A stretch of 42,395 nucleotides of DNA from a virus: positions 1-42,395 of IMG/VR virus record IMGVR_UViG_3300046484_000023; one strand, written 5' to 3'. The notes below the pieces were generated by a model that worked only from the letters and a program-made list of their open reading frames with translations, made no database searches and was not told where the DNA came from. Numbering within the stretch: position 1 is the stretch's first letter; every line of letters starts with the position of its first letter. The position numbers and the translations under genes are program-made. This document shows, piece after piece, positions 1-42,395 of this stretch.

Positions 1-127
1 CTCGAACATCACTCGGAGCACGATGGTGTTGAAGTCGCACCGCTTCGGGTTGAATCCTTCCGGCAAGCCTTCGGCACCGAACATGATCTCCCAGGGCTCG
101 CGTTTTAATTCGCGCGCCTTGATCCCG
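1..127. repeat. Terminal direct repeat, left copy
   Basis: These 127 bases are identical to the last 127 bases of the window. A tail gene runs in frame from this end into the other one, so the repeat marks the closure point of a circular assembly. An exact length of 127 equals a common maximum k-mer of short-read assemblers, so this is more likely an assembly overlap than a packaged terminal repeat. Confidence 0.95.
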
Positions 128-528
128 ATCTCGATGAGGTGGTTCCGGTCAAGAACGCATTGCAGCTTGTACTTCTCCGGGTCGGTGATGCCATAGCTTA
201 AGCTGAATATCACGCCGAACAGAAGGTTGCGGAGCGGAAGCAGCTCCTTGTCCTGGCAGATGCTCACAAGGTCGTTGGGAGCGATCTTGGGCTCCGTGAC
301 GCCAAGCGCGAGCACTTTGCGGATGCGGCCCTCGGCCTCAAGCATCCACTTCGGCTTGATCCCGCCCTCCCACTTCCAGGCAGCGTCCTCCGATCCCGGC
401 TCATCCTTCAGGTGATAGTACCTGAACGGCCAGCACTCCTCGCTTAAAAAATCAGCGGGCACTAGCCCGATCAGCCGGTAGCCGGTGCCCGCCAAGACGA
501 TCTCTGTGTCCTGGCGCTTGAACTCCAT
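1..528 (-). CDS. Tail protein between tube and tape measure (N-terminal 176 codons; tail assembly chaperone candidate)
   Basis: The reading frame starts at ATG 528-526, just downstream of the major tail gene, and is still open at base 1. Across the circular junction it continues from 42268 to a TGA at 42230-42232, giving a 188-residue soluble protein that begins MEFKRQDTEIVLAG. No domain was recognised. Its position between the tail tube protein and the tape measure is where tail assembly chaperones are encoded in siphophages, and the size fits; this is inference from position. The stop overlaps the tape measure start, so the two are probably translationally coupled. Confidence 0.6.
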   Translation of the reverse strand, partial: MEFKRQDTEIVLAGTGYRLIGLVPADFLSEECWPFRYYHLKDEPGSEDAAWKWEGGIKPKWMLEAEGRIRKVLALGVTEPKIAPNDLVSICQDKELLPLRNLLFGVIFSLSYGITDPEKYKLQCVLDRNHLIEIGIKARELKREPWEIMFGAEGLPEGFNPKRCDFNTIVLRVMFE

Positions 529-544
529 CCGATCACCCCATAGG

Positions 545-2152
545 CTATACGGTCGCCTGGCTGTTCGTCACGTCGAGCTCGATGTCCTGATAGGTCGGGT
601 CCGCGAATGCCTGGGCCTCGACGGTCTGCTTGATGTATCCCTGGCCGGACACGTTCGGCAGGGGCGTCTTGAGGATTTTGCAGGAGTTCAAGAAAATCTC
701 CGCCTTGTACTTGTCCGCGGTGGATCCGATGGCCACGCCGGTCTCGAGCAGCATGTACAGGCTGATGGTGTCGTTCACCAAGAACTTGGACAGGAAGCTC
801 GTGTCGGTGAAGGCCATGTCGAAGGTCACCTTGACCTCGCGCCGCTTGTTGATGACCGGGATGTGGGCGAAGTAAAAGCCGATGGTCTCCAGCAGTCCCA
901 TGCCGTTGTTCACGCTGATCTTGACCTTTTCCACGCCGGGAATCTCCACGCCGTTGGGCCCGCCGAGCTTCAGGATAGCCCGCGTGGTGATGAAGGGCTG
1001 GATGGCGCTCTCGGACGGCTTGACATTGGTGGCCGCACCGGCCGCCTCCACCGGAGTGCCCTTGCTCAAGTCGGCGCTGGCATCGTTTGTGCCCGCGGTC
1101 CACGCCACGGAAGACGTGGTCCCCTTGGAGCCGGAATAGATGACGAACTTGCTGGCGGTGTTGACGTAACAGGCCGCCAGGGCGCGCCGGTAGGTGTCCA
1201 GGAGGGAGGCCGTGCCTGCGATGGCGTCGTTGATGGCATCCTCAAGCGCGGCCGCGTTTGCGTAGGAGTCGGCCGCAATGGTGACATCAACGGCGGTCCC
1301 GCCGTCAACGGCGAGTTTGATCTGGTCATTGACCCCGGCGACGAGAACCACCGGGAAGGTGATGGCGTTTTGGCCCACGCTGGAGCCGGCCGTGCCCTTC
1401 TGGTCGAAGCCGTGCATGCCCACCATTGTCATGTTGAGCTGGACCGGGTTGCCCTTGTCGATCTCCAAGTCAAAGCTCGTGGGATAGCAGCCTACCAGGT
1501 TCATGCAGCTCAGGTCTTCGTAAAACGTGAATGCAAGCGGCACGTTCGGGACGGTGTCCCGGCCGAGCAGCTTGTGGGTATATCCGCTCATCGTCGTGAC
1601 AGTAACCGCAGAACCTCCATTAGCGTCTGCCACAGCATTAAACAGAGCAGACCCTGTGAGGATGATGCCAAGAGCGTGGTCTCCGTCGTCGACATAAGTA
1701 GCCGTGACTACGGAGCCAGAAGCTGCATTGACGTCCGCGAGAAGCGTCTCTGTGTCCGCATCTTTATATGCAGTGAGGTTCACGCTGATGGTCGGCTCGT
1801 CATTCACTTTTAGGTGCATGGTGGACGAAGAACCGTCTATGGTGATGACGACCTTTGCCTTCATGATGCAAGACGCCGCCACGCCGCCGAACACAGACTT
1901 GAGCAGCGCCATGGTCTGCTCCGGGTAGAGCGGGGTCTGCACGTTCCCGGCAACCGAGTGCATGCCCTCGAAGAGGTAGCCGACGGGCTCCTGCATGCCA
2001 GGGGTCAACACCGGGATCGGGTTCCATTTCACATTTTGCTTCAAGCCAAAGGTCTTTTGCACGATGAAATTCTGCGGGTCTTTGTGGACCAGTGGGCTGT
2101 CAGCAACAGCAAAACCCGCCCATGCTTGAGTGCCGCGTCCTACGTTTATCAT
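545..2152 (-). CDS. Major tail (tube) protein
   Basis: A 535-residue protein starting MINVGRGTQAWAGFAV, preceded by a good ribosome-binding site (GGGAGGT). It lies just after the head-tail joining genes and two genes before the tape measure, the standard place for the tail tube subunit. Only sequence context and overall beta-rich, Gly/Thr/Val-rich composition support the call; no catalytic motif is present. At 535 residues it is longer than most tube proteins (commonly 150-350), so it may carry inserted surface domains; the central part (about residues 110-360) is rich in DxxT/AVDG-like segments typical of beta-sandwich decorations. It could instead be a tail sheath, but no other contractile-tail gene is present. 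Confidence 0.65.
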   Translation of the reverse strand: MINVGRGTQAWAGFAVADSPLVHKDPQNFIVQKTFGLKQNVKWNPIPVLTPGMQEPVGYLFEGMHSVAGNVQTPLYPEQTMALLKSVFGGVAASCIMKAKVVITIDGSSSTMHLKVNDEPTISVNLTAYKDADTETLLADVNAASGSVVTATYVDDGDHALGIILTGSALFNAVADANGGSAVTVTTMSGYTHKLLGRDTVPNVPLAFTFYEDLSCMNLVGCYPTSFDLEIDKGNPVQLNMTMVGMHGFDQKGTAGSSVGQNAITFPVVLVAGVNDQIKLAVDGGTAVDVTIAADSYANAAALEDAINDAIAGTASLLDTYRRALAACYVNTASKFVIYSGSKGTTSSVAWTAGTNDASADLSKGTPVEAAGAATNVKPSESAIQPFITTRAILKLGGPNGVEIPGVEKVKISVNNGMGLLETIGFYFAHIPVINKRREVKVTFDMAFTDTSFLSKFLVNDTISLYMLLETGVAIGSTADKYKAEIFLNSCKILKTPLPNVSGQGYIKQTVEAQAFADPTYQDIELDVTNSQATV

Positions 2153-2170
2153 GTTAGATACCTCCCGGCT

Positions 2171-2704
2171 CTACGCCAGATTTTGGGCGGTTTTAAAACC
2201 GCGTCTTGAGTGTTCTTTTTTTACATTTTCAACTATCGTTAACCACTGACAATTCTCCGGAGCGTAATCTTCATTACTATCGATGCGATCAATCGTGAGA
2301 TTATCATCGTAGCCATGAGACAAAGCCCAATCTTTAAAAGCTATGAATTTTTTCCATGCATCACACACTTTTATGTTTTTGGCTCCATACCATTGATAAG
2401 CTTTCACTTTTGCATTTAAACAACGGTTCAACATTCCGCGCCATATACGATAGAGCCTGTGTCGTTCCCCTACTTTTGAAGAATATCCGTGAATGATCCC
2501 AACCGTTTTTAAGATTTCCGATTTTCTGCATCCACAAGATTTAGTGTGCCCACTTTTTAAATGCGATGATCCACAAGCGACTTTTTTCCCACAATCACAT
2601 ACGCATTGCCAAATGGCGTTTCCGCCTTTATCTGCGTGTAAAAATTCAATGGCGGTCAATCTTCCATATCTTTGATTTTTTAAATCAGCGCGTATTCTGC
2701 TCAT
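2171..2704 (-). CDS. HNH-type homing endonuclease with zinc ribbon (copy 1)
   Basis: A 177-residue protein with a DLKNQRYGRLTAIEF-type N-terminal motif, then paired cysteines (CVCDCGKK and SGHTKSCGC) that look like a zinc ribbon. A middle YRIWRGMLNRC helix and a C-terminal LTIDRIDSNEDYAPENCQW block follow, as in phage HNH/AP2-like homing endonucleases. It is inserted between the tail terminator and the major tail gene and shares an ATGA overlap with the former. Base composition is clearly more AT-rich than the flanking structural genes, which fits later arrival. It shares architecture with the genes at 22438, 25918 and 27660. Confidence 0.85.
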   Translation of the reverse strand: MSRIRADLKNQRYGRLTAIEFLHADKGGNAIWQCVCDCGKKVACGSSHLKSGHTKSCGCRKSEILKTVGIIHGYSSKVGERHRLYRIWRGMLNRCLNAKVKAYQWYGAKNIKVCDAWKKFIAFKDWALSHGYDDNLTIDRIDSNEDYAPENCQWLTIVENVKKEHSRRGFKTAQNLA

Positions 2705-3231
2705 ACAGTCAAACTTCCTTTCGAGTAGATCGGCGTATAAACTCGCACGCCCAGGCCGAATCCGATTGACCCCTCCGGCGCCTGCATCGGGATGAATCCC
2801 TTGATCTCAATCTTCGGCGGCTCAAGCCAGTTGTTCGTTCCGGTCAAGTCCACGCCGGTCACGCCCACCGCCGAGTTTATCGCGTCCATGACCCGCTCGA
2901 ACAGCGGGAACAGGCCGCGCGTGAAGTCGTCGTTGTAATACCCATAGCGGGCGTCGTCGAACAGAAGGATGGTCAGGTCCTCGTAGCCCTTGGCCTGCCT
3001 CCCGACGAACTGGACCTCGGCCGCGTCGCCAACCCGCTCCGGCCAGATGGTGACGAACGGGAGATGCTCCTCCGTGATCTGGTCAGTGGCCGTGAGCGGC
3101 GTCACCGTCACGCCGTCCATGATCCCGCCCTGCACGAGCAGCGACTCTGTCCCGCCGGAATACTGCCCGCCGGTGAGCCGGTCGATGATCTCCTTGAAAG
3201 CCAGTGTGAAGACATGCTGCCCGGTCATCAC
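2701..3231 (-). CDS. Tail terminator / tail completion protein
   Basis: A 176-residue protein starting MMTGQHVFTLAFKEII. It lies after the neck gene, with an ATGA overlap (3228-3231), and before the tail tube gene once the HNH insertion is ignored. Length and position match tail terminator proteins of lambda gpU or HK97 gp10-neighbour type, which cap the tail tube and join it to the head. Sequence alone shows no diagnostic motif; the assignment rests on gene order, on length, and on an N-terminal helix (HVFTLAFKEIIDRL) followed by beta-strand-rich sequence. Confidence 0.6.
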   Translation of the reverse strand: MMTGQHVFTLAFKEIIDRLTGGQYSGGTESLLVQGGIMDGVTVTPLTATDQITEEHLPFVTIWPERVGDAAEVQFVGRQAKGYEDLTILLFDDARYGYYNDDFTRGLFPLFERVMDAINSAVGVTGVDLTGTNNWLEPPKIEIKGFIPMQAPEGSIGFGLGVRVYTPIYSKGSLTV

Positions 3232-3686
3232 GACACCGCCCTTGCTATCGCATCGTCAACCTCGCGCCGGATCATCCGGTCTTCTGCCGGGATCACCTGG
3301 TCGCGGAGGTTGTGCTGCGCCTCGATCCCTTTCACGCTCCGCTTGCGGATGAGCTGGCCCTGTAGGTTCTCAAAGTACAGGAACTCCCCGTTGGTGGGAA
3401 GGATCGGCGTCCGCGTTCCCCACTCCAGTAAGCCCACGACTTTCGAGATGGCCGACACCTTGCCCTTGAGCTCCGTGTCCCGGACGATCTCAAACTTCTC
3501 CGTCTCGCCCGTCTTGTGGAGGTGGTAGCGCTCCCGCATGGCGGTGACGGCCAACTTGTAGCCCTCGCCGAGTATGCGGTCGAACAGGCGCACAAGCCCG
3601 GACCGGCCCACGTTCGCCTCGATCTTGGCGACGCGGTCCTTGATGACCTCGTCGAGGTCTGTGTGGTACTCCAGAATCTCGTTCAC
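3228..3686 (-). CDS. Neck / head-tail joining protein (HK97 gp10-like position)
   Basis: A 152-residue protein starting at GTG 3686, which overlaps the TGA of the upstream connector gene (GTGA). It begins MNEILEYHTDLDEVIKDRVA (GTG-encoded Met). A helical N-terminus is followed by LEWGTRTPILPTNGEFLYF and a C-terminal helix (AEDRMIRREVDDAIARA). The WGT...P pattern near the middle and the small size resemble HK97-gp10-like neck proteins. A longer open frame extends upstream, but it only shadows the connector gene. The overlaps at both ends indicate tight coupling with the connector and tail terminator. Confidence 0.55.
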   Translation of the reverse strand: MNEILEYHTDLDEVIKDRVAKIEANVGRSGLVRLFDRILGEGYKLAVTAMRERYHLHKTGETEKFEIVRDTELKGKVSAISKVVGLLEWGTRTPILPTNGEFLYFENLQGQLIRKRSVKGIEAQHNLRDQVIPAEDRMIRREVDDAIARAVS

Positions 3687-4360
3687 GCCTTCACCGCCCA
3701 GATGGCCAGGTCTTTCTTGGTCTTGTCGTCCACGATGTTGATGAGCCGGTTCTCGGGCTGCATCTGCCCCTGGACGTAGAACTTCTTCATCCAGAGCCCG
3801 GAAAATGTCGCCGCGATCTGGATGGCAAGCTGGTGGATGTCTCCGTCCATGCCGTGCTGCTCGTCCGGCGCCACGGACTCGTCGTAGGTCACCACGGGGC
3901 TGGCTGTGAGGTCCTCGGTCCCGTTGTCCACGCCGACCTGAGCCGTGACGGTGTACGCCTCGGCCTTCATGCTCCAGCCGTAGCCAAGGCAGTACACGCG
4001 GCCGTTGATGTAGTCGACCTCGTAGTCCACGCCCTCCACAAGCACCGACGGCGTCGTGTTGCCGACGTGCGAGGTGAGCGCGAACGTGAGGATGGGCTTG
4101 AACGGAGCCTTGATGAATCCGCGCCGGACCGAGTTCACCGCAGGCCAGACGGTCCAGTTGCCAGGAGCGCCCTGGGTGTTGAGCACGACCTCGTTGGTGT
4201 ACTGCTTGCGGAAGAATATCCACCTGGTCTTCGAGTCGATGTACCGGCTCGCCCGGTTGATGGCCGAGAGGATCGTGTCTACGTCGTCCGCCTTGGTCTG
4301 CCCCATGAAGCGCTGGACTTCATCAAGGGAACAGTATGGTCTAAAAAGTGTGGCTGACAT
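3683..4360 (-). CDS. Head-tail connector (adaptor) protein
   Basis: A 225-residue protein beginning MSATLFRPYCSLDEVQRFMG. The N-terminal segment (SLDEVQRFMGQTKADDVDTILSAI) has the helical layout of head completion/adaptor proteins that dock under the portal (HK97 gp6-like), followed by a long beta-rich insertion. Its start overlaps the stop of the upstream HNH gene (TAATG). In the ancestral order, without HNH and glycosyltransferase genes, it would directly follow the capsid gene. The call is from position and the N-terminal pattern; 225 residues is longer than classic adaptors of about 100. Confidence 0.55.
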   Translation of the reverse strand: MSATLFRPYCSLDEVQRFMGQTKADDVDTILSAINRASRYIDSKTRWIFFRKQYTNEVVLNTQGAPGNWTVWPAVNSVRRGFIKAPFKPILTFALTSHVGNTTPSVLVEGVDYEVDYINGRVYCLGYGWSMKAEAYTVTAQVGVDNGTEDLTASPVVTYDESVAPDEQHGMDGDIHQLAIQIAATFSGLWMKKFYVQGQMQPENRLINIVDDKTKKDLAIWAVKA

Positions 4361-4833
4361 TATTGGGCCACCCCGGACCAGGTTTCATTCCGAACAATCA
4401 TGCCAATGTTTCCATAGCAAACCCCGTATTCTTTCGCCAAGTTCCTCAAAGACGACTTCCCGCTTTCCCACTTAACCCTTATCGCCTTTACTTGAACGAT
4501 GCTTAACTTCGCTCGCGGGTGTTCTTCTTTAGAACGTTGAGCAAAGTGTTTTGCCGCATGGTCTGATCTTTCTAAAATCTCAAGGTTCGATGAAGCGTTA
4601 TTGAGTTTATCACCATCTTTATGGTGGACGTTTCTGTCATCACCGTGGATCATCCCCAAGACCTGCCGAGCCAAATAAATTCTTTGCGAGCATCCTCTTA
4701 TCCATTCGCTCCTGAACACTCTTCCGTCTTTCAATAAATTCCACTTGTGCTTTGATATTTTAGGAAGGTCTTGGTCGTCAATCTTTGACCACGCGACTAC
4801 TTTATTGTTTTTGAATACTGGAACGTTTCCCAT
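4360..4833 (-). CDS. HNH endonuclease with C-terminal helix-turn-helix
   Basis: A 157-residue protein. The central VHHKDGDKLNNASSNLEIL segment is a clear HNH signature (HH...D..N...NLE). The C-terminal part (KLSIVQVKAIRVKWESG then LRNLAKEYGVCYGNIGMIV) reads as a DNA-binding helix-turn-helix of the kind fused to many phage homing nucleases. It belongs to a different HNH subfamily from the four zinc-ribbon copies. It is wedged between the GT2 gene (stop one base away) and the connector gene (TAATG overlap). Its AT-rich composition against GC-rich neighbours supports a mobile origin. Confidence 0.85.
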   Translation of the reverse strand: MGNVPVFKNNKVVAWSKIDDQDLPKISKHKWNLLKDGRVFRSEWIRGCSQRIYLARQVLGMIHGDDRNVHHKDGDKLNNASSNLEILERSDHAAKHFAQRSKEEHPRAKLSIVQVKAIRVKWESGKSSLRNLAKEYGVCYGNIGMIVRNETWSGVAQ

Positions 4834-4834
4834 G

Positions 4835-5629
4835 TCAGGCCTTCCCTTCCTTCACCCGCTGCTGTGTGAGCGAATCTTCATGCTGGCGGTATCCCTGGAG
4901 CGTCTCGTAGACGTGCGACTCCGAGTAGCCCGCGTCGATCAAATCGTCGTGCCACTTCATGTCCTCGCCCCAGCGCATGTCTTCCTTGACCTGCGGGGTC
5001 GATGCGTCGCGCATGAAGAGCGCGCAGTTGAACTGGTGGTAGTTGCCTTCCTTGGACCTCTCCCCGGCCGCGTCGATGTATTCCCAGCCGCAGTACACGA
5101 TGAACTTCTTGTCCTGGAATCGCTTCCGCAGCTCGATCATGGCGATCATCTGCCGTTCGATTCTCTTGGGCGCGGCCACGTCGTCGGCGTCTTGCCAGGC
5201 CGCGAGTCCATTCGGGCAGCGCGCGAGCAGCTTTGAGCGGCTGAACCCGACGCCTTTGTTGGTCTTGTTAATGAACACTTTGAGGCGCTCGTCCTTCTCC
5301 GCGAGGACTCTAAGAATCTTGAGAGTGGCATCCGTTGAGCCATCATTGCAGACGAGCACCTCCAGGTTCTTGTAGGTCTGGGCGAGGATGGACTCCACCG
5401 ACTGCTCGATGAACTTCTCCCCGTTGAAGACCGGGATAAGAACAGTAACCTTCTCCGACTGGTCGACCAGGCGCTCCATCACAGGCACGTAGTCCGCCTG
5501 GATGAAGTGGAAGCGCGTGGATCCAAGGAAGTCCCGGAGAATCCTCCGGCCCTCCTCCTCGGACACCTCGAACTCCGCGCCCACCGGGTGGGCGTTGTAT
5601 TGATGCGGCCCCTTGTTTATAAGCTTCAT
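4835..5629 (-). CDS. Glycosyltransferase family 2 (GT-A) with N-terminal extension
   Basis: A 264-residue protein. After about 60 residues of unrecognised sequence it carries a canonical GT2 core: VTVLIPVFNGEKFIEQSVES, then LEVLVCNDGSTDATLKIL and AAWQDADDVAAPKRIE (the DxD-type metal/nucleotide-sugar site within DADD). It would transfer a sugar from a nucleotide donor in the cytoplasm. The acceptor cannot be read from sequence; its place inside the head operon suggests a virion protein or the phage DNA. The N-terminal region may be a substrate-docking domain. It directly follows the GT8-like gene. Confidence 0.85.
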   Translation of the reverse strand: MKLINKGPHQYNAHPVGAEFEVSEEEGRRILRDFLGSTRFHFIQADYVPVMERLVDQSEKVTVLIPVFNGEKFIEQSVESILAQTYKNLEVLVCNDGSTDATLKILRVLAEKDERLKVFINKTNKGVGFSRSKLLARCPNGLAAWQDADDVAAPKRIERQMIAMIELRKRFQDKKFIVYCGWEYIDAAGERSKEGNYHQFNCALFMRDASTPQVKEDMRWGEDMKWHDDLIDAGYSESHVYETLQGYRQHEDSLTQQRVKEGKA

Positions 5630-5630
5630 G

Positions 5631-6371
5631 CTATCCCCTCCCCCTCAGTCTCGCCTTCAGGTCTGCTATGCGCGCCTCCGCCAGCGCGCGCGTGCCCTTG
5701 TCTCCTATGATCGACTGCTTGAACGCCCCGGCAAAGTGGAAGAAGCTGCACTCACGCAGCGGGACACTGTCATTGAGCTTGACGCTCTCGTTTCCCATCA
5801 TCAGGTTGAACTTCGCTGTGATGTCGAACCACGGCACCTTGAACCGCTCCACGTTGAAGTTCATCGTGGACTGGTCGCCGTAATAGTCCCAATCGTGCTC
5901 GTAGGCGGCCGGGTGCCCAGGGTAGAGGAACGCCTTCTCGTGCCCTCGCGACGCCAGCATCACCCCGGCGTTGAAGTACGGCGCTCTCAGAAAGGGCTCG
6001 GCGTCCTTGCCGTGCACTCCGATCTCCCGGAGGAACGCCTGGTAGATCATGTTGAGGAACGCTGTCATGTTCGGGATCTCGTTGAAGGCCCCGAACCGAT
6101 CCGCAGGGACGGCCGCGAAGATGTCCTCGGCTCCGTCCTTGATGAACACATCTGTGTCGACGTACAGCACCCGCTCGTAGTCACGGAGCAGGCGCACGAT
6201 CTGGTACTTCTCCCAGCAGCATGCCCCGGACCGCTCGGCCGGGACCTCGACCACCCTGAAGTCGGCTCCCACGCGCTTCGCGTAGGCCTCCATCTGAGGG
6301 TGGGTAAGCGTCCCCAGGAACCTGTGGAATTCCCCTGAGACGATGGTGAAGATCAGCCTGCTTCCGCTCAC
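5631..6371 (-). CDS. GT-A glycosyltransferase, family 8-like
   Basis: A 246-residue protein whose GTG start (6371) overlaps the TGA of the methyltransferase gene. It begins with a Rossmann-like strand (LIFTIVSGEFHRF), has the DxD metal site in DYERVLYVDTDVFIKD, and later has PYFNAGVMLASRG, the pattern of retaining family-8 and related enzymes. A histidine-containing C-terminus (SFFHFAGAFK) resembles the HxxGxxK nucleotide-sugar site of GT8 enzymes. Probably acts with the downstream GT2 enzyme and the upstream methyltransferase on one acceptor. The longer open frame upstream of this start shadows the methyltransferase gene. Confidence 0.8.
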   Translation of the reverse strand: MSGSRLIFTIVSGEFHRFLGTLTHPQMEAYAKRVGADFRVVEVPAERSGACCWEKYQIVRLLRDYERVLYVDTDVFIKDGAEDIFAAVPADRFGAFNEIPNMTAFLNMIYQAFLREIGVHGKDAEPFLRAPYFNAGVMLASRGHEKAFLYPGHPAAYEHDWDYYGDQSTMNFNVERFKVPWFDITAKFNLMMGNESVKLNDSVPLRECSFFHFAGAFKQSIIGDKGTRALAEARIADLKARLRGRG

Positions 6372-6904
6372 ACCCGCACCCACCAGTTGTACTCCACGAC
6401 GTTCTGGCGGCCGCCGAACACCTGCTGGACCGCCCGGATGACGCCGAGATAGTCCTGGTGGTAGTCGTGCCCGGCGATGATCCCGCCCGGCTTGACTTTC
6501 GGGAGCCAGGCCTTGATGTCGCCGAGGGCCCACTCCTCTTCGTGGCAGGCGTCGATGTACACGAGGTCGAAATAGCCATCAGGGAAGCCCTCCGCCGACT
6601 TGGCGGAATCCCCCTTGACTTTGTGCACGTTCGGAAGCCCCTTTGTGGACGAGTCGAAGCGCTGCTCGATGTCCGCCGGGAACTCCGGCGAGGATATTCC
6701 GAGAGTGGCTTTGTCGTCCCACAGGTCGACGGCAAAGACCCTCTCGAACCGGCCCGCGAAGAGCGCCATTGTCTCCCCGGCGAATGACCCGATCTCTGCC
6801 ATCGCCTTGGAGTTCGTGGAGCCTTTAACGAAGGTGGCCGCCTCAAGCATGTCCTGCAATCGCTGGAGGCTCACCGGGTCGCGCATGAAGTGTTTCTCGT
6901 TCAT
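6368..6904 (-). CDS. Class I SAM-dependent methyltransferase
   Basis: A 178-residue Rossmann-fold methyltransferase. Motif I is AMAEIGSFAGETMALFA (ExGxxxG), an acidic strand end follows at FAVDLWDD, then the FDLVYIDACHEEEW motif and a GGIIAGHDYH strand, typical of the Methyltransf_24 / sugar O-methyltransferase group. ATG 6904 is preferred because AAAGGTGA lies five to six bases upstream; GTG 6913 and ATG 6910 are alternatives. It is the first gene after the capsid gene and is coupled to two glycosyltransferases, so methylation of a sugar or a glycosylated structural protein is plausible. The substrate is not known. Confidence 0.8.
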   Translation of the reverse strand: MNEKHFMRDPVSLQRLQDMLEAATFVKGSTNSKAMAEIGSFAGETMALFAGRFERVFAVDLWDDKATLGISSPEFPADIEQRFDSSTKGLPNVHKVKGDSAKSAEGFPDGYFDLVYIDACHEEEWALGDIKAWLPKVKPGGIIAGHDYHQDYLGVIRAVQQVFGGRQNVVEYNWWVRV

Positions 6905-6973
6905 AGCCATCACCTTTCAGGATGAGAGAGCCAGGCGTCCCCGGCCCTCTCCCCTGGTTTACTTGCCTTTCGC

Positions 6974-9922
6974 TTAGTACCCGGCGTTGTAGCCGAGTGC
7001 CAAGGTGGACAGCGTGGTGCTCGGAGTCGGTTCCAGCGAGGCGAACCCGAAACGGGCGCGCGTGCGCAGGATCGAAGCGAACTTGTCCTGGTGCCGCAAG
7101 ATCTCAAACATCAAGGTCTTGCGAATGCCGAGTGCGAACTGCGTGCGGTTGAAGCAGAGTACGGAGCCCTTGAGCTGAGAGGCAGCCGTCGAGGGATTGT
7201 AATTGCCATCCGCCGACAGGTTGTCTTTCATGTCGTAGGCTTCGTTCACGCTGGCGCCCATGTAGCGGTCAACTTGGCCGTCCAGCATGGTCCACAGGAC
7301 GCTCGCAGCGTACTGCGCCTTGAAGGCGGAGTCGCCACGGAACTTCCCGATCAGCTTGCTGCCCATGATCACCGCGGTGTTCTGAGCTTGCTTCTGGTTC
7401 GCGTACCGTCCCAGGAGTCCGAACAGGGTGTCAACGGCTGAAGTCGGGGAAGTTCCCCAGGCGGTGCCGATGTCCGTGTTCAACCCGGACGTGTTGAGCG
7501 CGATCTGCCGGAAGCCGTTCACGTATGCGGTGACGGGCTTCACGGTCGCCGTGGTCAACGACGCAGTCGTGGACCATGCCTTGTCAGGCCGGGGCGCATA
7601 GCTGTTGTCGATGTTCGCGGAATAGTTGCCGTTGATGACCATGTTGTCGAGCTGGCGAGCGACGAAGATCGCCATGACTTGCTGGGTGGCGGAGATCAGG
7701 TTGAAAATGCTGTCGCCAGCATTGTCGTCCATGATGTCCGTGCGCCCGGTCAAGGCGTAGGCATGCATCAGGTCGCTGTCGCCGTCCGTGGTCGGGGAGC
7801 TTTCCGCAGGATAGCCGTCGTGATCGTACTCGCCCACGATGTCCATGGGAGAGAGGATTTTCGGCAGCTTGATGCGTTCGCTGGTCATCGGGATCGGAAC
7901 CAGCAAGGGCGCCACAACCGATTGGCCGAACAGACGGACAAAGAGCACGTTGCTGATCTCTTCGGGCACCATGTCGTCGCCGCTCCCGGCAGTGCCGTTC
8001 AGGGCTTTCTCGATGGTGTCGAAATTCCCCAGCTTGCCTTCGAAGGCCAGTTGAAGAATCTTGTTCGTCTGCCGGTGCTGCAGTTGGTTTACGCTTGGAA
8101 ACATGTCGGCGGCCAGAGCCTTGCGGACCAACGGATGGCTGGCAATGCTGATCAGCCGTTCGCCGTTGGCATTCAAAACTTCCCGGTCGCCTTCGGGGCC
8201 GTGGATGGTTTTGCTGATGTCGAACTCGATGGGGTAGTTGGCCTTCTGGCCACCGGCCAGGTTACCATTACTCCCCAGGTTCTTTTGCACGAACTCGCCG
8301 AACTCCTGGTTGCATTTCGGCAAGGACTTGATTTCCAGGGTCTTGCCCATGTGGATCGCGGGCATACCGATGCGGGAAGGATCGGCCAGGGACTTCTGTT
8401 TGAACTCGCGGTAGGCTGCGACGCTCAAACCTTTCTCCTTGGCTTCGTCGGCTTCCTTGGTTTCCTCGGCCTCTTTCTTTTTCTTGGCCTCCTCGGCATC
8501 TTTAGCTTTGGCTTCGTCGGCTTCCTTCGCCTTGGCTTCCTCGGCGTCCTTTTTCTTTTTGGCCTCCTCGGCCTCCTTCATGTCCGCGTCCTTCTTTTTC
8601 TTGGCTTCTTCCTCTTCGGCCATCAGCTCATCTTCCACGCCCTCGATGGCGGCTTCGAGCTTCTGGATCGCAGAGCCGAGGTCTTTTTTGACCTTCTCGT
8701 CCTGCTCCATCACCTTTTTGGCTTCCAGTTCGGAAACCTTGAGGCGCAGAGATTTGATTTGCTCTTTCAAAGTCATCTGAGTGACTCCTTTCGTTGTTGG
8801 CATCTCTAGGATGCTTGAAAATCCGGGGTCCATCAGGTGCAAGATGTCCCCTATGCACTGCACGAACTCGACTGGCACCGGCTCCGGCTTCCCTTTGAGA
8901 TCGTTCGGCGATTCCTGGCCGGGCAATTTTTCAGCCCGCTGTCCAGAATCATCGGGGAGCGACTTCACCGAGAAGATGGCGTCAGCGTTGCAGCCGACCC
9001 AAACCACACTGATTTCGTCGAAGCGGGCGAATACCCACCCGCCGTTCCTTCCGTTGCGGCCGACGATGCCGCTGATGCTGAAGCTGTTGAGCGTTCCCGA
9101 TACCACGCGCGCGCGGATCGGGGCAAGGTCCGAAGCGTTGTCAATCTCGGCCCGAACCCACAGCCCGTTGGTGTCCTTGTTGAGCGCCACGATCCTGCCG
9201 ATTACTTTCCCGATGTCCTCGCGCTTGTGGTCGGACAGCAGGACCGGGTGGAGCATGTACTTGGCCAGCACCTCATCCGGGAAGGACTCGGCGCTGTACT
9301 GGTCACCGTCGGCATCCTTCGTGTACGTCGAAGCATAACCTTCAATGACCACGTTCTGGTAATCGCAGGGCACGCCGTAGTTGTCGAAAACCACGTCGTA
9401 GGTTCCGGGCCGCAGTTTGAATTTCGAGGCGATGTCCTCCGGGACGGATGCCCGCGCCACGACCCGGCCACGAACGTCCAGGACGGGCTGGGCTTGCGCT
9501 TCCGCTGCCGCCACGGCCTTGGCCACGATGGCGAACGGCTGGCTGGGCTGTATCCGCACCTGCTTCTCGGCCTCTTTGCATTTGCACTCGGCCTTGCCGC
9601 CTCCGCAGGTCTTGCATTTTGGATCATCTTCGGGCGTTCCATGCGGTCCGGGTTCTCCAAACGCACCCGCCTCAACCTTCTGGTCGCCGGTGGCAGGTTC
9701 AAATTCAATAGGTTCATAGTGGTGCTCGTCCAGCCAGGCCTTTGCCTGGTCCACGGTGAAACGCTTGGCGTCAAATCGGATGGCCTGAACCTCTGTGTCC
9801 CCACCTTCCTTGATGCCCCATATCACGTCAATGCCGCGCCCAAACTTATCGTTCTCCCGGCGGAATTCCGTGAACTGTCCGGGGTCCTTCATTCTGGCCG
9901 CGTGCTCCGTTGGGAATGGCAT
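6974..9922 (-). CDS. Prohead protease - scaffold - major capsid fusion polyprotein (HK97 fold)
   Basis: A single 982-residue frame. Residues about 190-320 resemble HK97-family prohead serine protease (VIEGYASTYTKDADGDQYSA, catalytic-like His in LLSDHKREDIGKV, Ser in TLNSFSISGIV). A Cys cluster (CKTCGGGKAECKCK) lies near residue 95. Residues about 380-510 are a long charged coiled coil with repeated AEEAKKKK blocks, the scaffold/delta domain. The rest is an HK97-like capsid subunit (MVPEEISNVLFVRLFG, later KLPKILSPMDIVGEY). ATG 9922 just follows the portal stop with GGTGA upstream. A strong internal start at 8776 would make scaffold-capsid alone. In most phages protease and capsid are separate genes. 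Confidence 0.85.
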   Translation of the reverse strand: MPFPTEHAARMKDPGQFTEFRRENDKFGRGIDVIWGIKEGGDTEVQAIRFDAKRFTVDQAKAWLDEHHYEPIEFEPATGDQKVEAGAFGEPGPHGTPEDDPKCKTCGGGKAECKCKEAEKQVRIQPSQPFAIVAKAVAAAEAQAQPVLDVRGRVVARASVPEDIASKFKLRPGTYDVVFDNYGVPCDYQNVVIEGYASTYTKDADGDQYSAESFPDEVLAKYMLHPVLLSDHKREDIGKVIGRIVALNKDTNGLWVRAEIDNASDLAPIRARVVSGTLNSFSISGIVGRNGRNGGWVFARFDEISVVWVGCNADAIFSVKSLPDDSGQRAEKLPGQESPNDLKGKPEPVPVEFVQCIGDILHLMDPGFSSILEMPTTKGVTQMTLKEQIKSLRLKVSELEAKKVMEQDEKVKKDLGSAIQKLEAAIEGVEDELMAEEEEAKKKKDADMKEAEEAKKKKDAEEAKAKEADEAKAKDAEEAKKKKEAEETKEADEAKEKGLSVAAYREFKQKSLADPSRIGMPAIHMGKTLEIKSLPKCNQEFGEFVQKNLGSNGNLAGGQKANYPIEFDISKTIHGPEGDREVLNANGERLISIASHPLVRKALAADMFPSVNQLQHRQTNKILQLAFEGKLGNFDTIEKALNGTAGSGDDMVPEEISNVLFVRLFGQSVVAPLLVPIPMTSERIKLPKILSPMDIVGEYDHDGYPAESSPTTDGDSDLMHAYALTGRTDIMDDNAGDSIFNLISATQQVMAIFVARQLDNMVINGNYSANIDNSYAPRPDKAWSTTASLTTATVKPVTAYVNGFRQIALNTSGLNTDIGTAWGTSPTSAVDTLFGLLGRYANQKQAQNTAVIMGSKLIGKFRGDSAFKAQYAASVLWTMLDGQVDRYMGASVNEAYDMKDNLSADGNYNPSTAASQLKGSVLCFNRTQFALGIRKTLMFEILRHQDKFASILRTRARFGFASLEPTPSTTLSTLALGYNAGY
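8774..8792 (-). promoter_or_regulatory. Internal ribosome-binding site and start for separate scaffold-capsid product
   Basis: Inside the fusion gene, AAAGGAGT (minus strand, 8791-8784) stands seven bases before ATG 8776-8774, which begins MTLKEQIKSLRLKVSEL exactly at the start of the coiled-coil scaffold. Initiation here would give a 600-residue scaffold-capsid precursor alongside the full-length 982-residue form. Lambda C/Nu3-type genes use this in-frame internal start logic, there to make protease-scaffold and scaffold in different amounts. Spacing and strength are ideal. Confidence 0.7.
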
Positions 9923-9923
9923 G

Positions 9924-12722
9924 TCAATCACCTTCGCTTTCGTCGGACTCACCGAAGTCGTCGGCGAATTCCTGAATCACTATTGTGCCGGTGTGGTTCG
10001 GGTGGAACTCAAGCGAGTCAAGTTCCTCCGGCAGTATGTCGGTCGCGTTGCAATCGGGCACGTCGTCCTCGCAGCCGATTACCATGTAGGACTTGGCCAC
10101 GTTCAAATCTCGTAGCGCCTTGGATCCAGCGCGGTCGTAAGCCCGGCTCATTTCCGTCCGGGAAATACACTCGGCCCGGTCGTGTAGCCGGCCGGAGGAA
10201 TCGATGGTCCCGGTCACGGCTCCGGTTTCCGGGTCAACGTAGTCGGCGAGTTCCCCGGCGAAATTCTTATACAGCCGGTTGGCCGCGCCGCCCCAGGTGT
10301 CGCCGTCCTTCAAACTTTCCTTGAGCGACTGTTCGATCAAGTCCCTGGTCGTAGCCGTCATCCGCACCGAGCGGTCGCCCGTGTTTAGGTTGACGTACTT
10401 CATGATGCGCCGGGTAGCCTCCGGGTCGATGGCGATGGTGAGCGTGGACGACTGGTTGCCAAGGGCATCTTGCCCGACGGCGGAGTAGCCCTGGTCGAGC
10501 GCTTCCTTCATGCCCTCGGCGTCTGCGTCTCGGTCGTAGATCGTGAATGTGAACTTGCGTATGTTGACCCCAACGTCGTCTCCGTGCCGGGCTTTGGAAA
10601 TTTTCCCGTGCTTTGCGAGGAGCGCCTCGTATGCGGTTTTCTCCATCGCGAATTCCGTCATGATGTCGTGCGTGGTTTCCGACAAGTGCTTCTCGACCTT
10701 CGCGGTCATCTTGACGTTATGTTTTTTCAGCGTAGCCTTCTGGAGCCGCAGCATATCCTCGCGTACCTTTTTCACAGACCGCTTGGCGTGCTTGGCCTTC
10801 CAGACCGGGCCGTCAGGGATCGACACCCATCCGCCCGCGTTCGTGTCGCGCCAAGACTTCTCCCGTCGGCGCATGGAATAGAGTCGGGGCCGGGGCACTG
10901 CGTCTTGGGCTTTATCGACGGTTTTATCGTCCCCTTGCGCCTTACGCGCTCCGGCCACCTTTTTTAAGGACTTCCCGTTTGGGTCGTCCGCGAATTCCGG
11001 GCCATCTCCACTCGGCGTAATATCGCTCGTATCTTCACTGGCCCGCCGCTGAATCCCCGCAAATTCGATGGGCGTCAGGTTGGACGGCACCAGCAGCTTG
11101 TTGGCGTTCGGGTCGTCCATTTCCGGCATTCCGAGCAGCTTCCGGCCCTCGTTGTGGGTCATCAGGCTGCCTTTGACCTTGGCTTCGATCTCCTCCGGGG
11201 TGAATAGTGCCTCGCCGACGAAGTCGAAGTAGTACTTGTCGTCAAGCCCCTGGAACTGGAGGATCTTGTTGCATACGATCTTGATGGCGTCCAGCGCCTC
11301 TTTGATGACCGTCTCCCGGCAGAGCTGAGTCTGCTCGTGCATGTTGTTGTACCGCGGAAGCTCTGCGCCTGTCTTTATCCACATCGTCGAGGGGAGGTGG
11401 AAGAGCTGAAGGATGGTCCGGTTCACATACTCCATCGTCTCGATCATGTTCTCCGGCGATGCGATGCCGGTGGTCTGTTCAACCTTCATACCCGGCGGGA
11501 TCACTCCGAGCCGGCCGACGTTAAACTTCCCGGTCAGCTTGGCCTCGATGTCCACGGCCTTGGAGAGATAGTCATCGTAGGACTGGAAGATGCCGAGCCC
11601 GCTGGGGTCGTTGGTCAGCCAGGCGGACGGGTGCATGCTGTTCTCCATCCAGTGCTGGAGCTGCCGGTTCATGACGAGGAACTGCTGGAACACCGCCTCG
11701 TTGGCCTCCACCATGCCCACGCCGTAGATCGGGAGCAGGACGTTGGGGATGCGCTTGAGGTGGACGATCCGTGTGGGCGGGATCACGAGCTCTGCGTACA
11801 CGCCCGCGTCGCGCTCGTTGACTTGCGACACGTTGGCGCCCTGACCGGCCGGGTAGTGGATGTTGCTCGGATTGCCGCCGCCCACGTCACCCGTGCGAAC
11901 GTCGACCAGGCCGGACGAGACGCCGGGCCGGTAGCGGTAGTATTTTGCTTTGAAGTCAAGGCCGAGTTCGGCTGTGACGAAGTGCGGAGGGAGCAAAACG
12001 AAGTCCAAATAGCCGGACCCGTCTTTTAACTTCTGATCGGGCATGACGTAGATGTTCCCGCAGGTGAAATAGTATTGGACGAACGTGCTGACGAAGTCTC
12101 GGAAGTCTCCACTCCCATCCGAGTTGTTGAAAAACTTGAGGCGCGGATCGTCTTTTAGCGTGGTATAGTCGATGGGCTTTTTTTTGAGGAGCAATTCCCC
12201 GGACCCGTCATTCGAGCGTTCAAAAAGTCCGAACTGGTTGTGGTTGATCTCTTTCGTGATGTAGTCGATGGCGCGGGACAGCGGGCTGATGACGCGGAGC
12301 GCCGCGAGATAGGAATAATACATCTGGAGCCGGATGACGTAATAATTGATGAGCTCGGGATTGTAATAGACCGGCACGTCCGGCGTGTAATCGGCATCGA
12401 AGACCAGGGCCTTTTGGTGGAGCCAGGCGCCGTAGTCTTTTTGGACGTTCACGGGATCGTTCAAGTTCGGCTGAAAAGCGTATTGTGGATGGACGGATAG
12501 CAATTCGTTGTAGACGTTCAAGCGCAAGTCTCCGAACTTTCGTTCGAGACCTTTTTCGCTGCGCTTTTTTTCCAAGAATGAATCGAGGCTAACGAAGTTT
12601 CCTTTCGGCGGTTGGATCTTCTTACCACTCTTGAAAACGAAAAAGCCTTTGGCGAGCGTTGCGACTCGCCGAAAGGCTTGGATGTGTGAAGCGAACACTT
12701 TGTGCAAGAAGTCGCGTGTCAT
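9924..12722 (-). CDS. Portal protein fused to Mu gpF-like minor head protein
   Basis: A 932-residue protein. Residues about 110-560 have portal features: ALRVISPLSRAIDYITKEIN, RIVHLKRIPNVLLPIYGVGM, and an ETMEYVNRTILQLFHLPSTM stretch, typical of HK97/SPP1-like portals. The C-terminal part (about 650-900) contains a MuF-type minor head domain (LHDRAECISRTEMSRAYDRA and GCEDDVPDCNATD). The fusion would put the DNA exit ring and an internal head protein on one chain. ATG 12722 lacks a convincing ribosome-binding site, and a terminator-like hairpin lies over codons about 15-27, so the true start may be later or initiation may be unusual. Confidence 0.85.
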   Translation of the reverse strand: MTRDFLHKVFASHIQAFRRVATLAKGFFVFKSGKKIQPPKGNFVSLDSFLEKKRSEKGLERKFGDLRLNVYNELLSVHPQYAFQPNLNDPVNVQKDYGAWLHQKALVFDADYTPDVPVYYNPELINYYVIRLQMYYSYLAALRVISPLSRAIDYITKEINHNQFGLFERSNDGSGELLLKKKPIDYTTLKDDPRLKFFNNSDGSGDFRDFVSTFVQYYFTCGNIYVMPDQKLKDGSGYLDFVLLPPHFVTAELGLDFKAKYYRYRPGVSSGLVDVRTGDVGGGNPSNIHYPAGQGANVSQVNERDAGVYAELVIPPTRIVHLKRIPNVLLPIYGVGMVEANEAVFQQFLVMNRQLQHWMENSMHPSAWLTNDPSGLGIFQSYDDYLSKAVDIEAKLTGKFNVGRLGVIPPGMKVEQTTGIASPENMIETMEYVNRTILQLFHLPSTMWIKTGAELPRYNNMHEQTQLCRETVIKEALDAIKIVCNKILQFQGLDDKYYFDFVGEALFTPEEIEAKVKGSLMTHNEGRKLLGMPEMDDPNANKLLVPSNLTPIEFAGIQRRASEDTSDITPSGDGPEFADDPNGKSLKKVAGARKAQGDDKTVDKAQDAVPRPRLYSMRRREKSWRDTNAGGWVSIPDGPVWKAKHAKRSVKKVREDMLRLQKATLKKHNVKMTAKVEKHLSETTHDIMTEFAMEKTAYEALLAKHGKISKARHGDDVGVNIRKFTFTIYDRDADAEGMKEALDQGYSAVGQDALGNQSSTLTIAIDPEATRRIMKYVNLNTGDRSVRMTATTRDLIEQSLKESLKDGDTWGGAANRLYKNFAGELADYVDPETGAVTGTIDSSGRLHDRAECISRTEMSRAYDRAGSKALRDLNVAKSYMVIGCEDDVPDCNATDILPEELDSLEFHPNHTGTIVIQEFADDFGESDESEGD
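12643..12679 (-). terminator. Terminator-like hairpin inside the start of the portal ORF
   Basis: On the minus strand a 14-bp stem with one bulged C (AAGCCTTTCGGCGAG paired with CTCGCCAAAGGCTT) closes an 8-base loop and runs into TTTTTCGTTTT. This has the form of an intrinsic terminator, yet it falls about 15-27 codons into the portal frame. It may act as an attenuator, end a short upstream RNA, or mean the annotated portal start is too far upstream. Confidence 0.6.
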
Positions 12723-12761
12723 GTTTTATGTGTACCACAACGGGAAATTCTTGCAAGTGTT
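12694..12761 (-). promoter_or_regulatory. Putative promoter and portal-start hairpin
   Basis: On the minus strand TTGCAA (12755-12750) is followed after 16 bases by TACACA, a weak sigma70-like pair, with an A/T tract just upstream. The same stretch forms an imperfect inverted repeat (12748-12761 with 12694-12710, TTCTTGCA arms) whose loop contains the portal ATG. Together with the two flanking terminator-like hairpins this looks like the switch point between middle and late genes. Promoter strength is uncertain. Confidence 0.4.
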
Positions 12762-12776
12762 TTTTTGAGAAAAAAA

Positions 12777-12804
12777 GCGGAGGCCTGTTTTTTCAGACCT
12801 CCGC
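12777..12804 (-). terminator. Intrinsic terminator upstream of portal gene
   Basis: Minus-strand stem GCGGAGGTCTG / CAGGCCTCCGC (one mismatch) with an A-rich loop, followed directly by TTTTTTTCTC. It sits after the small gene at 12821-12994 and before the portal gene, so it should stop most transcription from the early block before the head genes, implying a separate late promoter or antitermination. Confidence 0.85.
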
Positions 12805-12820
12805 CGGTTTACACTTTGGT

Positions 12821-12994
12821 TTATACCGCGTCGTGGACTTCGGTTTTCTCGGCTTCGGCTGGAGCCGCTTCCGGCGCCGCGGCCGGTTCGGCTACTGGAG
12901 CCTCGTCCGGCCCGATCAATGCTTCGAGCGCTGTCACGGTATTCTTCAACCTCTCCAGGAGCGCCTTCAATTCGGTTTTGGTTGTGGCTTCCAC
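12821..12994 (-). CDS. Small acidic helical protein, unknown function
   Basis: A 57-residue protein: an N-terminal amphipathic helix (TKTELKALLERLKNTVTALE) then an Ala/Pro/Glu-rich disordered tail. The GTG at 12994 is chosen as start because a near-perfect GGAGGTGA lies five bases before it; longer readings upstream have no signal. It is the last gene before a strong terminator. The composition suggests a small oligomerising or accessory head protein, but no family was recognised. Confidence 0.6.
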   Translation of the reverse strand: MEATTKTELKALLERLKNTVTALEALIGPDEAPVAEPAAAPEAAPAEAEKTEVHDAV

Positions 12995-13083
12995 TTGGTT
13001 CACCTCCTCCCTTTGAAATGGCCGGGTTGTGCCCCTCGTTGGCCCGGCCTTGGTGGTGGGCGCAAAAGGGGCGCCCACGCCGA

Positions 13084-13404
13084 TCATGCCTCGTGAGTCC
13101 CTTCGACCCCGCGGGCCTCGCGGTCCTTGGTCCGCTTGCCAAGCCAGAGCAGGGCGGTTTCGAGCTGCGTCAAGGCGATGGCGTTATCCCGGCATTTGAA
13201 CTTCGACGCCTGGTAAAACTCGAGCCGTTGGATGGCCGCCTCGATCACGTTTTCGACGAAAGCGCCGTTGGGCTCTTTCCGATCCGCGCCCTGGCCAAGC
13301 GGCCCGTTTTGCCAGTTGATCTCGATGCCGGTGGTCTTGTACGATCCGCCCGCCGGGTTTCCTTGCTCGTCTGTCAGGTTCTTGGCTTCCGCTGGTAGTT
13401 TCAT
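13084..13404 (-). CDS. Acb2/Tad1-hairpin-like protein (candidate cyclic-nucleotide sponge)
   Basis: A 106-residue protein starting MKLPAEAKNLTDEQGNPAGG, with AAGGGGAGC before the ATG. It has an INWQNGPLG motif, then NGAFVENVIEAAIQRLEFYQ, CRDNAIALTQLETALLWL, and ends RTKDREARGVEGTH. From memory of the family, this helical hairpin ending in GVEGTH is the Acb2/Tad1 hairpin domain; characterised members bind the signalling nucleotides of CBASS or Thoeris defence and blunt them. Only the hairpin is evident here, so function is inference. It is placed among small middle genes before the portal. Confidence 0.65.
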   Translation of the reverse strand: MKLPAEAKNLTDEQGNPAGGSYKTTGIEINWQNGPLGQGADRKEPNGAFVENVIEAAIQRLEFYQASKFKCRDNAIALTQLETALLWLGKRTKDREARGVEGTHEA

Positions 13405-13439
13405 CTGCTCCCCTTTTGCGTTGGTTTCACGTGAAACGG

Positions 13440-13832
13440 CTAAAATCCTTCCACTTTGCAGCACAGAATCGACACGATCTTGCTCCGATGCGTGATTTCG
13501 ATGCGCTTTTTTTCGGCGACCTTCCGCTCCCCTGCGATGATGAGGTTCGCGTATTCGCGCATGATGTACTTTATGCTCTCGGCTTCCTTCCTGTCAACGA
13601 CTTCAACCACGCCTCCGCCTTTGATGCGGACGTACAAGACCGCCCGGCCGTCGTGGGCCCCTTTGTTTTTCTTCCAGGCCAGCGCCTGCAATTCCCTGAT
13701 CTGCTCGTTGGTCAGGGCCAAGCACGAAAAAGCCGACTGCATTACGCCCATCGCTTCGCGGTAGTCGGCGGCGTAGCCGATCCGGTCCGAGTATTCCTTG
13801 AAGGCTTCGTGTGAACCGTAGGTCTTCGGCAT
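13440..13832 (-). CDS. Hypothetical phage protein
   Basis: A 130-residue soluble protein beginning MPKTYGSHEAFKEYSDRIGY and ending CCKVEGF. The middle is mixed alpha/beta (AVLYVRIKGGGVVEVVDRKE, followed by a helix ESIKYIMREYANLIIAGER). No catalytic motif or known family was recognised. It lies three bases downstream of the preceding gene in the same operon as the Acb2-like gene. Confidence 0.6.
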   Translation of the reverse strand: MPKTYGSHEAFKEYSDRIGYAADYREAMGVMQSAFSCLALTNEQIRELQALAWKKNKGAHDGRAVLYVRIKGGGVVEVVDRKEAESIKYIMREYANLIIAGERKVAEKKRIEITHRSKIVSILCCKVEGF

Positions 13833-13835
13833 GGC

Positions 13836-14177
13836 TTACTTCTTTGGTAGCGGCGGCGCCGGGTGGGCAATCGCGGCCCGGACGGCTTCGAGCTCCTGTT
13901 GCTGTCGAACGGCCTGCTCCATCGCCATCGCTTCTTGGATCTCGACGTTGCGGGTGGTCAGCCGTTCGGCCTCGTGCATCATCCCGAAGAATTCGACCGT
14001 GCAAACGCCTTTGCTTCGGACGCTCACCAGGCCGTTCCGTTCGAGGGTGATATGGATGTGTTTGTCGTAAGGCTCCTCTTTGATTTCCGGCGGCGCCGGT
14101 TCGGTCTCCGGGGTTGGTTCGGGTGCCTGGGCCGCGGCCTCTTCGATTGCTTTCCGTGCGTCAATGATTTCCGTCAT
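13836..14177 (-). CDS. Hypothetical protein with Pro/Glu-rich linker
   Basis: A 113-residue protein starting MTEIIDARKAIEEAAAQAPE, with TGGAGGCAAG before the ATG. After a Pro/Glu-rich linker (about residues 18-38) comes a short beta segment (HIHITLERNGLVSVRSKG) and a long Gln/Glu-rich helix ending in a proline-rich tail. The start overlaps the stop of the upstream zinc-motif gene. No function can be assigned. Confidence 0.6.
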   Translation of the reverse strand: MTEIIDARKAIEEAAAQAPEPTPETEPAPPEIKEEPYDKHIHITLERNGLVSVRSKGVCTVEFFGMMHEAERLTTRNVEIQEAMAMEQAVRQQQELEAVRAAIAHPAPPLPKK

Positions 14178-14437
14178 GATCTTGCCTCCAGTTTTTGGCC
14201 CATGGATTTTTTGATGCACGGGCAGATGACCGCGACATACACGTTGCCGCGTTTCGCGTAGCCGAGCCGGCCGCGCACACACTTTTTACATTTCGGGTCA
14301 GACGACAACCGCTCCCTCGCCAGCATCGACTCCAAAGCCTTGTCCGCCATCTCCATTCTCTGATCCCGTTCCGAAGGCTGGAATGACGTACTGGTCTTCG
14401 GGGTCTTGCTGAACAACGACTTGAACTTCTTCAGCAT
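14174..14437 (-). CDS. Small putative zinc-binding protein
   Basis: An 87-residue basic protein starting MLKKFKSLFSKTPKTSTSFQ. The C-terminal half has CKKCVRGRLGY and CPCIKK, two cysteine pairs that could hold one zinc ion. It begins inside the 3' end of the likely small-terminase gene in another frame, overlapping it by 140 bases. Function unknown; a small nucleic-acid-binding role is possible. Confidence 0.55.
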   Translation of the reverse strand: MLKKFKSLFSKTPKTSTSFQPSERDQRMEMADKALESMLARERLSSDPKCKKCVRGRLGYAKRGNVYVAVICPCIKKSMGQKLEARS

Positions 14438-15095
14438 CTTCCACCTCCGAAACGATCTTCATGTTTCCGCTACGCTTATCTTCGAGCTCGCCTTCGGCGT
14501 CCGCCAGCATCTGTCTCAAAATCTCTACCCGGAGTTCTAATCCGAGTTCTTCGACGGCCACGAGGTTCCTATCGTCGCCGACCATCTCCACCGGCTGCAC
14601 CGGTTTACCGTCCACCCTGTCCGTGATGAACTCGGCCGCGGCAAGGTTCCCGGAGATTGCCTTGGCGTACACGCCGCACACGATCAAGTCTTTGTTGCTC
14701 ACTTCGGGAGCCACTCGGATCATCCACAAATCGAATCCTCCGCCGATTATGAGCCTGCATATCTTGGGAACGAAGTCGATTTTGTCATGGATTTTGATGT
14801 GCCCGTTTTCGGCGAGCTCGATCTCTTTGGCGCCCGTCTTTTCCTTGAGCATTGCAATCACGATTTCGGGATCGGACGTTTTGATCTCGATGCACTTTTT
14901 CAGCATCAAGCGTTTTGGCATCGGTATACCGAGGTTGTCGAATATATCCGCGGCCGTCTTCCCAGCCATTTTGCGGATGGTGTGGTTGAAAGACAAGCGC
15001 TTCTTGTGGACGGACTCCCGCGGGATGTTCGCCGGGAATTGTCCGGGCTTGTTCTGCCAGGGCTTTAATTGTTTAGCGGTTCCGTTTTTGTTCAT
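14298..15095 (-). CDS. Putative terminase small subunit
   Basis: A 265-residue protein starting MNKNGTAKQLKPWQNKPGQF. The N-terminal KPGQF...R motif and the AISGNLAAAEFITDRVDGKP helix with VQPVE are reminiscent of DUF5681/small-terminase-like proteins that recognise phage DNA for packaging. The C-terminal 47 residues are acidic and Gly-rich and overlap the next gene. It lies upstream of the portal gene, where small terminase is common, but the large subunit is far away at 34466-35851. Confidence is moderate; it could instead be another DNA-binding early protein. Confidence 0.5.
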   Translation of the reverse strand: MNKNGTAKQLKPWQNKPGQFPANIPRESVHKKRLSFNHTIRKMAGKTAADIFDNLGIPMPKRLMLKKCIEIKTSDPEIVIAMLKEKTGAKEIELAENGHIKIHDKIDFVPKICRLIIGGGFDLWMIRVAPEVSNKDLIVCGVYAKAISGNLAAAEFITDRVDGKPVQPVEMVGDDRNLVAVEELGLELRVEILRQMLADAEGELEDKRSGNMKIVSEVEDAEEVQVVVQQDPEDQYVIPAFGTGSENGDGGQGFGVDAGEGAVVV

Positions 15096-15667
15096 CCGAT
15101 TTTTTTGCTTTTCAAAGCCAATCCGTATTTTGCCAAGACTTCTTTGAGCTCTTCCAACGATTTAGGACCGGCTCCTCTGTACCTTAAAAAATCTCGCCTG
15201 GTCATTTTTACAATGTCCCTTATTGTCTTCGCCCCGGCTTTTTCAAGGATGTTCCTCACCCTGATATTCGGTTCAAGATGGTCCACTGGTTTAGCGAGGA
15301 GAATTTCGAGCGGGTCTTCTTCGTCTTTTCCTTTCGTGTTCCATTTTTCTCCACACTTCGGGCAGCACGTTCTGTTCTCGGCTTTATTCATGTCGTGAGC
15401 CATGAAAACCGTCTCGCACTTGGAGCAGACGACGCCATCCTCCTTGCCCACTTTGATGGTTCCATTCCCGGAGATCACGCGCGCGGCTTCTTGCGCCACG
15501 ACCGCCAGCGGCCCGTTGCAAAGCTCCACCGTATTTCCCTGCTTCAGTATATCCGTGGCCGAGTCCACCGCCTGCTCTATCTGCGAGACGTGAACTCCCC
15601 GTTGCAGCAGCGAGTAGATGAACACCACCAGTTTTTCGTCTGTCCGAACTTTCATAGTCCAGTCCAT
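15092..15667 (-). CDS. Zinc-ribbon protein with RNA polymerase alpha C-terminal domain
   Basis: A 191-residue protein. Residues 1-75 are helical and unrecognised; CSKC (81-84) and CPKC (102-105) make a zinc ribbon. From about 119 to 187 it closely follows bacterial RpoA alpha-CTD: LLAKPVDHLEPNIRVRNILE, then IRDIVKMTRRDFLRYRG and KSLEELKEVLAKYGLAL. Residues corresponding to E. coli R265, N268, G296, K298 and S299, which contact UP-element DNA, are present (R136, N139, G167, K169, S170). It may redirect host RNA polymerase to or from promoters, or act as an independent DNA-binding factor. The start has GGAGGG upstream. Confidence 0.85.
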   Translation of the reverse strand: MDWTMKVRTDEKLVVFIYSLLQRGVHVSQIEQAVDSATDILKQGNTVELCNGPLAVVAQEAARVISGNGTIKVGKEDGVVCSKCETVFMAHDMNKAENRTCCPKCGEKWNTKGKDEEDPLEILLAKPVDHLEPNIRVRNILEKAGAKTIRDIVKMTRRDFLRYRGAGPKSLEELKEVLAKYGLALKSKKIG

Positions 15668-15670
15668 GGT

Positions 15671-16255
15671 TCAATCCCTCCGCTTGACCTTGTTCTCTGG
15701 CCGGATGAGACCGACTTGGTCCACCCGTTGAACCACCGCTAAATCCCCGCCGCGTCCGGTGATGACCCCGCCCAAGGCCGGGACAAGTCCTTGGAGCTTC
15801 TTGACGTCCGATCCGGCCGGTGCTTTCCCGGCGTAGGTGATAAATACACCCCGCTCGTCGATGCCGAAGGAAAGGACTTTCCCGACGATCTGCGCCGGGT
15901 TGAATTCCAGAGTGACCACCGGGTTGGCCATGAACCTGTCCAAGCATCCGCCTTTGAAGCTCTCCGCGGTGAACACGTCCCCGTTCTCGTCCTTGCCGAA
16001 CTCGATCAGGTAGCCGTACCCGTCGAAATGCCCATCACCTTCCAGCCCGGTCAACGATCCGGGCGCCTCCAGAGGTGACCTGATCCCGGAGTCCAGGATT
16101 TCCCGCGCGCGACCGTTGTCCCCGCACAGGTCCTGACGGTAGTGGTGCAGGTCGTACAGGTTCACCAGCTCGTTCGTGGTGAACTTCGCCGGGTCCAGGT
16201 TCAAATGTTCGGCGTAGAACTTGTGCCAGTCTTCATCTTGCCAGTGCTTTTCCAT
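15671..16255 (-). CDS. Prohead-protease-fold-like protein without the expected catalytic residues
   Basis: A 194-residue protein. Residues about 80-190 line up by eye with the protease part of the capsid fusion: YGYLIEFGKDENGDVFTAES, NPVVTLEFNPAQIVGKVLSF, GVFITYAG, ALGGVITG, and QRVDQVGLIRPENK. The usual His in the LxxHD segment is replaced (TLEFNP), and the FSI Ser segment reads GGVIT. If homologous, it would be an inactive paralogue. The first 75 residues are helical and unrelated. It lies among early genes just upstream of the alpha-CTD gene, away from the head genes. Confidence 0.4.
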   Translation of the reverse strand: MEKHWQDEDWHKFYAEHLNLDPAKFTTNELVNLYDLHHYRQDLCGDNGRAREILDSGIRSPLEAPGSLTGLEGDGHFDGYGYLIEFGKDENGDVFTAESFKGGCLDRFMANPVVTLEFNPAQIVGKVLSFGIDERGVFITYAGKAPAGSDVKKLQGLVPALGGVITGRGGDLAVVQRVDQVGLIRPENKVKRRD

Positions 16256-16445
16256 GATCCTGATCCTTCCTGTCCTGTTCGTCGAGTGCCTTGGCCTTCA
16301 CTTCGGCCTCTTGCTCCGACCGGCTGTAGCCGGAGTAGTTCTGCTTTGAGTCCCGGACCGCGAACCGGTGGATGCCGCGGTGCCGGTGCCGCGGTGAATC
16401 CAGGGTCACGACCTCAAATTCTCCGAACCTTGCCAACGTCTTCAT
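16233..16445 (-). CDS. Hypothetical small protein
   Basis: A 70-residue charged protein starting MKTLARFGEFEVVTLDSPRH; its N-terminal half is beta-like (FAVRDSKQNYSGYSRSEQEA) and its C-terminal half is a charged helix. It overlaps both neighbours by a few to about twenty bases, as is usual in this operon. No family recognised. Confidence 0.5.
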   Translation of the reverse strand: MKTLARFGEFEVVTLDSPRHRHRGIHRFAVRDSKQNYSGYSRSEQEAEVKAKALDEQDRKDQDHGKALAR

Positions 16446-16696
16446 GGCTTGCGCTTTTTCTCCGGCGCGTACATGGGTCTGTTGAGCTCTTGCTCAAGCC
16501 TTTCGTTTGTGGCCAGCGAGGTGAGCTGCACGATTTTAAGCGCCTGCTCTGTCGAGAACGTGGATCCGCCCATGTTCTCCACGATCCCATGAAAGTAGTT
16601 GGCCATCCTTGCCGATTTCAGAACTTGAAATTGTATGCTCCTAAGTTCCCGCCGAATCAACTCCCTGTCCGACTTGTTCGGAATTGCCTTGCTCAT
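16442..16696 (-). CDS. Hypothetical small helical protein
   Basis: An 84-residue, mostly alpha-helical protein starting MSKAIPNKSDRELIRREL. ATG 16696 is preferred over ATG 16705 because AAGGGG is correctly spaced only for the former. It begins within the 3' end of the glycyl-radical-domain-like gene. No known domain. Confidence 0.5.
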   Translation of the reverse strand: MSKAIPNKSDRELIRRELRSIQFQVLKSARMANYFHGIVENMGGSTFSTEQALKIVQLTSLATNERLEQELNRPMYAPEKKRKP

Positions 16697-16919
16697 GTTC
16701 ACCATCCCCTTCCCTTTTCTTCGCTTCTTCGATTTCCCGATCCGAAGCTCCCATCCCTTTGAGCATACGTTCCGCGATGGCCGGCTTCGATCCGGGTACC
16801 TTGAACGGCTTCCGGTTTTTGAATTCTTCCTGCTTGCCCTTGTTCCATTGCTGGATGGGACGGAAGTAGCCGACCACCCGGCTGTAGATTTCCGTCCTCA
16901 TCCCGCAGGGCTTTCCCAT
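16641..16919 (-). CDS. Stand-alone glycyl-radical-domain-like protein (class III ribonucleotide reductase C-terminus)
   Basis: A 92-residue protein whose N-terminal third (IYSRVVGYFRPIQQWNKGKQ then EEFKNRKPF) matches the C-terminal glycyl-radical loop of anaerobic ribonucleotide reductase NrdD, with G17 at the radical position. The full-length enzyme has over 500 residues before this; only the tail is present, and the usual paired-Cys zinc site is reduced to one Cys. The remaining 55 residues are a charged helix. It could act like a spare-part radical domain, as YfiD does for pyruvate formate-lyase, or be repurposed. Its start overlaps the upstream stop (TAATG). Confidence 0.6.
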   Translation of the reverse strand: MGKPCGMRTEIYSRVVGYFRPIQQWNKGKQEEFKNRKPFKVPGSKPAIAERMLKGMGASDREIEEAKKREGDGEHEQGNSEQVGQGVDSAGT

Positions 16920-17656
16920 TAAGCGAAAACCGGGATGTCGCCCAGCGCTTTTTCGGCGATTGCTTTTTCAAGGTACGCCTTGATGTTGGTCCGCGCTTGG
17001 TTCAACCACGCGCCGCCGTCGCACTCCAGCAGAGCGCAAGACGGCTCGCCGGACTTGAGCGTGGCGCGGAAGATGAACGGCGTCTTCGGCTGCTCGACTT
17101 CCGGGAAGGTCCGGTAGGGCTGCAAGCTGATGATCTCCCGCGGGATGTCGAGGTCAATCCCGTCCTTTCGCGTGACTTTATTCACGGTCCCGTTGTCGTC
17201 GGTCTGCACAGAGCTCTCGGATTTGAGCGTGCGGACCTTCGCGATGAATGCGGTCAACTCCGGCGTCCAAACGAACTGCGTCATGAGCTTGATGATGAAC
17301 GTCTCGTGGTCGAGGTATTTCCCGAAAGGGAACTCCTCGATCTCGGTGTTGCGGATCACTTGGACGTACAGCGGACGGAAACGCTTTGCTTCCGATCCCC
17401 ACTGTCCCATCTTCCCGTACAAGCGCACCGCGCCCTGGTTGCGGACCAGAACGGACATCTCTTCCTTCGCAAGCGCCTCGCGGTTCTTCGCCACAAAGTC
17501 GATCATGCCGGTCAAGCTCTCCATCTCCATGGAGTCCGGCGCGTTCGGCAAAACTGCCTTGAACCCGGACCCCGTGTACTTGATCCCGTCAATCTCCCGC
17601 GTCGTCAGCGCGGACAAGTGCAACTCCAAAATTCTCTCAAGAGCTTCCCTCTGCAT
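16919..17656 (-). CDS. Conserved phage early protein of unknown function (pair member B)
   Basis: A 245-residue protein starting MQREALERILELHLSAL; ATG 17656 is chosen for its well-placed GGAGG. The layout ESLTGMIDFVAKNREAL ... SVLVRNQGAVRLYG ... ISLQPYRTFPEVEQPKTPF and ending CDGGAWLNQARTNIKAYLEK matches a family I recall as common in Firmicutes phages, always of unknown function. It directly follows the partner gene at 17688-18038, which also resembles its usual neighbour. It lies next to the replication genes, so a DNA-metabolism role is plausible but not shown. Confidence 0.7.
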   Translation of the reverse strand: MQREALERILELHLSALTTREIDGIKYTGSGFKAVLPNAPDSMEMESLTGMIDFVAKNREALAKEEMSVLVRNQGAVRLYGKMGQWGSEAKRFRPLYVQVIRNTEIEEFPFGKYLDHETFIIKLMTQFVWTPELTAFIAKVRTLKSESSVQTDDNGTVNKVTRKDGIDLDIPREIISLQPYRTFPEVEQPKTPFIFRATLKSGEPSCALLECDGGAWLNQARTNIKAYLEKAIAEKALGDIPVFA

Positions 17657-17687
17657 TCGATCCTCCACTTTGATTTTCTCCGCCGCG

Positions 17688-18038
17688 TTATTCCGCCGCG
17701 GGCTTCAGTTCGTCTTCGAGCTTGTTGAACATCCTGGTCTGCGCCGGGTCTTCCGTGAACAGTCCGAGTTGCCCGTCCGTTCCTTTGCCCATGAAAGTCA
17801 CCATACTGCTTCCCGCCGGCTTCGCGAGCTTGACTGCCGTGTCCAACGAAATGTCCACGAGCTGCTTGCGCGGGTCCGGGTTGAAGAAAATCGTCATCGT
17901 GATTTTCCGCACCGCCCGGCCGTCACACCGCTGGTCGTTCAGGTTCTCCACCACTTGCGCGAGCGCATTCCTGAACTCGATCTCGGCCGCGCCTCCGTTC
18001 AGGTCGGTCAGCCTTTGCACCTTTCCGTCGTTGATCAT
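17688..18038 (-). CDS. Conserved phage early protein of unknown function (pair member A)
   Basis: A 116-residue protein starting MINDGKVQRLTDLNGGAAEI with AGGAGG upstream. RKITMTIFFNPDPRKQLVDI and a final QLGLFTEDPAQTR resemble small early proteins seen beside the pair-B family in Firmicutes phages (from memory). The motif order suggests an alpha/beta sandwich with a flexible C-terminus. Function unknown. The reading frame is overlapped at its start by the tail of the upstream membrane-protein gene. Confidence 0.65.
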   Translation of the reverse strand: MINDGKVQRLTDLNGGAAEIEFRNALAQVVENLNDQRCDGRAVRKITMTIFFNPDPRKQLVDISLDTAVKLAKPAGSSMVTFMGKGTDGQLGLFTEDPAQTRMFNKLEDELKPAAE

Positions 18039-18198
18039 CTTGGTTTTCCTCCTTTCTCCGTTTTTCGATCCGCTCTTCGTCTTCGCGGATACTGCTGCCT
18101 TTAAAGAACAGTAAAAAAATCCCGATCACCACCAGATAAACGATGGCGATGACGGGCGCCCAAAGCCACCAGTTTATCCGTTTCAAAAACTCGATCAT
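17923..18198 (-). CDS. Small single-span membrane protein
   Basis: A 91-residue protein starting MIEFLKRINWWLWAPVIAIV. One hydrophobic segment (about residues 9-33, ending LVVIGIFLLFF) is followed by a very basic and acidic cytoplasmic tail. The ATG overlaps the stop of the gene before it. The last 39 residues overlap the next gene in another frame; that part may be unconstrained. Role unknown. Confidence 0.5.
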   Translation of the reverse strand: MIEFLKRINWWLWAPVIAIVYLVVIGIFLLFFKGSSIREDEERIEKRRKEENQDDQRRKGAKADRPERRRGRDRVQECARASGGEPERPAV

Positions 18199-18422
18199 TT
18201 TTCGCGCACCTCGATGCCGTTCTCTTCCGCCCAGCCAACCGACTGCGGTGTCAAGCCGTCCTTGAACGCTTCGCGGGCCCATCGCGAGAGCGCGTTCAGG
18301 TCCACCGGCGCGCAGTTGAGCGGGATCTTACCCGCCGCGATGGCCTGGTGGATCCTCGCGGCGTCCCGCACGACCACATTGTAGAACGGCCTCGTGTCCG
18401 GCGCAATCTTCTTTGCGGCCAT
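18195..18422 (-). CDS. Hypothetical protein
   Basis: A 75-residue protein starting MAAKKIAPDTRPFYNVVVRD, mostly helical (ARIHQAIAAGKIPLN, LNALSRWAREAFKDG). No known domain; it stops within the start codon overlap of the small membrane protein. It may be a small regulator, but nothing in the sequence shows this. Confidence 0.55.
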   Translation of the reverse strand: MAAKKIAPDTRPFYNVVVRDAARIHQAIAAGKIPLNCAPVDLNALSRWAREAFKDGLTPQSVGWAEENGIEVREK

Positions 18423-18425
18423 CGC

Positions 18426-18584
18426 TCAGTCCACCGCGTACCGGATGTTGCCGTGGCCATCGTGGTCGGCCGGCTTCGGCCTCCGCGGCTTGAGCTCCAC
18501 CAGCCTCTTCTTGTGGCCCTTAAAGTCGAATCCCAGGCGCTTCACCGGCGCCTGCCTCTCAACCTTCAGCTTGATCTTAAGCAT
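18426..18584 (-). CDS. Small basic protein, unknown function
   Basis: A 52-residue very basic protein starting MLKIKLKVERQAPVKRLGFD and ending HGNIRYAVD. ATG 18584 is preferred over ATG 18590 because AAGGGGG is six bases upstream of the former and touches the latter. It begins inside the 3' end of the helicase-loader gene and ends four bases before the next gene. Strongly positive charge suggests nucleic-acid binding. Confidence 0.5.
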   Translation of the reverse strand: MLKIKLKVERQAPVKRLGFDFKGHKKRLVELKPRRPKPADHDGHGNIRYAVD

Positions 18585-18996
18585 GCCCATCCCCCTTGTC
18601 CCTGTATTTATTGCTGAACTTTTCGCACCGCCCGGTCCCCGCTAGCTGGCATCTGCCAGGATTGTCGCTCTCCTCAATCCGGCAATGAGGCGTGTTCTTT
18701 TCGCGGTCCCACCAGACGCTCTCCGGGCACAGCGCGTATGCGTTCGCCTCAATAAGGCGCTGGTGCTCAAGGTTCCACTCCTGAAGAATCGGCTCCGCCC
18801 GCTCCCTGATCTCCGCTATCGTCGGATAAAACCGGCACCGCAGCAGGCACTCCCTGACCGCCTTTATGAGAACCTCGTCCGGCAGATCCTCCAGAAGCTC
18901 CTGGTAGATTGCCACGAACTCCTCGCTCACGCTCCGCTCTTGAAAGATTGTTCCCAACACCTTCAAGCCTTTCACCACCGTTGCCTTGTCCGCCAT
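18577..18996 (-). CDS. Putative replicative-helicase loader
   Basis: A 139-residue protein starting MADKATVVKGLKVLGTIFQE. The N-terminal helix bundle with EEFVAIYQELLEDLPDEVLI and CLLRCRFYPTIAEIRERAEP matches the small phage helicase loader/inhibitor type (G39P/lambda P-like N-terminus). The C-terminal 45 residues contain four cysteines (CPESVWWD, CRIEE, GRCQL, GRCEKF), perhaps a zinc site. It directly follows the initiator gene, the usual order for an initiator-loader pair that would bring the host helicase to the origin. Good ribosome-binding site. Confidence 0.65.
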   Translation of the reverse strand: MADKATVVKGLKVLGTIFQERSVSEEFVAIYQELLEDLPDEVLIKAVRECLLRCRFYPTIAEIRERAEPILQEWNLEHQRLIEANAYALCPESVWWDREKNTPHCRIEESDNPGRCQLAGTGRCEKFSNKYRDKGDGHA

Positions 18997-19747
18997 TGCT
19001 TCCTTCCCCTTTCGCTTTCTTAAGCGCCTCATCCAACACGGCCATGTTTTTTTCAAACTTCGTTGCTGGGGATCCCGGGGCGGTCGTCGCATAGTCGCCC
19101 TGTATTCCTTCGTCCTCCCACCGGCGACCGTTCAGCCAGGTGGTGGGATGCGGGATGAACTTGCCTCCGTCTCTCGTCCATTGGTCTGACATTTTTTGCC
19201 GGGCAAGCGACGCCATGACCAGGTAAAAATCTTCATCGGTAAGATTGAGCCTGGCCCAGGCTTCGACCGCATTTTTCTTTTTTTCTTTCCTGGGATATTG
19301 GCTCCAGAATCGTTCAAAAAAATCATGGTTTGAGGACGAATGGCCAATAGGTTTTAAGTCTTTCTCTGTCTCTGTATCTGTATCTGTATCTGGGGGCGTT
19401 ACGCCGCCGTTACTGTAACGTTTCATTTCCCTGTGTTTTTGGACCCTGCCGCTTGAATCGTCCGATTTATATTGCCTTTTCTCCCAATTCAAAAAAGTGA
19501 AGGGTAGTTTCGGGGATGATATAATATTAAGTCGAAAGAGTGTCGGCAGCACCTGGACTGCAGTTCGACCGCGGGTCGAGCTACACACGAGGCCTTTTAG
19601 GGCCGAGTCACCGACGGCTATTCTTCCACCGTCATCCAGCTTGGAAGCCAGGGCCATCATCTTGATCATCATGGCAAATTCGAATTCAGAAAGTTCATAC
19701 ATTTTGGGGTCTTCGAGGATGTCGGTGTAAAGCCGGAACCACCTCAT
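18767..19747 (-). CDS. Replication initiator (phage replisome-organiser / DnaD-like)
   Basis: A 326-residue protein starting MRWFRLYTDILEDPKMYEL, with GGAGG ahead of ATG 19747. The first 110 residues have the winged-helix pattern of replisome organiser proteins (FAMMIKMMALASKLDDGGRI). The C-terminal domain has FWSQYPRKEKKKNAVEAW and GKFIPHPTTWLNGRRWED, the DnaT/O-type motif. It would bind the phage origin and recruit helicase through the downstream loader. After about residue 250 the frame continues through a Gly-rich tail that overlaps the loader gene by 230 bases. The origin itself was not identified. Confidence 0.75.
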   Translation of the reverse strand: MRWFRLYTDILEDPKMYELSEFEFAMMIKMMALASKLDDGGRIAVGDSALKGLVCSSTRGRTAVQVLPTLFRLNIISSPKLPFTFLNWEKRQYKSDDSSGRVQKHREMKRYSNGGVTPPDTDTDTETEKDLKPIGHSSSNHDFFERFWSQYPRKEKKKNAVEAWARLNLTDEDFYLVMASLARQKMSDQWTRDGGKFIPHPTTWLNGRRWEDEGIQGDYATTAPGSPATKFEKNMAVLDEALKKAKGEGSNGGQGNGGERLEGVGNNLSRAERERGVRGNLPGASGGSAGRGSHKGGQGVPAAVPVLSDDSGDQGAGGADSSGVEP

Positions 19748-19959
19748 TTCCAAGACCTCCGGTCGCCGTAGGATAACTCAACCCGGAGCTTTTCGATTAC
19801 GTCCAGCGAGTACAGGTAGGTGTTGACGTGCTTCTCCCGGCGCTCTCCAACGTGGGTGATACCGGCATATTTGCATAGGTCTCTGAAGCGACTTTGAGAT
19901 TTTATTTCTGGCAGGATTTTCATGATCTCGCGGCGGGTCAGTACATTGGCTTCAGACAC
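19744..19959 (-). CDS. Small putative DNA-binding protein, first gene of operon
   Basis: A 71-residue protein with GTG start (19959) preceded by AAGGGGG. It begins MSEANVLTRREIMKILPEIK; the NVLTRREIMKIL segment followed by RFRDLCKYAGITHVGERRE could be a winged-helix or excisionase-like fold, suggesting a small regulator. Its stop overlaps the initiator start. No family could be named. Confidence 0.45.
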   Translation of the reverse strand: MSEANVLTRREIMKILPEIKSQSRFRDLCKYAGITHVGERREKHVNTYLYSLDVIEKLRVELSYGDRRSWK

Positions 19960-19985
19960 GGATTTCGCTTCCCCCTTACCCTCTT

Positions 19986-19991
19986 GTTATA
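19986..19991 (-). promoter_or_regulatory. Weak promoter candidate for the replication operon
   Basis: TATAAC on the minus strand, 26 bases before the GTG start of the first gene, lies just downstream of the terminator at 20019-20068. No convincing -35 is seen at the correct distance (TTGCAA is only 13 bases upstream). The surrounding TATAC/GTATA half-sites could be an operator. Confidence 0.3.
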
Positions 19992-20006
19992 CAAAAACTA
20001 TACGTT

Positions 20007-20077
20007 GCAACCGAGCCATAAAAAAGCCCAGGACCGTCACCGGAATCATCTCCGGCTGGCCTGGGCTTATCGGTTGC
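20007..20077 (-). terminator. Nested hairpin with intrinsic terminator
   Basis: On the minus strand AAGCCCAGG / CCTGGGCTT (20068-20060 with 20032-20024) forms a 9-bp stem with an inner CCGGA/TCCGG hairpin, followed by TTTTTTAT. An outer 8-bp stem (GCAACCGA / TCGGTTGC, 20077-20070 and 20014-20007) encloses it. It would stop leftward transcription from the methyltransferase remnant before the replication operon; the outer stem is unusual for a plain terminator. Confidence 0.75.
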
Positions 20078-20184
20078 GGGTTTTAAAAAGTTTCATATCG
20101 AGGACTTTCTCCCGTCGAGTTTTCAAGAACATGGCAATACTACCATCCATCAAAAAACCTGTAAACACTTTTTTTTAAAAAAAA

Positions 20185-20430
20185 TCACGCGCCCGCCTGC
20201 AGCAGAATTGGATCCACCTGGAACGTGTCCACGAATCGCTGAATGGCGACCGCGACATAGGCCGGGCTGATCTCGATTGCCCGGCATTTGCGTTTCAGAT
20301 TTTCGCAGGCGATGATGGTCGTGCCGGATCCGCTGAACGGCTCATAGACCAGGCCGATGGTGTGGTTGCGAATAGCGCGGGCCATGCACTCGATGGGCTT
20401 CTGCGTTCCGTGGCCGTGCCCTCGGCATGC
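20185..20430 (-). pseudogene. C-terminal remnant of a second DNA methyltransferase
   Basis: A minus-strand frame encodes HGTQKPIECMARAIRNHT, VYEPFSGSGTTIIACENLKR and CRAIEISPAYVAVAIQRFVD: the TQKP(I/V)E and FxGxG motifs that end beta-class DNA methyltransferases. Nothing matching the N-terminal catalytic DPPY half is found upstream; the frame meets a stop just before, and the adjacent frame gives only a short stretch, so it is a truncated, frame-disrupted relic. It lies back to back with the intact plus-strand methyltransferase, suggesting replacement or recombination at this locus. Confidence 0.75.
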
Positions 20431-20641
20431 GTCGCGCCGATCATCCGATCATTGCGAGATGCAAACGGGACGAAACTCTTTTCCTGGTATGTGCAAGTTT
20501 GTGCGCTCAAACCATTAAAAATCGCTGCCCGGTAGTCACTCCGAAATCAGTACACGCTCTCGGGCATATCTACGCGACCAATCCGCGGTGGTCAAAATGC
20601 GTTTGGTCAGAAATGAAAAAGTACAAGGACACTATTTTATA
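20431..20641. other. Non-coding stretch between methyltransferase remnant and plus-strand promoter
   Basis: About 210 bases without a supportable gene; with the leader region that follows, about 375 bases lack a firmly supported protein gene. A 72-residue plus-strand frame crosses it, but it lacks a convincing ribosome-binding site and partly mirrors the remnant. The DNA becomes markedly AT-rich toward the promoter. Confidence 0.5.
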
Positions 20642-20669
20642 TTGATTTTTTATTGAATGAAGGTATAAT
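20642..20669 (+). promoter_or_regulatory. Sigma70-type promoter for plus-strand unit
   Basis: TTGATT (20642-20647), a 16-base spacer, and TATAAT (20664-20669). It is the only good rightward promoter in this half of the genome and lies upstream of the structured leader, the small membrane protein and the methyltransferase. Predicted transcription start is about 20676, exactly at an ATG. Confidence 0.7.
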
Positions 20670-20675
20670 TAAACC

Positions 20676-20768
20676 ATGCGAAACACAGAGAACATAAAAT
20701 TGATAACGGTTAGCCCCTGGATGGCCGGAGCAGCAATGCCCGGCGCGTTTCTTTGTGAGCGCGCATAG
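20676..20768 (+). CDS. Possible leader peptide, leaderless
   Basis: A 30-residue frame starting MRNTENIKLITVSPWMAGAA and ending CERA. Its ATG coincides with the predicted transcription start, so it could be translated without a leader. Because the same DNA folds into a strong RNA structure, the frame may be accidental; alternatively ribosome passage could change the fold and control the genes downstream. Confidence 0.25.
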   Translation: MRNTENIKLITVSPWMAGAAMPGAFLCERA

Positions 20769-20779
20769 TCCAGGGGCTA
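20711..20779 (+). ncRNA. Structured leader RNA (possible three-way junction)
   Basis: A perfect 11-bp outer stem (TAGCCCCTGGA / TCCAGGGGCTA, 20711-20721 with 20769-20779) encloses two short GC hairpins: GCCGG/CCGGC (20724-20728 with 20740-20744) and a GCG/CGC arm within 20745-20762. T-rich sequence follows (ATTTTATTTTAA). It lies between promoter and the first gene of the plus-strand unit. It may be an attenuator, a small RNA or a cis-regulatory element; it matches no RNA class I can name. Confidence 0.6.
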
Positions 20780-20806
20780 TTTTATTTTAAACCACAAGGG
20801 GGAAGC

Positions 20807-20956
20807 ATGAAACCGCAGCATATTTTACCGTTTGTTTTGATGTGCATCGACCTGGGAGCCGCCATTGTTTATTTGGTGTGCGATGGGCCCGGAGGATGGC
20901 GCAAGGTGGTTTATTGGCTTGCGGCAGCGAGTCTGACTTACGTGGTGACGTTCTGA
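20807..20956 (+). CDS. Small two-span membrane protein
   Basis: A 49-residue protein starting MKPQHILPFVLMCIDLGAAI, with GGGGGAAG ahead of the ATG. Two hydrophobic segments (about residues 6-24 and 33-49) are separated by a short polar loop (CDGPGGWRK). Its TGA overlaps the methyltransferase ATG, so translation is coupled. Function unknown; it could be a holin-like or exclusion protein, but the size and context do not decide. Confidence 0.65.
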   Translation: MKPQHILPFVLMCIDLGAAIVYLVCDGPGGWRKVVYWLAAASLTYVVTF

Positions 20957-21720
20957 TGAAACCATACTATCAGGACAACGCGGTAACAATATATCACGGA
21001 GATTGCCGGGAAATATTACCGAAAATTGAACCCGTTGATATGATTTTCACCGATCCACCTTATGGTCACAACAACAACAACGGAGACTTAATAAATAATT
21101 GGGAAAATGCTTTGGGAAAAATTTCTCGCGGTTCACAAAACGCAGCGCGACCAATTGTAAATGATGGACCAGAGGCGAATGAATTAGTTAAGTGGTTTTT
21201 TGGTGAAACAAAACGGTTACTCCGTACTGGTGGCTGCTGCTGCTGCTGCTGCTGCTGCGGCGGCGGCGGACCAGATCCGCAATTTGCTCGCTGGTCATTG
21301 TGGATTGATGAGGTTTTGGACTTTAAGCAAATGGTTATCTGGGATAAAGGACCGATGGGCATGGGTTGGCATTATCGCCGGAGCTACGAAACAATTTTGG
21401 TGGCCCAAAAGCCGGGAGCTGCTTGTAAGTGGTATGACGATACCGACAAAATAGAAAACATTATCCGCCCTGGCTATAAAGGGATACGTAAAATCATACC
21501 ATCTGCAAGCGATCATTCAACACCAAAACCCATTGAATTAATCAGTCATTTTATACAGCTTCATTCTTTGCCGGGAGAAATAATTTTGGACCCATTTTGT
21601 GGACACGGTCCAACACTCAGATCTGCCAAGGATTTAGGCCGTAAAGCTATCGGTATCGAAATCGAAGAAAAATATTGTGAAATTGCCGCCAAGAGGATGC
21701 AACAAGAAGTTTTGTTTTGA
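20956..21720 (+). CDS. DNA methyltransferase (N4-cytosine/N6-adenine, beta-type order) with poly-Cys insert
   Basis: A 254-residue protein starting MKPYYQDNAVTIYHGDCREI. The catalytic motif DPPYG is at residues 33-37 and the SAM-binding region DPFCGHGPT at about 212-220, the order of N4/N6 enzymes with the catalytic motif first. Residues 94-101 are eight consecutive cysteines coded by eight TGC, followed by four glycines. It probably protects phage DNA from restriction. The gene is more AT-rich than the rest of the genome apart from this tract, and it is the only substantial plus-strand gene, so it may be a separate acquisition. Confidence 0.85.
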   Translation: MKPYYQDNAVTIYHGDCREILPKIEPVDMIFTDPPYGHNNNNGDLINNWENALGKISRGSQNAARPIVNDGPEANELVKWFFGETKRLLRTGGCCCCCCCCGGGGPDPQFARWSLWIDEVLDFKQMVIWDKGPMGMGWHYRRSYETILVAQKPGAACKWYDDTDKIENIIRPGYKGIRKIIPSASDHSTPKPIELISHFIQLHSLPGEIILDPFCGHGPTLRSAKDLGRKAIGIEIEEKYCEIAAKRMQQEVLF

Positions 21721-21791
21721 TATTTTAAACGCATTGGCTGCCGTTAGGCAGGCGTATCCGGCAGGGGGAAAACCCAAGAGGGCGAACCTCC

Positions 21792-22070
21792 TTAAAGAAG
21801 TAACCGCACCCCAGGGATGCCGAGAGTCCCTGAGGACCACCACACTTCGTCGCACGCCTGCAGGAATGCCTTGCCTGCATCGATGCCCATCTCGCGCTCG
21901 TGTTCCACGTCATCGTTCAGAAACTGCGGATAAAGCAGGTGCGGAGCAAACGGGGCATATCCCATGCGTGAGGACATGGCCAGGCGGCAAAGCCGCTGGG
22001 CAATCAGGACGTTCTTTTCAATGTCACCGGCATACCGGCTGCAAATAAATACTCGTCTCTGTCTTTTCAT
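21792..22070 (-). CDS. DUF4406/DUF7768-type nucleotide-metabolism-like protein
   Basis: A 92-residue protein starting MKRQRRVFICSRYAGDIEKN. The pattern FICSRYAGDIEKNVLIAQRL ... GYAPFAPHLLYPQFLND ... GIDAGKAFLQACDEVWW matches the small phage family related to nucleoside 2-deoxyribosyltransferases. The C-terminus (SSGTLGIPGVRLLL) is shorter than typical members, which usually have another helix and strand after this point, so it may be truncated. Last gene of the operon, convergent with the plus-strand methyltransferase; hairpins such as TGCCgttaGGCA (21739-21750) lie between. Confidence 0.65.
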   Translation of the reverse strand: MKRQRRVFICSRYAGDIEKNVLIAQRLCRLAMSSRMGYAPFAPHLLYPQFLNDDVEHEREMGIDAGKAFLQACDEVWWSSGTLGIPGVRLLL

Positions 22071-22438
22071 TTTACCTCCAAAGTCCTGAGCGTGATATCA
22101 ATCCCATCCGGTCCCTTAAGGCGCTTGCGATAAATCGCTAGGATAACTTGGCTGTCTCTCAAATATGCGGCACCCTGCAGGGCGTCTTGGATAGCACCAC
22201 CAGCGTTGTCCACATCAAACCTTCCACGGTAGCTGATCCGCAGAGCGCACCGACATTCCACCGGCTTGTTCCATCCGCGGGCTGCCAGCTTTGAGCGAGC
22301 AATCATGTTTAGCGTATCTCGCCAGGCGGTATATTCTGGTTTTCTAAACATCATGTGCCGTCCCCGCCCGTGGCTGATACGAGAGCTATGCTGCTTACTC
22401 ATCGCCAAAACCCCCGGCAGCCAGATGCGCGCCTTCAT
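22067..22438 (-). CDS. rusA: RusA-type Holliday junction resolvase
   Basis: A 123-residue protein starting MKARIWLPGVLAMSKQHSSR. GRFDVDNAGGAIQDALQGAA is the RusA metal-binding block (DxDN, then D in IQDAL), followed by YLRDSQVILAIYRKR, where the DD/RDD acidic residue and basic tail fit the family. It would cut branched DNA made during replication or recombination before packaging. The start overlaps the HNH stop (TAATG). Together with RecT and the exonuclease it completes a recombination module. Confidence 0.85.
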   Translation of the reverse strand: MKARIWLPGVLAMSKQHSSRISHGRGRHMMFRKPEYTAWRDTLNMIARSKLAARGWNKPVECRCALRISYRGRFDVDNAGGAIQDALQGAAYLRDSQVILAIYRKRLKGPDGIDITLRTLEVK

Positions 22439-22941
22439 TAAATCATCATCCTTCTTTGATTTCTTCGCTGAACAATTTTAGTTGTCCATCGGCAGTTGCT
22501 TGGTGAATATCCTTTTTCGTTATCTTTTCGATCAATGGTGAGCTCTGGAGTATAACCATTGGCCAATGACCATTTAATGAACGTCTCGGCATCGTGCCAT
22601 GCCTTGCAGACTGTAATTCCACGTCCCCCATAGTTTTTAAAACCTTTTTGTTTTGGATATTCGCAACGGCTCAACATTCCACGCCAGCGATAATACAAAC
22701 TTGTATTGGTCATGCCATGGGTTTTTTCAGAACGCCTCATAGCGGACACGATACATCCGCATGATTTAGTATATCCCGCCTTAAGAGAACTTCCAGAAAC
22801 TATCTTGGTTTTTCCGCATTCGCATTGACATTCCCACAAATACGCCTTTCCAAGACGTGTACTGAATTTCATGACTTCTAGTTTACCAAAAATCATGCCA
22901 GTTAAATCTTTAAAACCTTTTCCATGGTTTGAGGCGCTCAA
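22438..22941 (-). CDS. HNH-type homing endonuclease with zinc ribbon (copy 2)
   Basis: A 167-residue protein with DLTGMIFGKLEVMKF, cysteine pairs (CQCECGKTK and AGYTKSCGC), YYRWRGMLSRC and the C-terminal LTIDRKDNEKGYSPSNCRW block. Same architecture as the copies at 2171, 25918 and 27660. The open frame has TTG at 22941, inside the end of the transglycosylase-like gene; the real start is uncertain but must lie before the DLTG motif. AT-rich relative to neighbours. Inserted between the transglycosylase-like gene and rusA. Confidence 0.85.
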   Translation of the reverse strand: MSASNHGKGFKDLTGMIFGKLEVMKFSTRLGKAYLWECQCECGKTKIVSGSSLKAGYTKSCGCIVSAMRRSEKTHGMTNTSLYYRWRGMLSRCEYPKQKGFKNYGGRGITVCKAWHDAETFIKWSLANGYTPELTIDRKDNEKGYSPSNCRWTTKIVQRRNQRRMMI

Positions 22942-23443
22942 TTCGTTTTACCTCATTTGCATATCGCCAATTTCCTGGAACAAATCCATTGTACAAGCAC
23001 AATCCGATTTCAACGTCTCCATGTGATTTTCCAATATGATAAAGTCTCCTTATTTTTTTTATGTGTTTGAATTTTTCTTCCAGAATTTCGAGACCAACTT
23101 GGACATTATAAACAGGATTGGTCTTCACGAGCAGATAATCAATGTTTACATACCTGGATTTTTTGGCATCATTGATGCCCATTATTCCTATGGAATATGA
23201 ACCATTTGGCTCCGCCTGCATATTGGTCCGCCCATCGTTTTTATCCTGGTTCCAACCGGATTCATACCATCCAATCGCCCGGACCAAGTCCTTGGTGATG
23301 ATCGGGTTCTTTATTTCCAGGGAATCTATGGCAAGCTCAACTCCCCATTTTTCCCTTGACTTTCTGCTTATCTGTGCTTCATCGCCTGCGTAGCAAACCT
23401 GTGAGAAAACCAGAGCCAGCAGTAACATGGCCATCATCCTCAT
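22910..23443 (-). CDS. Exported lytic-transglycosylase-like protein
   Basis: A 177-residue protein starting MRMMAMLLLALVFSQVCYA, a clear sec signal peptide. The core IGWYESGWNQDKNDGR ... EPNGSYSIGIMGINDAK resembles the soluble lytic transglycosylase fold (Glu in the YES motif, then GxxQxxxxxGIMQ-like region), although the usual MQ reads MG. Such enzymes cut peptidoglycan in the periplasm. It is encoded in the early operon, not the lysis region, so it may serve in entry, exclusion or wall remodelling. Start chosen at ATG 23443 for its GGAGGCG. Longer upstream frame rejected. Confidence 0.6.
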   Translation of the reverse strand: MRMMAMLLLALVFSQVCYAGDEAQISRKSREKWGVELAIDSLEIKNPIITKDLVRAIGWYESGWNQDKNDGRTNMQAEPNGSYSIGIMGINDAKKSRYVNIDYLLVKTNPVYNVQVGLEILEEKFKHIKKIRRLYHIGKSHGDVEIGLCLYNGFVPGNWRYANEVKRIERLKPWKRF

Positions 23444-23507
23444 AGGATCGCCTCCTTTTGAGTTTGATGGCCACATTCTAGCACCACGATGCTTCGCTGA
23501 CAAAGCA

Positions 23508-24110
23508 TTATTCTCTTTCAAGGACGCGCGTAGCTTCAAAGTCCGCCGTTGTGATCAATACCACAAGCAGGTTGTTCATGGCATCGTTGAAAGCACATCG
23601 CATTCCGTAGTCGTCAGGAAAACCAGCCGTGAACGCTCCCATGTGCCAACGGATCGCCATCTTTTCTAAATCAGTGAGGCGGATGTAGTCTTGGCAAACC
23701 GCCACTGACTTTTCTCCGTGACCCAGGGGGAGCTTGTCTTTGACCACCCACGTTTCCTGCTTTTCCCAAGTTCCGCTCGGCTTCACCCATTTGAATCCGC
23801 GTTCGTAAAATCCGACCTTGCATAGGTCATGGCAAAGGCCGGAAACAATAACGGAGTCCTCCGGGATTGACGCCTGCAGTCCGTGCTGTATGATGCGGTC
23901 TCGGAGAAGCGTTAAAACATTCAGCGAATGCTTCGCCAGGCCGCCTTCTGTGTCCAGGTGATGCTCGGTCGAACACGGGGCATTGTAGAAATCGCTTGTA
24001 TTCAGGAATTCAATAAGACCATCAATCCCTGACCGGTTGGTCGCCAGTAGGAGATCCTCAATCTGTCTTCGGGTTTCGCCCCGCTGTTCGTCGGTGAGTT
24101 TAACCGCCAT
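23508..24110 (-). CDS. HD-domain phosphohydrolase-like protein
   Basis: A 200-residue protein starting MAVKLTDEQRGETRRQIED. It has metal-binding-type residues HSLNVL, GLCHDLCKVG (the HD pair) and later HGEKSVAV, the pattern of HD phosphohydrolases, which act on nucleotides or second messengers. Substrate unknown; roles in dNTP supply or defence-signal removal are both possible. ATG 24110 overlaps the end of the upstream gene. A longer frame upstream is only a shadow of that gene. Confidence 0.7.
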   Translation of the reverse strand: MAVKLTDEQRGETRRQIEDLLLATNRSGIDGLIEFLNTSDFYNAPCSTEHHLDTEGGLAKHSLNVLTLLRDRIIQHGLQASIPEDSVIVSGLCHDLCKVGFYERGFKWVKPSGTWEKQETWVVKDKLPLGHGEKSVAVCQDYIRLTDLEKMAIRWHMGAFTAGFPDDYGMRCAFNDAMNNLLVVLITTADFEATRVLERE

Positions 24111-24357
24111 AAGAGTTGCCTCCAAGTCCGTCCGATCCGGAAATACGAAGCCCGGAATCGTTCCCTTTTTCAAGCCCGGCGATGATGTCCTGCGCGTGCG
24201 CCGGGATGTTCCATATTTTGTATGACGGAAACTCAAAACTTTTTACGACCGCCGTTCCCTTTAAAATCTCGACAAGAGAGTCGCCAGGTTTTTCTGGAAT
24301 GTCGGACGCCCGGAACAGATACTCGCCTTCGGTGATTTCGTAATCGTATTTAGGCAT
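24100..24357 (-). CDS. Hypothetical protein
   Basis: An 85-residue protein starting MPKYDYEITEGEYLFRASDI; ATG 24357 is inside the end of the previous gene. Beta-rich N-terminus with an acidic patch; ends GLRISGSDGLGGNSYGG. No family recognised. The earlier upstream methionines are not used by any clear ribosome-binding site. Confidence 0.55.
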   Translation of the reverse strand: MPKYDYEITEGEYLFRASDIPEKPGDSLVEILKGTAVVKSFEFPSYKIWNIPAHAQDIIAGLEKGNDSGLRISGSDGLGGNSYGG

Positions 24358-24580
24358 TTTTATCCACCGGCCTTTCAAGTTCATCCAGAAGTGCATCGGC
24401 AATAGCAACCGCACGCTTTGCGGTTCCTTTGTCGCAGTTCGCCATCAATCCCTGCATGGCCATTGCTGCAAAAAGTTCACGCTTTGTTAAACCACCAACG
24501 GTTGAATAACTCCAGCCACCGCGACCGTCTCCTATTGGGACTAAAATCGGGATAGCTGATGAGTTTGCGTTCGCGCTCAT
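24350..24580 (-). CDS. Conserved small phage protein
   Basis: A 76-residue protein starting MSANANSSAIPILVPIGDGR. The segment GGLTKRELFAAMAMQGLMAN is a motif I have seen repeatedly in small phage proteins near recombination genes, with no assigned function. Its start overlaps the stop of the gene for the coiled-coil protein (24577-24580). Confidence 0.65.
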   Translation of the reverse strand: MSANANSSAIPILVPIGDGRGGWSYSTVGGLTKRELFAAMAMQGLMANCDKGTAKRAVAIADALLDELERPVDKNA

Positions 24581-25326
24581 ACCTGCGCCTCCGCCTTGGC
24601 CTCGCGCCCCTGGAAGCGCTCGAATTCCGTGATTACCAGCCCGTTGGCCATGAGGTTCTTGATCCCGTTTCCCTTCGCCCAGGTCTTGATCTGACCAAGC
24701 CGGGCTTCCAGGATATGCTCCGGCAGCTTTCCATCAGCCACCGCCCGCGCCAGTTCGCGCATGCTGACGACCTCGATCTTGAGGTCCATAATGCCGGTCA
24801 CCGCCCCGATGTCGGTCCGCTCTGTTTTTCCAACCGTCGGTTGAACCTCGACCGGAGGCACGAATACTTCATCCGCCCGCTGCAGGTGTTCCTCGGCTTT
24901 GGCCTCGTTTCCTTTGTCCAGCGCCCTCTCGGCCTTTTTCATTTCTGCTTCCTTGAGGCGCTGCTCCTCTTTCCGGCGGAGTTCGTCCGCCTTGCGCTGA
25001 TCCTCGGCAGCCCGGCGTCGTTCCTCGTCCCGGTAGTCCCGAAGCTTGTTCTCCACGATCCCCTTGGCCTTCTCTGGGATACGGAGCATTTCCGCCTCTT
25101 TGTCGCACAGACTTTTCCACGCCTTATAGGCCAGGTCCTTCGGGCCTGGTTCCGAAGGCGTCCCGTTCCAGTACGCCTTGATGCGCTTCACCATCGTGGT
25201 GCAGGCCAGAAAGAACGTGTTGGCCTCACGCATGCCATCCGAATCCTTGATTACGACCGCCTCCGCCTGCTGAATGAGCGCACCCGCCGTGTTCTTCAAC
25301 TGCAATTCCAAGCTATTTTCCGCCAT
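24577..25326 (-). CDS. Charged coiled-coil protein associated with RecT
   Basis: A 249-residue protein starting MAENSLELQLKNTAGALIQQ; ATG 25326 overlaps the stop of the exonuclease gene. Residues about 85-150 are an almost uninterrupted charged helix with RKADELRRKEEQRLKEAEM, and the C-terminal 80 residues form a small globular domain. Similar coiled-coil proteins are common beside phage RecT/exonuclease pairs and may help ssDNA handling; this is inference from neighbourhood. Confidence 0.55.
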   Translation of the reverse strand: MAENSLELQLKNTAGALIQQAEAVVIKDSDGMREANTFFLACTTMVKRIKAYWNGTPSEPGPKDLAYKAWKSLCDKEAEMLRIPEKAKGIVENKLRDYRDEERRRAAEDQRKADELRRKEEQRLKEAEMKKAERALDKGNEAKAEEHLQRADEVFVPPVEVQPTVGKTERTDIGAVTGIMDLKIEVVSMRELARAVADGKLPEHILEARLGQIKTWAKGNGIKNLMANGLVITEFERFQGREAKAEAQV

Positions 25327-25927
25327 TGCCTTCCCTCCAGTTCCATGCCGCCAAGCAGCACCGGAAATAATGAAAATCGTTCTTCCCCTTGATTGGCCGG
25401 AAGTCGTAGCCTCCATCGAGCCGAAGCTCGCAGAACCACCGCTCTTTGATTTTTTCTTTGTGAGCCTCATCCCAAGCATTTGCATATGCTGAGGTCTGGA
25501 GCGGTTCGAGCATCGGGTTGTAAGCGCGGCTCTTGATTTCGATGAGCGCAAGCACTCCCTTTACTTTTGCCACTACGTCTAATCTTCCGGCATATTGATA
25601 TTTGAGGCTTGCTACCACCTGCTCCACAGCATAGACTTCGATATGCTTTTCTCGTTTGCACTTCTTCCATGCCTCAAGAATTCCCGATGTATCCGCAAGG
25701 TATTTTCCTTTTGGGCGCAAACTATTCTCATCCAATTTTCCATGCTCGTGCAATTCTACTATGCGATGGACGGCATTTCCAAAGGCACAAGCTCGTTCTA
25801 AAACATCTTTTGAAACGTGATCATAGTTCGAGATTAATCCCAGGGCCGTAGTCACACTTGGAAATCGGACATCTTTACCTAGCCATTCCCCTTTATAAAA
25901 ACCATCTTGGTCTCGTTCTAATGACAT
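25313..25927 (-). CDS. PD-(D/E)XK exonuclease (RecT partner)
   Basis: A 204-residue protein starting MSLERDQDGFYKGEWLG. The nuclease core is YAGRLDVVAKVKGVLALIEIKS: D in GRLDVV and the E-x-K of IEIKS are the metal-binding residues of the PD-(D/E)XK superfamily. A YANAWDEAHKEK-type helix follows. It would resect DNA ends to feed RecT annealing. ATG 25927 has ACGGAG upstream; the 16 extra residues possible upstream overlap the HNH gene and lack a signal. Confidence 0.75.
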   Translation of the reverse strand: MSLERDQDGFYKGEWLGKDVRFPSVTTALGLISNYDHVSKDVLERACAFGNAVHRIVELHEHGKLDENSLRPKGKYLADTSGILEAWKKCKREKHIEVYAVEQVVASLKYQYAGRLDVVAKVKGVLALIEIKSRAYNPMLEPLQTSAYANAWDEAHKEKIKERWFCELRLDGGYDFRPIKGKNDFHYFRCCLAAWNWREGNGGK

Positions 25928-26439
25928 GGTTTTCTCCGTGTCACGCATTGTTCTTTTCGCGTGGCCCACCGACAATTTTTTGGAGTGTAGTCTCCGTCAT
26001 TGTCTTTGCGGTCGAGTGTCAGGTCATCCCTGTACCCGTGGGAAAGTGCCCACTTGATGAACGTGGCCGCATCGTGCCACGATGGCCAAACTTGAATTCC
26101 TCGCCCTCCGTAATTCTTGTAGTATTGATGGGAAAGATTTTCACACCGCCTCTTCATGTTTGACCATATGCGATGAAGCCGTTTGTGGACAAGTCCATGC
26201 TTAAAGTGAATTTCGGAAGTTCTCATCTTCATATAGCAACCGCACGAAGTAGTGTGCCCGCTGTTCAGATTACTTGTTTCGCACACTACTTTATTCCCGC
26301 ACTCACATATACATTCCCAATATCGGCGTGGCCCGGTTATTCCCTTATATCTACCAACCACTTTCAGGCGACCGAACCGTTTGCTCTTTAGATCAGCCGG
26401 TCGGAATGTGCCGTCTTTTTCCCTTTTTCTTGTTTCCAT
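25918..26439 (-). CDS. HNH-type homing endonuclease with zinc ribbon (copy 3)
   Basis: A 173-residue protein with DLKSKRFGRLKVVGRYKG, cysteine pairs (CICECGNK and SGHTTSCGC), HRIWSNMKRRC, YGGRGIQVWPSW and LTLDRKDNDGDYTPKNCRW. Same family as the other copies. Its ATG lies 52 bases inside the end of recT in another frame, and its stop overlaps the exonuclease start by a few bases, so it is inserted exactly at the recT-exonuclease joint. More AT-rich than recT. Confidence 0.88.
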   Translation of the reverse strand: METRKREKDGTFRPADLKSKRFGRLKVVGRYKGITGPRRYWECICECGNKVVCETSNLNSGHTTSCGCYMKMRTSEIHFKHGLVHKRLHRIWSNMKRRCENLSHQYYKNYGGRGIQVWPSWHDAATFIKWALSHGYRDDLTLDRKDNDGDYTPKNCRWATRKEQCVTRRKPCH

Positions 26440-27458
26440 TGTTCATACTCCTCCATGACGTAGTCGAGCGCCGCGCTCACACCGCCCTTGGCAATCATGT
26501 CGTTCGTCTTTTTCCGCTTCTCGTCCTCCGGCCTCCATTGCATTTCCTGGATCATGCCGAACAACGTCTTGGAGAACTCGGCGTCATCCGCGGCTTTCTT
26601 CGCGGCCGGGTCCACGACTTCGGCGTCGGTAGGTTCCACCTTTTTTTCCTGCGGTTCAGCGACCGGCGGCTTCCCGGCCAGGTTCTCCGTCATGAAGTCG
26701 TCGTCTTCAAATTCTTCCCGGCTGGAAACTTCCGTGTCGATGAGCTCGTCGAGCGCAACGGCCTTGTTCATCGCCGGGGACAGGTCGCGGGTCTTCATCG
26801 CCCGCCGGATCGTGGTCTTCTTCCGCATTTCGTCCGGGTCCGATACCCATGGACCGCTACCGGCCGCTTTGCTCCGGTTCTTGATTTTCATGATGTCGTC
26901 TTCCCACATAAACGTGAATTCTTTGGAGCCGTCTTTGAATTCCACTACGGTGTAGGTGCCGCGGTTGTTTCCGCGTTCGGCGGGCGGGAGCGGGATATGT
27001 CGGAGCAGGGGATTGAGACCTTCTTCGATCTCGAAGACTTCCTTGTCGTACACCACGCGGGAATAGACGTTCTTGACTTCGCCGGAGTCCTTCGCCAGCG
27101 ACACCAGCCCTTTATAGCCGGGCATGAACTGCGCTTCGTAGACGTTCTTCTTGCTATTCCAATAAGGAACCAGATATGCAAGCCCGCGCATGTCGTCCGG
27201 TGGTAGGTGGAGCTGCGCCGATTGCATGATGCAGGAATAAATCGAGATCGGCGAGCACTGTGCCAGCGTTGGGTTCCGCCGGATGCTGTTCACCACCAGC
27301 ATCAGCATTTTGTCCATGGTCATCCACTTGCCCAGGGCCTTCTTGAGCTTGGTCTTGTTGTTCTCCAGGTAGTGCTCGATGGTGTTGACCTGGTCCACCA
27401 GTGTCAGCGCCTTCGATACTGCTGGCTTGCCGGTTACTGCCGCCTTCTGTTCCGCCAT
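26388..27458 (-). CDS. recT: RecT-family single-strand annealing protein
   Basis: A 356-residue protein starting MAEQKAAVTGKPAVSKAL. Typical RecT features: RNPTLAQCSPISIYSCIMQS, QLHLPPDDMRGLAYLVPYWN, and FMPGYKGLVSLAKDSGEVKN, then EWW-like acidic region and TTIRRAMKTRDLSPAMNKA. The C-terminal 120 residues are acidic and variable. It anneals complementary single strands during phage recombination and works with the downstream exonuclease. GGGAGGGTGA precedes the ATG. The extreme 3' end is overlapped by the HNH copy 3 gene. Confidence 0.9.
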   Translation of the reverse strand: MAEQKAAVTGKPAVSKALTLVDQVNTIEHYLENNKTKLKKALGKWMTMDKMLMLVVNSIRRNPTLAQCSPISIYSCIMQSAQLHLPPDDMRGLAYLVPYWNSKKNVYEAQFMPGYKGLVSLAKDSGEVKNVYSRVVYDKEVFEIEEGLNPLLRHIPLPPAERGNNRGTYTVVEFKDGSKEFTFMWEDDIMKIKNRSKAAGSGPWVSDPDEMRKKTTIRRAMKTRDLSPAMNKAVALDELIDTEVSSREEFEDDDFMTENLAGKPPVAEPQEKKVEPTDAEVVDPAAKKAADDAEFSKTLFGMIQEMQWRPEDEKRKKTNDMIAKGGVSAALDYVMEEYEQWKQEKGKKTAHSDRLI

Positions 27459-27462
27459 GACT

Positions 27463-27663
27463 TCACCCTCCCACGTTTTTAGTCCATGGCCATTGGAATG
27501 GCCATAGCCGCCTTACGATCCGCCACAAGGTCCGGCGCCGTTCCATCCGGCACAAAATTCGACCGTGTAGCGCCGATCCTTTCCCGTGCATAAAATTGGT
27601 GTTCTTTTTTCCGGCCTGTCCTCCTTTTTTAAATGTCCCGTTTCCGTTTCGGTCGATTTTCAC
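27463..27663 (-). CDS. Small protein, possibly an HNH-endonuclease N-terminal remnant
   Basis: A 66-residue very basic protein with GTG start overlapping the TGA of the HNH-RHH gene. The first third, NGNGTFKKGGQAGKKNTNFM, resembles the N-terminal leader of many phage homing endonucleases, but no nuclease motif follows; the rest is Arg/Trp-rich. It ends inside the recT ribosome-binding region. It may be a decayed fragment of an HNH gene or a small basic protein. Confidence 0.4.
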   Translation of the reverse strand: MKIDRNGNGTFKKGGQAGKKNTNFMHGKGSALHGRILCRMERRRTLWRIVRRLWPFQWPWTKNVGG

Positions 27664-27878
27664 GAATTTACCTCCGGGCGCCTCGTTGCCTTCTTCGGAT
27701 CGTGGTGTTCCATGAACTCAACGAGCGCCTGTTCCTCCAGCGGGCCGCGCTTGACCTTCATCTTGTCCCTGAACTTCCTCCATGCGTCGGCCACGGACGG
27801 GCTGACCTCGACGTGCAGGAAGCGGTGGGATGCCACCTTCTTTCCGAGCGGCTTTAACTTTGGAAATCTTTTGTTCAT
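27660..27878 (-). CDS. Internal ribbon-helix-helix-like product within the HNH fusion gene
   Basis: Translation from ATG 27878 (AAAGGAG starting 14 bases upstream) would give a 72-residue protein starting MNKRFPKLKPLGKKVASHRF with the pattern of small Arc/MetJ-like repressors. Likely the ancestral gene before an HNH element joined its front in frame. The separate product is inferred only from the start signal. Confidence 0.5.
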   Translation of the reverse strand: MNKRFPKLKPLGKKVASHRFLHVEVSPSVADAWRKFRDKMKVKRGPLEEQALVEFMEHHDPKKATRRPEVNS

Positions 27879-28184
27879 GGCTTGCTCCTTTATAGTTGCG
27901 AATTTGCAATTCTCCGGCTCATAGTTGCCGTCATTGTCGATCCGTTCGATGGACAGTCCTGCGCTGTAGCCGTGTCCTGTTGCCCACCGAATGAACGTGA
28001 CCGAATCGTGCCACGCTTTGCAGACCTTGATCCCGCGACCGCCCCAGTCTTTAAACCGCGGATGATTCTTGTTCCCGCACCGCTGGAGCATATTCTCCCA
28101 GCACTGATATATTTTTCTTACTTCTGGGCTTTTCATGCCTTTATAATATTGCTTGTTTTCGTTTTTGTAAACAATATTTTTCAT
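27660..28184 (-). CDS. HNH-type endonuclease fused to a ribbon-helix-helix-like domain (copy 4)
   Basis: A 174-residue protein. Residues 1-105 have the family core without the N-terminal zinc ribbon: YQCWENMLQRCGNKNH, GGRGIKVCKAWHD, LSIERIDNDGNYEPENCKF. From MNKRFPKLKP (ATG 27878-27876) the C-terminal 72 residues read as strand FLHVEV then helices SPSVADAWRKFRDKM and PLEEQALVEFMEHH, a ribbon-helix-helix-like arrangement. AAAGGAG lies right before that internal ATG, so a separate ribbon-helix-helix gene probably existed and can still be translated alone. Confidence 0.75.
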   Translation of the reverse strand: MKNIVYKNENKQYYKGMKSPEVRKIYQCWENMLQRCGNKNHPRFKDWGGRGIKVCKAWHDSVTFIRWATGHGYSAGLSIERIDNDGNYEPENCKFATIKEQAMNKRFPKLKPLGKKVASHRFLHVEVSPSVADAWRKFRDKMKVKRGPLEEQALVEFMEHHDPKKATRRPEVNS

Positions 28185-28189
28185 TTATT

Positions 28190-28390
28190 TTACGTTCTTT
28201 CCTCTGGTATTGCTCCCCAATGATAGCATTTGGCCCCGTCAGTTTCCTGCTGTTCGTCGGAGGCGTTTTCGTTTTTGCATTCGGCCATAGGCTCGCCAGG
28301 GCCACCATCTCCGTGGTTTTCATTCCATGTAGCCAGCCATTTGCAATCATGGCATCCATGTCCAATATTTATGTTTTTTCCTTTTTTCAC
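28190..28390 (-). CDS. Small cysteine-rich protein
   Basis: A 66-residue protein with GTG start preceded by GAGGAGG. HGCHDCKW, AECKN and AKCYHW supply four cysteines and several histidines that could form a zinc site. Resembles the N-terminal part of the next upstream gene (CTDC...C...C). Function unknown. Confidence 0.55.
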   Translation of the reverse strand: MKKGKNINIGHGCHDCKWLATWNENHGDGGPGEPMAECKNENASDEQQETDGAKCYHWGAIPEERT

Positions 28391-28400
28391 GAATGCCTCC

Positions 28401-29108
28401 TCAAAGTGTATTGGTCACGTCGCTGTACAAAATCCCGTCCACCCAGATCGTCGTTGTGTAGCTGCCATGCGTCACCGGCGAGTAGAAGCTCCAGCTATAA
28501 GTCGGGATCGACTGCGCGACTGGCACGTCCTGTTCGTAGGTCTGCGGGTTTCCTGGCCAGACCGTAACCGGCGCGCTCATGCCTGGCAGGTAGAGATAAA
28601 CGTCGGCATGGCTGCATGTGGTCAGGAGGTATTTGACGTGCTTCGTGGTCGGGATGGCCGTTGCTGTCGGCGTCGGGTCCGGCGTGGGGATGGCCGTTGC
28701 CGTGCTTGCCGGTGTCGGTGTGGTGGCCGGGGTTGCCTGCGTGGGGATGGCCGTCGGCGCCGCAGTCGGGATTTTCGTAGCAGTCACCTGTATGCTTGGC
28801 TTGGCTGTTGGCTGTTCGGATGGACCGGCTGGGTTATGGCTGCATCCTGCCAGGAATATCACCGCCAGGATCATCGCCGCGGCTGGTCTGAGGATGTTTA
28901 CCGCCTGCCGCCGGATGACCGTGCCCAGGTTCATATTCCTAAATGCCCGGCACTCCAGGCTGCATGGACCTATGTTGGTCAGTCCCTTCGGGCAGAAGTC
29001 CGCGCCTGAGAATCCAAGCACTTCGTGGTTGGCGTGTTCGCAGTCTGTGCATCCAACCCATTCCTGAAGCTGATACAATCCTTTGTCAAACTTGGCTGTG
29101 CTTTCCAT
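28401..29108 (-). CDS. Cys-rich segment joined to a Pro/Thr-rich lipoprotein
   Basis: A 235-residue frame starting MESTAKFDKGLYQLQEWVG with AGGAGG upstream. The N-terminal 55 residues have a Cys cluster (C20, C23, C39, C49, C53). From M59 comes a basic stretch, a hydrophobic segment and lipobox FLAGC (C89), then a long Pro/Thr-rich linker (about 95-155) and a small beta domain with CSHADVYLYLPG. Alternatively ATG 28934 (M59) starts a separate 177-residue lipoprotein, since a cytoplasmic Cys domain before a signal peptide is unusual. The lipoprotein would be anchored on the host envelope. Confidence 0.55.
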   Translation of the reverse strand: MESTAKFDKGLYQLQEWVGCTDCEHANHEVLGFSGADFCPKGLTNIGPCSLECRAFRNMNLGTVIRRQAVNILRPAAAMILAVIFLAGCSHNPAGPSEQPTAKPSIQVTATKIPTAAPTAIPTQATPATTPTPASTATAIPTPDPTPTATAIPTTKHVKYLLTTCSHADVYLYLPGMSAPVTVWPGNPQTYEQDVPVAQSIPTYSWSFYSPVTHGSYTTTIWVDGILYSDVTNTL

Positions 29109-29118
29109 GGCTTCCTCC

Positions 29119-29601
29119 TTACCAGATTCCGCTCAGGTCGCCGTAAAGAGCCACCAGCAGCCTCAGCTCGCTGTCCACGCGGCGAAGTTCCCATGCCGCC
29201 TGTGACAGACGCATTTCTGTCCGGTTCTTTCCCTCAAAAAGCCCGACGACTCCGCCGCCCATGTAATCCACGCCCATAGCCCCGTCCGGCCAAGGCGTCT
29301 TGCTGGCGGCCATCGTCTCGGCCATCTTCGTGTTTATCACGGCCATCTCGCAGCGCCGGAAGGTGGATATAAGCCTATAATATGAGCGGTGGCGAAGCCT
29401 CGCGAGGCGCTCGCACTTTCTGAGAAGCTTGACCCGTTCCGGGCGCGGGCTCTTCTTTGTGCCCTCAAAGGCAAGGAAATGTACTGCACGGTCACGCTGC
29501 CAAGTGAGACGCTCAGAATCCATCTCGCGAAGGTAAGGCACGAATCCTCCCTTGAATGGATTCCACGGCCGCCCTTGTCCGATCACGTCGAATTCTCTCA
29601 T
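29119..29601 (-). CDS. Hypothetical protein
   Basis: A 160-residue protein starting MREFDVIGQGRPWNPFKGG, with AGGAGG upstream. A basic helical middle (LLRKCERLARLRHRSYYRL) is followed by a Gly-rich loop (DYMGGGVVGLFEGKN) and a C-terminal helix. No family was recognised. Early operon gene. Confidence 0.5.
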   Translation of the reverse strand: MREFDVIGQGRPWNPFKGGFVPYLREMDSERLTWQRDRAVHFLAFEGTKKSPRPERVKLLRKCERLARLRHRSYYRLISTFRRCEMAVINTKMAETMAASKTPWPDGAMGVDYMGGGVVGLFEGKNRTEMRLSQAAWELRRVDSELRLLVALYGDLSGIW

Positions 29602-29613
29602 AGCGAGGCCTCC

Positions 29614-29817
29614 TTAGTCGGTCGGGAATACTCCCGTCAAATCGAAGATCAATCCCTCGATGCCTTCCTTCATGCCGCGAGTTTTGATCTCAAGTTCCAG
29701 ATAAGCTTTCTTAAAAATTGGATCGGTGTCGGCAGCCGCCATTTCCCTCGACCGGATTTCGCTTTGCCGGTAGTGTTCGCGGACCTCCTGCAGATGTTCA
29801 AGGGTGATGGTCTTCAT
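29614..29817 (-). CDS. Hypothetical small helical protein
   Basis: A 67-residue mostly helical protein starting MKTITLEHLQEVREHYRQS; ATG 29817 chosen for its GGGGAG. Acidic-basic heptads suggest a dimeric coiled coil. Function unknown. Confidence 0.55.
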   Translation of the reverse strand: MKTITLEHLQEVREHYRQSEIRSREMAAADTDPIFKKAYLELEIKTRGMKEGIEGLIFDLTGVFPTD

Positions 29818-29821
29818 GGTG

Positions 29822-29920
29822 TTATTCTCCCCTGTGCAATTCCATTGCCGCAATCACGCGCCGGTCGGATTCAAGACACTGCTTTTTTATGGCTTCGTTT
29901 TCGGTTGTGTGGTAAGTCAT
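29822..29920 (-). CDS. Very small hypothetical protein
   Basis: A 32-residue frame starting MTYHTTENEAIKKQCLESDR with an excellent CAGGAGG nine bases before the ATG; it ends five bases before the next start. Short, but the start signal and tight packing support real translation. Confidence 0.45.
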   Translation of the reverse strand: MTYHTTENEAIKKQCLESDRRVIAAMELHRGE

Positions 29921-29943
29921 GGCTGCGCCTCCTGGTTTATCGT

Positions 29944-29989
29944 GGCCGGGCTTGCAACCGGCCTGCCGCATTGGCGCCCCGCAGGGCGC
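29944..29989. other. Two adjacent GC-rich hairpins between genes
   Basis: GGCCGG/CCGGCC (29944-29963, 8-base loop) and GCGCCC/GGGCGC (29974-29989, 4-base loop) are perfect inverted repeats in the intergenic gap before the 32-residue gene. Neither is followed by a T-run on either strand. They may be RNA-stability or processing hairpins. Confidence 0.6.
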
Positions 29990-29998
29990 TGCTCTGCG

Positions 29999-30187
29999 TC
30001 AGCCTTCCATGTAAGGCTGGTATGCCGCGACGCTCTCCTTGATCTGATCCAGCGCGCAGGAGATTGACTCGATCCTTTCCGCGTTGTCTGACGACCGGGT
30101 GCCCTTCTTGAGTTCTTCGAACTGTGCCGAGAGCGTCTCAACCGTCACGCTCATCTCTTGGAGTTTCTCGACCATCGGGTTGCTCAT
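29999..30187 (-). CDS. Hypothetical small coiled-coil protein
   Basis: A 62-residue protein starting MSNPMVEKLQEMSVTVETLS, with GGAGGCAC upstream; almost all amphipathic helix with heptad-like hydrophobic spacing. Unknown function, early operon. Confidence 0.5.
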   Translation of the reverse strand: MSNPMVEKLQEMSVTVETLSAQFEELKKGTRSSDNAERIESISCALDQIKESVAAYQPYMEG

Positions 30188-30224
30188 CGTTGTGCCTCCG
30201 CGTTTTAGGGCCGCCCGCCCGTGG

Positions 30225-30512
30225 TTAGTTTCTGAACTCGCGCATCCGAAGCGCCGAGCACCGAATCATCGGGTCAATACCTTTCGCCAGGAACTGCGCC
30301 CGGCCATGAAGCTTGGTGAGCTGGTTTTTTACGTCGTGCATCAGCTTGTTGGCCTTCTCTATGATCTCATCCGGGAAGAGGGAAACCAGCTCGCGCAGGT
30401 TTGCTTCCGCCTCCAGGCGGTTGATCGGGTTATGGCGGGCGATCCAAATCCACCGCGCTAGTTCGTGTCTCAGGTTCTGCATCCTTCCTGCTGCCGTCGG
30501 CATCCAGACCAT
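30225..30512 (-). CDS. Hypothetical helical protein
   Basis: A 95-residue protein starting MVWMPTAAGRMQNLRHELA with GGGAGG before the ATG; mostly alpha-helical with ELVSLFPDEIIEKANKLMHD. No family recognised. Second gene of the early operon. Confidence 0.55.
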   Translation of the reverse strand: MVWMPTAAGRMQNLRHELARWIWIARHNPINRLEAEANLRELVSLFPDEIIEKANKLMHDVKNQLTKLHGRAQFLAKGIDPMIRCSALRMREFRN

Positions 30513-30556
30513 GGTGCGCCTCCCTGTTCTTTATTCCCTACAACTATATTATCGTA

Positions 30557-31078
30557 TCAAATGCCTAAAAAGTCAAATACTATTTTTACATATTTTTTAC
30601 CTTTCTTGACCTTGGAAAGGTCCGCTAGAAATACCTTTCTGGCCAGGGATTCTTTCAAAATATCTTTAAGATTATTAGGAGTTGAAATATCCTGCATTTT
30701 AAAAGACTTTCTGGCTATTTCCCGGGCCGCGATATAAGCCTTGTGCGATTCGTGGCGATGCACAAAATAAGCGTTGGATCGGATGTTTTTACGGGCGTTG
30801 CAGCTTCGGCAGATTATTTGAATGTTGTTTTCTGTCAGAACATGCCCGTTATCCACCCGATCCAAAGATGGCCGATTTCCGGCATGACCTTCTCCGCGCT
30901 TCCATATAAATTCAAACCCGCAGTATCTGCATGATTTTGTCTTTTGGGCGATATCTACAAGTTTCACCCATCCGATTTTCACGTCATATTTTGCTCTATG
31001 CCTATTGAGCGTCTGCATGGCCCATATTTTCATTGGATTTTTTAAAACATACTTTGCTTGAGCTGGGTTTTTATCCAT
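30557..31078 (-). CDS. HNH endonuclease with zinc-type Cys pairs, first gene of early operon
   Basis: A 173-residue protein. SCRYCGFEFIWKRG, RPSLDRVDNGHVLTENNIQI and ICRSCNARKN make an HNH nuclease with two CxxC pairs, distinct from the zinc-ribbon family elsewhere. A basic helical C-terminus (HRHESHKAYIAAREIARK) may bind DNA. CGGAGG precedes the ATG, and a sigma70-type promoter lies 28 bases upstream. AT-rich relative to most of the genome. Confidence 0.85.
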   Translation of the reverse strand: MDKNPAQAKYVLKNPMKIWAMQTLNRHRAKYDVKIGWVKLVDIAQKTKSCRYCGFEFIWKRGEGHAGNRPSLDRVDNGHVLTENNIQIICRSCNARKNIRSNAYFVHRHESHKAYIAAREIARKSFKMQDISTPNNLKDILKESLARKVFLADLSKVKKGKKYVKIVFDFLGI

Positions 31079-31105
31079 GACTACCTCCGGGATGTGTTAT
31101 ATATT

Positions 31106-31133
31106 ATTATATCATGGAGTTTGTTTTTGTAAA
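31106..31133 (-). promoter_or_regulatory. Sigma70-type promoter of the early minus-strand operon
   Basis: On the minus strand TTTACA (31133-31128), a 16-base spacer and TATAAT (31111-31106). Upstream of the -35 is A/T-rich sequence from the terminator tail, which could act as an UP element. It lies between the terminator of the late block and the first early gene. Confidence 0.75.
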
Positions 31134-31139
31134 GGATTC

Positions 31140-31180
31140 TTTAAAAAGAAAAGGCCCAGGGCGGCGGAACCCTGGGCCTT
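31140..31180 (-). terminator. Intrinsic terminator of the late operon
   Basis: Minus-strand 11-bp stem AAGGCCCAGGG / CCCTGGGCCTT with an 8-base loop (31180-31151) followed by TTCTTTTT. It ends transcription running through the exported protein genes before the early promoter. Confidence 0.85.
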
Positions 31181-31236
31181 ATGCTCGGAGGAAAGGGGGG
31201 ACTCCGAGCCGGGGAAGCGTATATATATTGAGGCTA

Positions 31237-31620
31237 TCAGTACTTCTTTTCGATTGTGACCGGCGCCATCGTCCCGGTCGGGATCGTGAAGGTCCCGCCC
31301 GGACTGGCCACGGTGAACTGGATGGTGTACGTCCCGGCCCTGGCTGTCTGCGAAGTGCTCCAGTAGAACACGAACACGCCTGCCGTGGGCGGCGCTACGA
31401 TGACCGCGGGCTCGTCTGTGAAGGCGTTGACTGTGTTGCCGTCCATCTTCATGGAGGCCGTGACGGTGCAGCCGGTCAAGTCAACAGGCATGCCGAGCGC
31501 GTCGACAATCGGCACGCGGTAGGTGGGGAGCGTGTTGCCCTGCTTTAGGCGGATGCGCTCCAGAGCCTGCGCCTGGGAGCATAACACGATCAGAAGGATT
31601 GCTGCAAGTATTTTTCTCAT
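31237..31620 (-). CDS. Exported BppU-like beta-sandwich protein
   Basis: A 127-residue protein starting MRKILAAILLIVLCSQAQA, a sec signal peptide. The mature part (LKQGNTLPTYRVPIVDALGM, VDLTGCTVTASMKMDGN, VFVFYWSTSQTARAGTYTI) resembles the small beta-sandwich of BppU/baseplate-upper-type domains, but a signal peptide is not expected on a virion part, so it is probably sent to the host envelope. ATGA overlap with the gene before it. Confidence 0.6.
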   Translation of the reverse strand: MRKILAAILLIVLCSQAQALERIRLKQGNTLPTYRVPIVDALGMPVDLTGCTVTASMKMDGNTVNAFTDEPAVIVAPPTAGVFVFYWSTSQTARAGTYTIQFTVASPGGTFTIPTGTMAPVTIEKKY

Positions 31621-32582
31621 GGCTTCCTCATCTTTCTCGGCTTGGTGTCGACCGTCATGCTCTGAAGGAAGAACGGCAGCGGCGTCTGCGTAGCAGTCGG
31701 GCTGGCCGTGACCGTCGCCGATATGGTCGGCGTCGGCGTCCTTGTCCCGGTCACGGTGATGGTCGGCGTGGCCGTGAAGGTCGGAGACGATGTCGGGCTC
31801 AGGGTCTGGAGAGGGGTGATGCCGTCGCTTGACAGGACCTGAACACTCGACACTGCGTCAGTCACGTTTCCATAGTCCCCGCCGCTTATCCCGAAGAACG
31901 TGTTGCCAGAATACCACGGGATCGAGAGCGTGCCGAACACATTGATGCCGTTGCACAAGACGACTATGCTGGATCCGTCGTCATACACCTCAACGTCCGC
32001 ATGCCATCCGTACCCATAGCCCTCGCTGATCGGCTGAGCCTGCGTGGGCATGTCATTTATGTTCACCGCAGCGGCCACTCCGCTCAGGTAATGGCGGTAG
32101 CCCTCGTGGTTGTAGGGAGGGTCAGGGTCAGGCGGCCGGGGATCAGAGTCTGTGACGGTGAAGCTTGAGCCGTGGAACCCGACATAGAAGTAGTCTCCCG
32201 TGTTGGGGTTGGTGCAGGCGTTCGAGCTTGCGCGGACAAGGATGCCTCCTTCGGCCTGATAGGCTATGATCGGCATCCAGATGCGCGCCCGGTAATAATG
32301 AGAATTGCCATCGCCAAGGTCGATGAGCGCGCAGGCCCCTGGGGTCTGCTCGTAGGCGGTGTATCCGCTTATGGCCACGGTCCCGCTCATCAGGTGCCAC
32401 ACGTCGCCGGACAGCGACACCTCCGGCGCCCGTCCGTCAATCGAGCCGGCCGTGTACGTATGCCCCGGCACCAGGTCATTGAGGTATGCCGTGCCCGAGG
32501 CCGGAGGCGTGGGCGTAGGCGTGGCCGCGTGCGCCGCCAGCGGAGCAAGAAGCGCGATGGCTAAAAGCGCCAGGCGCCTCAT
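31617..32582 (-). CDS. Exported lectin/LamG-like protein with Thr/Pro-rich tail
   Basis: A 321-residue protein starting MRRLALLAIALLAPLAAHA (sec signal), with a PTPTPP linker after it. The middle (about 30-245) is beta-rich with DVEVYDDGSSIVVLCNGINV and NTFFGISGGDYGNVTDA, the pattern of concanavalin/LamG-like carbohydrate-binding domains. Residues about 255-300 are Thr/Pro/Ser-rich (TPTITVTGTRTPTPTISATV), then a short basic end. Likely a surface protein; its placement after lysis genes suggests a late-expressed envelope or adhesion factor. Confidence 0.6.
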   Translation of the reverse strand: MRRLALLAIALLAPLAAHAATPTPTPPASGTAYLNDLVPGHTYTAGSIDGRAPEVSLSGDVWHLMSGTVAISGYTAYEQTPGACALIDLGDGNSHYYRARIWMPIIAYQAEGGILVRASSNACTNPNTGDYFYVGFHGSSFTVTDSDPRPPDPDPPYNHEGYRHYLSGVAAAVNINDMPTQAQPISEGYGYGWHADVEVYDDGSSIVVLCNGINVFGTLSIPWYSGNTFFGISGGDYGNVTDAVSSVQVLSSDGITPLQTLSPTSSPTFTATPTITVTGTRTPTPTISATVTASPTATQTPLPFFLQSMTVDTKPRKMRKP

Positions 32583-33334
32583 GCCGAGGCCTCAAGCAGC
32601 CCCTGGAATGGGACGCGGACCATCTCGCCGCTGTTGATGAGGTCGTTGGGCGTCTTCTGAGCGTCCTGGTTGCCAGAGATGTCCGGCGTGAGGCATAGCG
32701 GATAGTCGCTGCCGCGGAGCATTGACGCATTGTACGCCAAGTCAGAGATGAACTCCGAGCAGATGCGCGCCGCGGCAAGATGGACGCCTCCGAATGACAG
32801 GAAGTTGGCCAGGTCATACTTGTAGCCGATCATGTCGTTGGCGAGCTTGATGATCCCGTCGATGATCTCCGGTGTGGCCCGGCGCAGGCGCCAGATCTCC
32901 AGGTGCGGGTTCTCCAGGTCGATGGTTTCCTCCTTCACCACCGGCCAGGTGGAATGCACCCTGATCGGCATGCGTGAGGCGAGCCTCTGCTTGATGATGG
33001 TCGGCTCCTCTTCCCACCGTCCCGGAAGGACCTCTGGCACCGTCCAGGTGCTCCCGTCCTTGACCTTGAACACTCCCGGCCGGTCGGACACCTCCTCGAC
33101 CTCGGCATCGGGATCCACGGCATCCCTTATCCAGCCGCAGTGCGTGTACCGGCCGCTGCTGAATCCGGGCGCGTTCGGGTCGCGGTCGGTCCCCTTGTTC
33201 CCCTCGAATGCCGCGATCAGGTTGCCGAGAACGTCGAAGTCCGGGAAGAAAAGGTCTCCGGCCACCCACATGGCGATGTCGCCGCGGCGCACGTTGATGA
33301 GATTGGTCTGCTTTGCAAGGATGATCTCGCTCAT
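32579..33334 (-). CDS. Permuted papain-fold (NlpC/P60-YiiX type) hydrolase candidate
   Basis: A 251-residue protein starting MSEIILAKQTNLINVRRGD. RYTHCGWIRDA carries a conserved-looking His and ICSEFISDLAY carries a Cys in the CSEF context, the order (His before Cys) of permuted NlpC/P60-like YiiX/YebB enzymes. No signal peptide. In the late operon between holin-like genes and exported genes, it could be the endolysin, but a role at the membrane or on acylated substrates is also possible for this fold. ATGA overlap with the upstream gene. Confidence 0.6.
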   Translation of the reverse strand: MSEIILAKQTNLINVRRGDIAMWVAGDLFFPDFDVLGNLIAAFEGNKGTDRDPNAPGFSSGRYTHCGWIRDAVDPDAEVEEVSDRPGVFKVKDGSTWTVPEVLPGRWEEEPTIIKQRLASRMPIRVHSTWPVVKEETIDLENPHLEIWRLRRATPEIIDGIIKLANDMIGYKYDLANFLSFGGVHLAAARICSEFISDLAYNASMLRGSDYPLCLTPDISGNQDAQKTPNDLINSGEMVRVPFQGLLEASA

Positions 33335-33666
33335 GGCTTTCCTCCCTGTGCTGTGGCTGGCGCCGGGGCCTGGGCCGCCTGCGCCTCGATTGCGATCTTC
33401 AGCAGCCGGTCGTGCTTGGCCGTGGCCATGCGCGCGAACACGGACTTGACCGCGTCGCCAATAGCGGCCACGCAGACCGTGACCTGGATGTACGCCGTGT
33501 TGGCGTCCACCTGCTTCTGGCCGAACAGGTACAGGGTCCAGACGATCCAGAAAAGTCCGCCAAGGATGATGCCCGAGCAGGACAGGTAGGTCTTCTTTCC
33601 GTCGAACGCCTTCTTGATGCCGTTGAATCCGCCGATCATGTCCACGAGCTTGAGTAGAAAATCCAT
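33331..33666 (-). CDS. Holin-like membrane protein
   Basis: A 111-residue protein starting MDFLLKLVDMIGGFNGIKKA. One strong membrane span (about 30-49, SGIILGGLFWIVWTLYLFG) and a second weaker hydrophobic region near 58-75, with a charged Ala/Pro-rich C-terminus. Size and neighbours fit a phage holin. It overlaps the papain-fold gene. Confidence 0.55.
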   Translation of the reverse strand: MDFLLKLVDMIGGFNGIKKAFDGKKTYLSCSGIILGGLFWIVWTLYLFGQKQVDANTAYIQVTVCVAAIGDAVKSVFARMATAKHDRLLKIAIEAQAAQAPAPATAQGGKP

Positions 33667-33676
33667 GCGCCCTCCT

Positions 33677-34042
33677 TTAAGGCTTCACTTCAATCAGGGC
33701 CGCCTTGACGGCCTCTTTAAGCGTGTTCTTGTCGATCTTCCCCTCGCCCATGAGGCCGATGACGATGTTGATTATGATGGCCACGAGCAGGACCCCGCCG
33801 ACGGCGATGACCTTATTGCGCTCATTCCAGAGCGTGGTCACCATGCCGACCTTCTCGTCGTCGAGCCGGGCAAGCCTGGTCTCGACATCGTCCACGCGGC
33901 CGTGGGCCTTCTCGGCCGTCTGCTGCGCCTTCCCTATGATCGGGAGCATCTCAAGCTTGCAGGCGTCCTGGTGCCCAGAGATGAGCAGAAGGACGTGGTC
34001 GTCCTGCGGACCTTTGGCGAGTGCGGTCTTTCTTGGAGCCAT
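33677..34042 (-). CDS. Membrane protein of the lysis region (holin or spanin-like candidate)
   Basis: A 121-residue protein starting MAPRKTALAKGPQDDHVLL, with AGGAGG upstream of ATG 34042. A predicted coiled coil (about 40-65, ETRLARLDDEKV) precedes one membrane span (about 78-98, VIAVGGVLLVAIIINIVIGL). This is the layout of coiled-coil plus single-span phage membrane proteins in lysis cassettes. Longer upstream frame is a shadow. Confidence 0.5.
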   Translation of the reverse strand: MAPRKTALAKGPQDDHVLLLISGHQDACKLEMLPIIGKAQQTAEKAHGRVDDVETRLARLDDEKVGMVTTLWNERNKVIAVGGVLLVAIIINIVIGLMGEGKIDKNTLKEAVKAALIEVKP

Positions 34043-34065
34043 GTCATTGATCCTCCTGAATTCTA

Positions 34066-34455
34066 TCAGGCCAAGGCCCGAACGTCCAGCATGAAGCCGG
34101 TCTTGCCGTACAGCGACCACAACTTGTTGAACTCGACTGTGCTCTCCTCAAGCATGTCCGGCTCCTCGAAGAGCGCGAAGTGGTCAGCGACCAGGATGCA
34201 GCCTGCCGTGTCCTTGAGGTAGTTCCCGATGTGCATCTCCACGCCCTCGTGGCCGGGCATGTCCTTGAGCAGAAAGCAGGTGTGCTGATGCGCCGGTGAG
34301 AAGTAGGGCACCACGTCGTATATGCCCGGCGGGATGATGGTGGTGGGCTGCTCAAGGGTCACGCCCGCGGGCCACTGGTCCTTGCCTACGAGCACGCCGG
34401 TGGTGCCGCTCGCGTTGCTCGCCACACGCTTGAGAATGATCGTCTCCTTGTCCAT
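34066..34455 (-). CDS. DUF5675-like protein
   Basis: A 129-residue protein starting MDKETIILKRVASNASGTTG. TLEQPTTIIPPGIYDVVPYF, GHEGVEMHIGNYLKDTAGCI and LVADHFALFEEPDMLEES match the DUF5675 pattern (short beta-rich proteins with EIHxGN...GCI) often encoded with phage lysis or terminase genes; the HIGN...D.GCIL pattern resembles a LysM/L,D-type catalytic fold but function is not established. Confidence 0.7.
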   Translation of the reverse strand: MDKETIILKRVASNASGTTGVLVGKDQWPAGVTLEQPTTIIPPGIYDVVPYFSPAHQHTCFLLKDMPGHEGVEMHIGNYLKDTAGCILVADHFALFEEPDMLEESTVEFNKLWSLYGKTGFMLDVRALA

Positions 34456-34465
34456 GGCTTTCCTC

Positions 34466-35851
34466 CTAAGACTTCAGCCAGCCGGAGAGGTCCACGGTAT
34501 TGCCCATGCCCTCCCAGGCCTTGCTGATCGCATCGATAATCCCGCAGAACTGCGAGTTGTTGCCGGTCCTAAAATGGTTGCACTGATTGAACACCTTGGC
34601 CTTGTGCGGTCCATCCACCAGCTTAAACTGCCCACCCTTGACGCGAAGCATCCATGGCAGCGCCCTGATCTCCTTGCTGTCTCCAGACTCCGTGCCCCAT
34701 ATCGGATGCCCGATGAGGTCCGTGTCCCGCTTGTAATCGTCCACGATGGCCGACTGCCCGCCGTTGGTCTCAAACCACTGCACCACCCGCCGGTCGTCAT
34801 TCTTGATCGTGGCCTTGGTCCGGGCCTTGCTCTCGTGCCAGGGGAGCACCCACGAGTCGGCGTCCACGAGGAACACCTCCTCGCCCACGCGCACGACCAG
34901 GGCGTTGGCCGAGTCGTTTGAGGACTTGTTCCCGGTGTAGGCGATGTCGTGGCCGCGGATGAGCTTCTTGATGACTCCGTCCGGAAGCCGCGGGACGATT
35001 TGCCAATCATCCGGCGAAAGCAAAACGTCCCCGCGCGGCGTCGGGTTGCACATGAACATCGTCTCGAACTCGATGGGCGACATGGCATCCAGGCCGATCT
35101 GTCCGCGGTAGAAGTCCACGGATTTGAGCAGGGGCTTGCCGGTGAAATAATCATCGCCTTTATAGTCCACGAAAGCCGGGAAAATGAGCTTCTTCCATTT
35201 ATGCTCCCGGTCCTCGTTGAGCAGCATTCCGATCAGGTCGAACTCGTGCCAGCGCGTGGCGATGATGATGATGCGAGAATGCTCAGACTGGAGCCGGGTG
35301 CAAAGCACCGTCCTGTACCAGCCCTCCACGTTCTTGCGGACCGTCTCGCTGTTGGCTTCCTTTGAATTCGCGTAATAGTCATCCACCATTGCGATGTCGG
35401 CAGGCGATCCGGTCAGGGCGCCGCCGATGCCGGTGGCCGTATAGCTTCCCCGGCGCCCCTTGATCTGCCAATGCCCCTTGCTGCAGGCGTTGGGATCAAT
35501 CTCGTGATTGAAAAGCCTGGCATACCGCTGCGACATGAAATAGTTCATGGCGCTATAGCTGTGCCGTTCAGCAAGTTCGGCCGCGTAGGTCGCAACCACG
35601 ATGTTCAGGTCTGGGTTGTTGCCGAGCTTCCAGACCGGATACATGATGCAGGCCAGCGTGCTTTTATAATGCTGGGGTGGAACGCTGATGACCAGGCGCG
35701 TGATGGTATCGTCTTCGAGTGCATCCGCGAGTTGACGATGAAAGTCCGCCCAAATATAAGACGGCTCCAAGAACATAGCCGTCCTGATGAGGCTGTTCGT
35801 CACGATGGTTTTATCGAATGACACCCGGTCAAGGGTTAGTGCCTGTCCCAT
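34466..35851 (-). CDS. terL: Terminase large subunit
   Basis: A 461-residue protein starting MGQALTLDRVSFDKTIVTN. Walker A-like motif VISVPPQHYKSTLA and Walker B-like PADIAMVDDYY with IIIIATRWHEFD (coupling motif) define the packaging ATPase; the C-terminal HDIAYTGNKSS and IVDDYKRDTDL regions carry acidic residues of the RNase H-like nuclease. It powers DNA packaging at the portal. Unusually, it lies after the tail-fibre genes and before the lysis genes, about 18 kb along the operon from the portal and far from the small-terminase candidate at 14298-15095. Confidence 0.9.
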   Translation of the reverse strand: MGQALTLDRVSFDKTIVTNSLIRTAMFLEPSYIWADFHRQLADALEDDTITRLVISVPPQHYKSTLACIMYPVWKLGNNPDLNIVVATYAAELAERHSYSAMNYFMSQRYARLFNHEIDPNACSKGHWQIKGRRGSYTATGIGGALTGSPADIAMVDDYYANSKEANSETVRKNVEGWYRTVLCTRLQSEHSRIIIIATRWHEFDLIGMLLNEDREHKWKKLIFPAFVDYKGDDYFTGKPLLKSVDFYRGQIGLDAMSPIEFETMFMCNPTPRGDVLLSPDDWQIVPRLPDGVIKKLIRGHDIAYTGNKSSNDSANALVVRVGEEVFLVDADSWVLPWHESKARTKATIKNDDRRVVQWFETNGGQSAIVDDYKRDTDLIGHPIWGTESGDSKEIRALPWMLRVKGGQFKLVDGPHKAKVFNQCNHFRTGNNSQFCGIIDAISKAWEGMGNTVDLSGWLKS

Positions 35852-35860
35852 CCGCTCCTC

Positions 35861-36619
35861 CTAGAGCTTCACGCATTCAATCGTGGCGTTCTCGACCTTG
35901 AAGATGTTGGTCGCAGACGACGTAGCGAACTGCCCGGTGACTTTGATCGTCTCCGTGATCGTCGTGTCCAAGTTCGCCGTGGTCGAAGGCGCCGTCATAA
36001 TCGAGGCGGTGTTCGCAACCGGCGGGTTGGCGATGGTCGCGGTCTGCCACTGGATCTTCTGGTTTACCACGTACTTCCCATTGGTCCCCGATCCGGCCGT
36101 GGTGACAGTGACGAGCGCCTCGTACTCATAAGTGAACGGCCCGCCAGCGTTGGTCTGCGTGACGAGCGTGAGCACGTTTCCGCTGGCCGTGGCTCCCAGG
36201 TAGACCTTGAGGACGAACGTGCCGGAAGTGGCCTGCCACTGAATCGTGCCCCACATCTTTATGCGGAAGGTCGTGCCGACTGCCAAGAGTCCGGCCGGGA
36301 CCGAGGCCGTGACCAGGTCCGTCTCCGCGGCCGACGTGTTCACATTGAGCTCGGACGTGCGGGAATAGAACCCTCCGCAGCTCAGGTGCGTGTGCCCGGC
36401 GTCTGACAGTGTCCCCAGGGCGCCCGCGATGCCTGCCACGTTTGGCGTGTCCGCCACCCCTCCGGTCGCGGCGATGACGCCGGTCTGAAATGCCAGGACC
36501 GTGCCGGCCGAGTTGACCATGCTGAGCTTGTGCGAGGACGAGTCTATATAGATGTCTTGGAGCCCTGCGATCCCGCCCGCGCCCGGCGCCGCTATTTCGT
36601 CAATCCGAAGTTTCCCCAT
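35861..36619 (-). CDS. Tail fibre/appendage protein (beta-rich)
   Basis: A 252-residue protein starting MGKLRIDEIAAPGAGGIAG. Gly/Ala/Thr-rich and beta-strand-rich throughout, with QDIYIDSSSHKLSMVNSAGT at the N-terminus, which resembles fibre-attachment repeats, and GHTH near residue 75. Follows the collagen-like gene with a 9-base gap and a good AGGAGG. No cleft or enzyme motif. Likely a distal fibre or tail decoration. Confidence 0.6.
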   Translation of the reverse strand: MGKLRIDEIAAPGAGGIAGLQDIYIDSSSHKLSMVNSAGTVLAFQTGVIAATGGVADTPNVAGIAGALGTLSDAGHTHLSCGGFYSRTSELNVNTSAAETDLVTASVPAGLLAVGTTFRIKMWGTIQWQATSGTFVLKVYLGATASGNVLTLVTQTNAGGPFTYEYEALVTVTTAGSGTNGKYVVNQKIQWQTATIANPPVANTASIMTAPSTTANLDTTITETIKVTGQFATSSATNIFKVENATIECVKL

Positions 36620-36628
36620 GACTGCCTC

Positions 36629-37279
36629 CTAAGATATTCTCAAAACCGAATCGCCGTTGAGACGAAGGTTTATTGCCCCGCCAACTTTGAAATATTCATT
36701 TGCGGTGATGCTCCGCCCGTCTTCTAGCGTCACGTCCGCGGCCGGTTTCCTTTGAACTCCGTTGGTTCCATCGGCGCCCGCTGCTCCGGCCGGGCCTACC
36801 AGGCTGGTAGCACTTCCCCACCCTCCGCCGCTCTTCGGGCCGTAAATGGAATGGGCCGTGGTGTCGATGTAAAAGTCTCCGATAGCCCCAAGGCCGGACG
36901 ATGGAGCGCCCGATCCGTTCAGGACTGAACTCCCGTTCGTGCCATCCGCCCCATCAGCGCCTGCCGGTCCGGTCATATCCGCGATGGCCGCTCCCCAAGT
37001 GAAGGCGCCCTTCACATAGACTTCCCCGGTGTCCGTTCGGAAAAAATAATCTCCAGCGATACCAATGGCATCCGAGGGCACCCCGGAGCCGGAATACCAC
37101 TTAGTGCCAGGCGTCCCATCGGTCCCGGCAGGGCCAACCGGACCAGGAGAACCGTCTGATCCTTGCTGGCCGGGTAAGCCATCCGTGCCGTTGACGCCAT
37201 CAGGCCCCTGCGGGCCAGGAGGGCCTTGCTCTCCCGACGCGCTTGAGCGCGTGACTATGCTGATCACATAATCGGACAT
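36629..37279 (-). CDS. Collagen-like tail fibre protein
   Basis: A 216-residue protein. After a short N-terminus ([18 protein letters not shown]) it has Gly-X-Y repeats in three blocks ([46 protein letters not shown]) separated by short GDYFF- and GDFYI-type beta modules, ending in a small C-terminal domain. Gly-X-Y stems form triple helices in phage fibres. Near-identical repeats make recombination likely here. Confidence 0.75.
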
Positions 37280-37298
37280 CAGTGTGTCCTCAATTCAT

Positions 37299-37327
37299 TC
37301 GACATTACACATACTCCGTGATATACT
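37299..37327 (+). promoter_or_regulatory. Sigma70-type promoter on the plus strand inside the tail-fibre region
   Basis: TCGACA (37299-37304), a 17-base spacer, and TATACT (37322-37327). It points against the surrounding minus-strand genes and drives only the short HNH-like remnant that starts six bases downstream. Confidence 0.6.
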
Positions 37328-37332
37328 GAATC

Positions 37333-37437
37333 ATGCCTAAAAAAGTGATCCCCATCGAGCAGAGATTTTGGAGCAAGGTCACCAAGTACTGCATTTATTT
37401 AATCGTCCACAAAATCAACTGGTCAAAAACTCAATAA
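37333..37437 (+). pseudogene. Antisense HNH-endonuclease remnant
   Basis: A 34-residue plus-strand frame beginning MPKKVIPIEQRFWSKVTKYC. This N-terminal pattern (RFWSKV then Cys) is that of phage HNH homing endonucleases, which normally continue CWxWTG and so on; here it ends after 14 unrelated residues. The start would be leaderless from the promoter above. It overlaps the end of the collar-domain fibre gene. Best read as a decayed, partly deleted HNH gene inserted in reverse orientation. Confidence 0.55.
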
Positions 37438-38270
37438 ATCCGCATAACATAGGTCGCCGTGATGTTGTCCGGCCGCGACTCGTCAGGAGTTCCCGGCGTC
37501 GAAGCGTCCGTGCTTCCCGTGAGGGCAAGCGTGTTCGGGTTGTTGGTCGTACCGGAGCAAGACGGAGCGGCCCCGCCGGTCACGCCGGTGGTGATGGTGT
37601 GGCCGTGGGCCCCTCCTCCGTTGGTGTTCGAGGGGTTGTTCGGCCCGTCCTGCCACCCAGCGCCCTGCGATCCGCTGCCGAGGTTCTGGTACTGGTGCGT
37701 GACGGAATGGACGTGGTCTCCGACCGCGTCGGCCGCTAGCGATCCCGGCCCGTGCGTATGGCTGGCCACGGCTCCGCTGAAAGTGTGCGTGTGGTTCGCC
37801 ATGCCGCCAGCCGTGAGCGTGTGCGTGTGGCTCTTGTTTTGGCTGGTCTGCGTCGCCCCAGACGTAGTCCCGCCGCGGACAAACCGTTTGGCCGTATTGA
37901 TGTCGGGCATGTTCTGCCCCACCATCGGCGAAAGCACTTCGGTGATGAGTTGCCCGTTGCATTCCCAATAATTCGTGGGGAGCTTCGGGACGCCAGACAG
38001 GCTCTTGAAGTACGGGAAGGCGACGCCGATGGGCACGCCCACGTTCATGATCTGCCCGTTCTTGATGAGGTCGCCGGTGATGTTCACGTTGCGCGGGCGC
38101 CCGTTGGACACGTCGCCGATGTCATAGACGCCATCCGTCTCTAGCCCGGTGGTCGGATCGCGCATGACCTGAATGCCGGTAAAGGCATTCACAAGGTCGT
38201 TGTACTGCTCCGGCGTGGCCGGGGTTTGGACCGGCGAGGCCGGTAAAAGTGTGAGTGCTGCGTTTCCCAT
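37431..38270 (-). CDS. Tail collar-type fibre tip protein with HxH motifs
   Basis: A 279-residue protein starting MGNAALTLLPASPVQTPATP. It has a tail-collar domain (GVAFPYFKSLSGVP ... WECNGQLI ... SPMVGQNMPDINTAKRFVRG) and then HTHTL, HTHTF, HTHGP, HVHSV and HGHTI, five HxH motifs, ending RPDNITATYVMRIY. T4 gp12 and gp37 tips have similar HxH motifs that bind metal and form receptor-binding needles. It is the likely host-recognition protein. GGGAGGG precedes the ATG. Confidence 0.8.
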   Translation of the reverse strand: MGNAALTLLPASPVQTPATPEQYNDLVNAFTGIQVMRDPTTGLETDGVYDIGDVSNGRPRNVNITGDLIKNGQIMNVGVPIGVAFPYFKSLSGVPKLPTNYWECNGQLITEVLSPMVGQNMPDINTAKRFVRGGTTSGATQTSQNKSHTHTLTAGGMANHTHTFSGAVASHTHGPGSLAADAVGDHVHSVTHQYQNLGSGSQGAGWQDGPNNPSNTNGGGAHGHTITTGVTGGAAPSCSGTTNNPNTLALTGSTDASTPGTPDESRPDNITATYVMRIY

Positions 38271-38300
38271 GGTGCCCTCCCTGTGATGCTATAAGATGCC

Positions 38301-39563
38301 TTAAAGTGCGCTATCCTGCCCGGTTCCGGCCTGTACTGCCACGACCTGCATGTCGGGCGCAAGGTTGAGCTTGCGGCTGATGGACAGCACACGCCACTTA
38401 ACGTCCGGGCTTATTTTGATCCCGCCGATGCTGGTTGTCCACTTTGAACCGTCACCCCACGACGATTTTCCCCAGATGAAGCTGTTTGCATTCGGGGCAT
38501 ATTGCCGGGGAACGTCAAGCGTGATTAGCTGGTTGTACCGGAGCTCCGGGTTGGACTTGCAAGTGAACGTGATCATCCGGTGCTGGAACCAGTGCTGGAA
38601 AAGGTAGTTGAGCAGAAGCGCCTGCCGGTTCGCGTCGGTCGTGATCCACTTGAAATCGAACTTCTTCTCGAAGCAGTCGTAGCCGTACCGCTGCCGGAGG
38701 TCGTAGGTCATCTGGATGTTGATGATGTTGAGCTCGTTGTCGTCCCAGGTCACTGAGTTGAACTGGAGCGGATTATAGCCCAGGTCGTCGATTGAGACGA
38801 TGTCCTCCACGCCCAGGTCCCAGGACGAGGAGCCGCTGTTCTTGATCGGCTCCATGATGAAGTTGTTGTTGCTGTCCACGTACCACTTGCTATTGCTCAG
38901 GATGCCGATGGCGTTGATCGCGTCCAGGACCTTCTGCCCCAGGAGTGGGGTGATGTTGTTCACGCACCCGGCCACATCGAACCCAAGATTTATATTTCCA
39001 CCAGACACGTTCAGCACGTTCGTGATGGTCGGCTGGCTCATGATCTGGAGTGCGATCTGCGCCATGGAGCTATTCTCAGTGAGGTATCCCTGGTTGACGA
39101 TCTCCGAGGCCATGATGTTGGCCGCCTGGAGGATGCCCGCTCGGAACAGCCGGTCGGGACCCGAATAATCATAGGTGGAAGAGTCCGCTTTAATCACGCC
39201 ATTAAAAACGTAGGGCGTGAGCGCCGTGCCGGGGTGGATGACGCCGCCGATGACCGTGGCCTCGGTGTAGCTTGAGATGATCTTGATCCGCGAGTTGTTC
39301 ACGATCCCGGCGTTGAAGAACCGGCCCGTGGGATCGAAGTCGCCGCGCGTGTTGTCCAGGAGCAGCTCGATCTTGTCGATGAGCTGGCCGGACGTGTCCC
39401 CGGATGTGTCAACCGTCCCCTCGGCTACGTCCACGGCGATGTCTCGGACCCAGTCTGTGATGTCCATGGCAGCAGAGTAGGACGATCCAAGGTTCAGGTA
39501 TAGGAGCACCTGCACCGTGGATTGAAACTGCTCGCGTTTCATGTACTGAAGGTTGGTGGTCAT
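38301..39563 (-). CDS. Baseplate hub / tail-tip protein
   Basis: A 420-residue protein starting MTTNLQYMKREQFQSTVQV. DITDWVRDIAVDVAEGTVDT near residue 35 is a strand pattern seen at the start of siphophage tail-tip (Tal/hub) proteins. The middle has FEKKFDFKWITTDANRQ, and the end has LRYNQLITLDVPRQYAPN. It follows the distal tail gene by a shared ATGA. Function assigned by gene order: it joins the tape measure and tube to the fibres. Confidence 0.65.
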   Translation of the reverse strand: MTTNLQYMKREQFQSTVQVLLYLNLGSSYSAAMDITDWVRDIAVDVAEGTVDTSGDTSGQLIDKIELLLDNTRGDFDPTGRFFNAGIVNNSRIKIISSYTEATVIGGVIHPGTALTPYVFNGVIKADSSTYDYSGPDRLFRAGILQAANIMASEIVNQGYLTENSSMAQIALQIMSQPTITNVLNVSGGNINLGFDVAGCVNNITPLLGQKVLDAINAIGILSNSKWYVDSNNNFIMEPIKNSGSSSWDLGVEDIVSIDDLGYNPLQFNSVTWDDNELNIINIQMTYDLRQRYGYDCFEKKFDFKWITTDANRQALLLNYLFQHWFQHRMITFTCKSNPELRYNQLITLDVPRQYAPNANSFIWGKSSWGDGSKWTTSIGGIKISPDVKWRVLSISRKLNLAPDMQVVAVQAGTGQDSAL

Positions 39564-40342
39564 GCCTCTTGCAGCTCCAGTCCGCCGTCCACCCCGGCCG
39601 CCAATGTGCTGGACGAAAGCGGGATTTCCTTTTCAGACACATCGTTCATCAGGTAAAGCGCTGAAATGCTCAACTGCGGGATATAGGCGCTGTAATATAA
39701 ATAGACCAAGCAGGAGTCAATGATAAACTGCTGCTTGATGGCCTCGAACGTAACGAAGCTGGCCAGCATGTTCTTGAACTCGCATTTACAGGAGAATTTC
39801 GGGAACTGCGGGAACGTGACGAGCTGGATGCTCCCGCCCTTGAGGTTTTGCGTGGAAACGCGCTGATAGGTCTGCACCGTGTCCGTGAGCCCGTTCAGGG
39901 CCATCTCCGCGATGAACGTGGTGATGTCGATCTGCACGAGCTGCTTCTCCTGGTTGGCTGGGCTGGTCGCATCGCACGACACCTTGATGTAGCGCGCCGT
40001 GATCGTGCCGGATCGCGCCATCACGAAGCCGTCGGTGTTCCCCGTGTAAGCCTGGTAGGGCGTGTAGGTGACGTTGTCGGTGGACCACGAGATCGTGAAG
40101 TCCTTGAAGTTGCTCCTCACGAAGACCGTGTCGATGACCCGCGCCAGGAGCAGGTCCACGATGAAGTCCGCGTTGGTCGCGTCGCTGTTCTTTCCGCTCG
40201 TGATGGCGGCCGTGGAAAGGTCGCGGTCCACCGCGAAGCTGAGCGTGTTGGACTGGTAGTCTGTGGACAGCGCGAGGCTGAACCCCGTGACCTTGAAGTC
40301 GCAGAATGACCTGTTGAAGAACATTGCCTTGTCGTTGAACAT
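39560..40342 (-). CDS. Distal tail protein with discoidin-like domain
   Basis: A 260-residue protein starting MFNDKAMFFNRSFCDFKVT. Residues about 35-145 (SDATNADFIVDLLLARVIDT, VFVRSNFKDFTISWSTDN, SGTITARYIKVSCDAT) have the F5/8 type C (discoidin) pattern, probably a carbohydrate-binding insertion. TGATG overlap with the tape measure. Position directly after the tape measure is that of the distal tail protein. Confidence 0.65.
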   Translation of the reverse strand: MFNDKAMFFNRSFCDFKVTGFSLALSTDYQSNTLSFAVDRDLSTAAITSGKNSDATNADFIVDLLLARVIDTVFVRSNFKDFTISWSTDNVTYTPYQAYTGNTDGFVMARSGTITARYIKVSCDATSPANQEKQLVQIDITTFIAEMALNGLTDTVQTYQRVSTQNLKGGSIQLVTFPQFPKFSCKCEFKNMLASFVTFEAIKQQFIIDSCLVYLYYSAYIPQLSISALYLMNDVSEKEIPLSSSTLAAGVDGGLELQEA

Positions 40343-42237
40343 CAGGGCAGCCTCCCCTCTTTCTGGAGCCGGTGCTGCTGCATCGTGCTCTTTACGGACC
40401 AGTTTTGCATCGTGCTCTTATCCATGACCAGGCTGATCTGCTGGCTCTGGCTCCCCTGGTTGACCGCGCGCCGGATGATGGACTTGAGCTGCGGCTCGTT
40501 GAGGATGGCCTCCGGGTTTCCCTTCTCCCCGAACTTGGCCGTCACGCCGTCGCCGGGCGCGAACGCCCCACCCGCGGCCCCTGGGAATGACTGGCTCTCG
40601 ATCTGGCTGATCTGCTCCGCGCCCACGGCCACGACCGCGGCCGTCTCGATCCCTGCGAAGATCGGGCCAGCGATTGGACCTAGAGTGGACGACGACGCCC
40701 AGAAGCCCATGATGGCCTCGGCTGATTTTACAATAACATTAGCCGCTGATGCCTGCTTACCAATCTCAAACATATCTTTGTTTTTTGAGTTTTGAAGTTG
40801 TGATAATTCTCCTAATGTGTCTTTGACCGCCGTTTCTAGGGCTATTTTCCGGTCATGCTCCATCTGCGCGGTTTTGATACGGTCTTCTGCACCCTTAACT
40901 GAATCGTCAATCTTCTTTTTCTCAGCCTCGGCGTGTCGAAGTATTTGTTCTTTCTCGAAATTGTCATTAGTCATTCCCGCCTGAGCTTTAGCTGCGTCAT
41001 CAATTGACTTTTTATTATTTTCAGCGTCCCGTTTAATAGAAACTAAATCGTTTTGAATCGTCTGCGTTTGCAGTTCTGTTTCTTTGTTCCAGGAGTTTGC
41101 AAGTCCGCTAAGGTCAGAATCAAGCTTTTTTTGGTCCGTAACTAGTTTTTTTTCATATGTTTTAGCGTCTTTCTCTTTATCCGATATAAACTTTTTATTG
41201 ATGGCAAGTTCATCATCGGCTTTTTTCTTTTCTCGGGCGATCTCGGCGTCAGCGCGCTTCTTGGCTTCGGCTGCGAGCGCGGCCTGTTTGGCGTTGGCAG
41301 CATCCAATGCGGCATTGTTCGTGTGCAATGCGTCCGTGTGCGCGTCCGTTGCTTTTTTGACCAGCCCAAGTTTTTGAGCCAACGATGCTGCCAGCTTAAC
41401 AATATTTCCGTAAACGCCGCCAATACTAGTAAGTTGCGTAATGTAATCTGGGACAAATTTTATCACTTTATCGAGAATATCAAAAAACGCTTTTTTGGCT
41501 TTCACCGCTCCGAGTATCTGCGGGTTCAAACGCTCACCAATATCCTCCTGAAGTTTATTTACTTGCGCCTGAGTGGCCTTGAGTTGCTCGGTGAGCGTGA
41601 ATGCTGCACCCTGCGCGTCTTTTGTCTTTTCGTAAAGCGTAGCAAGAATTACCGCTGCCGCCCCGGCCTTATCTCCGAGCTTGATGAGCATATCAATTTC
41701 ATCTTTTTGTTGATCGGTCAAAGAAATTCCTGACCGGAGGAGTCGAGTGACAGCGGTTTCCGGCTTATCCAATATTCTTGCGAGGCTCTCCATCGTCGGG
41801 CCAAGTTCTTCTCCGGTCATCCTTGACAATCCGATAGACGCTTGGGTAAGAACGTCTATAGCGCCGTCGCTACCGTTGGCAAGTTTATTGTTGGCCAGGA
41901 TAGCTCCGTTGATGCCCTTCTGAATCCAAGTTTCTTCAATTCCTGTGTGTTCCGATATGGTTTCCGAGAGTTTGGCGATCTGATCGGCTGTTATTGTGGC
42001 GTCTTTGCCAAGACCGGCGAGAATGCGGTCGGTGTTGACCAAGACATCCTGCTTTTCTTCAAACGCCTTCAGGGAGTCCGTGATCTCTCCCTTTAACGCC
42101 TCCCACGCCTTCATGGCGGACTCTACAGACAGACCCATTTTAAGCAGGCTTTCGGTGAAATTTTCACCGAGCTTATCAATGGATTCGGAAACTTCATCTT
42201 TGAGACTTAGAATAATATTTGCTTCGTTATCAGCCAT
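40342..42237 (-). CDS. Tape measure protein
   Basis: A 631-residue, mostly helical protein starting MADNEANIILSLKDEVSESI. Long charged coiled coils occupy the middle (KKRADAEIAREKKKADDELA, KDAKTYEKKLVTDQKKLDSD), with a hydrophobic stretch near the C-terminus (SSTLGPIAGPIFAGIETAAV). It fixes tail length; by the usual rule of about 1.5 angstrom per residue the tail would be roughly 95 nm. The coding DNA from about 40730 to 41500 is clearly AT-richer than either end, suggesting a recombined middle. Confidence 0.85.
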   Translation of the reverse strand: MADNEANIILSLKDEVSESIDKLGENFTESLLKMGLSVESAMKAWEALKGEITDSLKAFEEKQDVLVNTDRILAGLGKDATITADQIAKLSETISEHTGIEETWIQKGINGAILANNKLANGSDGAIDVLTQASIGLSRMTGEELGPTMESLARILDKPETAVTRLLRSGISLTDQQKDEIDMLIKLGDKAGAAAVILATLYEKTKDAQGAAFTLTEQLKATQAQVNKLQEDIGERLNPQILGAVKAKKAFFDILDKVIKFVPDYITQLTSIGGVYGNIVKLAASLAQKLGLVKKATDAHTDALHTNNAALDAANAKQAALAAEAKKRADAEIAREKKKADDELAINKKFISDKEKDAKTYEKKLVTDQKKLDSDLSGLANSWNKETELQTQTIQNDLVSIKRDAENNKKSIDDAAKAQAGMTNDNFEKEQILRHAEAEKKKIDDSVKGAEDRIKTAQMEHDRKIALETAVKDTLGELSQLQNSKNKDMFEIGKQASAANVIVKSAEAIMGFWASSSTLGPIAGPIFAGIETAAVVAVGAEQISQIESQSFPGAAGGAFAPGDGVTAKFGEKGNPEAILNEPQLKSIIRRAVNQGSQSQQISLVMDKSTMQNWSVKSTMQQHRLQKEGRLP

Positions 42238-42395
42238 TGGCTCTCCTCCTTGCCAGGTCCCCTTCGTACTCGAACATCACTCGGAGCACGATGGTGTTGA
42301 AGTCGCACCGCTTCGGGTTGAATCCTTCCGGCAAGCCTTCGGCACCGAACATGATCTCCCAGGGCTCGCGTTTTAATTCGCGCGCCTTGATCCCG
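42230..42395 (-). CDS. Tail protein between tube and tape measure (C-terminal part, continuing to the gene at 1-528)
   Basis: The reading frame of the gene at 1-528 continues here: its last codons are encoded from 42268 to 42230, ending RRANG and a TGA (42230-42232) that overlaps the tape-measure ATG. Bases 42269-42395 repeat the window start, so they encode the same residues as 1-127. GGAGGAGA within this end is the ribosome-binding site for the tape measure. Confidence 0.75.
   Translation of the reverse strand, partial: GIKARELKREPWEIMFGAEGLPEGFNPKRCDFNTIVLRVMFEYEGDLARRRANG
42269..42395. repeat. Terminal direct repeat, right copy
   Basis: Second copy of the 127-base repeat seen at the window start. 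Removing one copy gives a circular unit of 42,268 bp. The repeat lies inside the coding sequence of the gene between the major tail protein and the tape measure, not in an intergenic region as might be expected of a packaging end. Confidence 0.95.

Follow-up and report, generated by a model that had tools for sequence, protein, structure and literature searches.

We analysed a virus record of 42,395 bases (IMGVR_UViG_3300046484_000023; "the window" below is this whole stretch of DNA), which carries terminase, portal, head protease, tail tube and tape-measure genes, together with a recombination and replication region encoding RecT, RusA, HNH nucleases and an HD hydrolase. Our subject is a minus-strand gene for a 191-aa protein, at the C-terminus of which lies the C-terminal domain of the RNA polymerase alpha subunit (alpha-CTD). 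The relevant features are:

15092..15667, minus strand: gene of the 191-aa protein (helical N-terminal region, probable zinc ribbon and C-terminal RNA polymerase alpha-CTD), from the ORF, its translation, Pfam PF03118, neighbour coupling and the Shine-Dalgarno sequence
15676..15681, minus strand: Shine-Dalgarno sequence GGAGGG of this gene, from the sequence
15458..15667, minus strand: N-terminal region, aa 1-70, with three predicted helices (about aa 11-22, 27-43 and 53-66), from low-confidence models
15353..15427, minus strand: probable zinc ribbon, aa 81-105, CSKC-x17-CPKC, with C101 adjacent to C102, from CxxC pairs, shuffles and sub-threshold matches
15107..15319, minus strand: alpha-CTD, aa 117-187, from Pfam, PDB sequence search, NCBIfam, Foldseek and residue alignment
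14298..15095, minus strand: downstream gene without a family match, function not assigned, its start overlapping the stop of the 191-aa gene (ATGA)
31106..31133, minus strand: strong sigma70-type promoter (TTTACA-16-TATAAT) that heads the early-type region and immediately follows the terminator 31180-31151, from the promoter scan
12776..12805, minus strand: intrinsic terminator separating the early-type region from the portal gene, from terminator and sequence analysis

The good ribosome site, the gap of 3 nt that separates the upstream ORF from the start codon and the ATGA overlap at the stop together indicate that 15092-15667 is a real gene in a compact operon, probably translationally coupled to the gene at 14298..15095. 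Terminase small subunit identity was considered for this downstream gene and has no profile support. The early-type region begins at the promoter 31133-31106, is interrupted by a plus-strand methyltransferase-like ORF (20842-21720) and ends at the terminator 12805-12776, with the portal gene beyond; the 191-aa gene belongs to its distal part, ~2.3 kb upstream of that terminator. The GC3 of the gene is 0.48 in the alpha-CTD part versus 0.73 in the N-terminal part, a break that hints at separate acquisition of the alpha-CTD but is no more than suggestive, since values this low also occur in 5.7% of windows of equal size taken from the phage's own genes. Two other genes of the window (2171-2704 and 4360-4833), with GC3 of 0.34 and 0.49 against 0.8-0.9 in their neighbours, look recently inserted.

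By sequence and predicted fold, aa 117-187 are a genuine RNA polymerase alpha-CTD. The Pfam search matched aa 117-179 to PF03118 (RNA_pol_A_CTD) with 44.3 bits (E=1.5e-11; curated cut-off, 23.8 bits), every significant match in the PDB sequence search was an RNAP alpha chain, and NCBIfam rpoA models scored 35-49 bits over aa 110-188, extending to aa 98-189 at most and remaining far under their own cut-offs. The AlphaFold model is confident across the alpha-CTD only (pLDDT 80-90), and in Foldseek this part superposed on solved alpha-CTDs (1lb2, TMt 0.93, rmsd 0.9; 1z3e, 0.91 and 1.1; several chains of 3n97, 3n4m and 9zum), with sigma4-alphaCTD-DNA and alphaCTD-DNA complexes among the matches. 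The sole helix-hairpin-helix (HHH) alternative, HHH_5, reached 13.9 bits (E 0.076), 30 bits behind PF03118, which rules out a generic HHH identity of the C-terminus. The profile search and structure prediction suggested by the sequence-only reading thus bear out its identification of the C-terminal ~70 residues as an alpha-CTD. It was also right that the N-terminal assembly domain is missing: profile search of the 191-aa protein found no match to the alpha-NTD, the part responsible for dimerisation and assembly. The protein is therefore not RpoA itself; it resembles bacterial RpoA in the profile, fold and most DNA-contact residues of this one domain but, lacking the alpha-NTD, cannot join RNA polymerase in the normal way, and a helical region and zinc ribbon replace the NTD and linker.

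The protein contains two CxxC pairs, C81/C84 and C102/C105, and only 22 of 20,000 shuffles of its own composition gave two such pairs 8-30 residues apart, so that composition alone is unlikely to account for them. No zinc-ribbon family in Pfam or NCBIfam was matched over its own cut-off; weak sub-threshold matches were obtained in Pfam, NCBIfam and PHROGs (the best Pfam ones at 15-17 bits against cut-offs of 24-34), and the segment is poorly modelled, with low confidence. The zinc ribbon proposed at first reading is accordingly supported by its cysteine pairs, although not by a family match above cut-off or by the model, and we regard aa 81-105 as a probable, not a proven, zinc ribbon. Likewise, the helical region said to occupy the place of the NTD is predicted as three helices, but with low model confidence. 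The N-terminal 71 residues have no relatives in phage records or PHROGs, and the N-terminal 112 residues gave no relative in the collections searched.

To compare the DNA- and sigma-contact residues, we used E. coli alpha numbering. The protein keeps R265 (R136), N268 (N139), G296 (G167), K298 (K169), S299 (S170), E302 (E173) and E261 (E132), with G165 at the N294 position, H130 at the D259 position and an Arg at the K291 position. Five of the six UP-element contacts (R265, N268, N294, G296, K298 and S299) are thus retained, N294 being the one replaced, by Gly. The side chains of R265 and N294 reach into the minor groove and K291 and K298 contact phosphates (PMC7822876), and alpha D259 and E261 contact sigma R603 (PMC5511352). 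With Gly at N294 and His at D259, the domain appears to be only partly equipped, mostly but not fully, for the classical UP-element and sigma contacts, and the loss of N294 suggests binding that is weaker or less A-tract-specific than that of the host alpha-CTD. The conservation of DNA-contact residues asserted from the sequence holds for R265, N268, G296, K298 and S299, but the changes of N294 to Gly and of the sigma contact D259 to His had been missed.

These residues bear on whether the protein could be a decoy or inhibitor, in which case the free alpha-CTD would compete with the host alpha-CTD for binding to UP elements, to sigma region 4 or to host activators, thereby lowering host transcription, for example of rRNA. 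The kept contact residues would permit such competition, and phages do attack alpha-CTD function: the phiKMV-like Rac causes a cleavage that releases the alpha-CTD (PMC7552054), and G1 gp67 blocks the contact of the alpha-CTD with DNA (PMC4495994). However, an isolated alpha-CTD binds weakly, in the micromolar range, and would have to be made in large amounts; with its contacts partly lost (N294, D259), this one should compete poorly; and the fusions to sigma region 4 and HTH domains found in relatives suggest targeted binding. We therefore consider a decoy unlikely.

No close relative of the whole 191-aa protein was found in viral contigs, phage records or genome contigs: the phage-record search returned only host rpoA and domain-level matches, several of them being host rpoA in records filed as phage, and the genome-contig search only an ordinary Hydrogenedentota rpoA. 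Phages related by portal or terminase are distant, their terminases being about 25-37% identical to that of the window, and PF03118 above cut-off occurs in none of the 44 viral records with a related terminase, which marks the 191-aa gene as accessory. At the domain level, by contrast with the whole protein, scans of viral contigs and phage records uncovered many alpha-CTDs without an alpha-NTD, amounting to about 45 non-redundant detached domains in phages and mobile elements. The alpha-NTD signature is present in a single one of the 50 sequences compared, that of a Yoonia plasmid, and in none of the viral-contig proteins. The sequence-only reading had named as its refutation a better-scoring non-RpoA HHH family and loss of the DNA-contact residues in homologues. 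This refutation fails: PF03118 is clearly the better match, and R265 is kept in 43 of the 45 non-redundant domains, N268 in 43, N294 in 40 and G296 in 39, while position 298 is K or R in 40. Since canonical peptides served as the scan queries, the sample is biased to canonical domains.

The architectures of these proteins include Sigma70_r4 followed by an alpha-CTD, the same with an HTH_17 or HTH_3 domain in front, coiled segments with an alpha-CTD, an alpha-CTD at the N-terminus, and a fusion of NinX to an alpha-CTD-like domain (L010); in some phage fusions, this last protein among them, the alpha-CTD shades into a generic HHH. In viral loci such as L145, L149, L012 and L014, Sigma-70 region 4 is fused to the alpha-CTD, sometimes with an extra HTH, so that both upstream promoter-contact domains of RNA polymerase sit on one detached chain. 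As in the 191-aa protein, a detached alpha-CTD is here combined with a second nucleic-acid-binding domain, the partner being Sigma70_r4, HTH_3 or HTH_17 instead of a zinc ribbon. A 409-aa phage protein (L157; also L160 and L161) apparently holds three alpha-CTD-like repeats together with sigma-region-4-like segments.

Like the 191-aa protein, a 132-aa zinc-motif protein of three viral contigs (L167-L169) has CxxC pairs in its N-terminal part and an alpha-CTD behind them, which PF03118 matches with 69 bits; its gene lies upstream of a terminase small subunit gene. It differs from the 191-aa protein in its Cys spacing of about 29 residues, in having no long N-terminal helical region and in keeping N294 and the canonical acidic residues. 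The small bacterial protein NF005841/PRK07758 (Priestia megaterium) similarly combines a Cys-rich N-terminus with an alpha-CTD-like domain but has no equivalents of R265, N268 and K298, which the 191-aa protein keeps; membership of that family is ruled out by a score of 27.5 bits against a cut-off of 115.

An alternative is that the protein serves DNA metabolism, modification or packaging as a general DNA-binding HHH module, the alpha-CTD having been co-opted as a non-specific DNA grip with no role in transcription. The hairpin of the 191-aa protein does read GAGPKS, the canonical HHH form, the genes that could be identified next to free alpha-CTDs in other phages are often ones of DNA metabolism (methyltransferases, helicases, polymerases, exonucleases and terminases among them), and the PglW-like kinases of BREX hold a related HHH. 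Nevertheless, the 30-bit lead of PF03118 over HHH_5, the retention of R265 and N268, both absent from the HHH-like PRK07758, and the presence of sigma region 4 in the same chain in several phage relatives argue against this explanation, which we hold to be improbable. The alpha-CTD-like HHH domain of PglW-like kinases in Hydrogenedentota genomes (L042, L043, L044) itself scores above the PF03118 cut-off.

Some phage proteins have already been named for an alpha-CTD domain in BFVD and GenBank, and one genome paper lists a phage alpha-CTD-type protein (PMC9127768). Cultured phages with such a gene include Bacillus phage vB_BmeM-Goe8 and Caulobacter phage CcrColossus. Those compared resemble the 191-aa protein in the absence of an alpha-NTD but have other partner sequences, without a CxxC pair, and are not close in sequence. 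With an alpha-CTD in a phage gene and no alpha-NTD, the 191-aa protein falls into an informal class of phage free alpha-CTDs. Judged by these comparisons, the version with a zinc ribbon and helical region appears to be new within a set that is already known and, as far as found, experimentally uncharacterised: the literature searched, with most subscription journals outside its scope, yielded no experimental or functional study of detached phage alpha-CTDs.

As for possible targets, the sequence-only reading pointed to A/T tracts directly upstream of the -35 at both the main early promoter and a putative late promoter (12722-12761), and had the protein control the early-to-late switch as an activator of the latter. 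The early promoter (31106-31133) matches 11 of 12 consensus positions and looks real, whereas the late one matches 4/6 and 3/6 and is absent from the promoter scan listing. The A/T tracts at both promoters are largely T-tails of intrinsic terminators (31180-31151 and 12805-12776), the second of these tails forming part of the tract first taken as an UP-like element, and A-tracts of at least 7 bp are common in the window (38, of which 30 lie inside genes). The promoter argument thus fails, and the case for a switch role comes down to the position of the gene. The early promoter must fire before the 191-aa protein exists. The position of the gene, in the distal early-type region ahead of the terminator and portal gene, suits a middle or late regulator. 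Activation of the late promoter would also fit the run of seven A upstream of the proposed -35 and the arrangement in L168, where a terminase small subunit gene follows the zinc-like alpha-CTD gene at a distance of about 1.3 kb. Set against the weak promoter, the terminator tail and the lack of any recognised repeated late-promoter motif, however, this specific model seems to us very unlikely.

The alpha-CTD is usually viewed as a tethered arm of RNA polymerase. When encoded alone by phages, repeatedly and with new partners, it could be a stand-alone promoter-binding module or a weapon against the host enzyme, and the many detached alpha-CTDs in phages most likely serve to steer transcription during infection. 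We favour, at somewhat better than even odds, the explanation that the 191-aa protein is an early- or middle-expressed, DNA-binding transcription regulator with a detached alpha-CTD as its DNA end. An isolated alpha-CTD from B. subtilis binds promoter DNA alone (at 5 uM) and also together with Spx in a joint recognition complex (PMC2801614), which argues that the alpha-NTD is not needed for promoter binding. The fusions to Sigma70_r4 and other HTHs in phage relatives point to promoter DNA as the target, and we count in favour of the regulator the DNA-contact residues kept here and in most of the 45 free alpha-CTDs, as well as the position of the gene. The changes at N294 and D259, the accessory status of the gene and the shading of the alpha-CTD into a generic HHH in some phage fusions speak against it.

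In the proposed mechanism, the alpha-CTD would use R136, N139, K169 and S170 to bind A/T-rich promoter DNA in the minor groove and might sit beside sigma region 4 through E132, while the zinc ribbon and helical part would provide a second contact, with a dimer partner, DNA or RNA polymerase. At selected promoters, those of the phage being the most plausible, the protein would thereby add or substitute an UP-element contact. It may be an activator or a repressor; no target promoter was identified. More broadly, and tentatively, phages may widely refit loose alpha-CTDs, joining them to sigma region 4, to an HTH or to a zinc domain, so that they read UP elements in detached form and recruit sigma and RNA polymerase to the promoters of the phage, the 191-aa protein being the zinc-ribbon version of this unrecognised class of transcription factors; we see this generalisation as possible rather than probable.

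Several other genes of the window are worth recording. A 92-aa ORF (16641-16919, minus strand) starts with a stand-alone match to the NrdD C-terminus (CGMRTEIYSRVVGYFRPIQQWNKGKQEEF; Pfam NRDD, E 1.6e-9, profile positions 527-561); it resembles the glycyl-radical tail of the anaerobic ribonucleotide reductase NrdD without the catalytic body and could represent either a spare-part domain of the GrcA/YfiD type or the remnant of a full gene. The ORF at 20842-21720, on the plus strand within an otherwise minus-strand region, is DNA-methyltransferase-like, with a DPPYG motif recognised by eye, and contains 8.7 perfect copies of a GCT triplet in tandem (21233-21258), read in the frame of this ORF as a run of Cys. 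A 66-aa ORF (20185-20385, minus strand) resembles the C-terminal end only of a DNA methyltransferase (FSGSGTT...) and is possibly a broken gene. Finally, four HNH or endonuclease VII-like genes (22438-22941, 25918-26439, 27660-28184 and 30557-31078) are found in a stretch of 9 kb and are possible homing endonucleases; three of the four match the same PHROG families.
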